Shown one piece after another: positions 1 through 64,000 of a stretch of 64,000 bases of DNA. The position numbers were made by a program, and so were the translations under genes. Numbering within the stretch: position 1 is the first letter of the stretch; every line of letters starts with the position of its first letter. Under the pieces are notes generated by a model. That model was not told the origin of the DNA. It worked only from the letters and a program-made list of their open reading frames with translations, and ran no database searches. The stretch covers positions 62,001 to 126,000 of the forward strand of contig CAJXQX010000001.1 in NCBI GenBank assembly GCA_913058185.1. Reading direction: 5' to 3'. This DNA comes from an uncultured Verrucomicrobiota bacterium (GTDB lineage: Bacteria > Verrucomicrobiota > Verrucomicrobiia > Opitutales > Opitutaceae).

Positions 1-129
1 TACGTGCTTCAGCATCTGTTGGTAACGTGTCTCGAAGATATGAAGCGGCATGAGTGCCTGCGGAAAAAATGCCATGTGGGGCAGGGTCATGACTGGAAGT
101 TGGTCGGGAACTAAGATTTCGGTCTCCAC
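1..129 (-). CDS. LON peptidase substrate-binding (LonN/PUA-like) domain protein, N-terminal part, runs off the window start
   Basis: Reverse translation from a GTG at 129: VETEILVPDQLPVMTLPHMAFFPQALMPLHIFETRYQQMLKHV, open to base 1. FFPQALMPLHIFETRYQQM matches the Lon N-terminal domain signature. Not in the ORF track. Confidence 0.8.
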   Translation of the reverse strand, partial: METEILVPDQLPVMTLPHMAFFPQALMPLHIFETRYQQMLKHV

Positions 130-354
130 AAATCTAAGTCTTGAGGCGTGTTGTCCTGCGTAGCAAGGGTGTCATGTCAGGTGTGACACCGGTGGGCAAT
201 CGGATGCGGCAGGTGTGACACAGGTTGTGACATCATGACGCGAATATCCGGTTTGAGGTGGACGTAAGAGGCGATGTTTCATTCCTAAGTAATTGTTTTT
301 AAAGTAAATAAATAAAATCACTCTCAGCGGCACATCGATTGCTTACTCACTCGC

Positions 355-2325
355 ATGAGTCGCATTATAGGCATAGATTTAGGCACCACGAATTCCTGTA
401 TGGCCGTCATGGAGGGCGGAGAGTCCGTGGTCATTCCCAACGCAGAAGGCGCACGCACAACGCCGTCTATCGTCGCATTCACCAAAACTGGTGAACGGCT
501 GGTCGGTCAGGCTGCTAAGCGCCAAGCCGTGACTAACCCACGCAACACGATCTTCTCCGCGAAGCGGTTGATCGGGCGAAAGTTTTCCGAATCCCAGGAA
601 GAGGTTAAGAACCTACCTTATAAGGTGGTCGCCGGTAAAAACGGCGACGCTTACATCGAGGCCCAGGTGGGTGATAAGACGGAGCAATTCGCGCCTCAGC
701 AAATCGCCGCCTTTGTGCTGCAGAAGCTCAAGGCCGACGCCGAGGCTTACCTCGGTAGTGCTGTCACCGAAGCCGTCATTACGGTTCCGGCTTACTTTAA
801 CGACGCTCAGCGTCAGGCCACCAAGGACGCCGGCAAGATCGCTGGCCTCGAAGTGAAGCGCATCATCAATGAGCCGACCGCTGCGTCGCTCGCTTACGGT
901 CTCGATAAGAAGTCCGAAGAGAAGATCGCGGTTTATGACCTCGGTGGTGGCACGTTCGACGTTTCCATCCTCGAGATCGGTGACGGTGTCTTCGAAGTGA
1001 AGGCCACCAATGGCGATACTCACCTCGGTGGTGATAACTGGGATGAGGCCCTCATCAACTGGCTCGTGGATTCATTCAAGTCCGAGCAAGGCATCGACCT
1101 TCGCAGTGATCCCATGGCGCTTCAACGCCTCAAGGAAGAAGCTGAGAAAGCCAAGATTGCCCTCTCCTCAGCTCAGTCCGTCGACATCAACCTGCCGTTC
1201 ATCACGGCCGACGCGAGTGGTCCGAAGCATCTGAATATTGCTTTGTCTCGCTCCAAGATGGAACAGGTCTGTGACGCGCTCTTCCAGCGCACGATCGCTC
1301 CGTTCAAGGCTTGCTTGAAAGACGCTGATCTCGCCTCCGAAGGTATCGACGAGCTTGTGCTTGTCGGTGGTATGACCCGCATGCCTAAGGTGGTTGAAAT
1401 CGCCAATGAGCTTGCCGGTAAACCTCCTCATCAGGGAGTGAACCCGGACGAAGTCGTCGCAATCGGTGCCGCTATCCAAGGTGGCGTGCTGCAAGGCGAT
1501 GTGCGCGATGTGCTCCTGCTCGACGTGACTCCGCTCACGCTCGGTATCGAAACCGCTGGTGGAGTCTCCACCGCAATGATCGATCGCAACACCACCATCC
1601 CTTCCAAGAAGACGCAGACCTTCTCCACCTACTCGGACAGCCAACCTTCCGTTGAAATCGTGGTGCTCCAAGGCGAGCGCCAGATGTCCAAGGACAACAA
1701 GAATCTCGGCACCTTCCGTCTTGATGGCATCCCGCCAGCACCGCGTGGCGCGCCGCAGATCGAGGTCACGTTCGACATCGATGCTAACGGTATCCTGCAC
1801 GTTGCGGCCAAGGATCAAGGCACCGGCAAAGAACAGAAGATCACCATCCAAGGTTCATCCGGACTCTCTTCTGAAGAGGTCGATAAGATGACCAAGGATG
1901 CCGAGCTTCACGCCGAAGTGGATAAGAAGCAGAAGGAATCAGTCGAAACCAAGAATCAGCTCGATTCCACCATCTACCAACTCGAGAAGACCTTTAAGGA
2001 AAGCGGCGACAATTTGCCGGATGACATCAAGGCCAAGATCGAGCCCGCCATTGCCGAAGCCAAGAAAGACCTCGAGTCCGGCGACGTCGACAAGATGAAG
2101 GTGGCGATGGAGAACCTCTCCGCGGTTGGTCAGGAACTCTACGCCAAGGTCGCAGAAGCCGCCCAGGCCGCCGGCGTCGATCCCGAAGCCGCCGCTGCTG
2201 CAGCTGCCGCGGGTGTTCCTGGAGCCGAAGATGGCGACGCGCCGAAGACCGAAAAGAAGGTCGAAAGTGACGTGGTCGATGCCGACTTCGAAGTCGTCGA
2301 CGAAGACGACAAGAAGAAGGACTAA
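355..2325 (+). CDS. dnaK: Molecular chaperone DnaK (Hsp70)
   Basis: [33 protein letters not shown], full-length 656 aa. Confidence 0.99.
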
Positions 2326-2335
2326 ATTTTTAAAC

Positions 2336-2370
2336 ACGCTGGCGGAGATCTCTTCTCGGTCAGCGTATTT
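2336..2370 (+). terminator. Possible terminator or attenuator between dnaK and groES
   Basis: acgctg...cagcgt stem followed by atttt. Confidence 0.4.
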
Positions 2371-2428
2371 TCCCCAAGCCCTCAACTCAGAGATAATTCA
2401 ACCTCTCAAACCCTAAATATAAATCAAT

Positions 2429-2725
2429 ATGGCAAAATTAAGCATCAAGCCCATCGGAGATCGCGTGCTCGTGCAGCATCTCGAGGAAAAAGAACAAGTC
2501 CGTGATGGTATCATTATTCCGGACTCCGCCAAGGAAAAGCCCCAAGAGGCTAAAGTCATCGCGCTCGGCTCGGGCAAAAAGGATGACGCGGGTAAAATCG
2601 CTCCTTTCGAAGTGAAGGTCGGCGACATGGTCCTCCTCAGCCCCTATGGTGGCTCCGAGGTGAAACTCGCCGGTCAAAAATATAAACTGGTCCGCGAAGA
2701 CGACATCCTCGGTGTCATCGCCTAA
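2429..2725 (+). CDS. groES: Co-chaperonin GroES
   Basis: [44 protein letters not shown]. Confidence 0.98.
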
Positions 2726-2771
2726 GCCCAACTTGCTCATCCAATCTATTAACTCCTGATTATTAAATAAT

Positions 2772-4415
2772 ATGGCAGCCAAACAACTTATCTTCGACGA
2801 GACTGCTCGTTCCAAGATCCTCAAGGGCGTCGAGCTCCTCTCTCGCGCCGTTAAAGTCACTCTCGGTCCTAAAGGCCGTAACGTCGTTATCGACAAAAAA
2901 TTCGGTTCGCCGACCGTTACTAAGGACGGCGTCACCGTCGCTAAGGAAGTCGAGCTTCCTGATCCTTACGAAAACATGGGCGCCCAGATGGTTAAGGAAG
3001 TCGCTTCCAAGACTTCTGACAACGCTGGTGACGGCACCACCACCGCGACCGTGCTCGCCGAGGCCATCTACCGTGAAGGTCTCAAGAACGTCGCTGCTGG
3101 ATCCAACCCGATCTTCCTCAAGCGTGGTATCGACAAAGCCGTTGAGGCTGCTGTCGCCAAGCTGCATCGTATCTCCAAGAAGGTGAACGATCGCGAAGAG
3201 ATCCGCCAAGTTGCTACCGTTTCCGCCAATTGGGACATCGAGATCGGTGACATCATCGCTGACGCGATGGACAAGGTTGGCAAAGACGGCACCATCACCG
3301 TTGAAGAGGCCAAGTCCATCCAGACTTCCCTCGACGTCGTTGAAGGTATGCAGTTCGACAAGGGTTACCTCTCGCCTTACTTCACCACCAATCAAGAGAA
3401 CCTCGAATCCGTCCTCGAAGACGCTTACGTTCTCATCCACGAGAAGAAGATCTCCTCCCTGCAGGAACTGCTTCCTCTCCTCCAAACCGTTTCCAAGACC
3501 AGCAAGCCCCTTCTCCTCATCGCTGAGGATATCGAAGGTGAAGCCCTCGCTGCTCTCGTGGTTAACAAGATCCGTGGCACGCTCAACGTCTGTGCCGTCA
3601 AGGCTCCAGGCTTCGGCGATCGTCGTAAAGCAATGCTCGAAGATATCGCGGTTCTCACCGGCGGAAAATGCATCACCGAAGATCTCGGTGTGAAGCTCGA
3701 GAACATCGAGCTCGCCGACCTCGGTAGCGCCAAGCGCATCGTCGTGGACAAGGAAAACACCATCATCGTCGAAGGCGCTGGTAAGGGTTCCGACATCCAA
3801 GGCCGCGTGAAGCAAATCCGCCGTCAAATCGGTGAGACGACTTCCGACTACGATCGTGAGAAGCTCCAAGAGCGCCTCGCGAAACTCGCCGGTGGTGTTG
3901 CGGTCATCAATGTTGGTGCCGCTACCGAAGCCGAGATGAAGGAAAAGAAGGCCCGCGTTGAGGATGCTCTCCACGCCACCCGCGCTGCGGTTGAAGAAGG
4001 TATCGTCCCAGGTGGCGGTGTCGCTCTCCTCCGTGTCGCTGATGCGATCAACAAGGCTGACCTCGAAGGTGACGAAAAAGTCGGTGCATCCATCGTGCGT
4101 CGTGCGATCGAAGCTCCCCTCAAGCAACTCTGCTTCAACGCAGGTGTTGATGGCGGTGTGGTTGTGCAAACCGTGCTGAAGAGCAAAGGTGGCAACGGCT
4201 ACAATGTCGCCACCGACAAATACGAAGATCTGATCAAAGCTGGTGTTGTCGATCCTACCAAGGTGACTCGCACTGCGTTGCAAAACGCTGCTTCGATCTC
4301 CGGATTGCTCCTCACTACTGAGTGTATGATCACCGAGATTCCTGAGAAGAACGAAGCTCCTGCTGGTGGCCACGACCACGGCGGCGGAGGCATGGGCGGT
4401 ATGGGCGGCTTCTAA
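2772..4415 (+). CDS. groEL: Chaperonin GroEL
   Basis: [47 protein letters not shown]-type C-terminal tail. Confidence 0.99.
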
Positions 4416-4450
4416 GCACCCTGTTCTACTCGAATCCAAAAACTCTCAGT

Positions 4451-4483
4451 CCCGTCCCGCTCCCGCGGGGCGGGGCTTTTTTT
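4451..4483 (+). terminator. Rho-independent terminator after groEL
   Basis: cccgtcccgc-tccc-gcggggcggg stem followed by gcttttttt. Confidence 0.85.
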
Positions 4484-4529
4484 GCGCCAAAAAAAATCGT
4501 TAAATTATTTAATATCAGATAGATAAAAA

Positions 4530-4556
4530 CGTAAGTAACCATAATGGTTACTTACG
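4530..4556. repeat. Perfect inverted repeat, 11-bp arms with 5-nt loop
   Basis: c gtaagtaacc ataat ggttacttac g, between the converging groEL and amidohydrolase genes. Confidence 0.8.
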
Positions 4557-4602
4557 CCGAGGCAGAATTTAGGAGTTGAGTGATGGGAAACCGGTTCTGG
4601 AG

Positions 4603-5865
4603 CTACTGGATTCCCACCATGCCGGCGATGGATTTGAAGAGGGTGGCGGAGTCGTAGCCGATGCCGTCTTTAAAGACGGTTTCGGTTTTGCGAAGGTCGG
4701 CGATGATTTCGTCGGGGTTGCCGTTTACGATGATGAGTTCGGCTGCTTTACCGACTTCAATACTGCCGGTTTGTTCGGCGATACTGAGGAGTTGAGCACC
4801 GTTGCTGGTGGCACATTTGATCGCATCGATGGGGGAGAGGCCGACTTCGACCAGGAGTTCGATGGCGCGCCAGCTGCCGTAACCGGCGAGGAATCCACCG
4901 TAGCCGGTGGGGTCGGTGCCCACGACGAGGAGACCGCCGCGGGTGAATGTTTCGAAGATCGCGAGCGTGGAGGTGATCGCCACGTTTTCGTCAATGAGGT
5001 GTTGAATCACCTGAGTTACTTCCTTCGATTTGGGATTAACCTCGGCGATGGAATCGTAGATTTTACCGATGTTGGCGGGCTCATCTGGCATGCGACCGGC
5101 CACCCAATCGGAAGCGGCCAGGAATCCATGTTCCAGGTTGTCGATGCCCATGGCGGCGGCTTCCCGATAACTGACCCGGCCGATGTGACCCGTCACTTGA
5201 AGTCCGTTGGCGTGCGCGATCTTGATTGCGGTATCCATTTCGGCGGCGGGTAGACTGACGTAGAGCTTGATCGAGGTGAATCCCTCCTCCGCCCAGTAGT
5301 TGATCATGCGCGCGGCGTCGGCTGGGCTTTTCACGCCGTGGAGTTGCGGGATACCGGTGCCAATCCCGTCTACGTAGGGAGCCGTGAGGTGATAGTCAGG
5401 ACCAATGTCTTCTCCACGTTCGATCCGGTCACGCAGTTCCAGATCAGTGTAGGGTTCGAGACTTCCAGTGGTGCGAGCGGTGGTGACACCGGCGGCGAGA
5501 TACATCCGAGGAAAGGAGTATTCCATTTGGTTCATGTGGAACGGACCATCGACCATGGAACTGTAGAAACTGTGTTTATGGACCATGACGAGCCCGGGCA
5601 TCACCGTCTTGCCATCGAGGTCGTGCATCACGGCATCCGATGGGATTTTGGGCGACTTACCCATGGCAGTGATACGGCCGTCGCGTAGAACGATGGTTTG
5701 GCCTTCGCGGGCCGGGTTACCGAGTCCGTCAATTATTCGGGCGTTGGTTAGCGCGACGACGGGATCGGTGAATTTAACACTGGGATCGTCCGGCAGGTTT
5801 TCGGCGGCTCGCGCGCTAACGGTGAGTGCCAGCAGGACGAGTAGAAGAAGGCGCGATGCTTTCAT
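4603..5865 (-). CDS. Amidohydrolase family protein (secreted)
   Basis: Signal peptide; ALTNARIIDGLGNPAREGQTIVLRDGRITAMG, DLDGKTVMPGLVMVHKH, VGKAAELIIVNGNP. Confidence 0.9.
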   Translation of the reverse strand: MKASRLLLLVLLALTVSARAAENLPDDPSVKFTDPVVALTNARIIDGLGNPAREGQTIVLRDGRITAMGKSPKIPSDAVMHDLDGKTVMPGLVMVHKHSFYSSMVDGPFHMNQMEYSFPRMYLAAGVTTARTTGSLEPYTDLELRDRIERGEDIGPDYHLTAPYVDGIGTGIPQLHGVKSPADAARMINYWAEEGFTSIKLYVSLPAAEMDTAIKIAHANGLQVTGHIGRVSYREAAAMGIDNLEHGFLAASDWVAGRMPDEPANIGKIYDSIAEVNPKSKEVTQVIQHLIDENVAITSTLAIFETFTRGGLLVVGTDPTGYGGFLAGYGSWRAIELLVEVGLSPIDAIKCATSNGAQLLSIAEQTGSIEVGKAAELIIVNGNPDEIIADLRKTETVFKDGIGYDSATLFKSIAGMVGIQ

Positions 5866-5875
5866 GGGACTTGAT

Positions 5876-6499
5876 TCAAATTCGTGCGACTGCTCGAGTG
5901 ATTTCGAGGGGGATCTCCGTCGGAGCGATCCAGCCGCATTCGGGGTAGGAGATAAGACGTTCGATTTCGCCAGTTAGCTGAGTGGTCAGATCTTCGCGTT
6001 TTTCCGCAAAAACAGCCTGGTCGGTGAGGAGATCGGATTCGGGTGGAGCGTTTTGAGTGGAAATATCATCCGCTTCTTTGGCCCATGTTTGCATAATACG
6101 CCTTTGGCGAAAAGGCGTCGCGACCAATATCGCGGAGTCAACCTGCCACTCAGCTTGCTTCATCAACTCAAGGGAGAACCGGATGTTGTCACCGGTATTG
6201 GTCGATAGCGATTCGATGATGAGTTGGTCCCGGGGAAAATCTGGAATCCGTTCGAAGAGAGCCTGTGCGAAGGCTTCAGCTTCCGGCATGTTTAAATCCG
6301 CCGAGCCGGCACCGCCGCCGCCGGTGAACAGCATTAGGGGAGCGAGGCCTGCTCGCCAGATCTCGGCGCAGTGATACGCGACCCGAAGATCGAAGTGACC
6401 AAACCCGATTATCAAATCTGCCGGTTGCAGAGGATTCGGGTTTCGAGCGGAGAGGAATTGATAAACAGATTCGGCGGGGCTGATAGGCATATCCTTCAT
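5876..6499 (-). CDS. YdcF/DUF218 family protein
   Basis: ADLIIGFGHFDLRVAYHCAEIWRAGLAPLMLFTGGGG, ESLSTNTGDNIRFS, ILVATPFRQRR. Confidence 0.85.
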   Translation of the reverse strand: MKDMPISPAESVYQFLSARNPNPLQPADLIIGFGHFDLRVAYHCAEIWRAGLAPLMLFTGGGGAGSADLNMPEAEAFAQALFERIPDFPRDQLIIESLSTNTGDNIRFSLELMKQAEWQVDSAILVATPFRQRRIMQTWAKEADDISTQNAPPESDLLTDQAVFAEKREDLTTQLTGEIERLISYPECGWIAPTEIPLEITRAVARI

Positions 6500-6587
6500 C
6501 GGATTAAGTCGACTCGGGAGGATAAAGGCGAGACCTCAGCCGGTTTACGCTTTCCACCAGGCGACAACCTCGGTTCGTTGAAGGTTT

Positions 6588-7367
6588 ATGGAGGTTATCT
6601 TTCTCGGCACCGGCACTTCTCAAGGCGTTCCCATGATCGCCTGCGATTGCGCGGTCTGCACGTCGGAGGATCCGCGGGACAAGCGATCACGTTGCTGCAT
6701 TCATGTGGTGATGGATGGCTTACACATCCAGGTCGATGCGTCGTCGGAGTTTCGCCTGCGGTGTGTGGCGGAGAAGGTGAACTGGATCGACTTGTTCATC
6801 CTGACTCACGGTCACGCGGACCATATCACGGGCATGGATGACCTACGTCGTTTTTGTGACATGCGTGGCGGTGAGGCCTTACAGGTTTATTCGACCGACG
6901 AGGGTATCAGTCGCGTGCTTTCGATCTATCCTTACGCCATTATGGAAAGGTCAGTGGTGAAGGGTTATGCGGCATTCAAACTCGAACTGATGCCCACTAA
7001 GTTGGAGTTGGAGCAAGGGACGATTGAGTCGACCCTGTTACCGCACGGTGGAGTCAATACGCTCGGACTGGTGTTTACGGAGCGTAGTTCGGGCAAGAAA
7101 TTCACCTACTACACCGATTGTAAACGGGTGCCTCGAGAAGCGGTCGAATTGGCCCGAGGATCTGACGCGGTCGTTCTCGATGGACTGCGACCAACACCGC
7201 ATCCGTCTCACATGACAATCGGCGAAGCGACCGACGTGGCAGCGGAAATTGGTGCACCAGTGAGTTACCTTACGCATCTGACCCACCTGACTTCACACGT
7301 GGAAGTAGAGGCAGGATTACCGGAATCGGTGCGAGTGGCTTACGACGGTCACCGACTTACGCTTTAG
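6588..7367 (+). CDS. MBL-fold metallohydrolase (PhnP-like)
   Basis: FLGTGTSQGVPMIACDCAVCTSEDPRDKRSRCC; LTHGHADHITGMDDLR. Confidence 0.92.
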   Translation: MEVIFLGTGTSQGVPMIACDCAVCTSEDPRDKRSRCCIHVVMDGLHIQVDASSEFRLRCVAEKVNWIDLFILTHGHADHITGMDDLRRFCDMRGGEALQVYSTDEGISRVLSIYPYAIMERSVVKGYAAFKLELMPTKLELEQGTIESTLLPHGGVNTLGLVFTERSSGKKFTYYTDCKRVPREAVELARGSDAVVLDGLRPTPHPSHMTIGEATDVAAEIGAPVSYLTHLTHLTSHVEVEAGLPESVRVAYDGHRLTL

Positions 7368-7420
7368 CAGTGTGTGTGCGAGAAGCGTGCCTGCGAGAAT
7401 TCGAGAATGGGACGCGTAGG

Positions 7421-7714
7421 ATGTCGGGCGTAAAGGGCCAGATGACAGATGATGCAGAACACTATTGGGCTTACTGAATGGCGCGCTCGGCGAGCACTCC
7501 CTACCTAAATTTCTTCTATCGATGCGTGCTAGTTGGTAGGGCTGTTTCGCCGAAACCGCCGTTTCATCCAGGATCCTCGTAGGACCGAATAAGGACGATT
7601 CCACCAGTTCAAAATCGGTTGGGCGAAACTCTTCATACCTCCCCCAGCTATTAAGCTCCAAATGCAGGCCTACCGTTCGGTATCTCTTGTCACCTCGCAC
7701 TTTATGCCCGACAT
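7421..7714. repeat. Pair of inverted 15-bp repeats (ATGTCGGGCRTAAAG) flanking about 264 bp of non-coding-looking DNA
   Basis: atgtcgggcgtaaag at 7421-7435 and ctttatgcccgacat at 7700-7714, one mismatch; same core as the element at 37079-37150. Confidence 0.6.
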
Positions 7715-7736
7715 GATATCTCCTTGAAGATTCGTT

Positions 7737-9098
7737 CTAGGGCTTGGTGGCCCCGATTCGTTTTTCGAGGAGCTCGACTTGGGCGGGCTCCAGGTAAGTC
7801 ACGGCATCTTCCCATTCGAAGCTCAGCGCATGGGGAGAACGAGCTTGCACGACAAGTGAGTAGAGGGTGCCAAATTGCCCATCGCTTAACACCAGTTCAA
7901 TTCGCGCCTCATCGGTGAGTAGCGACTCGGTTCCAGCCGCGTGATTGATGATCTGCTGAAGCTGATTGTTTTGAGCTGGAGTCAGCTGTGCTTCACGCAG
8001 GCTTTTTACTGCGGCACTCATTTCGGCCAGACGGGTTTGTCGTTGGGCGCGACGTTCGTCGGCCGAAATATTTTCGTTCCGGCCCCGATTGGTTTGGAGC
8101 GATCTTTGCAGCTTTTGGATAGCTGATTTGAGATCGGTAGACGCCTTGGGCGTTAGTCCTAGTTCCTTGACCGTATCGGCGTCGTTGAGCGCTTGGAGAG
8201 CTGGAGTGCTCTGTCCGCCACGACCTCCTCCACCGGGAGGTCCTTGGGGGCGTCCGGGGCCACCGCCGCGCCGAACGAAATCGCGCGAAGGTTCACCGCG
8301 CCAATAGCGGGGGATGAATGGGAAGTTGGGTGTGATCACGTAGTAGTAGGTGCCTTCTGGATACTCGGGGGTGATTCCCGTGCGGCCGTTGGCCTGATCG
8401 AGGTCTCCGAGCCCGGCGACGTATTCGTAGTCTTGCACAAACGTGCCAGTGTAGGAACCGCCCGGACCATCCGGCCGCGTGCCTGATTTGACCCGATAAC
8501 TTGAGGTGAGGGGACGTAGGCCACTGTTGGTGTTATCTGCTTCTCCATACGACCAATGGGAATAAACGGGGAAGCCGTCTGCCGCATACCCGATCAGAGT
8601 GAAGTCTTTACTCGAGCCAAGGGTTTCGAGCAGTCCGCTTGGCATGCCGTGATAGTGGTATTTCCCCGTGGGTTGAACGTGAGCGTGGTTTCCGTCGACC
8701 CCGAGGTCGACGTGATGACCGAGAGCTTCGTAGCGCCAGTCGGAGTTACGATCGTCCTCCCACCATTCGGCCGCGTTGGGTTCGAGCAGAATGCCGTTGA
8801 TCGCGATGCCGAAGGCGGCGAGTTCGACCTCCCGCCAACCTTCGGTAATTTGGGGATCCGACGGAACGCGATGACTATAGTCCTGCGGCGTAATGATGTT
8901 GGGGTTTGACGGATTGGGGAATCGACCGTGACGATGATTCGGTAGGGCGTCGCCGGAGATGGTGCGGTATCCGTCGGCTATTTTGATCGATACAGTGGTA
9001 GGCAATGCCGGCATGTCATTCCCGGCCTTATGCGCCCCATCATGGGCGAACAGGGGGACCGAACAAGACAGCGATAAAAGTAAGTGGAAACGCTTCAA
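7737..9098 (-). CDS. YHYH domain-containing secreted protein
   Basis: HVQPTGKYHYHGMPSGLLETLG, YAADGFPVYSHWSYGEA, signal peptide. Confidence 0.85.
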   Translation of the reverse strand: MKRFHLLLSLSCSVPLFAHDGAHKAGNDMPALPTTVSIKIADGYRTISGDALPNHRHGRFPNPSNPNIITPQDYSHRVPSDPQITEGWREVELAAFGIAINGILLEPNAAEWWEDDRNSDWRYEALGHHVDLGVDGNHAHVQPTGKYHYHGMPSGLLETLGSSKDFTLIGYAADGFPVYSHWSYGEADNTNSGLRPLTSSYRVKSGTRPDGPGGSYTGTFVQDYEYVAGLGDLDQANGRTGITPEYPEGTYYYVITPNFPFIPRYWRGEPSRDFVRRGGGPGRPQGPPGGGGRGGQSTPALQALNDADTVKELGLTPKASTDLKSAIQKLQRSLQTNRGRNENISADERRAQRQTRLAEMSAAVKSLREAQLTPAQNNQLQQIINHAAGTESLLTDEARIELVLSDGQFGTLYSLVVQARSPHALSFEWEDAVTYLEPAQVELLEKRIGATKP

Positions 9099-9101
9099 AT
9101 A

Positions 9102-10385
9102 TTATTGGTTGCGCCGACGTCGTTGAGCGCGGGCTTCGAAGATGGGTAAATCTGCCACGCGGTCAGACAGTTGAGCGGCGAGTTCGGCCAATTTCTCGGG
9201 TTCACTGGCGGCTAAGTCAGTCGATTCGGTCGGATCACTATCGATCCGGTAGAGCTCGGTTGTTATTCCGTTCTCAACCAACTTCCACTCGGAAGTGATG
9301 AAGACATATTGGTGATTTCCGATAATGATGGGATCGCGCTGAACGGTTCCCTCCCCGGCGAATACGGAGCGAAGGTCGATGCCATCGGATTCAGGAATTG
9401 CGGCGGCGGGCACACCGGCGGCCGTCAGTAACGTGGGCATCAAATCCATCACGGCGGAGAGTTGAGCGGTGTGGGTTCCGATATTTGTTACACCCGGCCA
9501 GTTGATTACGAACGGCGCTCGGATACCGCCTTCGTAGAGCGTGTTTTTCATGCCCCGGAAATCACCGATATCGGAAAAACGTATCCCGCCGTTATCGGAG
9601 AAAAAGATCACGATAGTATTGTCCGCTTCACCTGAATCGGTGATGGCTGCCAGCAGCTTGCCGACCGCGTCATCGAACTCGGCTATCATGGCGCCATAGG
9701 TCGGCGCGGACGGCCCCGTAAGGTGGCTGAATTTCGCCACGGTTTCGGCTGGGGCCTGAATGGGTGAATGGGGAGCGTGCGGGGCAAAAAACAGGAAGAG
9801 TGGATCTTCGGTTTCACGAATCAGTTTGGCGCCTTCGGAGGCTTGGAGACGGGTGATGTAACCGGTCTCATCGGCGACTTCATCGTTACGCCACCAGTCT
9901 CTGGTTCCTTGTGATCCTTCATGAGTGAAGTAATCCAGACCGGTTTGGTAGCTGCCGTAAAATTGATCAAATCCGCGGTAGTGTGGTCTTTGCTCCGGAT
10001 TGTTCGCCCCACCGAGATGCCATTTCCCAATCATCGCAGTATGGTAGCCATGGGCTTGCAAAACCTGAGGCAGAAGAGGGGCATCAACAGGCAGTCCCGG
10101 ATCACTCGGTCGAACCGGGGCCGGAATTCCGAGTCGGTGAGGCAAGAGTCCGGATAACACCGAGGCACGGGTTGGACTGCAGGAGGGGAAGACGTAGAAG
10201 CGTTCTAGTTCCAACCCAGAAGCAGTTAGTCCGTCCAAATGGGGAGTCGGCACGTCGCCATCATGGAATCCGACGTCCCCCCATCCCATATCATCCGCCA
10301 TGATTATGACGATATTGGGTGGTGGTTGGGCCAATCCGATCAGGGGGAAAATGATAACGAGGGTGCGGAGCAGACGGAGGAGCAT
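9102..10385 (-). CDS. Sulfatase (arylsulfatase family)
   Basis: PNIVIIMADDMGWGDVGFHDG; CSPTRASVLSGLLPHR active-site motif. Confidence 0.95.
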   Translation of the reverse strand: MLLRLLRTLVIIFPLIGLAQPPPNIVIIMADDMGWGDVGFHDGDVPTPHLDGLTASGLELERFYVFPSCSPTRASVLSGLLPHRLGIPAPVRPSDPGLPVDAPLLPQVLQAHGYHTAMIGKWHLGGANNPEQRPHYRGFDQFYGSYQTGLDYFTHEGSQGTRDWWRNDEVADETGYITRLQASEGAKLIRETEDPLFLFFAPHAPHSPIQAPAETVAKFSHLTGPSAPTYGAMIAEFDDAVGKLLAAITDSGEADNTIVIFFSDNGGIRFSDIGDFRGMKNTLYEGGIRAPFVINWPGVTNIGTHTAQLSAVMDLMPTLLTAAGVPAAAIPESDGIDLRSVFAGEGTVQRDPIIIGNHQYVFITSEWKLVENGITTELYRIDSDPTESTDLAASEPEKLAELAAQLSDRVADLPIFEARAQRRRRNQ

Positions 10386-10552
10386 GGGGGAGAAGACGCT
10401 GAGGGTTCAGAAATGTTACGTCCGAGCGGTCGCTATTTATGAAGACGGTATGGAGGGGCGACAGGGTTAACTTCTACCCTTAATTGAATAGACAAATTAA
10501 CTTAAGTAAGTTTACTAAGATAATCTAATTAACCCCTCAGATTCCCGCTATT

Positions 10553-11521
10553 ATGGCCCGTATTTATAACGACATTACCGAGACCATCGGAAACACCCCG
10601 TTGGTTCGTCTTAATCGCACAGCTAAAAAGCATGGTGCAGCAGCTGATATTCTCCTGAAGTTGGAGTTCTTTAACCCGCTTGCGTCCGTGAAGGATCGCA
10701 TCGGTTTCGCGATGATCGATGATGGTTTGAAAAGTGGTAAGATTACGGCCGACTCTGTCATTATTGAGCCGACTTCGGGTAACACCGGTATAGCGCTCGC
10801 CTTCGTGGCAGCGGCCAAAGGCTTGAAATTGGTGCTCACCATGCCCGAGACGATGAGCATGGAGCGCCGTAAGTTGCTCAAAGTTCTCGGAGCTCGCGTC
10901 GTGTTGACCGAAGGCCCCAAGGGCATGAAGGGCGCGATCGCCAAGGCTGAGGAACTCGCCGCTGAGATCCCTAATTCAGTCATTCTGCAACAGTTCTCAA
11001 ATCCCGCGAATCCTGAGATTCACCGTAAAACCACCGCGGAAGAGATTTGGGCGGATACCGACGGCAAAGTTGACTTCGTCGTGGCAGGTATTGGCACGGG
11101 CGGAACGATCACCGGTGTCGGTGAGGTGCTGAAAGCCAAGAATCCCAACATTAAGATTATCGCCGTAGAGCCGGCCAAGTCTGCGATTCTTTCGGGTGGT
11201 CAACCCGGCCCTCACAAGCTCCAAGGCATTGGTGCTGGATTCATTCCTGAGGTGCTGAATACCGACATTTACGATGAAGTCATCGCAGTGGACGAGGCCG
11301 ACTCCGGACCGATTGCCAAGGAAGTGAACACGCTCGATGGGGTGCCGATCGGCATCTCTTCCGGCGCTATCACCGCGGCTGCCATCGAACTTGCCAAACG
11401 TCCGGAGAACGCGGGCAAGCAGATCGTTGCGATTATCCCTTCCAGCTCTGAGCGCTACCTGTCGACCTGGCTCTTCGCCGATGTCGATCCGGAGAGTGAT
11501 TCGATCGAAGATCTTAAATAA
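10553..11521 (+). CDS. cysK: Cysteine synthase A
   Basis: [62 protein letters not shown]. Confidence 0.97.
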
Positions 11522-11586
11522 TTCTGATCCAGTTTTAGGCTTCCCCGGTAGCAGCAATGCCGAAGGGGCGACCTAACCCCAAGCCG

Positions 11587-11627
11587 GTCCCGGCTTTCGT
11601 TCAGCAATGAACGGGAGCCGGGACTTT
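11587..11627 (+). terminator. Terminator hairpin after cysK
   Basis: gtcccggct...agccgggac stem with inner cgttca/tgaacg, then ttt. Confidence 0.7.
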
Positions 11628-11693
11628 GGTTTTCAGGCAGGAAGAGTAGCGCGCGGTTGCTTTAAGCGGGTGGGCGATTTTGGGTTTGATGGT

Positions 11694-12164
11694 ATGCCTG
11701 CCGACGAGCCGTCACTCTCTACTGATTTTCACGCTGCTCACGTTGAGCGACTGGCGGCCAGCTATGGAAAATGGACGGGGCGAGAGCTGATCGAATCGAC
11801 TCCGGGTAAGCGTTTGGCTGAGGCGATTTATCATTCTCCGGCGGTGATCTTGTCGCACAATACCGCAGCTGACCCGTTGTTTAATTACGCGAATCTGGCG
11901 GGATTGAATCTCTTTGAGATGGATTGGGCTACGGCGATGCAGACGCCTTCCCGAACCTCAGCTGAGCCCGTCAATCAAGACGAGCGTGCGCGCTTGATGA
12001 AGTCCGTCACCGAACGCGGATTTATTGACGATTACCGTGGAGTGCGAATCTCGGCGACAGGACGGCGGTTTCTCATCGAACGCGCGACGGTCTGGAATGT
12101 GCTCGATTCATCCGAGCAATTGATCGGACAGGCGGCGACTTTTGATGAGTGGATTCCCCTTTGA
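11694..12164 (+). CDS. MEKHLA domain-containing protein
   Basis: AVILSHNTAADPLFNYANLAGLNLFEMDWATAMQTPSRTSAEP...RFLIERATVWNVLD; the ORF-track start at 11607 lies inside the upstream terminator, so ATG 11694 is preferred. Confidence 0.85.
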   Translation: MPADEPSLSTDFHAAHVERLAASYGKWTGRELIESTPGKRLAEAIYHSPAVILSHNTAADPLFNYANLAGLNLFEMDWATAMQTPSRTSAEPVNQDERARLMKSVTERGFIDDYRGVRISATGRRFLIERATVWNVLDSSEQLIGQAATFDEWIPL

Positions 12165-12185
12165 GGCCTAGCGTTTAAAGCCCGT

Positions 12186-13982
12186 TTAGAACGGCCAGAT
12201 CTTCGGCACGAAGATGACCGCCATGGTGAAGCAGAGCAGGTTGAGCGGAATGCCGATTTTGAAGAAGTCGGTAAATCGGTAGCCACCCACACCGTAGACA
12301 TAGGTGTTGGTCTGGTAGCCGATCGGAGTGGAAAACGCGGCTGAGGCGGCGAACATCACCGCCACAATAAACGGCCTGGGATCGACGCCCAATTCGGCGG
12401 CGACCTGCAGTGCGATAGGCGCCATCAACGCGGCGATCGCGACATTCGATAAGATTTCGGTCAGCACCATCGTGGTGAGGTAGATGATGGCGAGAGCAAT
12501 CAATGCCCGGTGTTCGCTGGCGGACAGGGCGTTAATACCGTCCACGAGTCCGGTCGCCAGCAGAGCGGCGGCTCCGGTCGATTCCAGGGCCATTCCCATC
12601 GCGAGCATGCCTAAGATGAGAAAGATCAAGTTCCACTCCACCGAGGCATAGGCCTCCTTCGAAGTAAGGACCTTGGACAACATCAGCACGACCACGCCGC
12701 AAACCGATGCGATTTCGATGGGCAAGATACGCAAGGCGGCGCAGGTAATCACCCCGGCTATGACACCGATAACGAGGGCAATCTTCCCGGTTGGTGATTT
12801 GGTGGGTGTGCGGGCGCGATCGAAGAGAATCAGGTCCTCGCTGCTATGGAGCGCATTGATGGCCTCGTCGGTTCCCATCATGAGGAGCACGTCGCCGGGT
12901 TCGATCGGGAGCGTCTCAATTGCCTCGCGCACGTTGCGGCCCTTGCGGTGCAAGGCCACTGCGACCAAGCGGAAACGTTGGCGGAAATTTACGCCACGGA
13001 CCGTTTTACCGATGAGTTCAGATTGCGGAAGCACCACCGCCTCCACCAAAGAACCTTCATGAGCGGCGATCTGTTCGAGGCCGAGCTGGAGATCGGAAAC
13101 GAGATTCAATCCTTCCACACTTCGGGCTGCCGCGATTCCTTTGGGGCGGCAGGAAAGAATTAGACGATCTCCGGCCTCAAGGGAGGTGATTTTTGGCTCG
13201 ATGCGGATCGCGACTCCATGACGCACGATTTCGAGGACCCGCACACCGCGGGTGGCTTTGAGACCTGATTCGTGCAGGGTTTTCCCAATCATGGGGGATT
13301 CGTTCTGCACGAATGCTTCCGCCAGGTATTCTCGCCGCTCTTCGTCGGAAAGGATGTCTGTGAGCATCTCGCGCACAGGCAGAACCTTTTTGCCCACGAC
13401 GGCCAAGTAGATGCCACCGATGATCGCGATGGGGAGTCCGAGCTGAGCGAGTTCGAAAAGGCGGATGGTGGGTTGGCCGTTGGCGACCGCGATCCCGTTG
13501 ACGATCAAGTTGGTGCTGGTGCCGACAAGGGTGCACGTGCCACCCAGCACGGCAGCGTAGGAAAGTGGGATCAGCAGTTTGGAAGGTGCTAGCTTCATGC
13601 GACGAGCCAGCCCGAGCACGACGGGAAGAAACACCACCACGACGGGCGTGTTGTTGACGAATGCACTCAGGGTAGCGACGAGCGCGACCATTAGCAAAAT
13701 AACGACTGGATAGGGGAAAAAGCCGGCTCGCTCGACGAAACTCGAGATACGGTCGACCACGCCACATTTCACGAGAGCCGCGCTTAAAATGAACATGGCT
13801 CCCACCGTGATAGGCGCGGGATTGGCAAATACGGCGAAAGCGTTCTCCTTTTTTATGAGACCCGTGATCAAGAGAATCGCGAATAACGTCACGGCAGTGA
13901 CGTCGGGTGGGAATTTCTCCCACACGAAACTCGCCAAGGTCAGCCCCAGCAGCGCAAATACGAACACGATTTCGACAGTCAT
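12186..13982 (-). CDS. SLC13/DASS family transporter with TrkA-C (RCK_C) domains
   Basis: Multi-TM N- and C-terminal halves; TrkA-C-like ESPMIGKTLHESGLKATRGVRVLEIVRHG and QSELIGKTVRGVNFRQRFRLVAVALHRKG. Confidence 0.9.
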   Translation of the reverse strand: MTVEIVFVFALLGLTLASFVWEKFPPDVTAVTLFAILLITGLIKKENAFAVFANPAPITVGAMFILSAALVKCGVVDRISSFVERAGFFPYPVVILLMVALVATLSAFVNNTPVVVVFLPVVLGLARRMKLAPSKLLIPLSYAAVLGGTCTLVGTSTNLIVNGIAVANGQPTIRLFELAQLGLPIAIIGGIYLAVVGKKVLPVREMLTDILSDEERREYLAEAFVQNESPMIGKTLHESGLKATRGVRVLEIVRHGVAIRIEPKITSLEAGDRLILSCRPKGIAAARSVEGLNLVSDLQLGLEQIAAHEGSLVEAVVLPQSELIGKTVRGVNFRQRFRLVAVALHRKGRNVREAIETLPIEPGDVLLMMGTDEAINALHSSEDLILFDRARTPTKSPTGKIALVIGVIAGVITCAALRILPIEIASVCGVVVLMLSKVLTSKEAYASVEWNLIFLILGMLAMGMALESTGAAALLATGLVDGINALSASEHRALIALAIIYLTTMVLTEILSNVAIAALMAPIALQVAAELGVDPRPFIVAVMFAASAAFSTPIGYQTNTYVYGVGGYRFTDFFKIGIPLNLLCFTMAVIFVPKIWPF

Positions 13983-14025
13983 TGGCCGAGGAGGAAACTA
14001 ACCCCGGAAGGCTAACGCACCCAGC

Positions 14026-14832
14026 TTAATTTGGTGACGGGTTAACCTGCTCGCTCTGGCGATACCAGAGCACAAAAATGAAGAAGAAGCCCACGAAAGT
14101 TACGACGATGTTGCCAAGTTTCATGATGGCTGCGGCCAATAATTGATCATCCATCGGGCTGAACCCCTCGATTAATCGCGGAGCGAATTCGTAGGTGGGG
14201 TAGAGCACTTCAGTGGAGAACATGATGAAGGCAAACAGGGGCGTGAGGGCCACGGCGGTCCCGAAAAGATAGAGCATCTGGGTGGGCAGTTTTAACGAAG
14301 GCCACCTGGTGGAACGGGTGACGACTGACCACCAAAACAAGATGGCGGTAGCAAAGAACGAGAGATGCTCCATCACGTGCACAAAGCGATCCTGGAGAGC
14401 CAAGTCGTAGAGAGCTGGGATATGCCACAGCGTCTGCGTCAGCACATAGAGCGTTGCGGCTACCAGTGGACGGGTGAAGAACCAGCCGATCTTTCCGAAT
14501 ATTCCGAGTTTTTGCACCAATCCGTCGATGAGTGCACCGGGCCAACCAAGCAGCCACATCACCGCGCAGGGATAGATCAGAATCACATGTTGAGCCATAT
14601 GAGCAGAAAAGAGAAACCGTTCGCCGAGCTGATCGAACGGGGAACCGACAGCCAAATAGAAGAGAATGAGTGAGCCGTAGTAGCTGATTTTCCGCCAACG
14701 TGGGATAGACAAACCAGGTGCAATATTCTCCCTGAACGGCCCCGTCGCCATGGCGTAACCCCACGCCAACAGCAGTAACCCACCGATCAGGTAGGGTTCG
14801 TTATGCCAGTGCCTTAAATCGATGAGGGACAT
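14026..14832 (-). CDS. ctaG: Cytochrome c oxidase assembly protein, CtaG/caa3 type
   Basis: Multi-TM protein; SAHMAQHVILIYPCAVMWLLGWP, VMEHLSFFATAILFWW; adjacent to cox genes. Confidence 0.85.
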   Translation of the reverse strand: MSLIDLRHWHNEPYLIGGLLLLAWGYAMATGPFRENIAPGLSIPRWRKISYYGSLILFYLAVGSPFDQLGERFLFSAHMAQHVILIYPCAVMWLLGWPGALIDGLVQKLGIFGKIGWFFTRPLVAATLYVLTQTLWHIPALYDLALQDRFVHVMEHLSFFATAILFWWSVVTRSTRWPSLKLPTQMLYLFGTAVALTPLFAFIMFSTEVLYPTYEFAPRLIEGFSPMDDQLLAAAIMKLGNIVVTFVGFFFIFVLWYRQSEQVNPSPN

Positions 14833-14929
14833 AGTTGAGTGCGCGTGGATTCGGCAGATGGCCGAGGCCCAAAAAAAGGCGGCCAATTGGCCGCCTCGTC
14901 AAGGGGGAGAAGGGGATTATCTCCCGTCG

Positions 14930-15274
14930 CTATTCTTTGTAGGCTGCTCCAACCGGAATCGATGCGTCGGCGCCGTGAACCAGGAGCAAGGCTCCGAGCG
15001 TGCCGCTGCCGATGATCATCCCGAGGACAAACAGAATCGTGAGAACCGGTTTATCCCACTTCAAATGCATGAAGATCCAGATGACGGCCACGAACTTTAC
15101 GGCCGACATGGTCATGAGTAACGTGACGATCAACCAAATAGCGAGCGGCATATAGATCACCAGCAATTCGAGTCCGGTGATGACCGCCAGGATCATCGCC
15201 AACTGAACGAAGAGGTGGAACTTACCCTCGTGGGCATGGGCCTCGTGGGAGGCTATAGATGCGGTATCACTCAT
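14930..15274 (-). CDS. Cytochrome c oxidase subunit IV (prokaryotic)
   Basis: Three-TM small protein MSAVKFVAVIWIFMHLKWDKPVLTILF; overlaps the subunit III stop (ATGA). Confidence 0.85.
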   Translation of the reverse strand: MSDTASIASHEAHAHEGKFHLFVQLAMILAVITGLELLVIYMPLAIWLIVTLLMTMSAVKFVAVIWIFMHLKWDKPVLTILFVLGMIIGSGTLGALLLVHGADASIPVGAAYKE

Positions 15275-16125
15275 GGCAGGACAACGTATTCAAGGAGGTA
15301 AACAACCGGGAAGATCACGATCCACACGATATCAACAAAATGCCAGTAAAGGCCCATGGACTCGACATCGACGGCTTGGGCTTCGCCGAAATCGACGGCC
15401 CCGCGCGGTTTGGCGAACCAGATCAACCCACCAAGGAGGGCGAGGCTACCGAAACAGGAGAGGGAGTGATGACTGAAGTAGTAGCCAAACCCATGACCGT
15501 TTTCAAAGGCGTGGATCAGCTGGAGTAGCGTATACATCCCGAAGACCACGAGCGCTGCAAAAACCAGGAAGTGGAAGAATCCGCGAAGTATCCAGCCTTG
15601 CCCGGCAGAGTCATCTACGGGTTTGAACGATCGAATATACATCAACACCAACCAGAGCACACCGATGGCAACGTGGGTGCCGTGCGTTCCCGTCAGGGTG
15701 TAGAAGGTGGCGCCGAACACGCTATTGGACAGCGTAAGTCCGCCGACGTGGACGAAGTGATTGAACTCGTAGACCTGACCGCCGAGGAAGATCAGCCCGA
15801 AGACGATCGTGCCCAACAGCATCTTACGGGTCGTCTCAACGTTGCCCTTTTGGATCGAGTTGACGGCGAGAGCCATCAACAACGAGGACATCAGCAGGAC
15901 GAACGTGGAACCCGAGGTCAGTTCGATCGAAAAGAGGTCACGAGGATCGGGTGTGCCTACCGGCGGGTGAAGGCGGTAGACGAGGTGAGTCGCGATCAGC
16001 GAACCAAAGAACATGCAATCCGAAGCAAGAAACAGCCACATGAAGAGCTTCTTGTGCGGAATACCGGTCGTGGTAGTCGCGTCGTGGTGGTGGTCGATAT
16101 GGCCGGCGGCGGCGTGGGAACTCAT
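15271..16125 (-). CDS. Cytochrome c oxidase subunit III
   Basis: WLFLASDCMFFGSLIATHLVYR, TGTHGTHVAIGVLWL, YWHFVDIVWIVIFPVVYLLEY. Confidence 0.95.
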   Translation of the reverse strand: MSSHAAAGHIDHHHDATTTTGIPHKKLFMWLFLASDCMFFGSLIATHLVYRLHPPVGTPDPRDLFSIELTSGSTFVLLMSSLLMALAVNSIQKGNVETTRKMLLGTIVFGLIFLGGQVYEFNHFVHVGGLTLSNSVFGATFYTLTGTHGTHVAIGVLWLVLMYIRSFKPVDDSAGQGWILRGFFHFLVFAALVVFGMYTLLQLIHAFENGHGFGYYFSHHSLSCFGSLALLGGLIWFAKPRGAVDFGEAQAVDVESMGLYWHFVDIVWIVIFPVVYLLEYVVLP

Positions 16126-16151
16126 GGTATTTTACGAAAGAGGGTTAGAAC

Positions 16152-18104
16152 TCAATGTTGGGCATCAGCGTCGTCGCTGCCCTCCTTGGTAATGTGTAGG
16201 TGGTAACCACCAGGACCTTCGACTGACCACATCCAAGCACCGAAGAAGACGATGACGATGCCACCGATTGCTCCGATGAAATTATGGTTACAGAAGAAGA
16301 GGGATCCGATTAACATGCCGGAAGCGGTGATGACGGGGAACCACGAGTTACTCGGCATGTGGATGCCGCCGTGAGCTTCATCGTCCCCGGCTTGTTTGGC
16401 TTTCTCCGCCTCGATCTCTTTCTGGTGGTGTTTCTCATACCAAAAGGCATCACGAGCGTGAACCTTGGGCGTCACATCGAAGTTATGGTGAGGTGGAGGG
16501 TTCGGGATCGACCACTCGAGCGTGCGGGCATCCCAAGGATCACGCTTAACCTTCTCTCCCTTGAAGTAGGTGTAGACCATGACCACGAAGTAAACGGCGA
16601 TGCCGATACCGAGGATGAACGCGCCAATGGTGGCGATCATGTTGATGCTATTCCAACCCATATTGCCGTCGTAGGTGAACGTCCGGCGGGGCATGCCATT
16701 CAATCCCACGAAGTGGAGCGGGAAGAAGGTGATATTGAATCCAGCGAAAATCACCCAGAAGGAGAGTTTACCCCAGAATTCGGAAACCACGCGGCCAAAT
16801 ATCAGCGGGAACCAGTAGTGGATACCGGCGAGCAGTGCGAAGATAGAGCCGCCGATCAGCACGTAATGGAAGTGAGCCACCACGAAGTAACTGTCTTGCT
16901 GTTGAGCGTCAGCCGGAGCTGCGGCATGCATGATGCCGGAAAAGCCGCCCATCATGAACATCCAAACGAATCCCAGTGCGAACATCATCGGAGTGCGCAT
17001 CGAAAGATGCCCATTCCAGAGCGTGCCGATCCAGTTGAAGATCTTAACCCCGGTCGGAACGGCGATCGCCATGGTCGCTAAAGTGAACGCTGCAGTTGCA
17101 ACGGTGCCCATGCCCGTGGTGAACATGTGGTGCGACCACACGCCGAATCCAAGGAGACCAATCACGGCACCCGAGAAGACCACGATCGGATAACCGAAGA
17201 GCGGTTTACGGGAGAATGTCGGTAGGATCTCCGAGATGATTCCCATGGCGGGAAGGATCAGAATGTAAACTTCGGGATGGCCGAAGACCCAGAACAAATG
17301 CTGCCACAGGATGGGCAAGCCCCCCCCGGATACTTCGAAGAAACTCGTGCCGAAGTTGCGGTCCATCATGACTTCAACCAGCGCGATGGTGATCGCAGGG
17401 AAGGAGAGAATGATAAGAAAGGCGGTGAAGAGCGTCATCCAGGTGAACACCGGCAGGCGCATCATGGTCAGGCCGGGAGCCCGCATGTTGATGATCGTGA
17501 CGATAAAGTTCAGCGAACCAATGATCGACGAGACGCCGAGGACCTGAATGCCCATGACCCACATGTCGGTGGACATATCTCCGGCAAACTCACTGGAAAA
17601 CGCGTTGCTCGTTAGCGGCGCATAACCGAACCAGCCCATATCGGGCAGACCGGACTTCACGAAGAATCCAAGGTTGAGGATGATCGCACCGGCGAGGAAC
17701 AGCCAGTAAGCGAAGCCGTTGAGTCGCGGGAAGGCGACATCTCGGGCCCCGATTTGTAACGGCATGATGTAGTTGAAGAACGCGGCCGAAAGCGGCATGA
17801 CGGCGAGGAAAATCATCGTCGTCGCGTGCATCGTGAACATCTCATTGTAGGTCTGAGCCGACATGAAATCGTTATTCGGCACCGCGAGTTGGAGCCGGAT
17901 CATCAGCGCTTCCGCTCCGCCCACGAGGAAGAAGAAAAGAGCACTGATACCGTAGAGGAGGCCGATGCGCTTGTGGTCGACGGTGGTCAGCCAGTTGATG
18001 AGGCCTGTCTTGTGGTCGGGCCGGGTAAACAGCCAGGAACGCTTGGCAGCCGGAGCGTGCTCCTCGTGCCCGATAAATTCGTTTTTGGTCAAAGATTGGT
18101 CCAT
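16152..18104 (-). CDS. Cytochrome c oxidase subunit I
   Basis: WLTTVDHKRIGLLYG, WQHLFWVFGHPEVYILILPAMGIISEILPTFSRKPLFGY, VAHFHYVLIGG. Confidence 0.98.
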   Translation of the reverse strand: MDQSLTKNEFIGHEEHAPAAKRSWLFTRPDHKTGLINWLTTVDHKRIGLLYGISALFFFLVGGAEALMIRLQLAVPNNDFMSAQTYNEMFTMHATTMIFLAVMPLSAAFFNYIMPLQIGARDVAFPRLNGFAYWLFLAGAIILNLGFFVKSGLPDMGWFGYAPLTSNAFSSEFAGDMSTDMWVMGIQVLGVSSIIGSLNFIVTIINMRAPGLTMMRLPVFTWMTLFTAFLIILSFPAITIALVEVMMDRNFGTSFFEVSGGGLPILWQHLFWVFGHPEVYILILPAMGIISEILPTFSRKPLFGYPIVVFSGAVIGLLGFGVWSHHMFTTGMGTVATAAFTLATMAIAVPTGVKIFNWIGTLWNGHLSMRTPMMFALGFVWMFMMGGFSGIMHAAAPADAQQQDSYFVVAHFHYVLIGGSIFALLAGIHYWFPLIFGRVVSEFWGKLSFWVIFAGFNITFFPLHFVGLNGMPRRTFTYDGNMGWNSINMIATIGAFILGIGIAVYFVVMVYTYFKGEKVKRDPWDARTLEWSIPNPPPHHNFDVTPKVHARDAFWYEKHHQKEIEAEKAKQAGDDEAHGGIHMPSNSWFPVITASGMLIGSLFFCNHNFIGAIGGIVIVFFGAWMWSVEGPGGYHLHITKEGSDDADAQH

Positions 18105-18111
18105 GGTGGGC

Positions 18112-19422
18112 TTATTTTAAACTGTGGAGGTAGGCGACGAGGGCGTGGGCCTCTTCAGGGGTTATCTCGATGTCGCCATCGGTCGGGCTCCGTTCGCCGG
18201 TATTTTTGTCCCTCGTGGTGTATCCAGGCATCGAGATCATTCCAATCGGGGAGACGATTCGAGTGTGATACATGAAGTTACCGGGTTTCACGCGATCGGG
18301 TTCGGTGATCCAGCGGTAGAGGTTCTTGGGATTATTTTCGAGCACACCAGCTGCGATTGTGCTGCGAGAACCTACGCGGGTGAGGTCGGGGCCGATATTA
18401 CCGACGCCGTCGTGACCACGAACGGTGTGGCAACCCGCACAACGATTGGCGGTGAAAGCGGCGCGACCTGCTGCGATGAGTGCCGGGTCTTCGTCGACGT
18501 TGGGGCTCTGTAGCGCCGTCCAGTTGCCGAACGGATCGGCATCGAATTCGTGGCTCCAGCCGGGTTGGTTTCTTACAAAGGTGCCGTAATCGGCAAATTC
18601 CGTCGTAATTTGGGCATCAGCAGCGGCTGTGACCGTGCGGGCGGGAGATTTTTGATTCTCGAGCCACGCATTAAAATCGTCTTCTGCCAGGGCGATAACT
18701 CGGAAACGCATCCGCGCGTGGGATTCGCCGCAATATTCAGCACATTGACCCCAGAAGTAGCCGGGTTCGTCGGCTTGGAGCCAGAGATGATTACCGCGAT
18801 TGGGCATCATATCGACCTTACCGGCGAGTTTTGGCACCCAGAAGGAGTGAATCACATCGACCGTGCGGAGGTTCACTTTTACCGGACGACCGGCGGGAAT
18901 AACGAGTTCATTGCCGGTTACGAGAGGAGCTTCTCCACCAAATGGCTGAGTCACCATTTCGGTCGGATATTCGAATTTAAACCACCATTGGTAGCCGATT
19001 GCGGTGATTTCGTAAGCGTCGTCCTGAAGCTCTTCGGGAACCTCGTAGGTATACCAGATTGCCTTGAGGGTCGGCACCGAGATGATCACTAGGGCCAAGA
19101 TCGATGCGACAATAAGGCCGATTTCGATCAACGGATTGCCGTGGCCTTGGGGAGGTGGTTCCGCATGTTCGTCGGCCGCATTGCGTGCCTTGAACTTGAT
19201 CGAGGCGTAGGCCAGAACTGAGCCGACGATCGCAAAGATCACTACGGTGACCCATAGCGTGACGTAGAAGACATCCAGTTGGGTTTCGGCAACTGGACCC
19301 TTCGTATCGAAGGTCGATTGGGGGCCGCTGAGCCAGCCGCCGCTAAAGATGGGAATTAGGGCGACAAGCAGTAGGTGCCAAAAACGGCGCTTGGGCTGGT
19401 CGGAGGAATCAGAGGAACTCAT
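18112..19422 (-). CDS. Cytochrome c oxidase subunit II with C-terminal cytochrome c domain (caa3 type)
   Basis: CuA motif CAEYCGESHARM; heme c motif CAGCH; start ATG 19422 preferred over the ORF-track start. Confidence 0.96.
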   Translation of the reverse strand: MSSSDSSDQPKRRFWHLLLVALIPIFSGGWLSGPQSTFDTKGPVAETQLDVFYVTLWVTVVIFAIVGSVLAYASIKFKARNAADEHAEPPPQGHGNPLIEIGLIVASILALVIISVPTLKAIWYTYEVPEELQDDAYEITAIGYQWWFKFEYPTEMVTQPFGGEAPLVTGNELVIPAGRPVKVNLRTVDVIHSFWVPKLAGKVDMMPNRGNHLWLQADEPGYFWGQCAEYCGESHARMRFRVIALAEDDFNAWLENQKSPARTVTAAADAQITTEFADYGTFVRNQPGWSHEFDADPFGNWTALQSPNVDEDPALIAAGRAAFTANRCAGCHTVRGHDGVGNIGPDLTRVGSRSTIAAGVLENNPKNLYRWITEPDRVKPGNFMYHTRIVSPIGMISMPGYTTRDKNTGERSPTDGDIEITPEEAHALVAYLHSLK

Positions 19423-19622
19423 GAGATCAAAAGAGTCGGGCCCGTTCAGAAAGGCACGATAAGTCGAACAGCGTCCCGACTGCTCGAGGCATTTCAAGCC
19501 ATTATACCTAGTATGTGAGACTTGTTGATCCGGCTAATCCGTCCATGAAGCTACAGACATAGGTAATGGAATCGCCCAAATACGCTGGCGATCGGTGCGG
19601 AGGTGGGTTCCTTTGAGGCACC

Positions 19623-20078
19623 ATGAGTCGTTTTAGCTCCTCCCTTATCGCCCTTCTCGGGTTGTTCATGATCGGTTCGGTTGCCCAAGCAGGTAAGACT
19701 GTTACGGTCGAAGCCAACGATCAGATGAAGTTCACGGTCAACAAGATCGAAGCCGTTGCCGGCTCTGAACTCACGATTGTTTTCAAGAATGTCGGCGCCA
19801 TGCCGAAGGCTGCTATGGGGCACAATTTGGTTGTTCTCAAGAAGGACGCCAACCCGATGGCATTTTCCCAAGCGGCCATGGCGGCGGCGGCAACTGAGTA
19901 TATTCCAGCTCAAATGAAGGACCAAGTCCTCGCGGCGACCAAATTGCTCGGGCCGAAAGAAGAAGAGACGATCACCTTCACGGTTCCTAGCGAACCCGGT
20001 GAATACGTTTACCTTTGCACGTTCCCCGCTCACTTCATCGTAGGCATGAAGGGCGTGATCGTCGTGACCGCCGAGTAA
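19623..20078 (+). CDS. azu: Azurin (type 1 copper protein)
   Basis: Signal peptide; AAMGHNLVVL, YVYLCTFPAHFIVGMKGVIVV (His, Cys, His, Met ligands). Confidence 0.95.
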   Translation: MSRFSSSLIALLGLFMIGSVAQAGKTVTVEANDQMKFTVNKIEAVAGSELTIVFKNVGAMPKAAMGHNLVVLKKDANPMAFSQAAMAAAATEYIPAQMKDQVLAATKLLGPKEEETITFTVPSEPGEYVYLCTFPAHFIVGMKGVIVVTAE

Positions 20079-20126
20079 GTTCGATTTTAGAATTACGATT
20101 TACGATTTCGGATTCTCCGATCTTCG

Positions 20127-20158
20127 AGCCGACTGCCGTAAGCGGGGTCGGCTTTTTT
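20127..20158 (+). terminator. Rho-independent terminator after azurin
   Basis: agccgac...gtcggct followed by a T-run. Confidence 0.8.
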
Positions 20159-20375
20159 GGGCCCCCATGCGGGGTTCCCCCCTGAGCAGGTGACCACTTC
20201 ACCCGTTACCGATAACAGAAGCCAACGAACGACTACTGATAGAAAAACCCTTTTGGAGCAGGCTGACCGGGGAGGAATGGCTTGAGGTCAGTCATTCGCC
20301 GCCGGTTTGGTCTCCGCGATGCTAAGTCTTGGTTCTCCTCGTTACCCGCTGTAAAAAATAGCAGTGGTGTGAGTC

Positions 20376-20810
20376 CTAGGCCGCGCTGGGCCACCACTGA
20401 TAGAGGAAAAGATATACCAGAACCCCGGTTACGCTCACGTAATACCAAATTGGGAAAGTCCACTTCGCCCATTTCTTGTGGCGCTCGAAGTCTCCTTTGA
20501 TGGCGAACCAGAAGGTGCGGGGCACGAGGTAGGCGATCGATATGGCGAGGATGATGTGCGAAATCAGCATCGCGTAATAAACCGACCGGATCGCGCCTTC
20601 ACCGCCGAAGACGGTGTGCACGCCTCGAACCATTACCTTGTGCGAGACATAGCCGATGAGAAAAACCGCTGAGACGGTCCCGGCAGAAAGCATCAGTTTG
20701 CGGTGCGTCTCCTTATCACCTCGTTTGATGAAAATAAACCCCAAGGTCATTAGGACGGTCGATAGTCCGTTCAGGCAGGCGTTGATACCGGGGATGTCGC
20801 CAACACTCAT
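20376..20810 (-). CDS. DUF420 family membrane protein (oxidase-cluster associated)
   Basis: MSVGDIPGINACLNGLSTVLMTLGFIFIKRGDKETHRKLMLSA...VHTVFGGEG...YVSVTGVLVYLFLYQWWP; ATGA overlap with ctaB stop. Confidence 0.9.
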   Translation of the reverse strand: MSVGDIPGINACLNGLSTVLMTLGFIFIKRGDKETHRKLMLSAGTVSAVFLIGYVSHKVMVRGVHTVFGGEGAIRSVYYAMLISHIILAISIAYLVPRTFWFAIKGDFERHKKWAKWTFPIWYYVSVTGVLVYLFLYQWWPSAA

Positions 20811-21706
20811 AGCAAAAAGAGTCGATCGATCACGAGCAGACCGAGCTGGAGTGGCAGCCAACCAATGGACGCGAGAAACAATTTCTTGGCGCAACGATCC
20901 CGGGTTACTGGATTCAGGAACTGAATGGCGCGTCCCATAAACCACAGCCCCAGTAGCATGGTGCCACCGAAATAGATCCAGGTCGTTTCACCAATAAAGG
21001 TGGGAATCGCCGTCACCCCAACGAGGACCACGGTATTGAACAGTGACCAACGCGCGACCGCCGATCCGGTTGAATCTCGAACCGGCAGCATGGGGAAATT
21101 CACCGCGCCGTAGTCTTCGCGGTAGATCCAAGCGATCGCCATGAAGTGAGGGATTTGCCAGAAGAGTAGCACTCCAAATAGCACCCATCCAAGAGGTTCC
21201 ATGCTGCCGTGAGCCGCGGAGTAACCAATCAGGGGAGGGAAGGCGCCGGCGATGGCCCCGATTTCGGTGCTCCAGCGAGACGTCCGCTTCGCCGGGGTAT
21301 ACCAAGCGAGATAGAAAATGATGGTGGCTAGCGCAAAGGTGGCCGCGAGCGTGCTGACGAGCGCAAAAAGGAGTGCGGACCCACCCAGACACAGTCCCCA
21401 TCCCAGTACGAACGCGGCTCCATCAGGCACTTTTCCGGAAGGAATTGGGCGGTCCGCCGTGCGTTTCATTTTCGCATCGGTATCCCGTTCCATCCACTGA
21501 TTGAGCGATGCGACGCCGCCCGCGCAGGCCGAGGTGCCTACGATGGTGAAGAAGAAATGACTCCAAACCCACGGTGCATCCACCACAAGATACCCGACCA
21601 CCGCCGTGATCACCGACAGCATGCTTAGTCGAGGTTTCGTGAGCTCGAGGTAGTCGCCAAATTTGCCGGTTGCGGCGGGACTTTCGGTGCGGAGGGTCTC
21701 GGTCAT
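20807..21706 (-). CDS. ctaB: Protoheme IX farnesyltransferase (heme O synthase)
   Basis: YLELTKPRLSMLSVITAVVGY, SLNQWMERDTDAKMKRTADRPIPSG, LFWQIPHFMAIAWIYREDY. Confidence 0.97.
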   Translation of the reverse strand: MTETLRTESPAATGKFGDYLELTKPRLSMLSVITAVVGYLVVDAPWVWSHFFFTIVGTSACAGGVASLNQWMERDTDAKMKRTADRPIPSGKVPDGAAFVLGWGLCLGGSALLFALVSTLAATFALATIIFYLAWYTPAKRTSRWSTEIGAIAGAFPPLIGYSAAHGSMEPLGWVLFGVLLFWQIPHFMAIAWIYREDYGAVNFPMLPVRDSTGSAVARWSLFNTVVLVGVTAIPTFIGETTWIYFGGTMLLGLWFMGRAIQFLNPVTRDRCAKKLFLASIGWLPLQLGLLVIDRLFLL

Positions 21707-22680
21707 GAAGGATTGGTTTTACTGCGACAGTGCAACCAGAGCGTTATGCCGAAGGTCGTTGCGAGCAAACAAGCGCCAAGTAGCACATGCCCGGTCGTGA
21801 CGTAAGGATTGCGTAACATCCAGATTACGGAGGCGCCAAGGGCGATTTGACCTCCGAGCATCACCAACATTCCGCCGGTGACGATGCGCAGACCTTTTCC
21901 GACTCCGGAGTCTCTCCATAGTTTTACCGCAAACCAGATCAGGAATGCCGTCAGCACCAGAGCCATGACACGATGGGCAAAATTAATTCCAATCCGGAAG
22001 CTCCACACTTGTGGCAGCAAATCTCCGTCGGCGGAACTCAGTGGAAATGAGGGAATCGCTAAGCCCGCATGGCTGTGGCGCATGATCGCCGCGATCGCGA
22101 GTTGCAGGAGGAGCAGTCCGCAGCACCAGCGACCTAGTTTAAGCAACGAGCTGGTGGCTTCAGTTTTGGGTCCTTCGATCCAGGGACGGCTCAACCCCAA
22201 ACTGATCGTGAGTAACACGCACAGATAAATTTGAGCAAGGCCGGCATGGAGCATGGCGAAAAGCCGGCCGACACTCGTTTCCACCATCTCGATTTGCATG
22301 TGGTCCAGTAGCACGCGTAGACCGCCGACCAGTGCCTGAAAGAAAACCAGCGCCACCGCGAAGAGGGCGACGTGACGCAGCCAAGCGCGTGATTCACCGC
22401 GCCAAACCATAAACCAGATCCCGATGGTAATGAAACTCATCAGCCCCGCACTCAACCGGTGCGAGTGCTCGGCGAACATCATCACATCACTTAGCCATCC
22501 ATCGGGATTTAGGGATCCGTTAGAGAGTGGCCAATCCAGAAATACCATGCCCGCTCCGATGCTCGTGGTGAATGCCCCGAGCATGACCAAGATGAATACC
22601 CACACACCACCAATTGCCGATGTCCAAGCAAGAGCGGGTTGGTAAGTTTCGGTGCGTTGAGCGATCGAGAAAAGCGACAT
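21703..22680 (-). CDS. ctaA: COX15/CtaA family heme A synthase
   Basis: FTTSIGAGMVFLDWPLSNGSLNPDGW, EHSHRLSAGLMSF, HSHAGLAIPSFPLS, NFAHRVMALVLT. Confidence 0.95.
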   Translation of the reverse strand: MSLFSIAQRTETYQPALAWTSAIGGVWVFILVMLGAFTTSIGAGMVFLDWPLSNGSLNPDGWLSDVMMFAEHSHRLSAGLMSFITIGIWFMVWRGESRAWLRHVALFAVALVFFQALVGGLRVLLDHMQIEMVETSVGRLFAMLHAGLAQIYLCVLLTISLGLSRPWIEGPKTEATSSLLKLGRWCCGLLLLQLAIAAIMRHSHAGLAIPSFPLSSADGDLLPQVWSFRIGINFAHRVMALVLTAFLIWFAVKLWRDSGVGKGLRIVTGGMLVMLGGQIALGASVIWMLRNPYVTTGHVLLGACLLATTFGITLWLHCRSKTNPS

Positions 22681-22824
22681 GCGCGAACCGTGGTAGTGAA
22701 AAGGGCCGACGTAAAAGCGATACGGAAGTCAGTAGGTGGTCAGCGAGAGGCCATTAGTTGAAGTGTAACCTAGCACGCTACAAGCGCCATTGGCTTTGAC
22801 AAATCTATCCTCTGGGGGATCGGT

Positions 22825-23727
22825 GTGGATATGCGCCTCCTTCGAGTTCTCCCGCCGTTGTTTGCGACCTCACTCGTTTTGCTGGGCCTGGGGTGCCGAC
22901 CACGGGTTGATGCTGAGGACTCATCGGCCTTGGAAGTTCCGGGGCGGGCTCTCACCGGACAGATCGTTTCAGTCGATGTCGAACGAGGTACGCTGCTCGT
23001 CGGTCACGATGAGATTCCGGACTACATGTCGCCCATGACGATGGAGTTTCAGGCCAGCGCTGCTGATCTGGCCAATGCCGAACCGGGGCAACGCATCCGT
23101 GCGCGCTTAATTGAAGAAGGGGAAGATGTTTTCCGACTCGCTCACATTTGGCCGGTCGATGACGTCGCGGCGTCTCAAGTGGGTGGTTCGGCTGCCGCCC
23201 TTCGCGAAGACACCACGATTCGGGGACGGAGCGCGTTCCGATCCGTGGGGGAAAACCTGCCCAGCTTCGCGCTCTACGATCAGACCGGCAAGGTGGTTGA
23301 TATTTCCCGGTATCGAGGGAAATATATTTTGCTCAACTTTATCTACACCCGCTGTCCGATCGCCACGATGTGTCCGGCTGCGGTGAATTTGATGGAGGCG
23401 GTGCAACATGATGTGCGAAAGGCGGGCCACGGCGATCAGTTCGAACTCATCTCGATTACTTTCGATCCGGAATATGATACGCCCGGCGTGTTGCGCGAAT
23501 TCGCTGAGATTCGCGGAATCGATACCTCCAACTACAGTTTTATGACCGGGCCCGAGTCGGCAATCAAAGATCTGCTTAAGCAGTTTGGGGTGCTCGCCCA
23601 AGTCCAAGGCCCCATGATTAAACACACCTTGGCCACGCTCCTGATTGACCCTCAGGGCCGGATCATCGATCGCGCTGACGGTAGCCAGTGGGACGTCGAA
23701 CAATTTGTCCGGAAGATCCTGAAATGA
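22825..23727 (+). CDS. Lipoprotein with CusF-like copper-binding domain fused to SCO1/SenC domain
   Basis: LVLLGLGC lipobox; GQIVSVDVERGTLLVGHDEIPDYMSPMTMEF (CusF-like); YILLNFIYTRCPIATMCPA (SCO); start may be ATG 22831. Confidence 0.92.
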   Translation: MDMRLLRVLPPLFATSLVLLGLGCRPRVDAEDSSALEVPGRALTGQIVSVDVERGTLLVGHDEIPDYMSPMTMEFQASAADLANAEPGQRIRARLIEEGEDVFRLAHIWPVDDVAASQVGGSAAALREDTTIRGRSAFRSVGENLPSFALYDQTGKVVDISRYRGKYILLNFIYTRCPIATMCPAAVNLMEAVQHDVRKAGHGDQFELISITFDPEYDTPGVLREFAEIRGIDTSNYSFMTGPESAIKDLLKQFGVLAQVQGPMIKHTLATLLIDPQGRIIDRADGSQWDVEQFVRKILK

Positions 23728-24647
23728 GTGAAGCCGTCACCACGCCTTCCGAGCTTTCGTCCGTCCAACGCCGGCAGGCGCTTTGGATTACCGTCGTAGC
23801 GATCGCGGTATTTTTGGCGTTTCGCTGGATGCCGACCGGAACGAATTTGGCCCATGGCGACTTCCGTCTAGAAGGCGACAATGTGCTCGAGTTTTGCGAT
23901 CCGGCTGCACCTCAGTTTCTCCCCGTCACCACAGCTCGCTCGCCGGTCACCTTTGCAGTTACTCCGCTCAGCTCACGACAGGGTGAACAAATCGATTTCA
24001 CCTTCACCTTGGCGACTTCAACGGGAAAGCCAATCGCGCCGGTTGATCTTCTGGTCGCCCACACCCGCAAGCTGCATCTCATGGTGGTCGATCCTTCGCT
24101 AACGGATTATCAACACGTTCATCCTACGCCGAGTGAAGTGCCGGGTGAATGGAACGTCAGTTTTGCACCGCGTTTGGCGGGACAATATCGCGTATTCGCA
24201 GATTTCACTCCGACCGCTACGGCCCGAGGTCTTTACGCCAGCGTTGATATCGATGTCCCCGGTGAACCCGCGACCTTTGATCACCGCCCCAAGCTGACCG
24301 ACGCAGTGGGCGAATATCGATTCGAACTCGCCTTTGAGGATCAGCAGATCCGCTCCCGTGAACCGACCGATTTGACGCTTTCGATCCGGCAAGAGAACGG
24401 CAACGCCGTGAAGCTGGGGCAGGTCATGGGCGCATTCGCCCATTTGGTGGCATTCGATGAAGGGCGCACGGGGTTTGCCCATCTACATCCACGTGAAACG
24501 GATCTAGAAAATCCACCGGATGCGCACGCACCAGATCTGCATTTTAAAATCACAATTCCCGAATCAGGACGTTACGTGATCTGGGCACAAATCGTGCTCG
24601 ATGGAAGCGAGACCTTCGTCCCGTTCTGGTTCGAAGTGGAGCCGTAG
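23724..24647 (+). CDS. Membrane-anchored His-rich protein with two copies of an HLxxxD...HxHP motif; candidate copper-assembly protein
   Basis: ATGA overlap with the SCO gene; single N-terminal TM; KLHLMVVDPSLTDYQHVHP and AHLVAFDEGRTGFAHLHP. Confidence 0.75.
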   Translation: MSEAVTTPSELSSVQRRQALWITVVAIAVFLAFRWMPTGTNLAHGDFRLEGDNVLEFCDPAAPQFLPVTTARSPVTFAVTPLSSRQGEQIDFTFTLATSTGKPIAPVDLLVAHTRKLHLMVVDPSLTDYQHVHPTPSEVPGEWNVSFAPRLAGQYRVFADFTPTATARGLYASVDIDVPGEPATFDHRPKLTDAVGEYRFELAFEDQQIRSREPTDLTLSIRQENGNAVKLGQVMGAFAHLVAFDEGRTGFAHLHPRETDLENPPDAHAPDLHFKITIPESGRYVIWAQIVLDGSETFVPFWFEVEP

Positions 24648-24783
24648 GCCGCCGCTGCTACGGCGGAAGTGACAAGTATCAAGTAACAAGAGGATGGCCG
24701 GAGCGAATGTGGCAGCAAGATTTTCGCTTGAGTGTGGCCGGGGGCAGCGAATCCGGCTACAGCGGAGTGGATGTCTGGGGGGG

Positions 24784-24908
24784 GTAGGGACGGACCGCTG
24801 GGCCGTCCGCAGAGGAGTAAGCCAATCGGAGAGTCGCTGCGGTTAGGTCACCCAAACAACCAGAAAGTCTTTGAGGCAATTGCGGACGGCCCGGCGGTCC
24901 GTCCCTAC
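24784..24908. repeat. REPIN-like element: 28-bp inverted arms, each with internal dyad
   Basis: gtagggacggaccgctgggccgtccgca (24784-24811) and tgcggacggcccggcggtccgtccctac (24881-24908), one mismatch. Confidence 0.8.
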
Positions 24909-24924
24909 CTTTGTCGAAGGCGGC

Positions 24925-25806
24925 CTACAGCATTTCGATATACGTGTAATACACGCCGAACTTTTTACCGTCTTCGATGAAATCGTTGGTCAGTAGAGTT
25001 TTTCCCTCATCGAGCGATACGTCGAAAACAATACTGTGATCATCAGGTCCGATTGATTTCTCGATGACTTGATTTGCAATCTGGATCTGCACGGTATTCG
25101 GAGCGATCCGTTGGTAGTCGAATTTGGCCTCGGGATTATCCGCCGGAATGCCGTGAATTGGGCCAGGACATTCGCGGGGCCAGCGCCGACATTCGATAAG
25201 GTAACAGCCTGCTTTTTCCACCTCGATGGAATGACGATTATTTTCACTCTTCAGTCCCGCAGCGACGTGTTCGCACTTCCAGAACCCCGCATCATCGCCG
25301 ATGGCGTGTTGGATCGTGAGCGTTGTAACCTACTGCTTTAGATTCCCGATCACCGATGGGGGGAACTCGTAATATTCACGTTGAGACTTTGCTGCGGCCA
25401 CGAAACCCAAGTTTTGCGTCAGCAACTGCTCAACGATATCCGGATACTGTTTCGCGAGGTTATTTTGCTGCGCGCGATCCTGTTCGATGCCGTATGAATC
25501 GGTGCCGTTGACCAAGCGCCATGGTCCGTTGGCAATGCAGGTTTGGTCTTCGTCCATGGGAGGGCGCCAGTCTTGGTTGTGATGCACGAAGACAGTGCGG
25601 TCGGCGTCGTTGAGTCCGCCCCCTTGCAAGCGCTCGGAAAGATCGATACCATCAAGATCAATTTGAGCAGGCACTTCGAAACCGCAAAGCCCAGCCAGGG
25701 TGGGGAGCAGATCCACGTGAGCCGATAGATCGGCCAAGTCGCGACCGCCTTCAATATTTCCGTCTTTCCAGCGGATGAAGAATGGCTCACGTCGACCGCC
25801 GGGAAG
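24925..25806 (-). pseudogene. C-terminal remnant of an arylsulfatase, 5' truncated, with internal TAG
   Basis: In one frame: ALPGGRREPFFIRWKDGNIEGGRDLADLSAHVDLLPTLAGLCGFEVP...PPSVIGNLKQ*VTTLTIQHAIGDDAGFWKCEHVAAGLKSENNRHSIEVEKAGCYLIECRRWPRECPG...; TAG at 25330-25332; no N-terminal catalytic half before the amn stop. Confidence 0.85.
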
Positions 25807-25808
25807 GG

Positions 25809-26657
25809 CTAGAATTGCAGATGTTTGATCGTCTGCCCCTTGTTGATGAGTTGGTTCAGCGATTCGATGCCGATGCGGATGTGATCCTTTACAAAGTTCT
25901 TATCTACTTCGACGTCGCTTTCAGCCGTTTTAACTCCTTCTGGAATCATCGGTTGATCGCTGACTAGCAGGAGGGCGCCGGTGGCGATTTCGTTGAAGAA
26001 TCCGGTCATGAAGATCGTGGCCGTTTCCATGTCGATCGCGATGGGGCGGATTTTGCGTAGGTATTTTTTGAACTTCGCGTCGTGTTCCCACACGCGACGG
26101 TTGGTGGTGTAAACCGTGCCGGTCCAGTAGTCGCGTCCGGCTTCACGAATTGTTGTGGAGATTGCTTTTTGCATCGCGAATGCGGGCAGAGCGGGAACCT
26201 CGGGGGGGAAATAATCGTTGCTCGTACCTTCGCCGCGAATGGCAGCGATCGGTAGAATCAAATCGCCGATAGCGGCGCGATGTTTGAGACCGCCGCATTT
26301 GCCGAGGAAGAGCACCGCCTTGGGGTTCAGCGCCGTGAGTAGATCCATGATCGTGGCGGCGGTGGCACTACCCATGCCGAAATTGATGATGGTGATGCGC
26401 CCGGCGGTCGCGTTGGGCATGGGTTTGTCCTTACCGCGAACGGGGACCCGATGACGTTGAGCGAAGACTTTTACGTAATGCTGAAAATTGGTCAGCAGTA
26501 TGTGATCGCCGAGCTCATCAATCGGCACGCCCGTATAGCGGGGCAGCCAATTGGTCACGATTTCCTTGCGGGTCTTGAGACCCTTGGGCGTTTGGTCAGG
26601 AATGGGAGTCGCAGATGGCGGCGCGGAGGCAGCGGCGGAGGTTACAGGCTTCGGCAT
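25809..26657 (-). CDS. amn: AMP nucleosidase family protein
   Basis: INFGMGSATAATIMDLLTALNPKAVLFLGKCGGLK, GEGTSNDYFPPEVPALPAF, IDMETATIFMTGF, LLLVSDQPMIPEGVKT. Confidence 0.93.
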   Translation of the reverse strand: MPKPVTSAAASAPPSATPIPDQTPKGLKTRKEIVTNWLPRYTGVPIDELGDHILLTNFQHYVKVFAQRHRVPVRGKDKPMPNATAGRITIINFGMGSATAATIMDLLTALNPKAVLFLGKCGGLKHRAAIGDLILPIAAIRGEGTSNDYFPPEVPALPAFAMQKAISTTIREAGRDYWTGTVYTTNRRVWEHDAKFKKYLRKIRPIAIDMETATIFMTGFFNEIATGALLLVSDQPMIPEGVKTAESDVEVDKNFVKDHIRIGIESLNQLINKGQTIKHLQF

Positions 26658-26902
26658 GAATAGGGATACGCCGGAAACGTGCGGAGGTGCAAGCGCGACA
26701 AGCAGAGGATGGACGGGTAGCCGCCTTTGAGCTTGTGCGCCTACACATAGGAATTTCCTTTTCGCGCCCTGCTGGAAGGAAGAGGGTGCTCGTGAGTTAT
26801 TACCTTAACGTCTCTGAGGGTAATCGGCACATCGCCGGCACGATACTGACCTGCGATTAGATTACGATTTACCAATCGAGCGGTTTCGGCTGTTACTAAA
26901 TT

Positions 26903-27235
26903 ATGATCATCATGCTTCAAGGGAAGACTCTCGAGGATCGGCCCAATGTTACGACTGCGGCCTCGGATGCGGTGGGTGCCTCGGGCGGATATGTTCTCGA
27001 CTATAAACAATTTTCGAATCTCGCGGATTGCTTCACCATTGAACTGCCGCCGGATGGTTTTGCGAAGTTGCGCCAGAAGTTGGTTGATCTGGAGGTGACT
27101 CTGGAACCGCCTTCCGAAGAAGAGTTGGCATTGGGCGAAGAGACGAGTGAGGAGGATATTCCCGGCAGTCTGCGGATTACGTTTATCCATAAGGAGTCGG
27201 ATCTGCGGATACCCATCCCTGCAGTGCCGGGGTGA
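26903..27235 (+). CDS. Hypothetical protein, 110 aa
   Basis: ORF with plausible acidic composition; MIIMLQGKTLEDRPNVTTAASDAVGASGGYVLDYKQFSNLADCFTIELPPDGFAKLRQKL. Confidence 0.5.
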   Translation: MIIMLQGKTLEDRPNVTTAASDAVGASGGYVLDYKQFSNLADCFTIELPPDGFAKLRQKLVDLEVTLEPPSEEELALGEETSEEDIPGSLRITFIHKESDLRIPIPAVPG

Positions 27236-27513
27236 CCCTTGCTTCGGAGTTCGAATCAGGCGGGCGTGTGCTCCTTGTCAGACCAAGACTTGTAGGTTAT
27301 CAGAAATGCAGATCATGAAACTTATCCCCAATGACATTAGCGCCATTCTGGGAGGAGGGGCAGCTGCGTCCGTGGAAGGTGGATACGGTTGGCAGGTGCG
27401 GTGGGGCAGGCGGAGACCACACTTTCACGTCCGGTTCAAGCGCGGCTAAGAGAGCGGGGGAGCGGTGGGTCAGGCGGGGCTGTCCTCGCCTCTGGCACAA
27501 AACGTCAACGGGG

Positions 27514-28890
27514 CTACTCCGCGACCGCAGGCCGTAGGTCGACCGCTCGAATCAATTCGTCGAAGCGCGTCTCGCCTTTTTTGTCGATGCAGACGACGCG
27601 CAGAGCGCGTTTGCGGCCTTTGCCGGTGAGGGAAATTTTCACGAAATTCTGGTCACCGATGATGGTGTTAGGAATCACGTGCGGATCGTCCCCTTTGACT
27701 TTAGCCGCATCGGTGAAGGCACCACTGGAAAGCGGCGAAGAGGTCACTTCGTAGACCCACTGTCCAGCGTCGCCGATCTGACGACGATACATGGCGGAAT
27801 GATGCACGTCGCCGGTCAGGAAAACGACTCCGGTGATTTTATTTTCGATAATGAAATCCATCAACTCTTCACGTTCGCGGCGGTAGAGTTCATGCGGTTC
27901 GCCGAAGGGAGCGGTTTGCAACATCTGGTTGCCGGAAGCGATGAATTTGAATCGAAAGTGTTTCAGCTTCTTGGCCGCGAGGAGGGATTGTTTGAGCCAC
28001 TCGAGTTGTTGCCGGCCCCATTGCGTCTTTTGGGCGTGCTTGTCCTGATCGAGTTCGGCGGCGTCACGGTAGTAGTGATTGTCCATCAGGAAGAAGGCGG
28101 CATCGCCCCAGAAAAACTTACTGTAAACTCCGGGATTGTCCGATTCGCCGTAGGTGTGATTGCCCCAATAGGCTTTGAAAATGTCGAGCGCCTCCGCCTT
28201 GTATTCGAACGACCAGTTGGAATCATTGGGGCCGTAGTCATGATCGTCCCACGTGGCGTAATGGTGCATCGAGCCGAGGAGCTTTTGCATCTCGGGAATC
28301 GCGCGATCGTGGGAGGGACGATACCAGAGGCCGCTGATCGAGCTGTAGTCGGGTTCGCGCCAATACCAGTTGTCGCCGGTCCAGATCATGAAGTCGGCGC
28401 CCGTCTCCCCCATGAGTTCGTAGGTGCGGGTGGTCTTGCCGTAACCGTCGCCGGGCCGGTCGAATTCGGAATCGTTGATGTAGGAGCAGGAGCCGACTAG
28501 GAACTCGAAATCAGGTGGAGGTTTACGCCATTCCCAGAGGTCCTGCGTCTCGAAAGTCGCGGGAGCAGCCAGTTCTTGCTCCTTCCCATCGATGACGAGG
28601 CGGTAATCGTAAGTGGCACCCATTTTAAGGAGTCCGGGTCGAAAGTGGTGGATTTGCCCACCACCGGGGTGGTGGGGAGTATCGAGATGCTCGAGTTGAT
28701 GCACCTCAGTGGGCTCATCCTTAAGCCAATATTCGAGTCGGACAGAATCAGCGGCCTTAGTTTCGACCCAGAGCATGACCTCACGATGTGCTCGGTAACC
28801 GAGCATCGGTCCTGAGACGATTTCACCGGCCGATCCGAGGGCTGGAAGCAGGGCCGCTATCAGAAGAATCAAGGCGCGAAAGCTATTCAT
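27514..28890 (-). CDS. PhoD-like alkaline phosphatase D family protein
   Basis: FLVGSCSYINDSEFDRPGDGYG, FMIWTGDNWYWREPD, ATWDDHDYGPNDSNW, VFLTGDVHHSAMYR. Confidence 0.93.
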   Translation of the reverse strand: MNSFRALILLIAALLPALGSAGEIVSGPMLGYRAHREVMLWVETKAADSVRLEYWLKDEPTEVHQLEHLDTPHHPGGGQIHHFRPGLLKMGATYDYRLVIDGKEQELAAPATFETQDLWEWRKPPPDFEFLVGSCSYINDSEFDRPGDGYGKTTRTYELMGETGADFMIWTGDNWYWREPDYSSISGLWYRPSHDRAIPEMQKLLGSMHHYATWDDHDYGPNDSNWSFEYKAEALDIFKAYWGNHTYGESDNPGVYSKFFWGDAAFFLMDNHYYRDAAELDQDKHAQKTQWGRQQLEWLKQSLLAAKKLKHFRFKFIASGNQMLQTAPFGEPHELYRREREELMDFIIENKITGVVFLTGDVHHSAMYRRQIGDAGQWVYEVTSSPLSSGAFTDAAKVKGDDPHVIPNTIIGDQNFVKISLTGKGRKRALRVVCIDKKGETRFDELIRAVDLRPAVAE

Positions 28891-28933
28891 TCCCGCAACT
28901 GTGTCAGTCTCCGGACCAAAAGCAAAGCCGACT

Positions 28934-30367
28934 CTACCTCGTCTGATTACGCGTCACTGCCATTTTGGCGCGAAACTCTGACAAACGGTCCGGATCTAGT
29001 TCCCCAATGAGGTTGTTCCTTTGTAGGCGGTCGGCATCGATATCGTAGAACTCTTCGGCGAGGATTTTTTGCGAGTCGAAATCGACCCACTGGGTGTAGC
29101 GGTAGGTTCCGGATCGGATGGAATAGCCCATTTGCTCAATCGCTTCGTTCGTAAACCACGGTCGACAGACTTGAGTGAGGGCGGTGCTGCGGAATTCTGA
29201 GTCCGTTTTTTTGAGAACCGACTCGAAGCTCCGACCATCAATCTCGGCGGGCTTAGGCAGGTCGCAGAGTTCGCTCAGAGTAGGGTAGATATCGATACTC
29301 TCAACCAGCGCGGCGGTCGACCCGAAGGTGCCCTGCGGTAATGCCACCAGAAGGGGCACTTGGGCGTCCAATTCGCGGACGGTCACTTTGGCCCAATGAT
29401 CGTTTTCACCCAAATGGTATCCGTGGTCCGACCAGAGGACGACAATCGTATTGTCGGCGGCTCCGGACTTATCCAAGGCATCGAGTAGTCTCCCGATATT
29501 GGCGTCCGTATAGCTGGTGGCCGCATAGTAGCCATGCCGCATGCGGGCTTCCGTTTCCTCGGAGATCGGCTCATGCTCCGGAACATCGGAAAAGTTGCGA
29601 ATCTCCCTGGGGTAAATCCAATTCATGTCGGGTATTCCGATCGGACGATTGGTCGGTCCCATCGCCCGCATGTCTGCCCGGTTATAGAGGTCCCAATATT
29701 TCTTGGGAGCATTGTAGGGGGAGTGCGGCTTCAAGAAACCGACGGCCAAGAAGAAGGGATTTTCGGCATCGGCTAATCGATAGATCGTTTCAACGGCGTC
29801 TTCGGCGATGACACCGTCGGCATAAGAACCGTCCGGAACATCAGCGTTTTCGGCTACGGTCGTTTTCTTGAGTTTGCCGGGAGGAGGCAGGTTGTCCTGC
29901 AAGCCGTAGTCTCGAAAGTGATTCGCCTTGTCGAATCGAGCCGGCACGGACCAAGAAAGAGCATTGTCGCGCATGGTCTCGGTGTAGTTGTGGAGCACCT
30001 TGCCGATCGCTTCGGTATGATAACCATTTTGCCTAAAATGTTGCGGTAGAGTGACGCTTTTGGGAGCGGTCTTGCGAAAGTTCGTGTTGAGCTTCCAAAC
30101 AGAAATACTGTCGGGCCGCTTACCGGTGAGCAGAGAGGATCGCGAGGCGTTGCAACTGGCGAATTGGCAGTAGGCTCGATCGAACCGAATGCCGCGCGAG
30201 GCGAGTTTGTCGATATGGGGAGTGACCGCGATTGGGTCACCGTAGCAACCGATATTTGTCCGCATATCATCAACTGCGATGAAGAGAATGTTGGGTTGAG
30301 CTGCGGAGCTAGTCCCCACTTGTACTAGTAATAAAACAGTCGTTAGGATTTTGGCAAATTGCTGCAT
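28934..30367 (-). CDS. Sulfatase (iduronate-2-sulfatase-like)
   Basis: PNILFIAVDDMRTNIGCYGDPIAVTPHIDKLASRG, FASCNASRSSLLTGKRPDS, WSDHGYHLGENDHWAK; start ATG 30367 gives a signal peptide. Confidence 0.93.
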   Translation of the reverse strand: MQQFAKILTTVLLLVQVGTSSAAQPNILFIAVDDMRTNIGCYGDPIAVTPHIDKLASRGIRFDRAYCQFASCNASRSSLLTGKRPDSISVWKLNTNFRKTAPKSVTLPQHFRQNGYHTEAIGKVLHNYTETMRDNALSWSVPARFDKANHFRDYGLQDNLPPPGKLKKTTVAENADVPDGSYADGVIAEDAVETIYRLADAENPFFLAVGFLKPHSPYNAPKKYWDLYNRADMRAMGPTNRPIGIPDMNWIYPREIRNFSDVPEHEPISEETEARMRHGYYAATSYTDANIGRLLDALDKSGAADNTIVVLWSDHGYHLGENDHWAKVTVRELDAQVPLLVALPQGTFGSTAALVESIDIYPTLSELCDLPKPAEIDGRSFESVLKKTDSEFRSTALTQVCRPWFTNEAIEQMGYSIRSGTYRYTQWVDFDSQKILAEEFYDIDADRLQRNNLIGELDPDRLSEFRAKMAVTRNQTR

Positions 30368-30439
30368 GCTGGGAAGGATTGTGGTTTGTTGATGAATGGG
30401 GTGGGAGTGACAGTTCAAATTATCACCGTTTGTTTCCAT

Positions 30440-31083
30440 TCAGCGGCGCCATATAAATATAATTTCACGGGGATTCTCCACCTTTACGCTAAAATTCAAT
30501 TCTTTCAAAATCTCGATGCCGCGCTGGTTTTGAATCGGAATAGGAAATTCGATAAACTCGATCGGCCATACGGCGCGAACGTGAGCAACGAGGGTTTCGA
30601 TCACATGAAGATCGAGATCCGCGGGAAGTTGATCGGCGCGCACCCAGAATATTATGCTCAACCCATTGTCGTTAAAATAGGCAGGGTAGAGGTAAACACA
30701 CCCGAGACAGGATTGTTTGTCCGGCGAAAGCACGGTGTAAGCGTAAGCTTTGCGGTTTTCGAATTCTGCCCAGTGGTTTTCCAGCGCGGCTCGGTTGTCA
30801 TCCTCGGCAATATCGGCCGGTGGCCAATCGCGCCCCACTGCAGAGTCTAGCGCAAATGGTCGCTGCTACTTATTAACGCCGCATAATCGAGCGCGGTGTG
30901 GTCAGGCGTGAGTGGTTCAAGAAATACCCGCTTCGTGGTGATTTCGGTCGGAGCGACAAACAATTCAGACCATGGGTTCGGCGCTGGTTCCACAGTGTCA
31001 TCAGGCGTCGCCCAAGAGACAGAGGCGGCAGTTAACAATACTGCCGATACCATCAAAGACCGGAGTAGACGAAATGAGGTCAT
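30440..31083 (-). pseudogene. Secreted GNAT-family acetyltransferase, interrupted by TAG and a 1-nt shift
   Basis: 31083-30847: MTSFRLLRSLMVSAVLLTAASVSWA...TTKRVFLEPLTPDHTALDYAALISSSDHLR*; continues past TAG as TLQWG, then in the other frame RDWPPADIAEDDNRAALENHWAEFENRKAYAYTVLSPDKQSCLGCVYLYP. Confidence 0.8.
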
Positions 31084-31105
31084 GAAATTGAGAAATCTCA
31101 GGAAG

Positions 31106-31181
31106 GGGGTCAGGTCGTGTTTAGTAGATTAATTGGGAAAAGTGGCGAGTTAAGAAAATCAAGGAAACACGATCTGACCCC
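31106..31181. repeat. REP-like inverted repeat, 17-bp arms
   Basis: ggggtcaggtcgtgttt (31106-31122) and aaacacgatctgacccc (31165-31181), one mismatch. Confidence 0.75.
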
Positions 31182-31183
31182 GT

Positions 31184-32368
31184 CTAGTTAGGGTTGGTGG
31201 TATTATTCCAATAAATGACGACGTTTTTGGTGCGGCGTCCACAGGCCACGATTTCGGGCCGGCCGTCTCCGTCTAGATCACCGACCTTTAAATCTTCGCA
31301 GGCCATATTGCCCGAATCGATATCGGCGACCAGCGTCCATTCTGAGCCGTCGGCGTTGGGTTGGAAGAGTTGAATTCCCACCGCGTCGTCGGGGCGACTA
31401 CCCCGGCGGCCGGCGATGATCTGATCACTGCCGATCCCCAAGAAATCCGCTGCCGCCAGCGCATGGCCTTGGATATAGTCATCGGCGAGAACCGTGCGAT
31501 CCAGGTGTTTGGCCTTGGAGTTGAGCGAGGTGTAGGTGTTCACCACCACTTCGTTGCCGTGGATGGGTTCGATCGTGGCTACGAACGGTTTGCCGTTAGG
31601 TAATTTTCCATGACGAACCTCACCGGCGCCTTCGCTGCTCAGCTGCACCGATTTCCACGGAGTCGTCTGAGGATTCAATAGGTGCACCCCCTCCATCGAG
31701 GCAGATAGCAACTCCTCCGAGCGGTGTTCCCCCCGCGACACGATATCGTAGTTATGTGTCTTGTGAAACTGATTGTTAATTAGAAATGTATCCCACGTGT
31801 CACGTTTCTCAGTTGGCGGATTATATCCGAGGAATTTCAACCCAACCCCCGCACCGGTGCCGGCATCGTTGCCGCGTCCATGAAGCGGAAGGACGGTGAG
31901 AAAGAACTGCTGTTCCGGACCTTTTACCCAGAGCATGCGATGAACCGTGGGTTCATGATGAAGTTGTTGTGGTGCCCATGGTCCTTTACTCGTAGCTCCT
32001 GGCTTTAGGAGAAATACGGCCCCACTGTTCTCCGAGTCGCGAGGCTGCCATTGAGCACCTACGGCAATCTCTGCTTTACCGTCACCATCGGTGTCTCGCG
32101 CTGCGATGCTGACGTGGTCTTTTTCTGTAAGAGGACCACTGATGACATGCTCTTCCCAAGTGGGATTTTCATTCCAAGCCACATTGTCCTTATCTACGAG
32201 GAGAATGTCGTCTTTTCCGTCGCCATTGATGTCGGCGATTTCCAATCCGTAGCCGATTCCGATTTCATCATCGATCGTTTGCGGAGTGACCAACGACGAG
32301 GCGCTGGCGAGGGATAATGTCGCCAAAAGTATCGAGGCGAAACGAAGGCGGGAAACGAGGGGATTCAT
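31184..32368 (-). CDS. Secreted FG-GAP/VCBS repeat protein
   Basis: GLEIADINGDGKDDILLVDKDN, AARDTDGDGKAEIAVG, DLKVGDLDGDGRPEIVACGRRTKNVVIYWN. Confidence 0.88.
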   Translation of the reverse strand: MNPLVSRLRFASILLATLSLASASSLVTPQTIDDEIGIGYGLEIADINGDGKDDILLVDKDNVAWNENPTWEEHVISGPLTEKDHVSIAARDTDGDGKAEIAVGAQWQPRDSENSGAVFLLKPGATSKGPWAPQQLHHEPTVHRMLWVKGPEQQFFLTVLPLHGRGNDAGTGAGVGLKFLGYNPPTEKRDTWDTFLINNQFHKTHNYDIVSRGEHRSEELLSASMEGVHLLNPQTTPWKSVQLSSEGAGEVRHGKLPNGKPFVATIEPIHGNEVVVNTYTSLNSKAKHLDRTVLADDYIQGHALAAADFLGIGSDQIIAGRRGSRPDDAVGIQLFQPNADGSEWTLVADIDSGNMACEDLKVGDLDGDGRPEIVACGRRTKNVVIYWNNTTNPN

Positions 32369-32475
32369 GGGTAGGGGACGGCGGGAGCAACCGCACCGAT
32401 GGGGGACAACGATATTTCGCTACCCAGATTGAGGTCAATCCGACCACCCCGCACGACCCGCAATCGTCCCGGGAA

Positions 32476-33378
32476 TTATTCCGCCAGAGCGTTGATGCTA
32501 TTGAGATGCTCCGCGCCGGTGTATTTTTCGGATTGTTCGTCGGCGTGGTAGCTCGAGCGGACCATGGCGCCACTTTCGACGACGCCGAAGCCGATCTTGA
32601 GGCCAAACTCTTTCCAGTGCTCAAATTCATCGGGGTGCACCCAGCGGTCGATTTTCCAGTGCTTTGGGGTCGGCTGCAGATATTGGCCGATGGTGAGGAT
32701 ATTGATCTGATCATCCACCAGGTCGCGAAGGGTTTGTTCGATCTCTTCCTGCCGCTCGCCGAGGCCCAACATGATGCCGGTCTTGGTGGTGAAGCCGCGG
32801 GACTTGGCGTGGCGCAGCACGGAGCGGGAACGATCGTAACGAGCTTGGACGCGGACGGGCTTTTGGAGGCGTTCCACCGTCTCTACGTTGTGGTTGTAAA
32901 TGTCGGGTTTGGCATCGAGCACGGTGTTGACGGGCTCGAGGCGACCTTTGAAATCGGGCACCAGCACTTCGATGGCGGTGTCGGGGTTTTTGTGACGGAT
33001 CGCGCGGATGGTGGCGGCCCAGACGGAGGCTCCCCCGTCGGCGAGTTCATCGCGGGCGACGGACGTTATCACACAGTGCTTAAGATTCATCTTGGCCACG
33101 GCATCGGCCACTCGGGCTGGTTCGGCGATATCGTATTCAGTGGGCCGGCCGGTTTGGATCGCGCAGAAATTACACGAGCGGGTGCAGATATTGCCCAGAA
33201 TCATCACCGTGGCGGTGCCGCGAGACCAACATTCCCCTAGATTCGGGCATTGGGCGCTTTGGCAAACGGTGTGGAGTTCGTTCTCATCCACAAGTTTACG
33301 AACGGCTTGGTAGCCGGGGCCGGAGGGCAGTTTGGCCCGGAGCCATTTCGGTTTACGTGAAGTGTCGGTGAGATCCAT
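32476..33378 (-). CDS. lipA: Lipoyl synthase
   Basis: TVCQSAQCPNLGECWSRGTATVMILGNICTRSCNFCAI, TKTGIMLGLGE, DQINILTIGQYLQPTPKHW. Confidence 0.98.
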   Translation of the reverse strand: MDLTDTSRKPKWLRAKLPSGPGYQAVRKLVDENELHTVCQSAQCPNLGECWSRGTATVMILGNICTRSCNFCAIQTGRPTEYDIAEPARVADAVAKMNLKHCVITSVARDELADGGASVWAATIRAIRHKNPDTAIEVLVPDFKGRLEPVNTVLDAKPDIYNHNVETVERLQKPVRVQARYDRSRSVLRHAKSRGFTTKTGIMLGLGERQEEIEQTLRDLVDDQINILTIGQYLQPTPKHWKIDRWVHPDEFEHWKEFGLKIGFGVVESGAMVRSSYHADEQSEKYTGAEHLNSINALAE

Positions 33379-33390
33379 CGAAATTAAGGA

Positions 33391-33420
33391 ACCACGAATG
33401 GACACGAATAAGCACGAATA
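33391..33420. repeat. Three CACGAAT iterations at 10-bp spacing between lipB and lipA
   Basis: accacgaatg gacacgaata agcacgaata. Confidence 0.75.
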
Positions 33421-33462
33421 ACAAGCCGACAGTCACAACCATCGGTGTTTCCGTCGGAAGCC

Positions 33463-34134
33463 CTAGGTGTTCCTTGAGGCCAGAAACTCAGGCCAAAGCG
33501 CGTTAAATTCGGCCGCCAGAACGTCGTGAACTTCGTCCATACTTGGTGCCGTTCCTAATTCGCGGGCAAGGGAAGTCACGGTGCCGTCGGCTGAGGCGAT
33601 GCCGCAGGGGACGATGCCATCGAAGTGGGAGAGGTCGGGGTTCACGTTCAGGGCGAAGCCATGATAAGCCACCCAGCGCCGCACGGCGACACCGATGGCG
33701 GCGACTTTGCGTTGGCCAACCCAGATGCCGGTTAGGCCCTCGCGGCGGGTAGCTACGAGGCCCAATGCACCAACCGCACGGATCAAGACCTCTTCCAAAA
33801 GGCGCAGGTAGGCGTGCAGGTCTTTGACCGGTGAGAGATCGACAATCGGATAACCCACGACTTGGCCGGGGCCGTGGTAGGTGATGTCACCGCCGCGGTT
33901 GGTTTCGGCGACCGTGATGCCTTGTGCAGCTAGTTTTGCGGGATCCCAGAGCAGATGAGTGGCCGCGCCGCTGCGGAGGCCAATCGTATAGACGGGATCG
34001 TGTTCGGTGAAGATAAGTTGGTCCGGAGATGAACCGTCGATTCGCTGCCGGACGAGTGTCTGCTGCCGCTCGGTCGCATCCGCATAGGCGGTGCGGCCCC
34101 AGTCTTTGACGGGCATCGTGGTGAATTCAGACAT
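33463..34134 (-). CDS. lipB: Octanoyltransferase
   Basis: LIFTEHDPVYTIGLRSG, TNRGGDITYHGPGQVVGYPIVDL, GIWVGQRKVAAIGVAVRRWVAYHGFALNV. Confidence 0.97.
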   Translation of the reverse strand: MSEFTTMPVKDWGRTAYADATERQQTLVRQRIDGSSPDQLIFTEHDPVYTIGLRSGAATHLLWDPAKLAAQGITVAETNRGGDITYHGPGQVVGYPIVDLSPVKDLHAYLRLLEEVLIRAVGALGLVATRREGLTGIWVGQRKVAAIGVAVRRWVAYHGFALNVNPDLSHFDGIVPCGIASADGTVTSLARELGTAPSMDEVHDVLAAEFNALWPEFLASRNT

Positions 34135-34238
34135 CTACCGAGCACATTGTTAGGCGAACGGTGGAGCGCAACTCCTCGAAATGTGTTCGGTTTTTGCGTT
34201 TGCTCCGCAGCAACCGGGTTTTCACGGTCTTCTGTTCC

Positions 34239-35732
34239 ATGAGTGAAGAGACACCGGCCGACTTGAGCCACGATCAACATGCCGTCCGTCGGCAGAAGCT
34301 TGCAGACCTCCGCGAGAGCGGCGCCGATCCTTTCCGGGCGGAGGTGAAACCTACGCACTTTTCGGCTGCAGCCATCGCCGCTCACGTCGAGGGCGAGGAC
34401 AATGCCGTCACGGTCACCGTAGCAGGTCGCATTGTCACGCGTCGCGATATGGGCAAGAGCCAGTTCCTGAAAATTCTCGACCAACAGGGACTCATTCAGC
34501 TCTACGTCAAAAAGGACGTCATTGGCGAAGAGGTATATCCCGTTTTCAAGAAACTCGATCTGGGCGATTTTATCGGCATCACCGGCACGTTGTTTAAAAC
34601 CCGCACGGGTGAGATCACGGTGCGCGCTACGAGTTACACTCTGGTGGCCAAGGCCCTGCGCCCGTTGCCGGAGAAATTCCATGGTTTGACTGATGCGGAT
34701 CAGATCTACCGTCAGCGCTATCTCGATTTGATCGTGAACCAAGAGTCGCGTCAGCGGCTTATGCTGCGTTCGAAGATTGTGTCCCACATCCGTCGTTTTC
34801 TCGAGAACCGTGAGTTCTTGGAAGTGGAGACTCCGGTGTTACAAAACATCGCGGGTGGCGCGGCAGCTCGTCCTTTTGAGACGCACCACAATGCATTGCG
34901 CGCGGATTTTGTGCTGCGCATCTCCCTCGAGCTTTACCTGAAACGGATGCTGGTCGGCGGCTTTGATCGGGTATTTGAGATTGGCCGTAATTTCCGCAAC
35001 GAAGGAATTTCCCGTCGGCACAATCCTGAGTTCACTATGCTCGAGGTGTATCAGGCCTACAGCGACTACCGGGGCATGATGACCTTGGTGAAGGACCTGA
35101 TGCAGACCTTGTGTGCTGACGTGTTGGACTCGTCCCAAATTACGCATGCGGACAGTGGTGAGGAAATCGATTTTGCCGGCGACTGGCGCGAGGTGCCTTA
35201 CAAGGACTTGATTCGCGAAAAGACGGGTGCAGCGGATTGGTTTGAACTTTCCAAAGCAGATAAAACGACGGGCGCGAAGGCGCTCGGTTGTAACGTCAAT
35301 CCCGACTGGGAGGAGTTCGAAATCACGAATGAGGTTTTCTCCAAGCTGATCGAACCGAATCTTATTCAACCGACTTTCGTGACGCACCTGCCGAAGGAGC
35401 TGTGTCCGCTCGCCAAATTGAACCAGGACGATCCGAGTGTGCTAGATGTGTTTGAGCTCATTATCGGCGGCATGGAAATCGCCCCGGCTTACAGTGAGCA
35501 GAATGATCCCGACGTGCAGCGTCAGATGTTTGAAGCGCAGGCCGGCGAAGAGCAGCAGAACATCGACCATGATTTCCTAACGGCACTTGAGCATGGTATG
35601 CCCCCCGCGGGCGGCATGGGCATCGGCATCGATCGCCTCTGTATCCTGCTCACCGGAGCGGAGAGTATTCGGGATGTAATCCTATATCCCCAGCTCCGGC
35701 CCGAAGCGCCCAGCGCAAAAGCTGAGAGCTGA
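34239..35732 (+). CDS. lysS: Lysyl-tRNA synthetase, class II
   Basis: QIYRQRYLDLIVNQESRQ, FEIGRNFRNEGISRRHNPEFTMLEVYQAYSDY, PAGGMGIGIDRLCILLT. Confidence 0.98.
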   Translation: MSEETPADLSHDQHAVRRQKLADLRESGADPFRAEVKPTHFSAAAIAAHVEGEDNAVTVTVAGRIVTRRDMGKSQFLKILDQQGLIQLYVKKDVIGEEVYPVFKKLDLGDFIGITGTLFKTRTGEITVRATSYTLVAKALRPLPEKFHGLTDADQIYRQRYLDLIVNQESRQRLMLRSKIVSHIRRFLENREFLEVETPVLQNIAGGAAARPFETHHNALRADFVLRISLELYLKRMLVGGFDRVFEIGRNFRNEGISRRHNPEFTMLEVYQAYSDYRGMMTLVKDLMQTLCADVLDSSQITHADSGEEIDFAGDWREVPYKDLIREKTGAADWFELSKADKTTGAKALGCNVNPDWEEFEITNEVFSKLIEPNLIQPTFVTHLPKELCPLAKLNQDDPSVLDVFELIIGGMEIAPAYSEQNDPDVQRQMFEAQAGEEQQNIDHDFLTALEHGMPPAGGMGIGIDRLCILLTGAESIRDVILYPQLRPEAPSAKAES

Positions 35733-35739
35733 AATCTGA

Positions 35740-35793
35740 AAAGCTGAAACAAAACCTTCCCGTTCGGTTCTTAATTTCAGTGTTTCAGCTTTT
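35740..35793 (+). terminator. Probable terminator after lysS
   Basis: aaaagctgaaac...gtttcagctttt. Confidence 0.55.
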
Positions 35794-35816
35794 TAGTATT
35801 TCGGTTTTCATTTCCT

Positions 35817-37055
35817 GTGCCTTGGTCCCTCTACCTCGCTCTTAAGCAACTCTTCCCGGCGGGGAAGTGGTTCCCGTTTTTTACGGCAATCTCGGTGCTG
35901 GGCGTGACGCTAGGGGTAGCGCTACTGATTGTGTCCATCAGCGTGATGGGCGGTTTCGGCCGCGAGATTCGCCGTATGATCGTCGATACGCAGGGCGACG
36001 CGCAGGTACGCGCCCGCGGTTTTTTAAACAATCCCGCCGAAGTATTAGCGGTATTGGAGCAGGCGCCGGATGTGGTGGGAGTTTCGCCGTTCGCCGAGGG
36101 GGTGGTGATGCTCGAACACAACAGTATGCCGGCATTTCCGGCCCTGCAGGGAATCGATGTAGATCGAATCAATGATGTGATTCCACTGAACGACTATATT
36201 CGCGCGGGATCGCTAGATGATCTGGATGATGACTCGGTGATCTTGAGTTCCCGTCTCGCCTATTCGATCGGTGCGCGGATTGGCAGTGTGGTGGAGGTTT
36301 ATTCGCCCCTTTTGTTGGAGAAGATCAAAGCCGACGAAGTGATGTTGCCCCGCGAACTGGAGGTCGTAGGTATCATGGAGATAGGCCACCAGTCGCTCGA
36401 TAGTAGTTTGGTTCTAGTCACGATTAGGCGGATGCAGGAGCTCTACGGACTCGGTGAGGGGGTGCATGGATTCAGCATCAAGCTCACCGAAGGGGTGGAT
36501 GCGGATTTGGCGGCTCGGAAAATCAATCTATTGTTGCCGGATGTGGCACCGCACGCTTTTGCCCGTTCTTGGATGGATTCGAATGAGGACTTTCTTTTCG
36601 TGGTGCAGTTGGAGAAGAACATGATCTTTTTCCTCCTCATCTTCATTATCGTCGTCGCAGCATTTTCGGTGACCAGTTCGTTACTGATCGCGGTGGTGCG
36701 TAAGACCCGTGAAATCGGCCTTTTGGGCGCGATGGGTGGCCGCACTCGAGATGTTGCACTTTGCTTTTGTTGGCAGGCGTTGATCATCGGGATCACCGGC
36801 ACGACGACCGGGGTGGGGCTCGGCTATTTGGTGGTGCACTTTCGCAATGATATCATCGCCACGTTTACGCAACTGACCGGCAGCGAAGAGGCACTCGTGC
36901 GATTTTATGAGTTCAGTAATTTACCCGCGCACCTTTCGGATCAGGACTTTTGGCTGATCGTCGGGTTGGCCATTTCGATATCAACTTTGGCGGGAATCCT
37001 CCCGGCCTGGCGGGCCGCTCGCCTCCAACCGGTGGAGGCACTGCGCAGTGAGTGA
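35817..37055 (+). CDS. LolC/LolE-type ABC transporter permease
   Basis: FTAISVLGVTLGVALLIVSISVMGGF, FFLLIFIIVVAAFSVTSSLLIAVVRKTREIGLLGAMGG, LAGILPAWRAARLQPVEALRSE. Confidence 0.92.
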   Translation: MPWSLYLALKQLFPAGKWFPFFTAISVLGVTLGVALLIVSISVMGGFGREIRRMIVDTQGDAQVRARGFLNNPAEVLAVLEQAPDVVGVSPFAEGVVMLEHNSMPAFPALQGIDVDRINDVIPLNDYIRAGSLDDLDDDSVILSSRLAYSIGARIGSVVEVYSPLLLEKIKADEVMLPRELEVVGIMEIGHQSLDSSLVLVTIRRMQELYGLGEGVHGFSIKLTEGVDADLAARKINLLLPDVAPHAFARSWMDSNEDFLFVVQLEKNMIFFLLIFIIVVAAFSVTSSLLIAVVRKTREIGLLGAMGGRTRDVALCFCWQALIIGITGTTTGVGLGYLVVHFRNDIIATFTQLTGSEEALVRFYEFSNLPAHLSDQDFWLIVGLAISISTLAGILPAWRAARLQPVEALRSE

Positions 37056-37078
37056 TTGGAAAACGGTGAGGCCGATGG

Positions 37079-37150
37079 ATGTCGGGCATAAAGCCCGACC
37101 CACGTTCCGGAAGTGGTCACCTAATGTGGGTCGGGCTTTATGCCCGACAT
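37079..37150. repeat. REPIN-like element: 28-bp inverted arms, each containing a GTCGGGC-ATAAA-GCCCGAC hairpin
   Basis: atgtcgggcataaagcccgacccacgtt (37079-37106) and aatgtgggtcgggctttatgcccgacat (37123-37150), one mismatch. Confidence 0.88.
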
Positions 37151-37187
37151 GTTTCATGGTGTCGGCGAAACGTCGAGGACCCTTGTC

Positions 37188-37853
37188 GTGAGTGACGTGA
37201 TCTTAGCCGCTCAAGGGCTTACGAAGTCGTTTCAAAGTGGCGACCGCCTGCTGGAAGTATTACGTGGGGTCGACTTGTCGGTCAGCGCGGGAGAAAGCGT
37301 GAGTATTCGCGGCGAATCAGGTTCGGGTAAATCTACCTTGTTACACCTGTTGGCGGGGCTGGATGCGGTCGATAGTGGTGAACTCGCTTGGGATGGTTTG
37401 GCGGATACCGGTGCGGCACGACGGGGCCGATTCCTCGGCATGGTATTCCAGTCCTTTTATTTGATACCGGAACTTACCGCGCTCGACAACGTCTTGATGG
37501 CCGCCCGCATGGTGGGGCGCATTGGAACGGCAGAACGAGCGCGCGCGGCTTTGTTATTGAAGCGAGTTGGATTGACCGAGCGTGCCGATCACGTGCCGGC
37601 GAAACTTTCCGGCGGAGAACGTCAAAGGGTGGCGGTGGCCCGAGCGATGATGAATTGTCCGCGGTTGTTGTTGGCGGATGAGCCTACGGGAAACCTCGAC
37701 GAAAAAACCGGTGAAGCAGTCATTCAGCTTTTATTGGATCTGTGCGGAGAGACAGGGACGGCATTCGTGCTCGTCACGCACAATGCGGCGCATGCGGCAC
37801 GCACCGACCGCCAGCTTTCGATGCACGCCGGCGAGTTGAGCGCCGCGTCTTGA
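37188..37853 (+). CDS. LolD-type ABC transporter ATP-binding protein
   Basis: GESGSGKSTLLHLLAGLDAVDSGELAWDG, LSGGERQRVAVARAMMNCPRLLLADEPTGNLD; ORF-track start (37140) lies in the palindromic repeat, so GTG 37188 is preferred. Confidence 0.93.
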   Translation: MSDVILAAQGLTKSFQSGDRLLEVLRGVDLSVSAGESVSIRGESGSGKSTLLHLLAGLDAVDSGELAWDGLADTGAARRGRFLGMVFQSFYLIPELTALDNVLMAARMVGRIGTAERARAALLLKRVGLTERADHVPAKLSGGERQRVAVARAMMNCPRLLLADEPTGNLDEKTGEAVIQLLLDLCGETGTAFVLVTHNAAHAARTDRQLSMHAGELSAAS

Positions 37854-37996
37854 ACGATTTATTTTCTCTTTGGGTTTAATGCCCCGGAGCTTGCTCCGGC
37901 TTGGTTGTAGTCGGACTTGATGAGGCCGGACCGGGGCCGGCGACCCCAGCTACAAAATGAATCTATCAAACGTCCGCAGCTTGCTCCGGAGCATCT

Positions 37997-38464
37997 TTAT
38001 TCGAGCACGAGATAACCGCGCCGATTACTTTCGAATCCGCGAAAAGCTCTGGTTTCCAAATTACTATCTTCGATCAAAGCATCCACGTCTATCAGACTAG
38101 CAAGTTCGGTCGCGGATGGTGAGGACCCAAAGTCTACGCCTACTACGCACCTCACTCCAAAATCTCCCGAATCGATGTCCCAAACCCCGCCAAGTGATGT
38201 CGACGCTTTGATGTATTCACCTAGCTGGGCATGTCCGCCCGCCAACGACCCGGAACCGGGATCACCGGGAAGAGCGCCGATTTCGAGCATCATGGTTTCC
38301 AAACCTTGGGAGAAGACACGCAGATCATTAGCAAATCGGCTTATTTGAGAACGGTGTTTCACCCGATTGAGTGCGGGTATGGCCAAGGCTGCGAGCAAGC
38401 CGATGATCACGACGACAACCATGATTTCGACGAGGGTGAAGGCACTCCGTTGGTTTCTGCGCAT
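37997..38464 (-). CDS. Type II secretion/type IV pilin-like protein (prepilin N-terminal methylation motif)
   Basis: MRRNQRSAFTLVEIMVVVVIIGLLAALAIPALNRV. Confidence 0.9.
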   Translation of the reverse strand: MRRNQRSAFTLVEIMVVVVIIGLLAALAIPALNRVKHRSQISRFANDLRVFSQGLETMMLEIGALPGDPGSGSLAGGHAQLGEYIKASTSLGGVWDIDSGDFGVRCVVGVDFGSSPSATELASLIDVDALIEDSNLETRAFRGFESNRRGYLVLE

Positions 38465-38545
38465 GCTCCCTATCTCAAAGGCGATGGAGAGGTGTTGCGA
38501 CCTCCCAACGGGCAGATCTCGTTAAGCGTTCGTAAAAAGACGCCG

Positions 38546-38989
38546 TTAAAGCTGTTTGAGCATTCCGAAATGCTTGATTCCCCAAAATTTTGGTCCGGTC
38601 GAAACGACTTCGTAACCGTGTTTTTCATAGAACAGAACCGCGTTTCCCCGCCCATTTAAAAAGATCTGATCGAGGTCTTGGAGACGGGCCTCGTTTTCGA
38701 GGCCGCGTAAAATGTCCGATCCGAGTCCGCGTCTTTGATACGCTTCATCTACGGCCATGCAACGGATCTGGCCTTTGCGGGAATCCATCTGATGGAGTCG
38801 TCCGACCGCCATAGGCGTCCCGCTAGAAAAAATGCCCAAATGGTAGGCGCTGCCTTCAAGTTCGTCTCGTTCCGAACCTCGAGGCAGTGACCAAGGCTCG
38901 CGCAGCACGCGCCAACGTAACTCGTAATATGCCGCAAATTCTTCTGCCGATTGAGGGGGACGCGGTGCGGCAGTGAGTTTTTCGGTCAT
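38546..38989 (-). CDS. GNAT family N-acetyltransferase
   Basis: YYELRWRVLREPWSLPRGSERDELEGSAYHLG, RCMAVDEAYQRRGLGSDILRGLENEARLQ. Confidence 0.9.
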   Translation of the reverse strand: MTEKLTAAPRPPQSAEEFAAYYELRWRVLREPWSLPRGSERDELEGSAYHLGIFSSGTPMAVGRLHQMDSRKGQIRCMAVDEAYQRRGLGSDILRGLENEARLQDLDQIFLNGRGNAVLFYEKHGYEVVSTGPKFWGIKHFGMLKQL

Positions 38990-39043
38990 GAATCGCGGCA
39001 GTGAGATCAGAGAGTTTCGTGATGTTTCCCTCGGAGTTTTAGT

Positions 39044-39736
39044 TCAGGGGGTTTTCTTGAAAATAACGAAATAGTTGTCGCTGAGGAGATCAGTAATTTC
39101 GCGGGTTTTCGCGAAACCGACTGCCGTGATTTCGGCCTCAAATACTTCTTGTCCGGCGCGCATGTGATTGAGAATCCAATCCGCACTCGTGCCGGGTATG
39201 CGCTTGAAATCGATGAGCACGATTCGACCACCGGGCCTCAGAGCCTGGTGCAGGGAGGCGAGCGTATCATTTGGGTATTCGAAGTGGTGATACACGTTGC
39301 AGATAAAGGCGAGATCGATGGAATTGGGGGCGAGCTCGGTGGAGCGTTCGGTGCAAAGCACGGTCTCCACATTTTTCCATCCCCGGCGCTCGATATGGGT
39401 ATCAACGTGGGCCAGGAATTTTTCGATGATATCGACCGCGAAGACTTTGCCCTTCGGACCAACGGCTGCGGTCAAGGTGGGGAGAAATAAGCCCGTGCCG
39501 GTGCCGATGTCGGCAATGTCTATACCGGGTTCTATACCGATCTGAGCGACGATTTCATCGCGGTTGTCGGCTACTTCTCGACCCTCGCGCTCCAACCGTT
39601 CGACCCAATCGGCCACGATCATGTCCTCGCTCAAATAGGAGGCGTTGATGCCGGGGTTTACGCTACTTTCCTGAGCCACGGCGACGGTTGCGATGAGGGC
39701 CAGAATTGAGAGACGAACCATAGGGTAGAGAGACAT
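39044..39736 (-). CDS. Class I SAM-dependent methyltransferase with signal peptide
   Basis: GIDIADIGTGTGLFLPTLTAAVGPKGKVFAVDII, FICNVYHHFEYPNDTLASLHQALRPGGRIVLIDFKR. Confidence 0.9.
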   Translation of the reverse strand: MSLYPMVRLSILALIATVAVAQESSVNPGINASYLSEDMIVADWVERLEREGREVADNRDEIVAQIGIEPGIDIADIGTGTGLFLPTLTAAVGPKGKVFAVDIIEKFLAHVDTHIERRGWKNVETVLCTERSTELAPNSIDLAFICNVYHHFEYPNDTLASLHQALRPGGRIVLIDFKRIPGTSADWILNHMRAGQEVFEAEITAVGFAKTREITDLLSDNYFVIFKKTP

Positions 39737-39859
39737 GGTTCGAATAGTGACACGTGAACGGGAAGCTGTCAGTCTATTTGGAGGGGCTGAACGTATTTGC
39801 GCGATGGGATCGTTCGTGGATTGAAAACGAGTTCCACCAAACTCAGGTTGACTGTCTTC

Positions 39860-41428
39860 ATGAAGATTTCACCCCGTTACCTTGTCTTCTTTGCTCTCTT
39901 GAGCTCAGTCGTAACCGCCTCGGCCAAACCGAACGTATTGTTCATTCTCGCGGATGATTTGGGTTGGCGTGACCTGAGTGTGGAAGGCAGCACCTTCTAC
40001 GAGACTCCCCATATCGATCGAATTGCGGGTTCGGGGGTGCGCTTCACGCGTGGTTATGCGGGGTGTCAGGTTTGTAGTCCGTCACGAGCTGCGATCATGA
40101 CGGGGAAGGCTCCAGCCCGGGTGGGGATCACCGATTGGATTGGCGCGAAACAGGGCGTGGATTGGAAACGTAATACGAAACTGTTGCCCGCGTATTACGA
40201 ACATCACCTGCCGCACAAGGATGTGAGCATGGCGGAAGCATTTAACGAAGCCGGATATCGCACGTTTTTCGCGGGTAAGTGGCATCTCGGTGGCGAGGGG
40301 TCTTATCCTGAAGATCACGGGTTTGAGATCAATATTGGGGGGCACGAGAAAGGCTCTCCTCCCGGCGGTTATTTCGCACCTTATACTAATCCTCGGATGA
40401 CCAGTGGTCCCGATGGCGAGGCTCTGCCACTGCGGTTGGGTCAAGAAACCGCCGACTTCATTGATTCGCACGCGAAGGAACCGTTCTTTGCCTACCTCTC
40501 GTTCTATCAGGTTCATGGGCCGATTCAGTCGACCAAGGAGTTGTGGGCGAAGTATCAGAAGAAGGCGCAAAGCCATGAGCCGGTGAGCAATCGCTTCATC
40601 GTCGATCGCACGAGTCCGGTTCGCCAAGTCCAGGACCATCCGGTCTACGCAAGTATGGTTGAAGCCATGGATGATGGGGTAGGTCTCGCCTTAGCGGCGC
40701 TAGAGCGAAACGGACTCCTGGACAATACGATCATCGTCTTCACTTCGGACAATGGTGGCGTCTCGGCGGGCGACGGTAAGGCGACTTCGAATTTGCCACT
40801 CCGCGGCGGAAAAGGGCGCCAATGGGAAGGCGGATTACGCGAACCTTACTTCATCGCGGCTCCTGGCGTGGGGACTCCTGGAACGACTTCGGCCGTGCCC
40901 GCGATTCACATGGATTTTTATCCGACGTTGCTTGATTTGGCCGGACTACCGGCTCGGCCTGAGCAGCATGTCGACGGCGTGAGTCTCGTGTCGGTCATGG
41001 ATGAGAGCGGCTCGATCCCCGATCGGGCACTGTATTGGCATTACCCCCACTACGGTAACCAAGGGGGCGAACCGAGTGGCGTCATTCTGCATAAGGATTG
41101 GAAACTGATCCGCTACTACGAGGACGGTCGCGAAGAGCTGTATCACGTGACCCGCGACATCGGTGAGCAAAACGATCTCGCGGCCGAACAGTCCAAACGA
41201 GTGGCGGCACTGGGTAATCGTTTGTCCAAATGGCTCCATGAGACGGATGCGCGGATGCCTGATATCAATCCCCATTTTGATCCGGTTGCCTATGAGCGGG
41301 AGAAGAAACATATCCGCAATGTTGAGATGCCTAAACTCGAACGTCTGGCAGCTGAGTTCCTCGAGTCCGACTTTGTAGGCACGGATGGCACCTGGTGGGG
41401 CTCCAACCCGAGCGGCGAATCCGATTAG
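39860..41428 (+). CDS. Sulfatase (arylsulfatase A-like)
   Basis: KPNVLFILADDLGWRDLSVEGSTFYETPHIDRIAGSG, CQVCSPSRAAIMTGKAPAR, FTSDNGGVS. Confidence 0.95.
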   Translation: MKISPRYLVFFALLSSVVTASAKPNVLFILADDLGWRDLSVEGSTFYETPHIDRIAGSGVRFTRGYAGCQVCSPSRAAIMTGKAPARVGITDWIGAKQGVDWKRNTKLLPAYYEHHLPHKDVSMAEAFNEAGYRTFFAGKWHLGGEGSYPEDHGFEINIGGHEKGSPPGGYFAPYTNPRMTSGPDGEALPLRLGQETADFIDSHAKEPFFAYLSFYQVHGPIQSTKELWAKYQKKAQSHEPVSNRFIVDRTSPVRQVQDHPVYASMVEAMDDGVGLALAALERNGLLDNTIIVFTSDNGGVSAGDGKATSNLPLRGGKGRQWEGGLREPYFIAAPGVGTPGTTSAVPAIHMDFYPTLLDLAGLPARPEQHVDGVSLVSVMDESGSIPDRALYWHYPHYGNQGGEPSGVILHKDWKLIRYYEDGREELYHVTRDIGEQNDLAAEQSKRVAALGNRLSKWLHETDARMPDINPHFDPVAYEREKKHIRNVEMPKLERLAAEFLESDFVGTDGTWWGSNPSGESD

Positions 41429-41707
41429 TTCGGCACCACCTGTTAGAGTGTCCCGACTGGCGTGTCAGCTCGAGCTGGTCGTGGCCACTCATTGCCCAAG
41501 TGCATAGTCTCTGAGGCCGAAGAGATCGGCCCTGAGCGCACCTGATTCGTCTTAGCGCCGTTGGAGCGCGATATTGGTGACGAGGTGAGAACGCCCAGCA
41601 CCGCTCAATTCGATGCGTTCCGAAATAGTGTGATTAAGTTGTAACTTCGAAGGGGGGACCGGGGGTATTCAACATATCGATCCGATATACCTAACTTCTT
41701 AGTTCCC

Positions 41708-42657
41708 ATGAAACGAGCCCGACATCTTCCCCTTTTTCTCCTAATTGCCGTATTTTCCGCGGTCGCTGCTCAGGCTGGGGTTGAGCGGGTATTTAATGAG
41801 TCTTTCTCGGTCCAACCGGGAGGCGACTTGGTCATTTACACCTCAGGTGGGGATATCGAGGTTACGCGCGGTGCCGGTGATACCGTGACCGTGGTCGCGA
41901 AGTTGGTGTTTTCTGGGTTGGTTTCTGAATCCCAAGTGGACGAGCTCATGGAAGAGATCGAACTGATAATTAAGGAAACAGAACAGGGCTTCAGCGCATC
42001 GTTTAAACAACCCAAGCAGTCCTCGGGATAGTTCAGTTGGTTTCGATCGACTCGGGCATCAGCCCATTTTTGGTCACCGTTCCTTCTGACTTTAACGTCA
42101 ATACTCGCACCTCTGGTGGAGATATCGAGATTTCGGACTTAGTCGGTGAGGTAGTCGCTAGAACCAGTGGAGGGGATATCGAGGTTGGTCACATCGATTG
42201 TCCCGTTAATTTACACACCTCAGGCGGAGATATCGAAGTTCGGTATGCCGTCGGTGACGTGAAGGTTCACACTTCTGGTGGAGATATCGAGGTGGTAGAT
42301 GCTGAGGGTTTGGTCAATGCCAGCACGAATGGAGGCGATATCAAAATCGGCCGCGTGGTGGGAATCTTACATGCTTCAACCAGTGGGGGTAATGTTTCGG
42401 CGCGGTTGCAGGGACCTTTACTGGAAGATGCCGTGCTGAGCACCAGCGGAGGCAGCGTCACGGCTTGGGTGGAAGAGGGAACTGGGTTTCAACTCGACGC
42501 CCGAACTAGCGGCGGTGGCGTCAAGGCTGAGGGAGTTACGATCAAGATCGAATCCGGTAGCTTGGGACGCAGTAAGCTGGTGGGCGAAGTCAACGGTGGC
42601 GGACCCACGCTCAAACTTCGTTCCAGTGGAGGAAATATAAATGTCCGCACGAGCTGA
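41708..42657 (+). pseudogene. DUF4097-type beta-repeat surface/secreted protein, split by TAG plus a frame change
   Basis: 41708-42031 MKRARHLPLFLLIAVFSAVAAQAGVERVFNESFSVQPGGDLVIYTSGGDIEV...KQPKQSSG*; resumes in another frame as SPFLVTVPSDFNVNTRTSGGDIEI with repeated TSGGDIEV. Confidence 0.75.
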
Positions 42658-42794
42658 TACCTAAGACTCATCTCCTGCCGCAGTGCTGCGGACGGGGAGG
42701 TTTCGGGAAGGAATGATCGTTACGTAGAACTACCGAGGTGGGGGTTGCGCAACTCTACTAACATCATTTCGTTTGCGAGATAATCTAGGGTTTA

Positions 42795-43757
42795 TTGCCT
42801 AGATGCATGTTTAATAAATTTCTCTCATTTCTCGCTGCGTCCTTTGCGTTGATCGGTGCCGTTTCGGCCGCGGAACGAGTTGAATCCTACGAATGGCTGG
42901 TTGGAGATGCCCCGATTATCAAGGTTGAGGCCTTCAAAGGCACCATTCGCGTCGAACCCGCAGAATCGGGCAAAGTGGAGCTGTCATTGGAGGCTCAAGC
43001 CAGTGGAAGAAACGCCGAACGTTGGTTGGAACGTCTTACGGTAAAAGCCAGTCCCTTTGGCGCGGGTCTGGTGACAGCGGTCAAACGCGCTTTCTGGGGA
43101 GTAGAGTTCACCACAGACCATCTCCCTATGCGGGATATTACTTTAGTGCTCCGGGTGCCGCAGCCCTGCACCTTGGATCTTAAGACCGGATTTGGACATA
43201 TCGAGGTTGCGAACGAATTCCGGGGCAATACTCGGGCTCGCGTTTCCACCGGGGATATCTTCATCGGACGAGTAGATGGCTCAGTGAATGCTGTTACCCA
43301 GTCGGGTAACGTTATCATTTCGCGTGCCTCCGGCGATGTCACCGCCCGTAGTCACCTCGGTGATTTGCAGGTGGGCAATGTTAAGGGGCAAGCGAACCTG
43401 CGGGCCGATCACGGTAATATTGATGTCGTCAACAGTGTTGGCGGTCTCAAGGCCAAGTCGGTTAATGGCAACATCACCGCAGGAATGAGTCTTGAAATTT
43501 CCGGCGACACGCATCTCGAAGCGGCCGTGGGCGACGTGTTCGTTGCGATTGATCCTGATTCGTTTCTGGACGTGCGCGCTCGAACAACGTGGGGCAAGGT
43601 GAACTCAGCGCTGGATCCTCAGGGAGTGGACGCCAAGTCCGGTGATTCCCAACTGCGCGGACTGCTTAATGGGGGAGGCGCATTGATGGCCCTTCTAGCC
43701 AAGGGTGGCGATGTGCACATCAAATCGGTTCCGACCTATGGCATGTATTTTGATTAG
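42795..43757 (+). CDS. DUF4097-type beta-repeat secreted protein, intact
   Basis: Signal peptide; APIIKVEAFKGTIRVEPAESGKVELSLEAQ; TGDIFIGRVDGSVNAVTQSGNVIISRASGDVTARSHLGDLQVGNVKG. Confidence 0.8.
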   Translation: MPRCMFNKFLSFLAASFALIGAVSAAERVESYEWLVGDAPIIKVEAFKGTIRVEPAESGKVELSLEAQASGRNAERWLERLTVKASPFGAGLVTAVKRAFWGVEFTTDHLPMRDITLVLRVPQPCTLDLKTGFGHIEVANEFRGNTRARVSTGDIFIGRVDGSVNAVTQSGNVIISRASGDVTARSHLGDLQVGNVKGQANLRADHGNIDVVNSVGGLKAKSVNGNITAGMSLEISGDTHLEAAVGDVFVAIDPDSFLDVRARTTWGKVNSALDPQGVDAKSGDSQLRGLLNGGGALMALLAKGGDVHIKSVPTYGMYFD

Positions 43758-43780
43758 TAGTAATCAAGTGATAGGGGTAT

Positions 43781-43820
43781 AGGTCGGTCGCTCTTAGGGG
43801 GGCGGCCGATCTTCTTTTTT
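43781..43820 (+). terminator. Rho-independent terminator
   Basis: aggtcggtcgc/gcggccgatct stem (two G-U pairs) then tcttttttt-like tail. Confidence 0.65.
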
Positions 43821-43896
43821 AAGGATTAGTGGAAGTCGTGTGAGGGATTGCACTTCAGCGGCGGAGCGCTGACTTTTGCCTCAACCTTCAACGTAT

Positions 43897-45390
43897 ATGA
43901 ACGACGCCTACCTCCGCCTCATCGATCGACTGAAACACCGCTACCTCATCGGTTCCGTGCAGGGGCTCTTAGGCTGGGACGAACAAGTCAATCTCCCCCC
44001 TGATAGCGCGGATTTTCGCGCCGAGCAAATGGCGACGATCGCGGGTCTCGAGCATGCCGCGGCCAGCGACCCTCAGATCGGCACCCTGCTGGCGGAGCTT
44101 GGGGGCGCGTTCGCCGATCTCGATCAGGACTGCCAAGTCGTGGTCCGTGAAGCACGTCAGGATTTTGATCGCGTGACCAAGCTGCCGGCTGAATTCGTGG
44201 AAGAAAAAGCGAGGCACAGTAGCGCCGCCTATCACGCTTGGACCAAGGCACGAACGGATCGGGAATTCGCTCCGTATGCCCCATTCATTGAGAAACATCT
44301 GGAATTAGCAAAACGCGAAGCTGAATACCAAGGTTGGGGCGATCGCCCTTACGACTACGCGATTGATCTGCATGATCCGGGATTCTCGGCAGAGGTGATC
44401 GATCAGTTGTTTGCCGAACTCAAAATGGGACTCATACCGTTGGTGAAGAAAATCGAGGCGGCCGCGGCGGCGAACAAAACAGTGAGCCCATTGCATGGGT
44501 TTCCGGTGGATGCTCAGCGCAGTTTTTTGGAGGAAGTAACGGCGAAACTTGGCTTTGATTACGGTCGTGGCCGCATCGATGTGTCGCCGCATCCGTTTTG
44601 CGAGGGATCGGGGGCTGATGTGCGGATGACGACGCGGTTCCAAGAAGACGATCCGTTGGATTCGCTCTTCAGCGCGATCCATGAAGCGGGACACGGTCTT
44701 TACGAACAGGGGCTTCCTTTGGCGGATCACGCGACTGCGCTGGGTCAACACGCGGGCATGGCGATGCACGAATCGCAGAGTCGTATGTGGGAGAATCAAG
44801 TGAGTCGGAGTCGCGCGTTTTGGCGGCACTTCGAATCCCGTTTCCGGGAGTTCTTTGGCGCCCAATTGGACGGTGTTTCATCGGATCAGCTTTATCGTGA
44901 AATCAACGCAGTCCGTCCCACGTTGATCCGCGTGGATTCGGATGAAGTTCACTACAACCTACACATTATTCTTCGGTTCGAATTGGAGAAAAAATTATTC
45001 AGTGGTGAGCTCGCGGTGAAAGATTTACCGGAGGCGTGGAACGACTCGTGTGAAGAAATCCTGGGCTGTCGTCCTACCCATGACGGGGAAGGCGTCTTGC
45101 AGGATGTGCACTGGAGTGGGGGAGCGTTTGGTTACTTCCCGAGTTACTGTTTGGGCAACATGATCGCGGCGCAAAATTGGGATGCAGTGCGTCGTGAGAT
45201 GCCGGACCTGGAGAGTGATTTTGAGCGAGGTAAGTTCAGTCGATTGTTGAATTGGCTTCGCCTTAATATTCATCAGCAAGGCAAAAGCCGGCCGGCTCTT
45301 GAACGGGTTGAGATCGTGACGAAGGCGCCGCTTTCTCCCCGATCACTGCTGGCTTACTTGGAAGAGCGTTACGGCTCACTCTACAATTAA
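43897..45390 (+). CDS. Carboxypeptidase M32 (Taq family)
   Basis: SAIHEAGHGLYEQGLP, HESQSRMWENQVSRSRAFW, EVHYNLHIILRFELEKKLFSGEL, WSGGAFGYFPSYCLGNM. Confidence 0.97.
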   Translation: MNDAYLRLIDRLKHRYLIGSVQGLLGWDEQVNLPPDSADFRAEQMATIAGLEHAAASDPQIGTLLAELGGAFADLDQDCQVVVREARQDFDRVTKLPAEFVEEKARHSSAAYHAWTKARTDREFAPYAPFIEKHLELAKREAEYQGWGDRPYDYAIDLHDPGFSAEVIDQLFAELKMGLIPLVKKIEAAAAANKTVSPLHGFPVDAQRSFLEEVTAKLGFDYGRGRIDVSPHPFCEGSGADVRMTTRFQEDDPLDSLFSAIHEAGHGLYEQGLPLADHATALGQHAGMAMHESQSRMWENQVSRSRAFWRHFESRFREFFGAQLDGVSSDQLYREINAVRPTLIRVDSDEVHYNLHIILRFELEKKLFSGELAVKDLPEAWNDSCEEILGCRPTHDGEGVLQDVHWSGGAFGYFPSYCLGNMIAAQNWDAVRREMPDLESDFERGKFSRLLNWLRLNIHQQGKSRPALERVEIVTKAPLSPRSLLAYLEERYGSLYN

Positions 45391-45403
45391 TCCGACCTGT
45401 CCC

Positions 45404-46207
45404 ATGGGATTAATCGATAGCCATACCCATTTGGAGTGTTTCGTCCGGCGGGGTGAGTTACCTGCTGCCTTGGCGCGAGCGCGGACGGCCGATATCGAAG
45501 CCCTTATTACGGTCGGGACGGCCAGTGATGACTGGGATGGATATCAGTCTCTGGCTCGCGAACATCCGGGACTCATCTATTACACGGCCGGGTTGCATCC
45601 GTGCTCCGTGGAGCAAAATTGGGCCGAAGAACTCTCGGGTCTTGAATCCTTTTGGACTGGGGGGGGGGCACGCCCCGTCGCGTTGGGTGAATGTGGATTG
45701 GATCGGTTTCATCTTCCGCAAGACGATGCCGATCAGGCGGCTCAATTGATGGATTGGCAAAAAGCAGCTTTTGCCCAGCAACTGCAGCTAGCGAAGGCGC
45801 TCGAATGTCCCATCGTGGTGCATTCCCGCGGCGCTTTTGACGCGTGCGTGGAATTGATCGATCAAAGCGGAGTGGCCTGGGAACGGGTGGTGTTTCACTG
45901 CTTCGCCGAAGGACCCGCTGAGATGACCGTGCTGCGGGAGCGGGGAGGTTTCGGTTCGTTTACCGGCATCCTCACTTACAAAAATGCCCAATCGGTGCGT
46001 GATGCTGCGATGGTGCAGGGGTTGGATCGGTTCATGGTCGAAACGGACGCGCCTTATTTGACGCCGGTGCCTCATCGCGGAAAACCAAATGAACCCGCCT
46101 ATGTGCGACATACGGCAGACTACGCGGCCGAGATGTTTGGGGTGAGCTATGCAGAACTCGCGGAGGTCACCACGCGAAATGCGCGGCGGTTTTACGGGCT
46201 CGATTGA
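45404..46207 (+). CDS. TatD family hydrolase
   Basis: GLIDSHTHLECF, ALGECGLDRFHLPQDDADQAAQLMDWQKAAFAQQLQLAKALECPIVVHSR, FMVETDAPYLTPVPHRGKPNEPAYVRHTADYAA. Confidence 0.96.
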   Translation: MGLIDSHTHLECFVRRGELPAALARARTADIEALITVGTASDDWDGYQSLAREHPGLIYYTAGLHPCSVEQNWAEELSGLESFWTGGGARPVALGECGLDRFHLPQDDADQAAQLMDWQKAAFAQQLQLAKALECPIVVHSRGAFDACVELIDQSGVAWERVVFHCFAEGPAEMTVLRERGGFGSFTGILTYKNAQSVRDAAMVQGLDRFMVETDAPYLTPVPHRGKPNEPAYVRHTADYAAEMFGVSYAELAEVTTRNARRFYGLD

Positions 46208-46236
46208 ACGGGAGAAACTGAGTCTTTAGAGGCCCT

Positions 46237-46539
46237 TTAGGCCTCGTCGAACTTGCGTTCGAAGAGCTCTTTGAGCTCATCCAGCATGGGCGACGCATCT
46301 TCTCCCGTAACGTTGAAACGCACGAGTGAGCCCTTGCCGGCGGCCAACATCATGAGCCCCATGATACTCTTTCCGTTCACCTGCTCGTCATCTTTTTCTA
46401 CGAGCACTTCGGCGCTAAACTTATTCGTAACGCGCACAATCATGGCGGCAGGACGGGCATGGATCCCCATCTTGTTCTGCACTTCCAGCTCTCGAGAGAG
46501 GGTGGAGTCGGTGTTGGCGGTATCAGACGAATCGGACAT
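46237..46539 (-). CDS. HPr family phosphocarrier protein
   Basis: EVQNKMGIHARPAAMIVRVTNKFSAEVLVEKDDEQVNGKSIMGLMMLAAGKGS. Confidence 0.94.
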   Translation of the reverse strand: MSDSSDTANTDSTLSRELEVQNKMGIHARPAAMIVRVTNKFSAEVLVEKDDEQVNGKSIMGLMMLAAGKGSLVRFNVTGEDASPMLDELKELFERKFDEA

Positions 46540-46613
46540 GAATAATTGAGCGTTCGGAGCCGTCGAGTGGCTTGCAACTCAAAAACTGAGTCCACAAAGT
46601 GGTCCTGATCCGT

Positions 46614-47372
46614 ATGAGTGAAACCGCCATTATTGTCCCGTGTCGTCTCGAATCTAGCCGATTCCCGCGCAAGCTTTTACATGAGATTCAGGGGGTTCCA
46701 TTGGTCCTCTGGGTGGCGCGGCGGATTCGAGAGCAAGCCCCGGAGTTTCCACTCTGGTTTGCCGTCGATGACTCGTTGTTGGCCAAGCCTTTAGCTGAGG
46801 ATGGTTTTCAGATACTGCGGACCAGCGTAGAGCACAACAGTGGCACCGATCGGATTGCCGAGGCGAATCGCACCGTCAAAGCTGAACGGGTGATCAATGT
46901 GCAAGCGGACGAACCGATGGTGACGGGTGGTCAAATTAGAATGTTGGCGGATTTGATCGCTGGACCTGTAGCGATGGCGACTTTGGCGACTCCTTTTAGG
47001 CGGGTGAGAGATTTTTACGATGCGAACCAAGTGAAGGTCGTGATGCGTCGGGATGGCCGCGCTTTATACTTCTCTCGCTCGAGGATGCCGTTTCCCCGTG
47101 ATCTTGGTCTGACGATTGAGGATGACTGGGTGGAGTCCCATCCCTGTCGAAAACACCTCGGGCTTTACGCTTATCGAGCTGAATTGCTCGAGAAGTTTGC
47201 CGGACTGCCCCCCGGAGAACTCGAGCAAATTGAAAAACTCGAGCAACTACGCGTGCTGGAAAACGGCATGGATATCGCCGTCGGTTTGACCGATCAACCC
47301 GGACTTGGCGTGGATACCCCCGCCGACGCGACGAAATTTGAAGTCCTGTTAGGTCAGCCCGCGGAAGACTGA
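46614..47372 (+). CDS. kdsB: 3-deoxy-manno-octulosonate cytidylyltransferase
   Basis: AIIVPCRLESSRFPRKLLHEIQGVPLVLWV, RVINVQADEPMV, LGLYAYRAELLEKFAGLPPGELEQIEKLEQLRVLENG. Confidence 0.95.
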   Translation: MSETAIIVPCRLESSRFPRKLLHEIQGVPLVLWVARRIREQAPEFPLWFAVDDSLLAKPLAEDGFQILRTSVEHNSGTDRIAEANRTVKAERVINVQADEPMVTGGQIRMLADLIAGPVAMATLATPFRRVRDFYDANQVKVVMRRDGRALYFSRSRMPFPRDLGLTIEDDWVESHPCRKHLGLYAYRAELLEKFAGLPPGELEQIEKLEQLRVLENGMDIAVGLTDQPGLGVDTPADATKFEVLLGQPAED

Positions 47373-47396
47373 GTCGGTTTGGGTATCGAGCGTCCC

Positions 47397-48569
47397 TTAC
47401 ACTTTTCCGGCGATCCGGCTTTCGATTAGGTTCCGGAAGTCTAGGAACAGAGGGTCGGCGTCGTTGGGGCCGGGAGCGGCCTCGGGGTGATACTGCACGG
47501 AGAAGACCGGCAGCTCTTTATGGCGAAGACCCTCGACCGTTTGGTCGTTTAGATTGATCTCGGTGACCACACTTCCACCAGCGGCGAGGCTATCGGGATC
47601 GGTGGCAAAGCCGTGATTTTGCGCCGTGATGGATACGCGGCCGGTTTCAAGGTTTTGCACCGGCTGGTTTCCGCCACGATGACCGAACTTGAGTTTGAAC
47701 GTTTTGCCCCCCAGCGCATGGGTGAGCATCTGGTGACCGAGGCAAATGCCGAAGGTAGGTAATTCCGGCAACAAGGCGCCAACTGTCTTGTGCATGTAGT
47801 CGAGCGCGGCCGGATCTCCGGGACCATTGGATAGAAACAGTCCGTCGGGTGCGTATTCGCGAATCATCTCAGCGCTGGCGGTGGCCGGGAAGACCTGGAC
47901 GTCAAAGCCATGGCGGATGAGTTTGCGGAAAATGGAATATTTCGCGCCTAAGTCGAACGCGGCGACCCGATAGCGTTTAGGATGTTCAGGTTGGGCACCC
48001 CTGGATGTGCCCACCGGGATGTAGGGTGCATTGTGCCGAGTTGCATCGTCTGCTCCCCAGATGTAGGGCTCCTTGCACGTCACATCCTTAACGTAGTCGC
48101 TACCGGCAATATCATGCCAATTGCGCGCATTCGCCACCGCTTCTTCGTCGGAGATGGGCAACGTGCTGATACAGCACTTCATGGAGCCATTGACGCGGAG
48201 TTTCTTGGTGAGGGTGCGCGTATCGATCTCGCTGATTCCCGGAATGCCATGCTGCTGCAAATACGATCCCAAATCTTGTTGGGAGCGCCAATTCGAGGCG
48301 ATGGGGGAGGGGTCTTGGACCACGAAACCGGAACACATCGGCGCGGCAGCCTCGTCATCCTCGGAGGTGATTCCGGTGTTGCCGATTTGCACGGCCGTCA
48401 TGGTGACGATCTGACCAAAGTAGGATGAGTCGGTCAGGATTTCCTGATAACCGGTCATCGACGTATTAAAAACGCACTCGCCGGATACCGTGGCATCGGC
48501 GCCAAAGGCGAGACCGTGAAAGATCGAACCATCTTCTAGTGCGAGAACCGCTGGCTTGGGAGTGGGCAT
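47397..48569 (-). CDS. carA: Carbamoyl-phosphate synthase small subunit
   Basis: ALEDGSIFHGLAFGADATVSGECVFNTSMTGYQEILTDSSYFGQIVTMT, LSNGPGDPAALDYM, FGICLGHQMLTHALGGKTFKLKFGHRGGNQPV. Confidence 0.98.
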   Translation of the reverse strand: MPTPKPAVLALEDGSIFHGLAFGADATVSGECVFNTSMTGYQEILTDSSYFGQIVTMTAVQIGNTGITSEDDEAAAPMCSGFVVQDPSPIASNWRSQQDLGSYLQQHGIPGISEIDTRTLTKKLRVNGSMKCCISTLPISDEEAVANARNWHDIAGSDYVKDVTCKEPYIWGADDATRHNAPYIPVGTSRGAQPEHPKRYRVAAFDLGAKYSIFRKLIRHGFDVQVFPATASAEMIREYAPDGLFLSNGPGDPAALDYMHKTVGALLPELPTFGICLGHQMLTHALGGKTFKLKFGHRGGNQPVQNLETGRVSITAQNHGFATDPDSLAAGGSVVTEINLNDQTVEGLRHKELPVFSVQYHPEAAPGPNDADPLFLDFRNLIESRIAGKV

Positions 48570-48784
48570 TAAAGCTGAAAGAAAACCCTTCGAATACCCT
48601 GTGCCAAGGGATTTTCGTCATTCAGGCCTAAACACCTGACTTTTTTTCAATATGACCGCGTAACCGGACGATCTTGGCGGGTTTTGAGTGATGTAGAGCA
48701 CCGGTCTCAGAAATTTGAATATCAGTTACGAATTTAGCAGGTCGTTTGACACGGGTCTCGGGGAGATCTAAATCGGGGGAATTC

Positions 48785-49972
48785 ATGGCGTACACGGAAG
48801 ATCGATCACAATGGTATGAAGGGCAGGGACTGTGGCAGCACGTGCCGCAGGCGCAGTGGCAGGATTGGATCTGGCAGCTCAAGAATCGCATCACCACCAA
48901 GGAGCACTTGGAGCAGTATATGACTCTAACGGCGGAGGAAGAGGCTGGGATTGCCCACGCTGGCCAAAAGCTGTCTCTCGCGATCACCCCCTACTTCTTT
49001 AATCTGATGGATCGGGAGAATCCTAACTGCCCGATTCGGCTCCAGATGATCCCTCGTGAGGCGGAGACCAAGATTTCCGCCGGAGAAATGCTCGATTCCC
49101 TCGGCGAAGATGAGCACTCACCGGTGCCGGGCATCGTGCACCGTTATCCTGATCGCGTGCTGTTTTTGGTCACCGATCGCTGCGCCGCCTATTGCCGATA
49201 CTGCACCCGGAGTCGCCTCGTCTCGAATGCCCAAGACTACAATTTCCACCCGGAATACGAGCAAGGCCTTCGCTACATCGAATCTCATCCGGAGGTGCGT
49301 GATGTGCTCCTGTCGGGCGGGGATCCGCTCCTACTCTCTGATCGGAAGCTAGAACACATTTTGGCGCGTTTGCGGGAAATCCCGCACGTGGAATTTATCC
49401 GGATCGGATCCCGAATTCCGGTATTTCTGCCCCAGCGGATCACCCCGGAGTTGTGCGAGATCTTCAAACGCCACGGTCCGATTTGGATGAGCATCCACGT
49501 GAACCACCCGAGTGAGGCGACTGCCGAACTCAAAGCGGCCTGCGATCGGTTGTCCTTCGCTGGTGTGCCTCTGGGCAACCAGAGCGTGCTATTGGCCGGG
49601 GTAAACGACGATGCGGACACCATGAAAGCGCTTGTCCATCGCCTGCTGCGGATGCGCGTGCGTCCCTACTATTTGTATCAGATGGATCTCATCACCGGGG
49701 GTTCTCACTTCAAAGTCGATGTGCGTCGAGGTCTTGAGATCATCAAGGCCCTACGGGGTCACACGACGGGTTACGCCATTCCGCAATACGTGATCGATGC
49801 TCCCGGGGGCGGAGGGAAAGTGCCCATCAATCCGGATTTTGTGGAAGAAATCACCGACGAAGAGATCGTTTTCCGGAATTATGAGGGCAATGTATACCGC
49901 TACCCGTTGACTGCAGAAGTGCAGATTCAGACCGCTTCCGACCCCGCTTATGGGGTGATTGATGCAGGGTAA
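48785..49972 (+). CDS. KamA family radical SAM protein (lysine 2,3-aminomutase-like)
   Basis: HRYPDRVLFLVTDRCAAYCRYCTRSRLV, LLSGGDPLLLSDRKLEHIL, RPYYLYQMDLITGGSHFKV. Confidence 0.94.
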   Translation: MAYTEDRSQWYEGQGLWQHVPQAQWQDWIWQLKNRITTKEHLEQYMTLTAEEEAGIAHAGQKLSLAITPYFFNLMDRENPNCPIRLQMIPREAETKISAGEMLDSLGEDEHSPVPGIVHRYPDRVLFLVTDRCAAYCRYCTRSRLVSNAQDYNFHPEYEQGLRYIESHPEVRDVLLSGGDPLLLSDRKLEHILARLREIPHVEFIRIGSRIPVFLPQRITPELCEIFKRHGPIWMSIHVNHPSEATAELKAACDRLSFAGVPLGNQSVLLAGVNDDADTMKALVHRLLRMRVRPYYLYQMDLITGGSHFKVDVRRGLEIIKALRGHTTGYAIPQYVIDAPGGGGKVPINPDFVEEITDEEIVFRNYEGNVYRYPLTAEVQIQTASDPAYGVIDAG

Positions 49973-49996
49973 ACTGACTGAATATTCAGTCAGTTT
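49971..49996 (+). terminator. 26-bp perfect palindrome, probable terminator after the kamA-like gene
   Basis: aaactgactgaatattcagtcagttt. Confidence 0.7.
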
Positions 49997-50001
49997 TGCG
50001 T

Positions 50002-50024
50002 GCATGAAAAAAAGTCATGCTTTT
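50002..50024 (+). terminator. Second terminator-like hairpin
   Basis: gcatga-aaaaaag-tcatgc followed by tttt. Confidence 0.6.
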
Positions 50025-50039
50025 CTCAAAGATTATTGA

Positions 50040-50170
50040 GCGAATCCTAACTTAGGGCGTCCACCAAGATGCAGAATATAGCGCCGTAAAGGTTTTAACT
50101 TAGGTTAATTGATTACGGATTGCTTGGTGTTAGGTCATAAGGGGCGCCCGCAAGGGCGCCCCTTTATTTT
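50040..50170 (+). ncRNA. Candidate small RNA 1 (boundaries approximate; 3' end set by terminator)
   Basis: No credible ORF; caccaag (50062-50068) can pair with cttggtg (50123-50129); ttgcttggtgttaggtc (50120-50136) precedes perfect terminator ggggcgccc-gcaa-gggcgcccc-ttta. Confidence 0.5.
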
Positions 50171-50204
50171 GAACGAGAGCCCATGAATATCGTTCTGATA
50201 TTTT

Positions 50205-50335
50205 ATGAAAAAAAAGTTTAACAAAAATCGAACGAATTCTGATCAGCTGAGTCCATCTCTGTAGTTCAAGTTTTAGTTTTAGGTTTGCTTGGTGTTAGGT
50301 CTAAAGGGCGCCCCGAAAAGGGCGTCCTTTTCCTT
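50205..50335 (+). ncRNA. Candidate small RNA 2 (boundaries approximate; 3' end set by terminator)
   Basis: Same 17-nt ttgcttggtgttaggtc (50285-50301) followed by terminator aaagggcgccc-cgaaaa-gggcgtccttttt-like. Confidence 0.5.
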
Positions 50336-50549
50336 TGGATCTGTTTACACTCTAAAAGCGGTTCATATCCGCAATTTACCCAAGCAGCGCTCGCGCTGAC
50401 GATCACTCTTTCCGATCGAGATTTGGATCAGGCTGAGATCCTGGCGTTTAACGCCGTCCGTCCGGATAATTTCACCACGAGTCTCTGTATTCACTGGTGG
50501 CGGGGGGTGTGACTCGGAAGATCTTGAGGTCGCCGCGGGGCGGTTGGAG

Positions 50550-51530
50550 CTAGTCCGGTGGCCGGACTCCACTGGCCAGTAGGGTCTCGAAAAAGGGTGC
50601 TTGTTCTTCGCGGCTCACGGTAGTCACTTCAACTTGGTCGAACCCAGCCGAACGGATGAATCCGTGCAGGGAGTTTTCACTGAAACCAAGCCAGACGTCG
50701 GCATAGATCTCTCGGGCTTTTTCGAACGTGTGGGCCTTCAGATCCAGCAGCAGTAATTGGCCGCCGGGTTTCAGGATTCGGTAAGCCTCCTGAATGGCGA
50801 CATCAGGGTGTTGAGCATGGTGCAGCGCTTGGCTGAGAATAGCCAAATCGACGGATCGGTCCGGCAGGGGCACGGTCTCAATGTCCCCCAGCTTGTAAGT
50901 CAGATTGGCGAGGCCGTTTTTGGCGGCCAGCTCCGTGCCCACTTCGACCATACGAGGTGAATTATCGATACACCAAACCTTGGCGACCCGGCGCGCCAGG
51001 AGCTGTGAGATCAAACCTTCGCCCGCACCCAGATCCGCGACTTCGATTTTTGGGGCCAACTTCAGGGCGAGATGACCAATCGCTTCCCATGAGCGGCCCG
51101 GACAATAGTTTTTACCGAGCTTTCCGGCGATGAGGTTGAAATATTGTTCCTGATGGGCGCGGCGTTTTTGAAGCACGCGATTCAGATTCGATTTATCCTC
51201 CACGAGTTCTTTTTCCTCGGCGACCGCTTCACATGCCGCTGACAGCAAAGTCACCGCTTGGGCGGAAAGATTGGGCTGAAGGATGTAGAAGGCTTTTTTC
51301 CCTTCGCGCCGATCTTGGACCAGGTCATTCGCCCGTAACTGCGCCAACTGCGACGAAATGCGCGACTGAGCCATATCGAGGATCTCACCAAGCTCACCGA
51401 CCGAAAGTTCTTCTGCCCGTAGGAGCGAAATCAACCGCACCCGAGTAGGGTCGGACAAAAGCTTAAGGATATCCCAGGTGCCATTCACAATTGGGAGTTT
51501 GGGGGGCTTTGATCGGAGGCTAAAGCCCAA
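50550..51530 (-). CDS. ArsR-type HTH domain fused to SAM-dependent methyltransferase
   Basis: LLSDPTRVRLISLLRAEELSVGELGEILDMAQSRISSQLAQLRANDLVQDRREGKKAFY; VADLGAGEGLISQLLARRVAKVWCIDNSPRMVEVG. Confidence 0.92.
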   Translation of the reverse strand: MGFSLRSKPPKLPIVNGTWDILKLLSDPTRVRLISLLRAEELSVGELGEILDMAQSRISSQLAQLRANDLVQDRREGKKAFYILQPNLSAQAVTLLSAACEAVAEEKELVEDKSNLNRVLQKRRAHQEQYFNLIAGKLGKNYCPGRSWEAIGHLALKLAPKIEVADLGAGEGLISQLLARRVAKVWCIDNSPRMVEVGTELAAKNGLANLTYKLGDIETVPLPDRSVDLAILSQALHHAQHPDVAIQEAYRILKPGGQLLLLDLKAHTFEKAREIYADVWLGFSENSLHGFIRSAGFDQVEVTTVSREEQAPFFETLLASGVRPPD

Positions 51531-51618
51531 AGTCGTCGATCAATTCGAACTTGTTAGTCAAAAAAAACCGCCGCCTCGATGAAGAGAGCGGCGGTGAAAG
51601 TGGAAAGAATCAGTAGGA

Positions 51619-53469
51619 TCAGGAAGCCGGAGTGGGAATGCGCTCGAGCTTGGTGACCTCGTATTCTTCTTCGGAGGAACCAATCTTCACCTTCACATTG
51701 TCACCCTTACGTTTGCCGAGCAGGGCTTGGCCGAGAGGCGTCTTGTAGGCGATGATGTAGTTATCTGGGTCACTGTCCCAAGCCCCGAGAACCTTATAGG
51801 TTGGGGTCTGGCCATTACCGAGATTTTTGAGGGTAACGATACTGCCAACGCCAATTTGGTCGGCGACGGTTTCGCTAAAGTCAGTGATACGAGCGCTTTC
51901 GAAATCTTTCTCAAGCTGCGACTTCTGCGACATAAGCAAAGCCTGATCTTGCTTCGCCATCTTGTATTCGGAGTTTTCCTTCAAATCACCGTGCTCACGA
52001 GCGGTGGCAATTGACTTGGAATTTTCCGGAATCTTGGTCGAAACGATCAGTTCGTATTCTGCATGGCGACGTTCGTAACTTTCACGAGAAACGAGCAATG
52101 CCTCTTCCTTGCCCTCGGCATCGCCAGCCACGAGTGACTGGATGTTCGGGAAGATTTTGATGAAGCGAGCCAGTAGGGACTTCTTGGTGAGTTCCTCGAA
52201 GCCTTGATTCAGCATGAGGGTATTGGCCAAATCGCGGGCGATTTCAGGATCTGCGGTCGCAAGCAGATCGGCGATGAGATCAGGGTCGTCACTGAGCATA
52301 TCGCCCAACGGAATCCGGCGGGCGGAAGCGGCTTGCAGGGCTTCGTAATCGATCGCGAAGAAGATAGCGCTGAGTAGACGAGGGGTGATCAGCTCGTTGA
52401 GCAGCTTGGCGAACTTCTTCGAATGACGATTCTTGACGATCCAAAGCAGGACAGGCGCGCGGAGGTTTTGCTCCACTTGCCAGCGTTGGAAGGTCTCGGC
52501 GAGGTCGGCCGCGTATTCGTTCTCGATGAGGAAGTTGATGCACTCGGTCGTGAATTTACCCTGACTGGACTTCAGGAGGGTGAAGACGGCGTCGCGACAT
52601 TCGATGGGGTGGGTGTCCTTGATCAGCGCGAGGAAGCGCGACTGGAAACCAACCGGAATCGAAGCGGCGATTTCGGTCAGATCGCGGACATCGCCGATGA
52701 TTTCGCCCTCGGAAGGGGAAAGGGCGGAGGCGTCGGCTCCGGTCAAAACGGCCAGATCGTCGCGCACGGCGGCACCGTAGAGGCGCTCGGCCTGTGAAAG
52801 TTGGTTGGACTCACGCACGGCCTCGGTGACGATATCGAGCACCTTGAGCAGGTCCGTCATGTCGTCATCTTTTTCGACCGCAGCGATCAGCTTTTCAGCA
52901 ATACTGATGCGGCGGCGGGCGGACTGGGTGCCTTCGAAGGCCTCCATGAGCTCGTCCTTGGCGGAAACCGGAACCTCGCGGAGAATGTAGCACTCGGTCT
53001 TTTTGGCCGGAACGGCGACGCGAGGATCCTTGGCGATGACCTTCTTAGTAGCGGTCCACCATTTCTTGAACTTCGTTTCACCGACGACCTGGGCGAGAGT
53101 GATCTCGAGGTCAATCGCGGTGGTCGCGTGTTTATCGTAGGACTTGAGGGCCTCAACGATGAGCTCACCAGGTTCTTTATCGATAAGGTTCTGGATGTGA
53201 GCGGCTTCGGTCTGCTTACGAGCGAGAATGTGGTGAGGAGGTAGCACATCCATCGTGCCCACACAAAAAGCCGGATCCATGCGATGTCCTGGCTTATCTT
53301 GGAAATCGATGACCAAGCGCTCTGCGGCTTCATCATAGCTTTTAATTTGGCCGAAACCCCAGCTACGGTGAACCACGTAGGTTCCAGGTTCCATGGCCTC
53401 CAATTTAGAGATAGCCGCCTTAAGCGACGGTTTTTTGGCGATGAGTGCAGATACGGCTTCCAGATTCAT
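51619..53469 (-). CDS. greA: GreA/GreB-family transcription elongation factor with long N-terminal extension
   Basis: C-terminal RESYERRHAEYELIVSTKIPENSKSIATAREHGDLKENSEYKMAKQDQALLMSQKSQLEKDFESARI and VGSIVTLKNLGNGQTPTYKVLGAWDSDPDNYIIAYKTPLGQALLGKRKGDNVKV; about 617 aa. Confidence 0.92.
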   Translation of the reverse strand: MNLEAVSALIAKKPSLKAAISKLEAMEPGTYVVHRSWGFGQIKSYDEAAERLVIDFQDKPGHRMDPAFCVGTMDVLPPHHILARKQTEAAHIQNLIDKEPGELIVEALKSYDKHATTAIDLEITLAQVVGETKFKKWWTATKKVIAKDPRVAVPAKKTECYILREVPVSAKDELMEAFEGTQSARRRISIAEKLIAAVEKDDDMTDLLKVLDIVTEAVRESNQLSQAERLYGAAVRDDLAVLTGADASALSPSEGEIIGDVRDLTEIAASIPVGFQSRFLALIKDTHPIECRDAVFTLLKSSQGKFTTECINFLIENEYAADLAETFQRWQVEQNLRAPVLLWIVKNRHSKKFAKLLNELITPRLLSAIFFAIDYEALQAASARRIPLGDMLSDDPDLIADLLATADPEIARDLANTLMLNQGFEELTKKSLLARFIKIFPNIQSLVAGDAEGKEEALLVSRESYERRHAEYELIVSTKIPENSKSIATAREHGDLKENSEYKMAKQDQALLMSQKSQLEKDFESARITDFSETVADQIGVGSIVTLKNLGNGQTPTYKVLGAWDSDPDNYIIAYKTPLGQALLGKRKGDNVKVKIGSSEEEYEVTKLERIPTPAS

Positions 53470-53598
53470 AACAAAGGGTTTTCTCGATAGAATTGGATAT
53501 TGGAGAGGATCGAACTGGGTCATGTCAACAGGCACCTGAACTCACGTGAAAAAGGGATATAGCTTGGCAGAAACATTGGGGAGCCGGAGGGTGCGCCC

Positions 53599-54918
53599 AT
53601 GAATCGACTTTCGTCTTCCCAATCTACTACTCCTTCTGATGCCTGGACTTGGTCCGTGCAGTTGCTCGAGCGTTGGCAAACGGGGACGGAACGGGTGGAT
53701 TGGCTACTCGAATCGCTTCCCCGAGGCATGGGGGGAGGGGAAAGAGCCCGCGTGCAGGCACTTTTAGTGGGCGCGGTGCGTAATCTTACTCGGATTAAAG
53801 ACAAACTGGATCGGCTGATGACGCGCCCGCCGCGTCCGATTGTAGAAGCGGCCTTGATCGTGGCGGGAGTTGAATTACTCGAATCGGATCCAGCCCCCGG
53901 ACATGCGGCCAAGGTGGGCCACCACCTCGTCGAGCGCGTCAAACAGTTGGCGAGCCCCAAAGAAGCGGCGTTCGCTAATGCGGTCGGTCGGAAACTTGCG
54001 GTAGCGCTAATGAGTGAGGCAACTGAGCCGACAGATTCCGATAGCGCGGATACTTGGTCCATTTTCTATTCGCACCCCATCTGGCTGGTGGAGCGCTGGC
54101 GCGAACAACTCGGAGATGCTATGACCCGCCAGTTATTGGTGGTTAATCAGACCCCGGCGTCCGTGACGGTGAGACTGCGGCCGGGAGCGGCACTTACTCA
54201 GAGCCTGCCGGCCTGGCTAAACCCGATCGATGGGGCCCCCGATTTTTATACGGCCGAATCCGGCCATTGGGCGGAATTGCGTGGGTTGTTAGAGAGTGGA
54301 GAAGTGCATGTGCAGGATGCCGCGACGCGTTTAGCGATCGATTTGTTGGATCCTCAGTCGGGCGAGACGGTGCTCGATCTGTGCGCCGCCCCGGGAGGCA
54401 AGAGTCTCGCCATGGCGGATCGGATGCAGAAAGGGAAGATTGTGGCCTTCGATATGCCCGGTCGCCGGATGCCTCGTTTGGAAGAAAGTTTGCAGCGGGT
54501 GCCAGCGGGAGTCGAAACGGCCACCGTCTCGGGCGATTTGTTGCGGAGTGGCGCAAAAGCTTTGGAAGGAGCCAAGCAACCGCTCACTTATGCGGCGGTC
54601 CTACTCGATGTGCCATGCTCCAACACCGGCGTGATGCGCCATCGGGTGGATGTGAAGTGGCGTTTGCAGACGGATAGTTTTGAACGCCACTCCTCGCAGC
54701 AGCTTGATCTTTTGATCGCCGCCGCCGAACTCGTCGCTGAATCGGGTCGGTTGGTCTACAGCACGTGCAGTATTGACCGCGAAGAAAACGAGCAGGTGGT
54801 CAATGCGTTCCTGAAACGCCCTAATGGATCATTTGAACTCGAAGCGACAGAAGTAAGTCTGCCGTGGCAGAGCGGGTGCGATGGCGCCGCCGCATTTCGC
54901 CTGCGTCGGGTGAGCTAA
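53599..54918 (+). CDS. rsmB: RsmB-like 16S rRNA m5C methyltransferase (NusB-like N-terminus)
   Basis: [35 protein letters not shown]-like block, [57 protein letters not shown]. Confidence 0.92.
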   Translation: [439 protein letters not shown]

Positions 54919-54928
54919 TCGACTCTAG

Positions 54929-56161
54929 CTAGGGCACCAGCGCGAAGGTGTCAGCGTCGATCGTCACTTCATCACGTCCCTGAATGAAGGTATATTCAAT
55001 GGTGCCTCCCGCGTCGATTAGCGCTTGGTAACGGGTGAGCTCCCAAGCGTCGACTGGTTCTCCATTTAGCCGAATCACGAGGTCGCCGATCGAAAATCCG
55101 GCTCGGGACGCCGGTGAATTTGGGGCTATCGCAGTGATCCGCCAGTAGGCCCGCACTTTAGTGAAGCTCACGCCGGCGCTCATTTTGGGTGGGGAAGTGA
55201 TCACGAAATCATCCCCGGGACGATAAAATGCTACTTGTCGGTTCGATTGGTCGAAGGTGACTTCGAAGTTCTGCAAGATTTCCCCACCGATCGAGGTGAG
55301 GTTCCCGCTCAAATCGACCACTGGGGTTTCGATTTGATAGTCACTGATATGAAGGGTGTCGGCGATTCGTCCCAGAATTTGACGATGATTGCCATGAAGG
55401 GTGCCGATCAGGGTGCCTTCGCGAGGAGGAGCTTCGAAATTCAGAGCTAATCCCGCGGGATCCAGGCTCAGACTGCCATCGCTGCCGCTATCGATGAGGG
55501 CGAGTAGTGGTTCGTTGCCCATCGTGGTTTCAATCAGGGGCACGCCATTTTGGATGGTGAAATTCAGCACACACCCGCGGAGAGGTTGTTCGTTTTCGAG
55601 TTCGGACATCACGATTCGTTGTCCCGGGTAGTCGAGCGTGAGGCGGGCATCAGCGAACAAATTGAAACCGAGCACACCGTCGATCTTGATGCCCAAATGG
55701 TCGGAAACGACGCGGCAATCGAACACCAGGGCACGGACATTGCGAAAATGAGCCCGACCAAAATCCACTTTGGCCAACAGGACCGAGTCCACGGGCACGG
55801 CTTGGCCGGTCGCGTCGCGCAACCAAACGGTCGGAACGGTGGGGTTGGACTGCCTGCTACGGCGGCGAATAGCGAACTCCGGGGAAACCAACGTCGCGGA
55901 TGAGCCGGTATCGATCAGGAAATTCCAAGGTCCACCTTCGTCATCGGCTTGAACGACCACGAGCCCGCCGATGCATTTCATGGGAAATTCAGCGCTGTTG
56001 GGCGTAACCGGGGAAGGCTGCGCGACCACCGGCATGGGCGACAAATAAATGGTCGATTCGGCGGTATCGGTCGATTCTGCCGGAGTCGATCGACAACCAA
56101 CCATCGAAATCACGAGCAGACTCGCGACGGTGATGATGGACTGCCGGCGACAGAACCTCAT
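54929..56161 (-). CDS. Retropepsin-like aspartyl protease lipoprotein with PDZ domain
   Basis: GPWNFLIDTGSSATLVSPEFA, LLALIDSGSDGSLSL, AIAPNSPASRAGFSIGDLVIRLNGEPV; start ATG 56161 (MRFCRRQSIITVASLLVISMVGC lipobox) overlaps upstream stop. Confidence 0.88.
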   Translation of the reverse strand: MRFCRRQSIITVASLLVISMVGCRSTPAESTDTAESTIYLSPMPVVAQPSPVTPNSAEFPMKCIGGLVVVQADDEGGPWNFLIDTGSSATLVSPEFAIRRRSRQSNPTVPTVWLRDATGQAVPVDSVLLAKVDFGRAHFRNVRALVFDCRVVSDHLGIKIDGVLGFNLFADARLTLDYPGQRIVMSELENEQPLRGCVLNFTIQNGVPLIETTMGNEPLLALIDSGSDGSLSLDPAGLALNFEAPPREGTLIGTLHGNHRQILGRIADTLHISDYQIETPVVDLSGNLTSIGGEILQNFEVTFDQSNRQVAFYRPGDDFVITSPPKMSAGVSFTKVRAYWRITAIAPNSPASRAGFSIGDLVIRLNGEPVDAWELTRYQALIDAGGTIEYTFIQGRDEVTIDADTFALVP

Positions 56162-57504
56162 TTGACCGGTGGAGGCAGACGACGTGCCACCCACCAACTG
56201 CCGAAGCTCAACGCCGCGGCAGCAGCGAAGACAGTGGGGCCACCCATCATCCAAAACATAATACCTGCCGCGATGGGCGTGATCGCGCGGGCCAATGAAC
56301 CGAGTGACCGAAAAATGCCTAGTATCCGACCCTGCTCGTTGTCCTCCGCGTAGAGTGAAATCAGCCCGGAGGTCGCAGGATTTACCAAACCTGCGCCGAG
56401 GGCGAGGATACCGAGACCGACATAAAGCGTGGTGACGTTGGGGGCGATGCCGACGAGAGCGAATCCGACCGCGGCAATCAGCAGGCCACTGAGTAATACG
56501 CTGATCTCACTCCGTTTCTTGAGTAGTCGACGCACGATCATGCCTTGGGTGATGATCGAACAAAATCCGAGGAAGGCCAGCATGATGCCGTTTTCCCGGG
56601 CGGTGAACCCGAAGCGATCCTGGCCAAGAAAGGTGAGCGAGAACTCCATCGCGCAAAAAGCTAGGGCGAAGGAAAATCCCACGAAATTAACCAGTCTGAT
56701 GGCTGGTGATTGGATTTCCCGGGCCGCTTTCAACGGATGCCGCAGGCGCAGCGGTTCGGAGCCACTGGAGCGGTTTTCTTCAGCCAGAGTTTCGTCGAAG
56801 CGGGCGCGGATCCAAACCAAGTTGATCACGCTCATGATTAAGGCGATGATCGCGGGCACCGAAAATGGATGCAGCCCATACGCTGCTAAGGATGGGGTAC
56901 TCTCGAGTAAATTGTATTGAGCGGTGATCGCACCGATGGCGGGACCAGTCACGAGTCCGAGTCCGAAGGCCGCTCCGACTAACCCCATGGCTTTGGCGCG
57001 TTCGGCGCGCGTTGTGACATCTGCAACTGCGGCGGTTGCGACCGAGATGTTGCCCCCAAAGATACCACCGAGCAGACGGGCGGCGACGAAGAGCCAGAAT
57101 GAGCCGCTGACGATCCAGAGCACATAACTCAGCGCGGTTCCGGCTACGGTGTAGGACAGAATTTTGCGACGACCATGCCGGTCACTGGCAGCTCCCCAAA
57201 ACGGAGCGAAGACAAATTGCAGCAGGGCGTAGATCGAACTTAGAACCCCGCCCAAGAGGACCGCCGCGAAGTTGCTGCTCTTACCGAAGGCCGTCGCCAA
57301 GCCTTCCGTGACCGTCATCAGGGCACCGAGCACGCCAGCGCCGCCCTCTACGTCCAGATAGTGCGAGAGAATATCCGGAACGAGGGGGAAGATTATCGAG
57401 AACCCGATCAGGTCGATGTAGAGGGTCAAGAAGATGACCCCTAGAGAGAGAGGGCGTTTGGAAGCAGGGGGAGTCACAGGCAGAAGGGATCCATAGGAAG
57501 ACAA
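56158..57504 (-). CDS. MFS transporter (TetA-like)
   Basis: LTLYIDLIGFSIIFPLVPDIL, FAPFWGAASDRHGRRKILSYTVAGTALSY, ARLLGGIFGGNISVATAAVADVTTRAERAKAMGLVGAAFGLG. Confidence 0.94.
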   Translation of the reverse strand: MSSYGSLLPVTPPASKRPLSLGVIFLTLYIDLIGFSIIFPLVPDILSHYLDVEGGAGVLGALMTVTEGLATAFGKSSNFAAVLLGGVLSSIYALLQFVFAPFWGAASDRHGRRKILSYTVAGTALSYVLWIVSGSFWLFVAARLLGGIFGGNISVATAAVADVTTRAERAKAMGLVGAAFGLGLVTGPAIGAITAQYNLLESTPSLAAYGLHPFSVPAIIALIMSVINLVWIRARFDETLAEENRSSGSEPLRLRHPLKAAREIQSPAIRLVNFVGFSFALAFCAMEFSLTFLGQDRFGFTARENGIMLAFLGFCSIITQGMIVRRLLKKRSEISVLLSGLLIAAVGFALVGIAPNVTTLYVGLGILALGAGLVNPATSGLISLYAEDNEQGRILGIFRSLGSLARAITPIAAGIMFWMMGGPTVFAAAAALSFGSWWVARRLPPPVK

Positions 57505-57570
57505 GACGGATGCCGAATGGAAAGTCTCGACTCTAACTGAATCAAGTTAGGAGGCGATTTTGATTCCCCC

Positions 57571-58836
57571 ATGCGCCGAGGTCGGTTGAGTGGGTCCATG
57601 GTTATCACAATTGCGTTGATCCTTATTGTGGCGCGGCTCCTCGCCGAATGGGTGCTCTCTGAAATGAATTTACGAGAAGTGACTCGCAACGCTGGTCGCG
57701 CGCCGGATGCGGTAGCGGCGATGATGGATGAGGCGACCTACCAGAAATCAGTTGCCTATACGCAGGCAAAAAGCCGCTTCAATCGACTCACCCTGTTGTT
57801 TGATGCCGGAGTGCTGGCCCTCGTTTTGGTGAGCGGAATTCTCCCGCAGATGTTTGCGCAGATCGGGGCATGGGCCCCGGGGGCGAATTGGGATGACACC
57901 CTCTTCATCTTATTTGTAAGTGTGCTGCTTTCCCTGCCGAGTCTGCCCTTCGAGTGGTGGGCTCAGTTTCGCTTGGAAGCTCAGTTTGGGTTTAACAAAA
58001 GTACGCCGGGTTTGTGGGTTTCCGATAAGATTAAAGGCATCGCCCTGCTGTTTGTGATCGGATTTCCCTTGTTGTGGGGGCTGCTTTCATTGGTCGGCTG
58101 GGTAGGAGATTTCTGGTGGATTTGGGCCTTCGCCCTCCTCTTTGGATTTCAACTCCTCATGATGGTGCTTTACCCGAAGTTGATTTTGCCGCTGTTTAAT
58201 AAGCTGACCCCGTTGCCGGATGGTGAGCTGCGAGATCGACTCTTGGCCTTGGGGGATCGCACCGGTTTCCAAGCCTCCACCATCGAAGTGATAGACGGCA
58301 GCAAGCGTTCGGGGCATTCCAATGCTTACTTTACCGGCTTTGGCCGCTTCCGTCGGATTGTCCTTTTTGATACGTTGATCGAGCAACTCGAGGCGGAAGA
58401 ATTGGAAGCCGTGCTCGCGCACGAAGTGGGTCACTACAAGAGCGGTCACATTCCCAAGATGCTCGCGGTCGCCGCGTTCATGCAATTTGCGGCGTTTGCA
58501 TCGATTGCCTGGTTGCTCTCGGCCGATTGGTTTTTAAGTGGATTCGGATTTCCCGCCGGGGAACTCGCTCCCGCGTTATTATTGTTCGGCTTGCTCAGTG
58601 GTCTGGTGACCTTCTGGTTTTCGCCGCTGAGTAATATTATGTCGCGGAAAAATGAATACGAGGCCGATGACTTCGCGCGCGCGGCGATGAAGAGTTCTGG
58701 GCCGTTGATTGCGGCCCTGCGTAAACTAGCGAGTGAAAATCTCAGCAACATGACGCCTCACGCCTGGTTCAGTGGGTTCTATTATTCTCACCCCACGTTG
58801 GTTGAACGCGAACGCGCGATGGTCGCGACGAAATAG
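57571..58836 (+). CDS. M48 family metallopeptidase (CAAX protease/Ste24-like)
   Basis: SLPFEWWAQFRLEAQFGFNKSTPGLWVSDKIKG, VLAHEVGHYKSGHI, SRKNEYEADDFARAAM. Confidence 0.96.
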   Translation: MRRGRLSGSMVITIALILIVARLLAEWVLSEMNLREVTRNAGRAPDAVAAMMDEATYQKSVAYTQAKSRFNRLTLLFDAGVLALVLVSGILPQMFAQIGAWAPGANWDDTLFILFVSVLLSLPSLPFEWWAQFRLEAQFGFNKSTPGLWVSDKIKGIALLFVIGFPLLWGLLSLVGWVGDFWWIWAFALLFGFQLLMMVLYPKLILPLFNKLTPLPDGELRDRLLALGDRTGFQASTIEVIDGSKRSGHSNAYFTGFGRFRRIVLFDTLIEQLEAEELEAVLAHEVGHYKSGHIPKMLAVAAFMQFAAFASIAWLLSADWFLSGFGFPAGELAPALLLFGLLSGLVTFWFSPLSNIMSRKNEYEADDFARAAMKSSGPLIAALRKLASENLSNMTPHAWFSGFYYSHPTLVERERAMVATK

Positions 58837-58838
58837 AC

Positions 58839-59735
58839 GTGAATCGGTTGGGACAGTTCTGGACGGGTTTGGTGGCTTTATTGGCCACGTTGGTTGCGAC
58901 GGCGGAGCCCGTGACGGTGGCCACCTATAACCTGGCGAACTACAACCTGACAGATCGGCAGATCGAAGGCGCATTTCTCGCCTCCTATCCGAAACCGGAA
59001 AATGAAAAGACCGCCTTGCGCAAGGTGCTTCATCTGATCGATGCCGATGTCCTCGCGTTGCAGGAAGTTGGTGGGGACGACTTTCTCCGAGAGTTGCAAC
59101 GTGACTTGCGCAAGGAAGGACTGAACTACGCGGAATCGGTGGTGCTCAATGGGGTGGATGATCAGCGTAAGGTGGCGGTTTTGAGTCGAATACCGCTCAC
59201 GCAGGTTCGACGTCATACGGATTTGAATTTTAAATATTTCGAGGGCAGAGAATTGGTGAAACGGGGAATGCTCGAGGTGCGTTTTGAAACGGCGTCGGGC
59301 GAAGTCGCGCTTTTTGTGGTTCACCTCAAGAGTCGGCTGACGGAACGCCGGGATGATCCGGAGGCCCAGTTGCGACGAGGCAAGGAAGCGACCGCTGCGC
59401 GCGATCGTATTCTCGAGCTCTTTCCCGAACCGCAGACGTCCCAGTTTATCATCGCCGGCGATTTTAATGAAGGAACGCTACAGCGACCGGTGCGGGCATT
59501 TTCAAAGATTGGCAGTCGTCCGATTAGCGTGCTTGTTCCCGCCGAAGATTCTCGAGGTGAAACCTGGACGCATCGTTATTGGCGCAACGACGAATATTCC
59601 CGGGTGGATTTCGTGATGGTTTCCGCGCCTTTGAAAGAGATGGTCGTGGGTGGGAAAGGAATCATCCCTGATGATCCCATAGTGATGCAGGCGAGTGATC
59701 ACCGCCCGGTGGTGGTGAACTTTGAATTCCACTGA
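58839..59735 (+). CDS. Endonuclease/exonuclease/phosphatase family protein (secreted)
   Basis: VTVATYNLANYNL, DADVLALQEVGGDDFL, FIIAGDFNEGTL, SDHRPVVVNFEFH; GTG start. Confidence 0.92.
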   Translation: MNRLGQFWTGLVALLATLVATAEPVTVATYNLANYNLTDRQIEGAFLASYPKPENEKTALRKVLHLIDADVLALQEVGGDDFLRELQRDLRKEGLNYAESVVLNGVDDQRKVAVLSRIPLTQVRRHTDLNFKYFEGRELVKRGMLEVRFETASGEVALFVVHLKSRLTERRDDPEAQLRRGKEATAARDRILELFPEPQTSQFIIAGDFNEGTLQRPVRAFSKIGSRPISVLVPAEDSRGETWTHRYWRNDEYSRVDFVMVSAPLKEMVVGGKGIIPDDPIVMQASDHRPVVVNFEFH

Positions 59736-59842
59736 TCAAGGATTGGTGAGGGACTCGATCTGAGAAAACTCACGAATGAATTTTCATTGGAGCGAGGGGA
59801 CTAGACAAGTGGTGTTGGGGTCGCCACTTTCGTCGACCAAGC

Positions 59843-61339
59843 ATGACTATTATTGATTGGATTATCGTCGGAATCTACGCCATTTCCACCCTCTGGCTGG
59901 GAAGTTATTTCGGCCGACGTCAGACCTCGACCAAAGAGTATTTCATCGGATCGGGATCCATGCATCCGATGCTCATCGGGGTGTCGTTGTTCGCCACCTT
60001 GTTGAGCACCATCTCGTATCTCGCGATACCTGGAGAAATTTCCGGCAAGGGCCCGATCTACCTCACCAACTACATCGCCTATCCCTTTGTTTTCCTCGTG
60101 CTGGGTTTTGTGATTTTGCCGGTTTATATGCGGAACCGGGTGACCAGCGCGTATGAGTTACTGGAGCAACGGTTGGGGCTGAGTGTGCGACTACTCGGCG
60201 CGACCATGTTTTTGATGCTCCGTTTGGTCTGGATGGGGTTGCTCGTATATCTCACCGCCAAAGCGATCGCGATCATGATTGGAGTCGGGCCGGAAGCGGT
60301 GCCATGGATCGTGGTGGCGACCGGTGCTTTTGCGGTGGCTTATACGTCGCTGGGTGGATTGAAGGCGGTGGTGATCACCGATCTGATGCAGACCATCCTA
60401 CTCTTCGGTGGAGCGTTGCTGGTGATCGGCACCGTCACCTGGAACATGGGAGGGTTCAGCTGGTTTCCCACGGAGTGGCAATCAGACGTCTGGGATGCTC
60501 AACCGATCTTCAGTTTCGATCCGTCGACGCGCATTACGGTGGTGGGCTCGATAGTGTCGGTGTTCTTTTGGATGACGGCAACGATGGCAGGAGATCAAGT
60601 TTCCGTGCAGCGATTTATGGCGACTGAGGATGCGTCGAAGGCTCGGCGAGCTTTGGCCGTTCAGCTCACTGTCAGTCTGGTGGTCGGAGCCACCTTGGGT
60701 TTTGTGGGTCTGGCGTTGCTCGGTTATTTTCAAGTGCATCCGGAGTTTTTGCCAGAGGCGGGCTCGTTGAATGATCAAGCCGACAGGCTCTTTCCCCATT
60801 TCATCGCGTTTGAATTGCCTTCGGTCATCACGGGATTGGTGGTCTCGGGGCTTTTTGCGGCAGCGATGTCGAGTATCGATTCGGGGGTTAATTCGATTAC
60901 CGCGGTGGTGATGACGGATTTTCTCGATCGTTTTGGGAAGAAACCCGACACCGCCAAAGAGCATGTGCGTTATGCTCGCCGACTCGCGGTGGTGATTGGC
61001 ACGGTTGTGGTGCTTTTAAGCACGTTCATGGATCGTATCCCGGGTAACTTTATGGCGGTGACCAACACGGTGGTGAACCTGCTGACGGTGCCGATCGCAC
61101 TGCTGTTTATTTTTGCGATGTTTGTGCCTTTTGCGAACGCGAAGGGGGTGTGGGTGGGCACGATTGCGAGTGTGGGCACTGCACTTACGATTGCATTTTC
61201 AGGGGTCCTTTTCGGCGTAGATTCGGTTACGGGTCTTCCTCCAATCACCTTCCAGTGGATCTCCCCCGCCGCGGCGGTTGTGGGGCTATCAGTTGGTCTC
61301 GTTGCGTGTAAGATTTTTGCGAAGGAGAAAACAGCATGA
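59843..61339 (+). CDS. Sodium:solute symporter (SSS family)
   Basis: WIIVGIYAISTLWLGSYFGRRQTSTKEYFIGSGSMHPMLIGVSLFATLLSTISYLAIPGE, GLFAAAMSSIDSGVNSITAVVMTDF. Confidence 0.95.
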   Translation: MTIIDWIIVGIYAISTLWLGSYFGRRQTSTKEYFIGSGSMHPMLIGVSLFATLLSTISYLAIPGEISGKGPIYLTNYIAYPFVFLVLGFVILPVYMRNRVTSAYELLEQRLGLSVRLLGATMFLMLRLVWMGLLVYLTAKAIAIMIGVGPEAVPWIVVATGAFAVAYTSLGGLKAVVITDLMQTILLFGGALLVIGTVTWNMGGFSWFPTEWQSDVWDAQPIFSFDPSTRITVVGSIVSVFFWMTATMAGDQVSVQRFMATEDASKARRALAVQLTVSLVVGATLGFVGLALLGYFQVHPEFLPEAGSLNDQADRLFPHFIAFELPSVITGLVVSGLFAAAMSSIDSGVNSITAVVMTDFLDRFGKKPDTAKEHVRYARRLAVVIGTVVVLLSTFMDRIPGNFMAVTNTVVNLLTVPIALLFIFAMFVPFANAKGVWVGTIASVGTALTIAFSGVLFGVDSVTGLPPITFQWISPAAAVVGLSVGLVACKIFAKEKTA

Positions 61340-62217
61340 ATTGGCGAAGTGTAACCCTAGTCGCTGCAACGATTGCGCTCCTATTCACCGGTTGTTCTAG
61401 ACTGTTTTGGGAGCTAGAGCCCGAGGTCTCGGCAAAAGCCGAAGCGGTTTTACGAGAAGGCCTGCATGGAGATGAATTCTGGCCATCCATGCACGCTGCT
61501 GAAGCGCTGACCATCGCGGGTTTCGGAGCGGAAGTGCGCTCAGTGCTGGAACCCAAACTAGCTTTGGAGCAAGACGACCAGCGACGATGCGGATTAGCCC
61601 GGGAGTTGGTTCGGGCGGGTGACGAAAACCGAGCGGAGGTGATGATCGATATCTTAGTGGGAGATGATCTACACGGCCATGTTCATGCCGCGGAGAGTTT
61701 GTTTAAAGTGGGGTGGCCTGGTGAGGCCGCGCCGGTGCGGGATGCCTTTGATCAAAACGAGAACACCATTTTGCGACTGATGGCCGCGGCAGCGCTGGCC
61801 AAACACTCGTATGCTGACGATCGGGCCGCCGCCCTTGTATTTCTCCGTGAAACCATGATGTCAGCCGAAGAGCCCGATAATTTCCGGATCGCCGCTTGGG
61901 TTTTGGCTCGAACGGGTGATTCCAGCGACGTCGCGCGGATCCGAGCGCGGTTACCGGGTACGGATGATGAACGTGTCCGGTCTTTTCTGGACCATGCTTC
62001 AGCCGTATTGGGTGACCCCGAGGGTCGGACCGCTTTGCAAAGTAATTTGAATTCATCGAATTCGGCGATTCGCACTTATGCGGCAACCTTTGCCGGTGAG
62101 GCTGCGGTGTTCGAAGCCACCTCGCAGTTGATTCAGCTGCTGGACGACGAGAATCTTGATACCCGTATCCGTGCGGCGCAGGCCCTGTTCACTTTGAGGA
62201 AAATTTCTTCGCTCTAG
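61336..62217 (+). CDS. HEAT-repeat lipoprotein
   Basis: ATIALLFTGCSRLFW lipobox; repeated helical units; ATGA overlap with the symporter gene. Confidence 0.8.
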   Translation: MNWRSVTLVAATIALLFTGCSRLFWELEPEVSAKAEAVLREGLHGDEFWPSMHAAEALTIAGFGAEVRSVLEPKLALEQDDQRRCGLARELVRAGDENRAEVMIDILVGDDLHGHVHAAESLFKVGWPGEAAPVRDAFDQNENTILRLMAAAALAKHSYADDRAAALVFLRETMMSAEEPDNFRIAAWVLARTGDSSDVARIRARLPGTDDERVRSFLDHASAVLGDPEGRTALQSNLNSSNSAIRTYAATFAGEAAVFEATSQLIQLLDDENLDTRIRAAQALFTLRKISSL

Positions 62218-62222
62218 ATTTT

Positions 62223-62981
62223 ATGAGATCCAGCAAAACTTTAGCAAAAATTCGCGCGGGAGAAGTGATCCGTACCTGCAATCTTGGCCATTATATTCCA
62301 GGTTATGTGTGCCATGCCGCCCGTAATGGATTCGATTGTATTTGGCTCGATCTGGAGCACCGAGCGATGACCACCCGAGAGGTGCAGGCCCTGTTGGCTT
62401 TCGGGCATGTCTACGACATAGATATCATGGTGCGAACGCCTACTCGGGCAAAAACAGGATTGTATCGATTTCTGGAAGATGGAGCTGCTGGATTGTTAGT
62501 GCCGCAGGTGGATTCGGCGGAGGAAGCGCGTGAGTTGGTGAAAGCAGTCAAGTTTCCCCCGGTGGGTGACCGTGGGCTCGATAACGCGGGTTTTGATTCC
62601 GACTTCAATGGTCACAGTCTGGACACCTATCTAGAGTGGGCCGCGAAGGAGACATTTCTAGCGGTCCAGATTGAGTCGCCCGAGGCCGTGCGCAACGCCG
62701 ATGCCATCGCAGCGGTCGAAGGCGTGGACATTCTTTTCGTTGGTCCGGGTGATTTGGGGCTCCGTTTACGAGACGAACCGGAGCTCACGTTGGACCAGTC
62801 GTGGGATATGGTGGCCGATGCCTGCCGCAAACATGGCAAAGCATTTGGAGGACCGACGTCCTCCCCGGCTGATACCACTCAACGGCGGGAACAAGGAGCT
62901 CAGATGTTTATCTCGGTCGGAGAACTTCGGAGTTGGGCCAATGCCTTGGCCGCCGGCGCAGCCAAACTAGATGGACTCTGA
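62223..62981 (+). CDS. HpcH/HpaI aldolase family protein
   Basis: GFDCIWLDLEHRAMTTREVQALLAFG, DGAAGLLVPQVDSAEEARELVKAVKFPPVGDRGLDN, VDILFVGPGDLGLRLR. Confidence 0.94.
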   Translation: MRSSKTLAKIRAGEVIRTCNLGHYIPGYVCHAARNGFDCIWLDLEHRAMTTREVQALLAFGHVYDIDIMVRTPTRAKTGLYRFLEDGAAGLLVPQVDSAEEARELVKAVKFPPVGDRGLDNAGFDSDFNGHSLDTYLEWAAKETFLAVQIESPEAVRNADAIAAVEGVDILFVGPGDLGLRLRDEPELTLDQSWDMVADACRKHGKAFGGPTSSPADTTQRREQGAQMFISVGELRSWANALAAGAAKLDGL

Positions 62982-63075
62982 TTCTCCGTTTCGTTGGCCG
63001 AGGTCGCTTTGGAACCCGGCGGCAATCAAGCCGAAGCGATCTTCGGCGTATTTACCCCCAGAGAATAAACGAAAC

Positions 63076-63440
63076 TAGTTCCGGAACCCGTATTCCAGGG
63101 TGAAAAATTTGAGGGAAAGGTGGGCGAGTGGCTCGCGAAGTTTGGCGAGCTCTGCTTCCGCGCCGTGAATCTCCAGCCTCTATAGGGTCGCGCAGGTTTC
63201 GAGAAATTCGCCGAGCAGAGCACCTACGTTGTCCAAATGGGCCAGTAGTCCTTCGGCATTCGCGTAAGATTCGCGGCAATGCGCCTCGTTGCCTAAAAAG
63301 CTAAAGCCGTAGTGCAGGCATCCGGGTTCGGTCGTGGTAGCAGCGACGAACTTTTCGCAAAAGGCATGAGCCTCTTCGAGTTTGCCTTCGGCGACTTTGA
63401 AATAGGGGTGGATGGAAACAGCGGAATCGGATGTAGACAT
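63076..63440 (-). pseudogene. Putative quinol monooxygenase (ABM domain), interrupted by TAG and a later 1-nt shift
   Basis: MSTSDSAVSIHPYFKVAEGKLEEAHAFCEKFVAATTTEPGCLHYGFSFLGNEAHCRESYANAEGLLAHLDNVGALLGEFLETCATL* (TAG 63180-63182), then in frame RLEIHGAEAELAKLREPLAH, then other frame LKFFTLEYGFRN*. Confidence 0.7.
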
Positions 63441-63535
63441 AGTGGAATTGTCGCAAGGTGGTGCGAGCTGGCTAGCTTTGACTATTAGCCAATCCAGTTC
63501 AGCGGCACGCGGGTGATCTGGCTGCGGGTCATCCG

Positions 63536-64000
63536 TTATTTTGGAGCGACCACCCGAGCAAGACCCGCTCGAGCGGCGGTTGATGGGGACTCGTTCACCT
63601 GGGCTCGCACCCATGCGGTCAAGAGCTCCGCGGCGGTCTGGTGGTCGTTTCGTTCTCGATCGATCAACGGCAGATCCCCTGCGATGGCCAATCGTCGAAC
63701 CAGCTTATCGTTGCGGGTTGGGAACGCATGGGGATCGAGCACATCGGGGTGGACGATCACACATCCCCATTCTCGGGTCGCGAAGTGCTGGGACCAATTG
63801 GCGATCCAGCTATAGGCATGGATGGTTGCTTCCAACGATTCGGAGGGGATCTCTCGAGGCACGGCAATTAAGACGAGGTCTGGCTGCATCGGTCGAACCC
63901 GGGATTCGGCATCCGCTTCAATCTCGAGTAGGGACTTTTTTTCAATCACCCAGGTGACGACGTCGGTGTCCGATCGCTCGGTAACCTCATTTAGGGCAGC
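63536..64000 (-). CDS. Partial CDS running off the window end, possibly SGNH/GDSL-like hydrolase
   Basis: Open in frame to base 64000 (155 codons): AALNEVTERSDTDVVTWVIEKKSLLEIEADAESRVRPMQPDLVLIAVPREIPSESLEATIHAYSWIANWSQHF. Confidence 0.6.
   Translation of the reverse strand, partial: AALNEVTERSDTDVVTWVIEKKSLLEIEADAESRVRPMQPDLVLIAVPREIPSESLEATIHAYSWIANWSQHFATREWGCVIVHPDVLDPHAFPTRNDKLVRRLAIAGDLPLIDRERNDHQTAAELLTAWVRAQVNESPSTAARAGLARVVAPK

What the first reader, a model, noticed from the sequence alone, without database searches (positions are those of the whole stretch)
50040..50335. Tandem pair of candidate small RNAs sharing an identical 17-nt sequence before their terminators
Between the kamA-like gene and the ArsR-methyltransferase gene lie about 550 bp with no convincing ORF. 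The sequence TTGCTTGGTGTTAGGTC occurs twice (50120-50136 and 50285-50301), 165 bp apart. Each copy is followed within a few bases by a GC-rich terminator built from GGGCGCCC-type stems (50141-50165 and 50303-50331). In copy 1 an upstream CACCAAG (50062-50068) can pair with the CTTGGTG of the shared motif, and TAACTTAGG occurs twice (50048 and 50096). The rest of the two units differs, so this is not a plain recent duplication. That pattern fits two paralogous regulatory RNAs with a conserved seed. The upstream gene has two terminator-like hairpins of its own (49971-50024), so these units would need their own promoters.
Basis: partly seen in the sequence, partly recalled or inferred. Interest (0 to 1): 0.62.

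Follow-up and report, generated by a model that had tools for sequence, protein, structure and literature searches.

The report
Sigma-factor-driven small RNA pair, Opitutaceae
Two neighbouring short stretches of DNA look like genes for small regulatory RNAs of a previously undescribed family found in most members of one bacterial family (Opitutaceae), and they carry a special promoter that is otherwise found almost only inside the gene of one stress-type sigma factor, which probably switches them on.

Summary
The 17-mer occurs only twice in the whole genome. It is conserved across Opitutaceae: a covariance model finds the RNA in 148 of 200 genomes of that family and almost nowhere else in the phylum. 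Each unit has the same anatomy: a non-sigma70 promoter TTGARCG-N15-CGTCTATC (hexamers exactly 17 bp apart in 145 of 158 units), a variable 5' hairpin, an invariant G/U-rich core, and an intrinsic terminator; both stems show compensatory changes. In the window the two best promoter matches of 64 kb are those of the two units; predicted RNAs are about 50071-50168 and 50264-50334. The same bipartite motif, same spacing, lies inside the coding sequence of one RpoE-like ECF sigma gene across the order, where its TTG and TCT codons are the two most constrained synonymous sites. Genome scans find almost no other intergenic copies: the sigma factor's output looks like small RNAs. Best explanation: an ECF-sigma-dependent, Hfq-free, trans-acting sRNA pair, like MicA/RybB or FoxI/FoxJ in layout. 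Targets remain unknown; my predictions were no better than shuffled controls.

The parts
48785..49972 (+). KamA-family radical SAM aminomutase gene upstream (context)
   Evidence: Pfam LAM_C and Radical_SAM; NCBIfam TIGR00238 above its cut-off. 117 of 156 sRNA units outside the window lie less than 1.5 kb downstream of this gene on the same strand
50036..50041 (+). -35 element of unit 1, TTGAGC
   Evidence: best promoter-profile match in the window, 18.4 bits starting at 50033; conserved in relatives
50059..50064 (+). -10 element of unit 1, GTCCAC (consensus GTCTAT), 17 bp from the -35 element
50071..50168 (+). predicted small RNA 1, about 98 nt; start inferred from the -10 element
   Evidence: same anatomy in 158 units; RNA-model hit; MFE z-score -4.55 for 50066-50168
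50084..50118 (+). 5' hairpin of RNA 1 (CCGUAA...UUACGG with inner UUAAC/GUUAA stem)
   Evidence: consensus fold of 8 same-genus copy-1 sequences, with a few compensatory changes
50120..50136 (+). invariant core TTGCTTGGTGTTAGGTC, copy 1
50139..50164 (+). intrinsic terminator of RNA 1
   Evidence: terminator stems covary in the family
50228..50233 (+). -35 element of unit 2, TCGAAC (consensus TTGARC)
   Evidence: second-best promoter-profile match in the window, 13.6 bits starting at 50225; third-best is 9.1
50251..50256 (+). -10 element of unit 2, GTCCAT, 17 bp from the -35 element
50264..50334 (+). predicted small RNA 2, about 71 nt; start inferred
   Evidence: RNA-model hit G000:C1:112256-112336; MFE z-score -2.71
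50285..50301 (+). invariant core TTGCTTGGTGTTAGGTC, copy 2
50303..50330 (+). intrinsic terminator of RNA 2

Best explanation
The region holds two tandem genes for small, trans-acting regulatory RNAs of one family. Each is transcribed from its own extracytoplasmic-function (ECF) sigma promoter (TTGARC-N17-GTCTAT). The sigma factor is most likely the RpoE-like ECF protein encoded elsewhere in the genome (G000:C57:22781-23410), whose gene carries the same promoter inside its coding sequence. That internal promoter reads into the overlapping downstream gene, a membrane protein with the layout of an anti-sigma factor. When the sigma factor is released it would transcribe the two RNAs and boost its own inhibitor. 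Each RNA is a 5' region (with a hairpin in copy 1), an invariant G/U-rich core and a terminator hairpin. The core would pair with C/A-rich stretches of mRNAs, without Hfq, and change their translation or stability. SHOWN by sequence: conservation, promoter, terminators, covarying stems, embedded promoter-like site in the sigma gene, near absence of other intergenic sites of this type, no Hfq match. INFERRED: transcription, start sites, which sigma factor acts, the anti-sigma role of the downstream protein, base-pairing and targets.
For: 17-mer (within 1 mismatch) twice in all 8 genomes of the genus, exact in many other Opitutaceae genera. All 158 collected units (one weak chance-like match, L061, among them) have the promoter, 145 with the same 17-bp spacing. 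Compensatory changes at 13 of 22 pairs; 93.2% of cells paired against 39-54% for slid controls and 87.4% for shuffles. Covariance model: 148 of 200 Opitutaceae genomes; of 31 phylum-wide hits among 388 genomes, 29 are in this family. Embedded TTGAAC-N17-GTCT in the sigma gene: Ser159 TCT in 30/30 (usage 12%) and Leu151 TTG in 29/30 (usage 20%) are the two most extreme columns of the gene, and most of 18 further sigma genes, 13 of them in other families of the order, keep it. In 1.95 Mb (about 72%) of relative G044, the only two intergenic promoter matches are both sRNA-like units. Over 3.75 Mb of fetched sequence (chosen partly because it holds units), 174 promoter hits: 151 are class A units and most of the rest sRNA-like units, against 3 in reversed sequence. 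In the window's genome the exact core pattern has 4 hits: unit 1, the sigma gene and two inside coding frames. Sigma gene overlaps a conserved downstream protein with a hydrophobic segment, in many orthologues near residue 62. No Hfq match in 23 genomes, while control genomes ring. Core region is 77% G+U against 49% for random 40-mers of a relative.
Against: No expression data. Target prediction on 1,503 genes of G044 gave nothing above shuffled cores, no OMP enrichment, no shared targets with the second G044 sRNA and no recurrent site in the sigma/anti-sigma mRNA. The window's own promoters deviate from consensus (GTCCAC/GTCCAT; TCGAAC in unit 2). The embedded site scores only 2.1 bits on the full sRNA promoter profile, so the link rests on the core hexamers, the spacing and codon constraint. 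The profile was trained on sRNA units, so it may miss weaker mRNA promoters. One sigma gene (G026) lacks the embedded site.
Confidence: 0.74

Rival explanations
1. The RNAs are real and sigma-dependent but act by binding a protein (titrating or guiding an RNA-binding protein or RNA polymerase) rather than by pairing with mRNAs; the ~30 nt conserved core is a protein site.
For: The core is nearly invariant over 17-30 nt, longer than a typical seed; no mRNA target rose above controls.
Against: Core is G/U-rich, as in some pairing RNAs; sigma-linked sRNA-like units of other classes keep the promoter and terminator but change the core sequence, which suits changing targets better than one fixed protein site.
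Confidence: 0.17
2. The units are RNA genes but are driven by another sigma factor (one of many ECF paralogues or sigma-70); the embedded motif in the sigma gene is a codon-level coincidence or serves something else.
For: Often ten or more sigma-like candidates per genome in the first look; the embedded site scores low on the full sRNA profile.
Against: Exact hexamers and exact 17-bp spacing, with the two most constrained synonymous codons of the gene at precisely these positions, across many families of the order.
Confidence: 0.15
3. The region is a leader, attenuator or 3' UTR of neighbouring genes, or a small-protein gene, not free-standing sRNAs.
For: Most units sit just downstream of kamA.
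Against: Own promoter and terminator in the units; downstream gene in the window is on the opposite strand; units also occur away from kamA; the promoter-to-core distance varies freely between 14 and 62 nt, and the core is near-invariant at every position including would-be third codon positions, so it is unlikely to be a reading frame.
Confidence: 0.04
4. Chance repeat or duplicated terminators without function.
For: Terminator hairpins do recur in genomes.
Against: Only two copies in the genome, conserved across Opitutaceae with covariation.
Confidence: 0.01

Closest known systems
FoxI and FoxJ, sigmaE-dependent sRNAs of Fusobacterium nucleatum (PMC11005410)
   Same: RpoE-type ECF sigma factor, sRNA promoters sharing -10/-35 motifs with rpoE, sRNAs in a lineage without Hfq, two outputs of one sigma factor
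   Different: No sequence relation seen; FoxI/FoxJ use C-rich seeds and repress the porin FomA, and their sigmaE also has a coding arm; here the core is G/U-rich, targets are unknown, the sigma promoter is embedded in the sigma coding sequence and almost no mRNA promoters were found
MicA, RybB, MicL (sigmaE-dependent sRNAs of Enterobacteria; from general knowledge)
   Same: Short sRNAs with ECF-type promoters and intrinsic terminators; several sRNAs per sigma factor
   Different: Hfq-dependent and mostly targeting outer-membrane protein mRNAs; here there is no Hfq match and no OMP enrichment was found; different phylum, no Rfam match
GcvB (G/U-rich R1 region; from general knowledge)
   Same: Long single-stranded G/U-rich region expected to pair with C/A-rich mRNA stretches
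   Different: Regulated by GcvA, Hfq-dependent and larger; the resemblance is compositional only
Rfam release 15 families
   Same: None reached a gathering threshold in the window
   Different: The highest-scoring sub-threshold matches in the region are about half or less of the family's threshold

Membership tests
ECF/sigmaE-dependent trans-acting sRNAs | promoter of ECF type shared by all members | tested here: met
   TTGARC-N17-GTCTAT-like promoter in all 158 collected units; top two window hits
ECF/sigmaE-dependent trans-acting sRNAs | cognate sigma gene carries the same promoter (autoregulation) | tested here: met
   embedded site conserved at codon level; no convincing copy of it upstream of the sigma gene
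ECF/sigmaE-dependent trans-acting sRNAs | intrinsic terminator and discrete short RNA | tested here: inconclusive
   terminators present and covarying; no transcript data available
ECF/sigmaE-dependent trans-acting sRNAs | loss of transcript when the sigma factor is absent | not testable with these tools
   needs mutants or in vitro transcription
MicA/RybB-type OMP-repressing sRNAs | Hfq dependence | tested here: not met
   no PF17209 match in 23 genomes including the window's; control genomes ring
MicA/RybB-type OMP-repressing sRNAs | pairing with outer-membrane protein mRNAs | tested here: inconclusive
   no enrichment over shuffled cores in one relative, 72% of the genome, heuristic OMP calls
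any Rfam 15 family | covariance-model score above the gathering threshold | tested here: not met
   0 matches; weak sub-threshold hits only

The most novel reading that the evidence does not exclude
An order-wide ECF sigma factor of Opitutales whose regulon consists almost entirely of small RNAs plus its own inhibitor, the latter transcribed from a promoter embedded in the sigma coding sequence: a stress-type sigma factor that acts through RNA instead of through mRNA promoters, in bacteria without Hfq.
Probability: 0.45. Interest if true: 0.82.

Novelty: new variant of a known kind. Interest (0 to 1): 0.68.

Why it matters
The literature searches made here found no sRNA regulon described for Verrucomicrobiota, and the RNA family is absent from Rfam 15. 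The finding gives a family-wide marker RNA, a defined promoter and a named candidate sigma factor, so an Hfq-independent sRNA circuit in an understudied phylum becomes directly testable. A sigma factor with an almost RNA-only output and a promoter inside its own gene would be an unusual wiring of the envelope-stress type.

Tried and rejected
Rfam at gathering and permissive thresholds: nothing. Near-perfect complements of the 17-mer: no recurrent target gene evident among 95 genomes within 2 mismatches; the 3-mismatch match at window 11570 lies just after a cysteine-synthase-like gene, in or beside its terminator-like sequence, and looks like chance. Duplex prediction against 1,503 gene starts of G044: top energies within the range of shuffled cores. 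Shared targets of the two G044 sRNAs: overlap as in shuffles. OMP/TonB-receptor enrichment: none. Feedback pairing with the sigma/anti-sigma mRNA: not above shuffles.

Full report
WHAT IS THERE. The 17-mer TTGCTTGGTGTTAGGTC lies at 50120-50136 and 50285-50301, twice in the whole 4.09-Mb genome and nowhere else within two mismatches. Each copy is followed by a strong intrinsic terminator, 50139-50164 and 50303-50330. Upstream is a KamA-family radical SAM gene followed by hairpin-like sequence of its own; downstream is an ArsR-methyltransferase fusion gene on the opposite strand. Rfam 15 has no match.

TAXON AND CONSERVATION. Relatives holding the motif are named Opitutaceae, Opitutus, Lacunisphaera, Ereboglobus, Candidatus Didemnitutus and so on. 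Contig size identifies Candidatus Synoicihabitans palmerolidicus as the same-genus genome G006, so the window is a relative of that genus in Verrucomicrobiota. All eight genomes of the genus carry two copies within one mismatch, and exact copies occur in many genera of the family. 163 candidate sites were collected; 158 have the promoter described below, and the five rejected are isolated 2-mismatch chance matches. One of the 158 (L061) is itself a weak chance-like match and was left out of the alignments.

ANATOMY. The units share the same order of parts. First a promoter: TTGARCG, 15 nt, CGTCTATC, which is TTGARC-N17-GTCTAT, with the 17-bp spacing in 145 of 158. This resembles ECF promoters (for example the enterobacterial sigmaE type, from general knowledge) and not sigma-70. 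Then a 5' hairpin of variable length that some units lack; then the core (...GTAGTTCTTACGGTTTGCTTGGTGTTAGGTC); then a terminator. On 29 full-length units the hairpin and terminator pair in 93.2% of cells, against 39-54% when the partners are slid and 87.4% for shuffles, and 13 of 22 pairs show changes on both sides. In the window's genus, copy 1 folds its CCGUAA with the UUACGG before the 17-mer. In the window the two best promoter-profile matches are at 50033 (18.4 bits) and 50225 (13.6 bits), directly in front of the two units; the third is 9.1. The predicted RNAs are therefore about 50071-50168 and 50264-50334.

EXTENT. A covariance model of the unit finds it in 148 of 200 Opitutaceae genomes. 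Of 388 genomes across the phylum 31 match, 29 of them in this family. 117 of 156 units outside the window lie less than 1.5 kb downstream of kamA on the same strand, others elsewhere or on fragments too short to tell. Some family members without the class A core, and some genomes of other families of the order, have RNA-like units with the same promoter and a terminator but another G/U-rich core (TAGTTTGTAGTTTGATAAGT and similar), sometimes two or three in tandem.

THE SIGMA FACTOR. The promoter search returned one further recurrent hit, inside the coding sequence of an RpoE-like ECF sigma gene (Pfam Sigma70_r2/r4; best NCBIfam match RpoE below its cut-off). In 30 orthologues the Ser159 codon is TCT in 30/30 (TCT is 12% of Ser codons in the gene) and Leu151 is TTG in 29/30 (20% of Leu codons). 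These are the two most extreme synonymous columns of the gene, and they are the -10 and -35 of a TTGAAC-N17-GTCTATC promoter, while codons between them vary. Of 18 more distant orthologues, 13 of them from other families of the order, most keep it. The sigma stop overlaps, in most orthologues, the start of a conserved protein with a hydrophobic segment (often near residue 62) and no Pfam or NCBIfam match: the layout of an anti-sigma factor. No convincing copy of the promoter was found upstream of the sigma gene itself. I infer that this sigma factor recognises TTGARC-N17-GTCTAT and so drives the sRNAs and its own inhibitor.

REGULON. In 1.95 Mb (about 72%) of the small relative G044, a profile scan gave two strong hits, one class A unit and one further sRNA-like unit, two weak ones, and none in the reversed control. 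A core-only pattern gave eight hits; the only two intergenic ones are these units. Over 3.75 Mb of fetched sequence (chosen partly because it holds units) 174 sites scored above 14 bits: 151 class A units, most others sRNA-like, against 3 in the reversed control. In the window's genome the exact core pattern gives unit 1, the sigma gene and two sites inside coding frames. A variant of the pattern adds one intergenic site in front of a 75-aa membrane protein that was not found in the 11 relatives searched. The set of promoters is thus dominated by small RNAs. Caveat: the profile was trained on these units and may miss weaker mRNA promoters.

HOW IT WORKS. No Hfq match was found in 23 genomes, although the search rings in control genomes. 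The core region is 77% G+U, against 49% for random 40-mers of a relative, as expected for an RNA that pairs with C/A-rich stretches. Attempts to name a target failed: no long complement recurs, the best duplexes with 1,503 gene starts are no better than for shuffled cores, outer-membrane protein genes are not enriched, the two sRNAs of G044 share no more predicted targets than shuffles, and the sigma/anti-sigma mRNA is not a preferred partner. Pairing with mRNAs is therefore an inference from architecture, and binding to a protein remains possible.

COMPARISON. The closest described systems are the sigmaE-dependent sRNAs MicA, RybB and MicL of Enterobacteria and FoxI/FoxJ of Fusobacterium, the latter also in a lineage without Hfq or ProQ and sharing promoter motifs with rpoE (PMC11005410). 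This family works like them in layout, but OMP repression is inconclusive here and Hfq dependence is not met. Four literature searches found no sRNA family described for Opitutaceae.

Noticed in passing
G000:C57:23231-23260 (L469); L280-L309; L310-L327: ECF sigma gene with a promoter-like sequence embedded in its own reading frame, conserved at codon level across Opitutales; the overlapping downstream membrane protein has no Pfam or NCBIfam match and looks like an uncharacterised anti-sigma factor.
   Followed up: yes
L260 (G017), L261/L248 (G015, three tandem units), L264 (G010), L278/L279 (G063), L400:2225 (G044): Further sRNA-like units with the same promoter and a terminator but different G/U-rich cores (TAGTTTGTAGTTTGATAAGT and similar), including in other families of the order.
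   Followed up: partly
L095, L122, L138, L144, L156, L262, L275 (terminator loops): A subset of units, several of them away from kamA, has short RNAs whose terminator carries a recurrent AGGGG loop (e.g. CUCGAGGGGUCGAG, CCUAGGGGUAGG).
   Followed up: no
G000:C67:3056-3085 (L471): The one other intergenic copy of the promoter seen among the best matches in the window's genome lies 73 nt before the start of a 75-aa membrane protein that was not found in 11 relatives; possible strain-specific member of the regulon.
   Followed up: partly
G026:C11:625367-625981 (L325): This Opitutaceae sigma gene has lost the embedded site (CTC AAC ... TCC), and no class A unit was found in that genome; possible loss of the whole circuit.
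   Followed up: no
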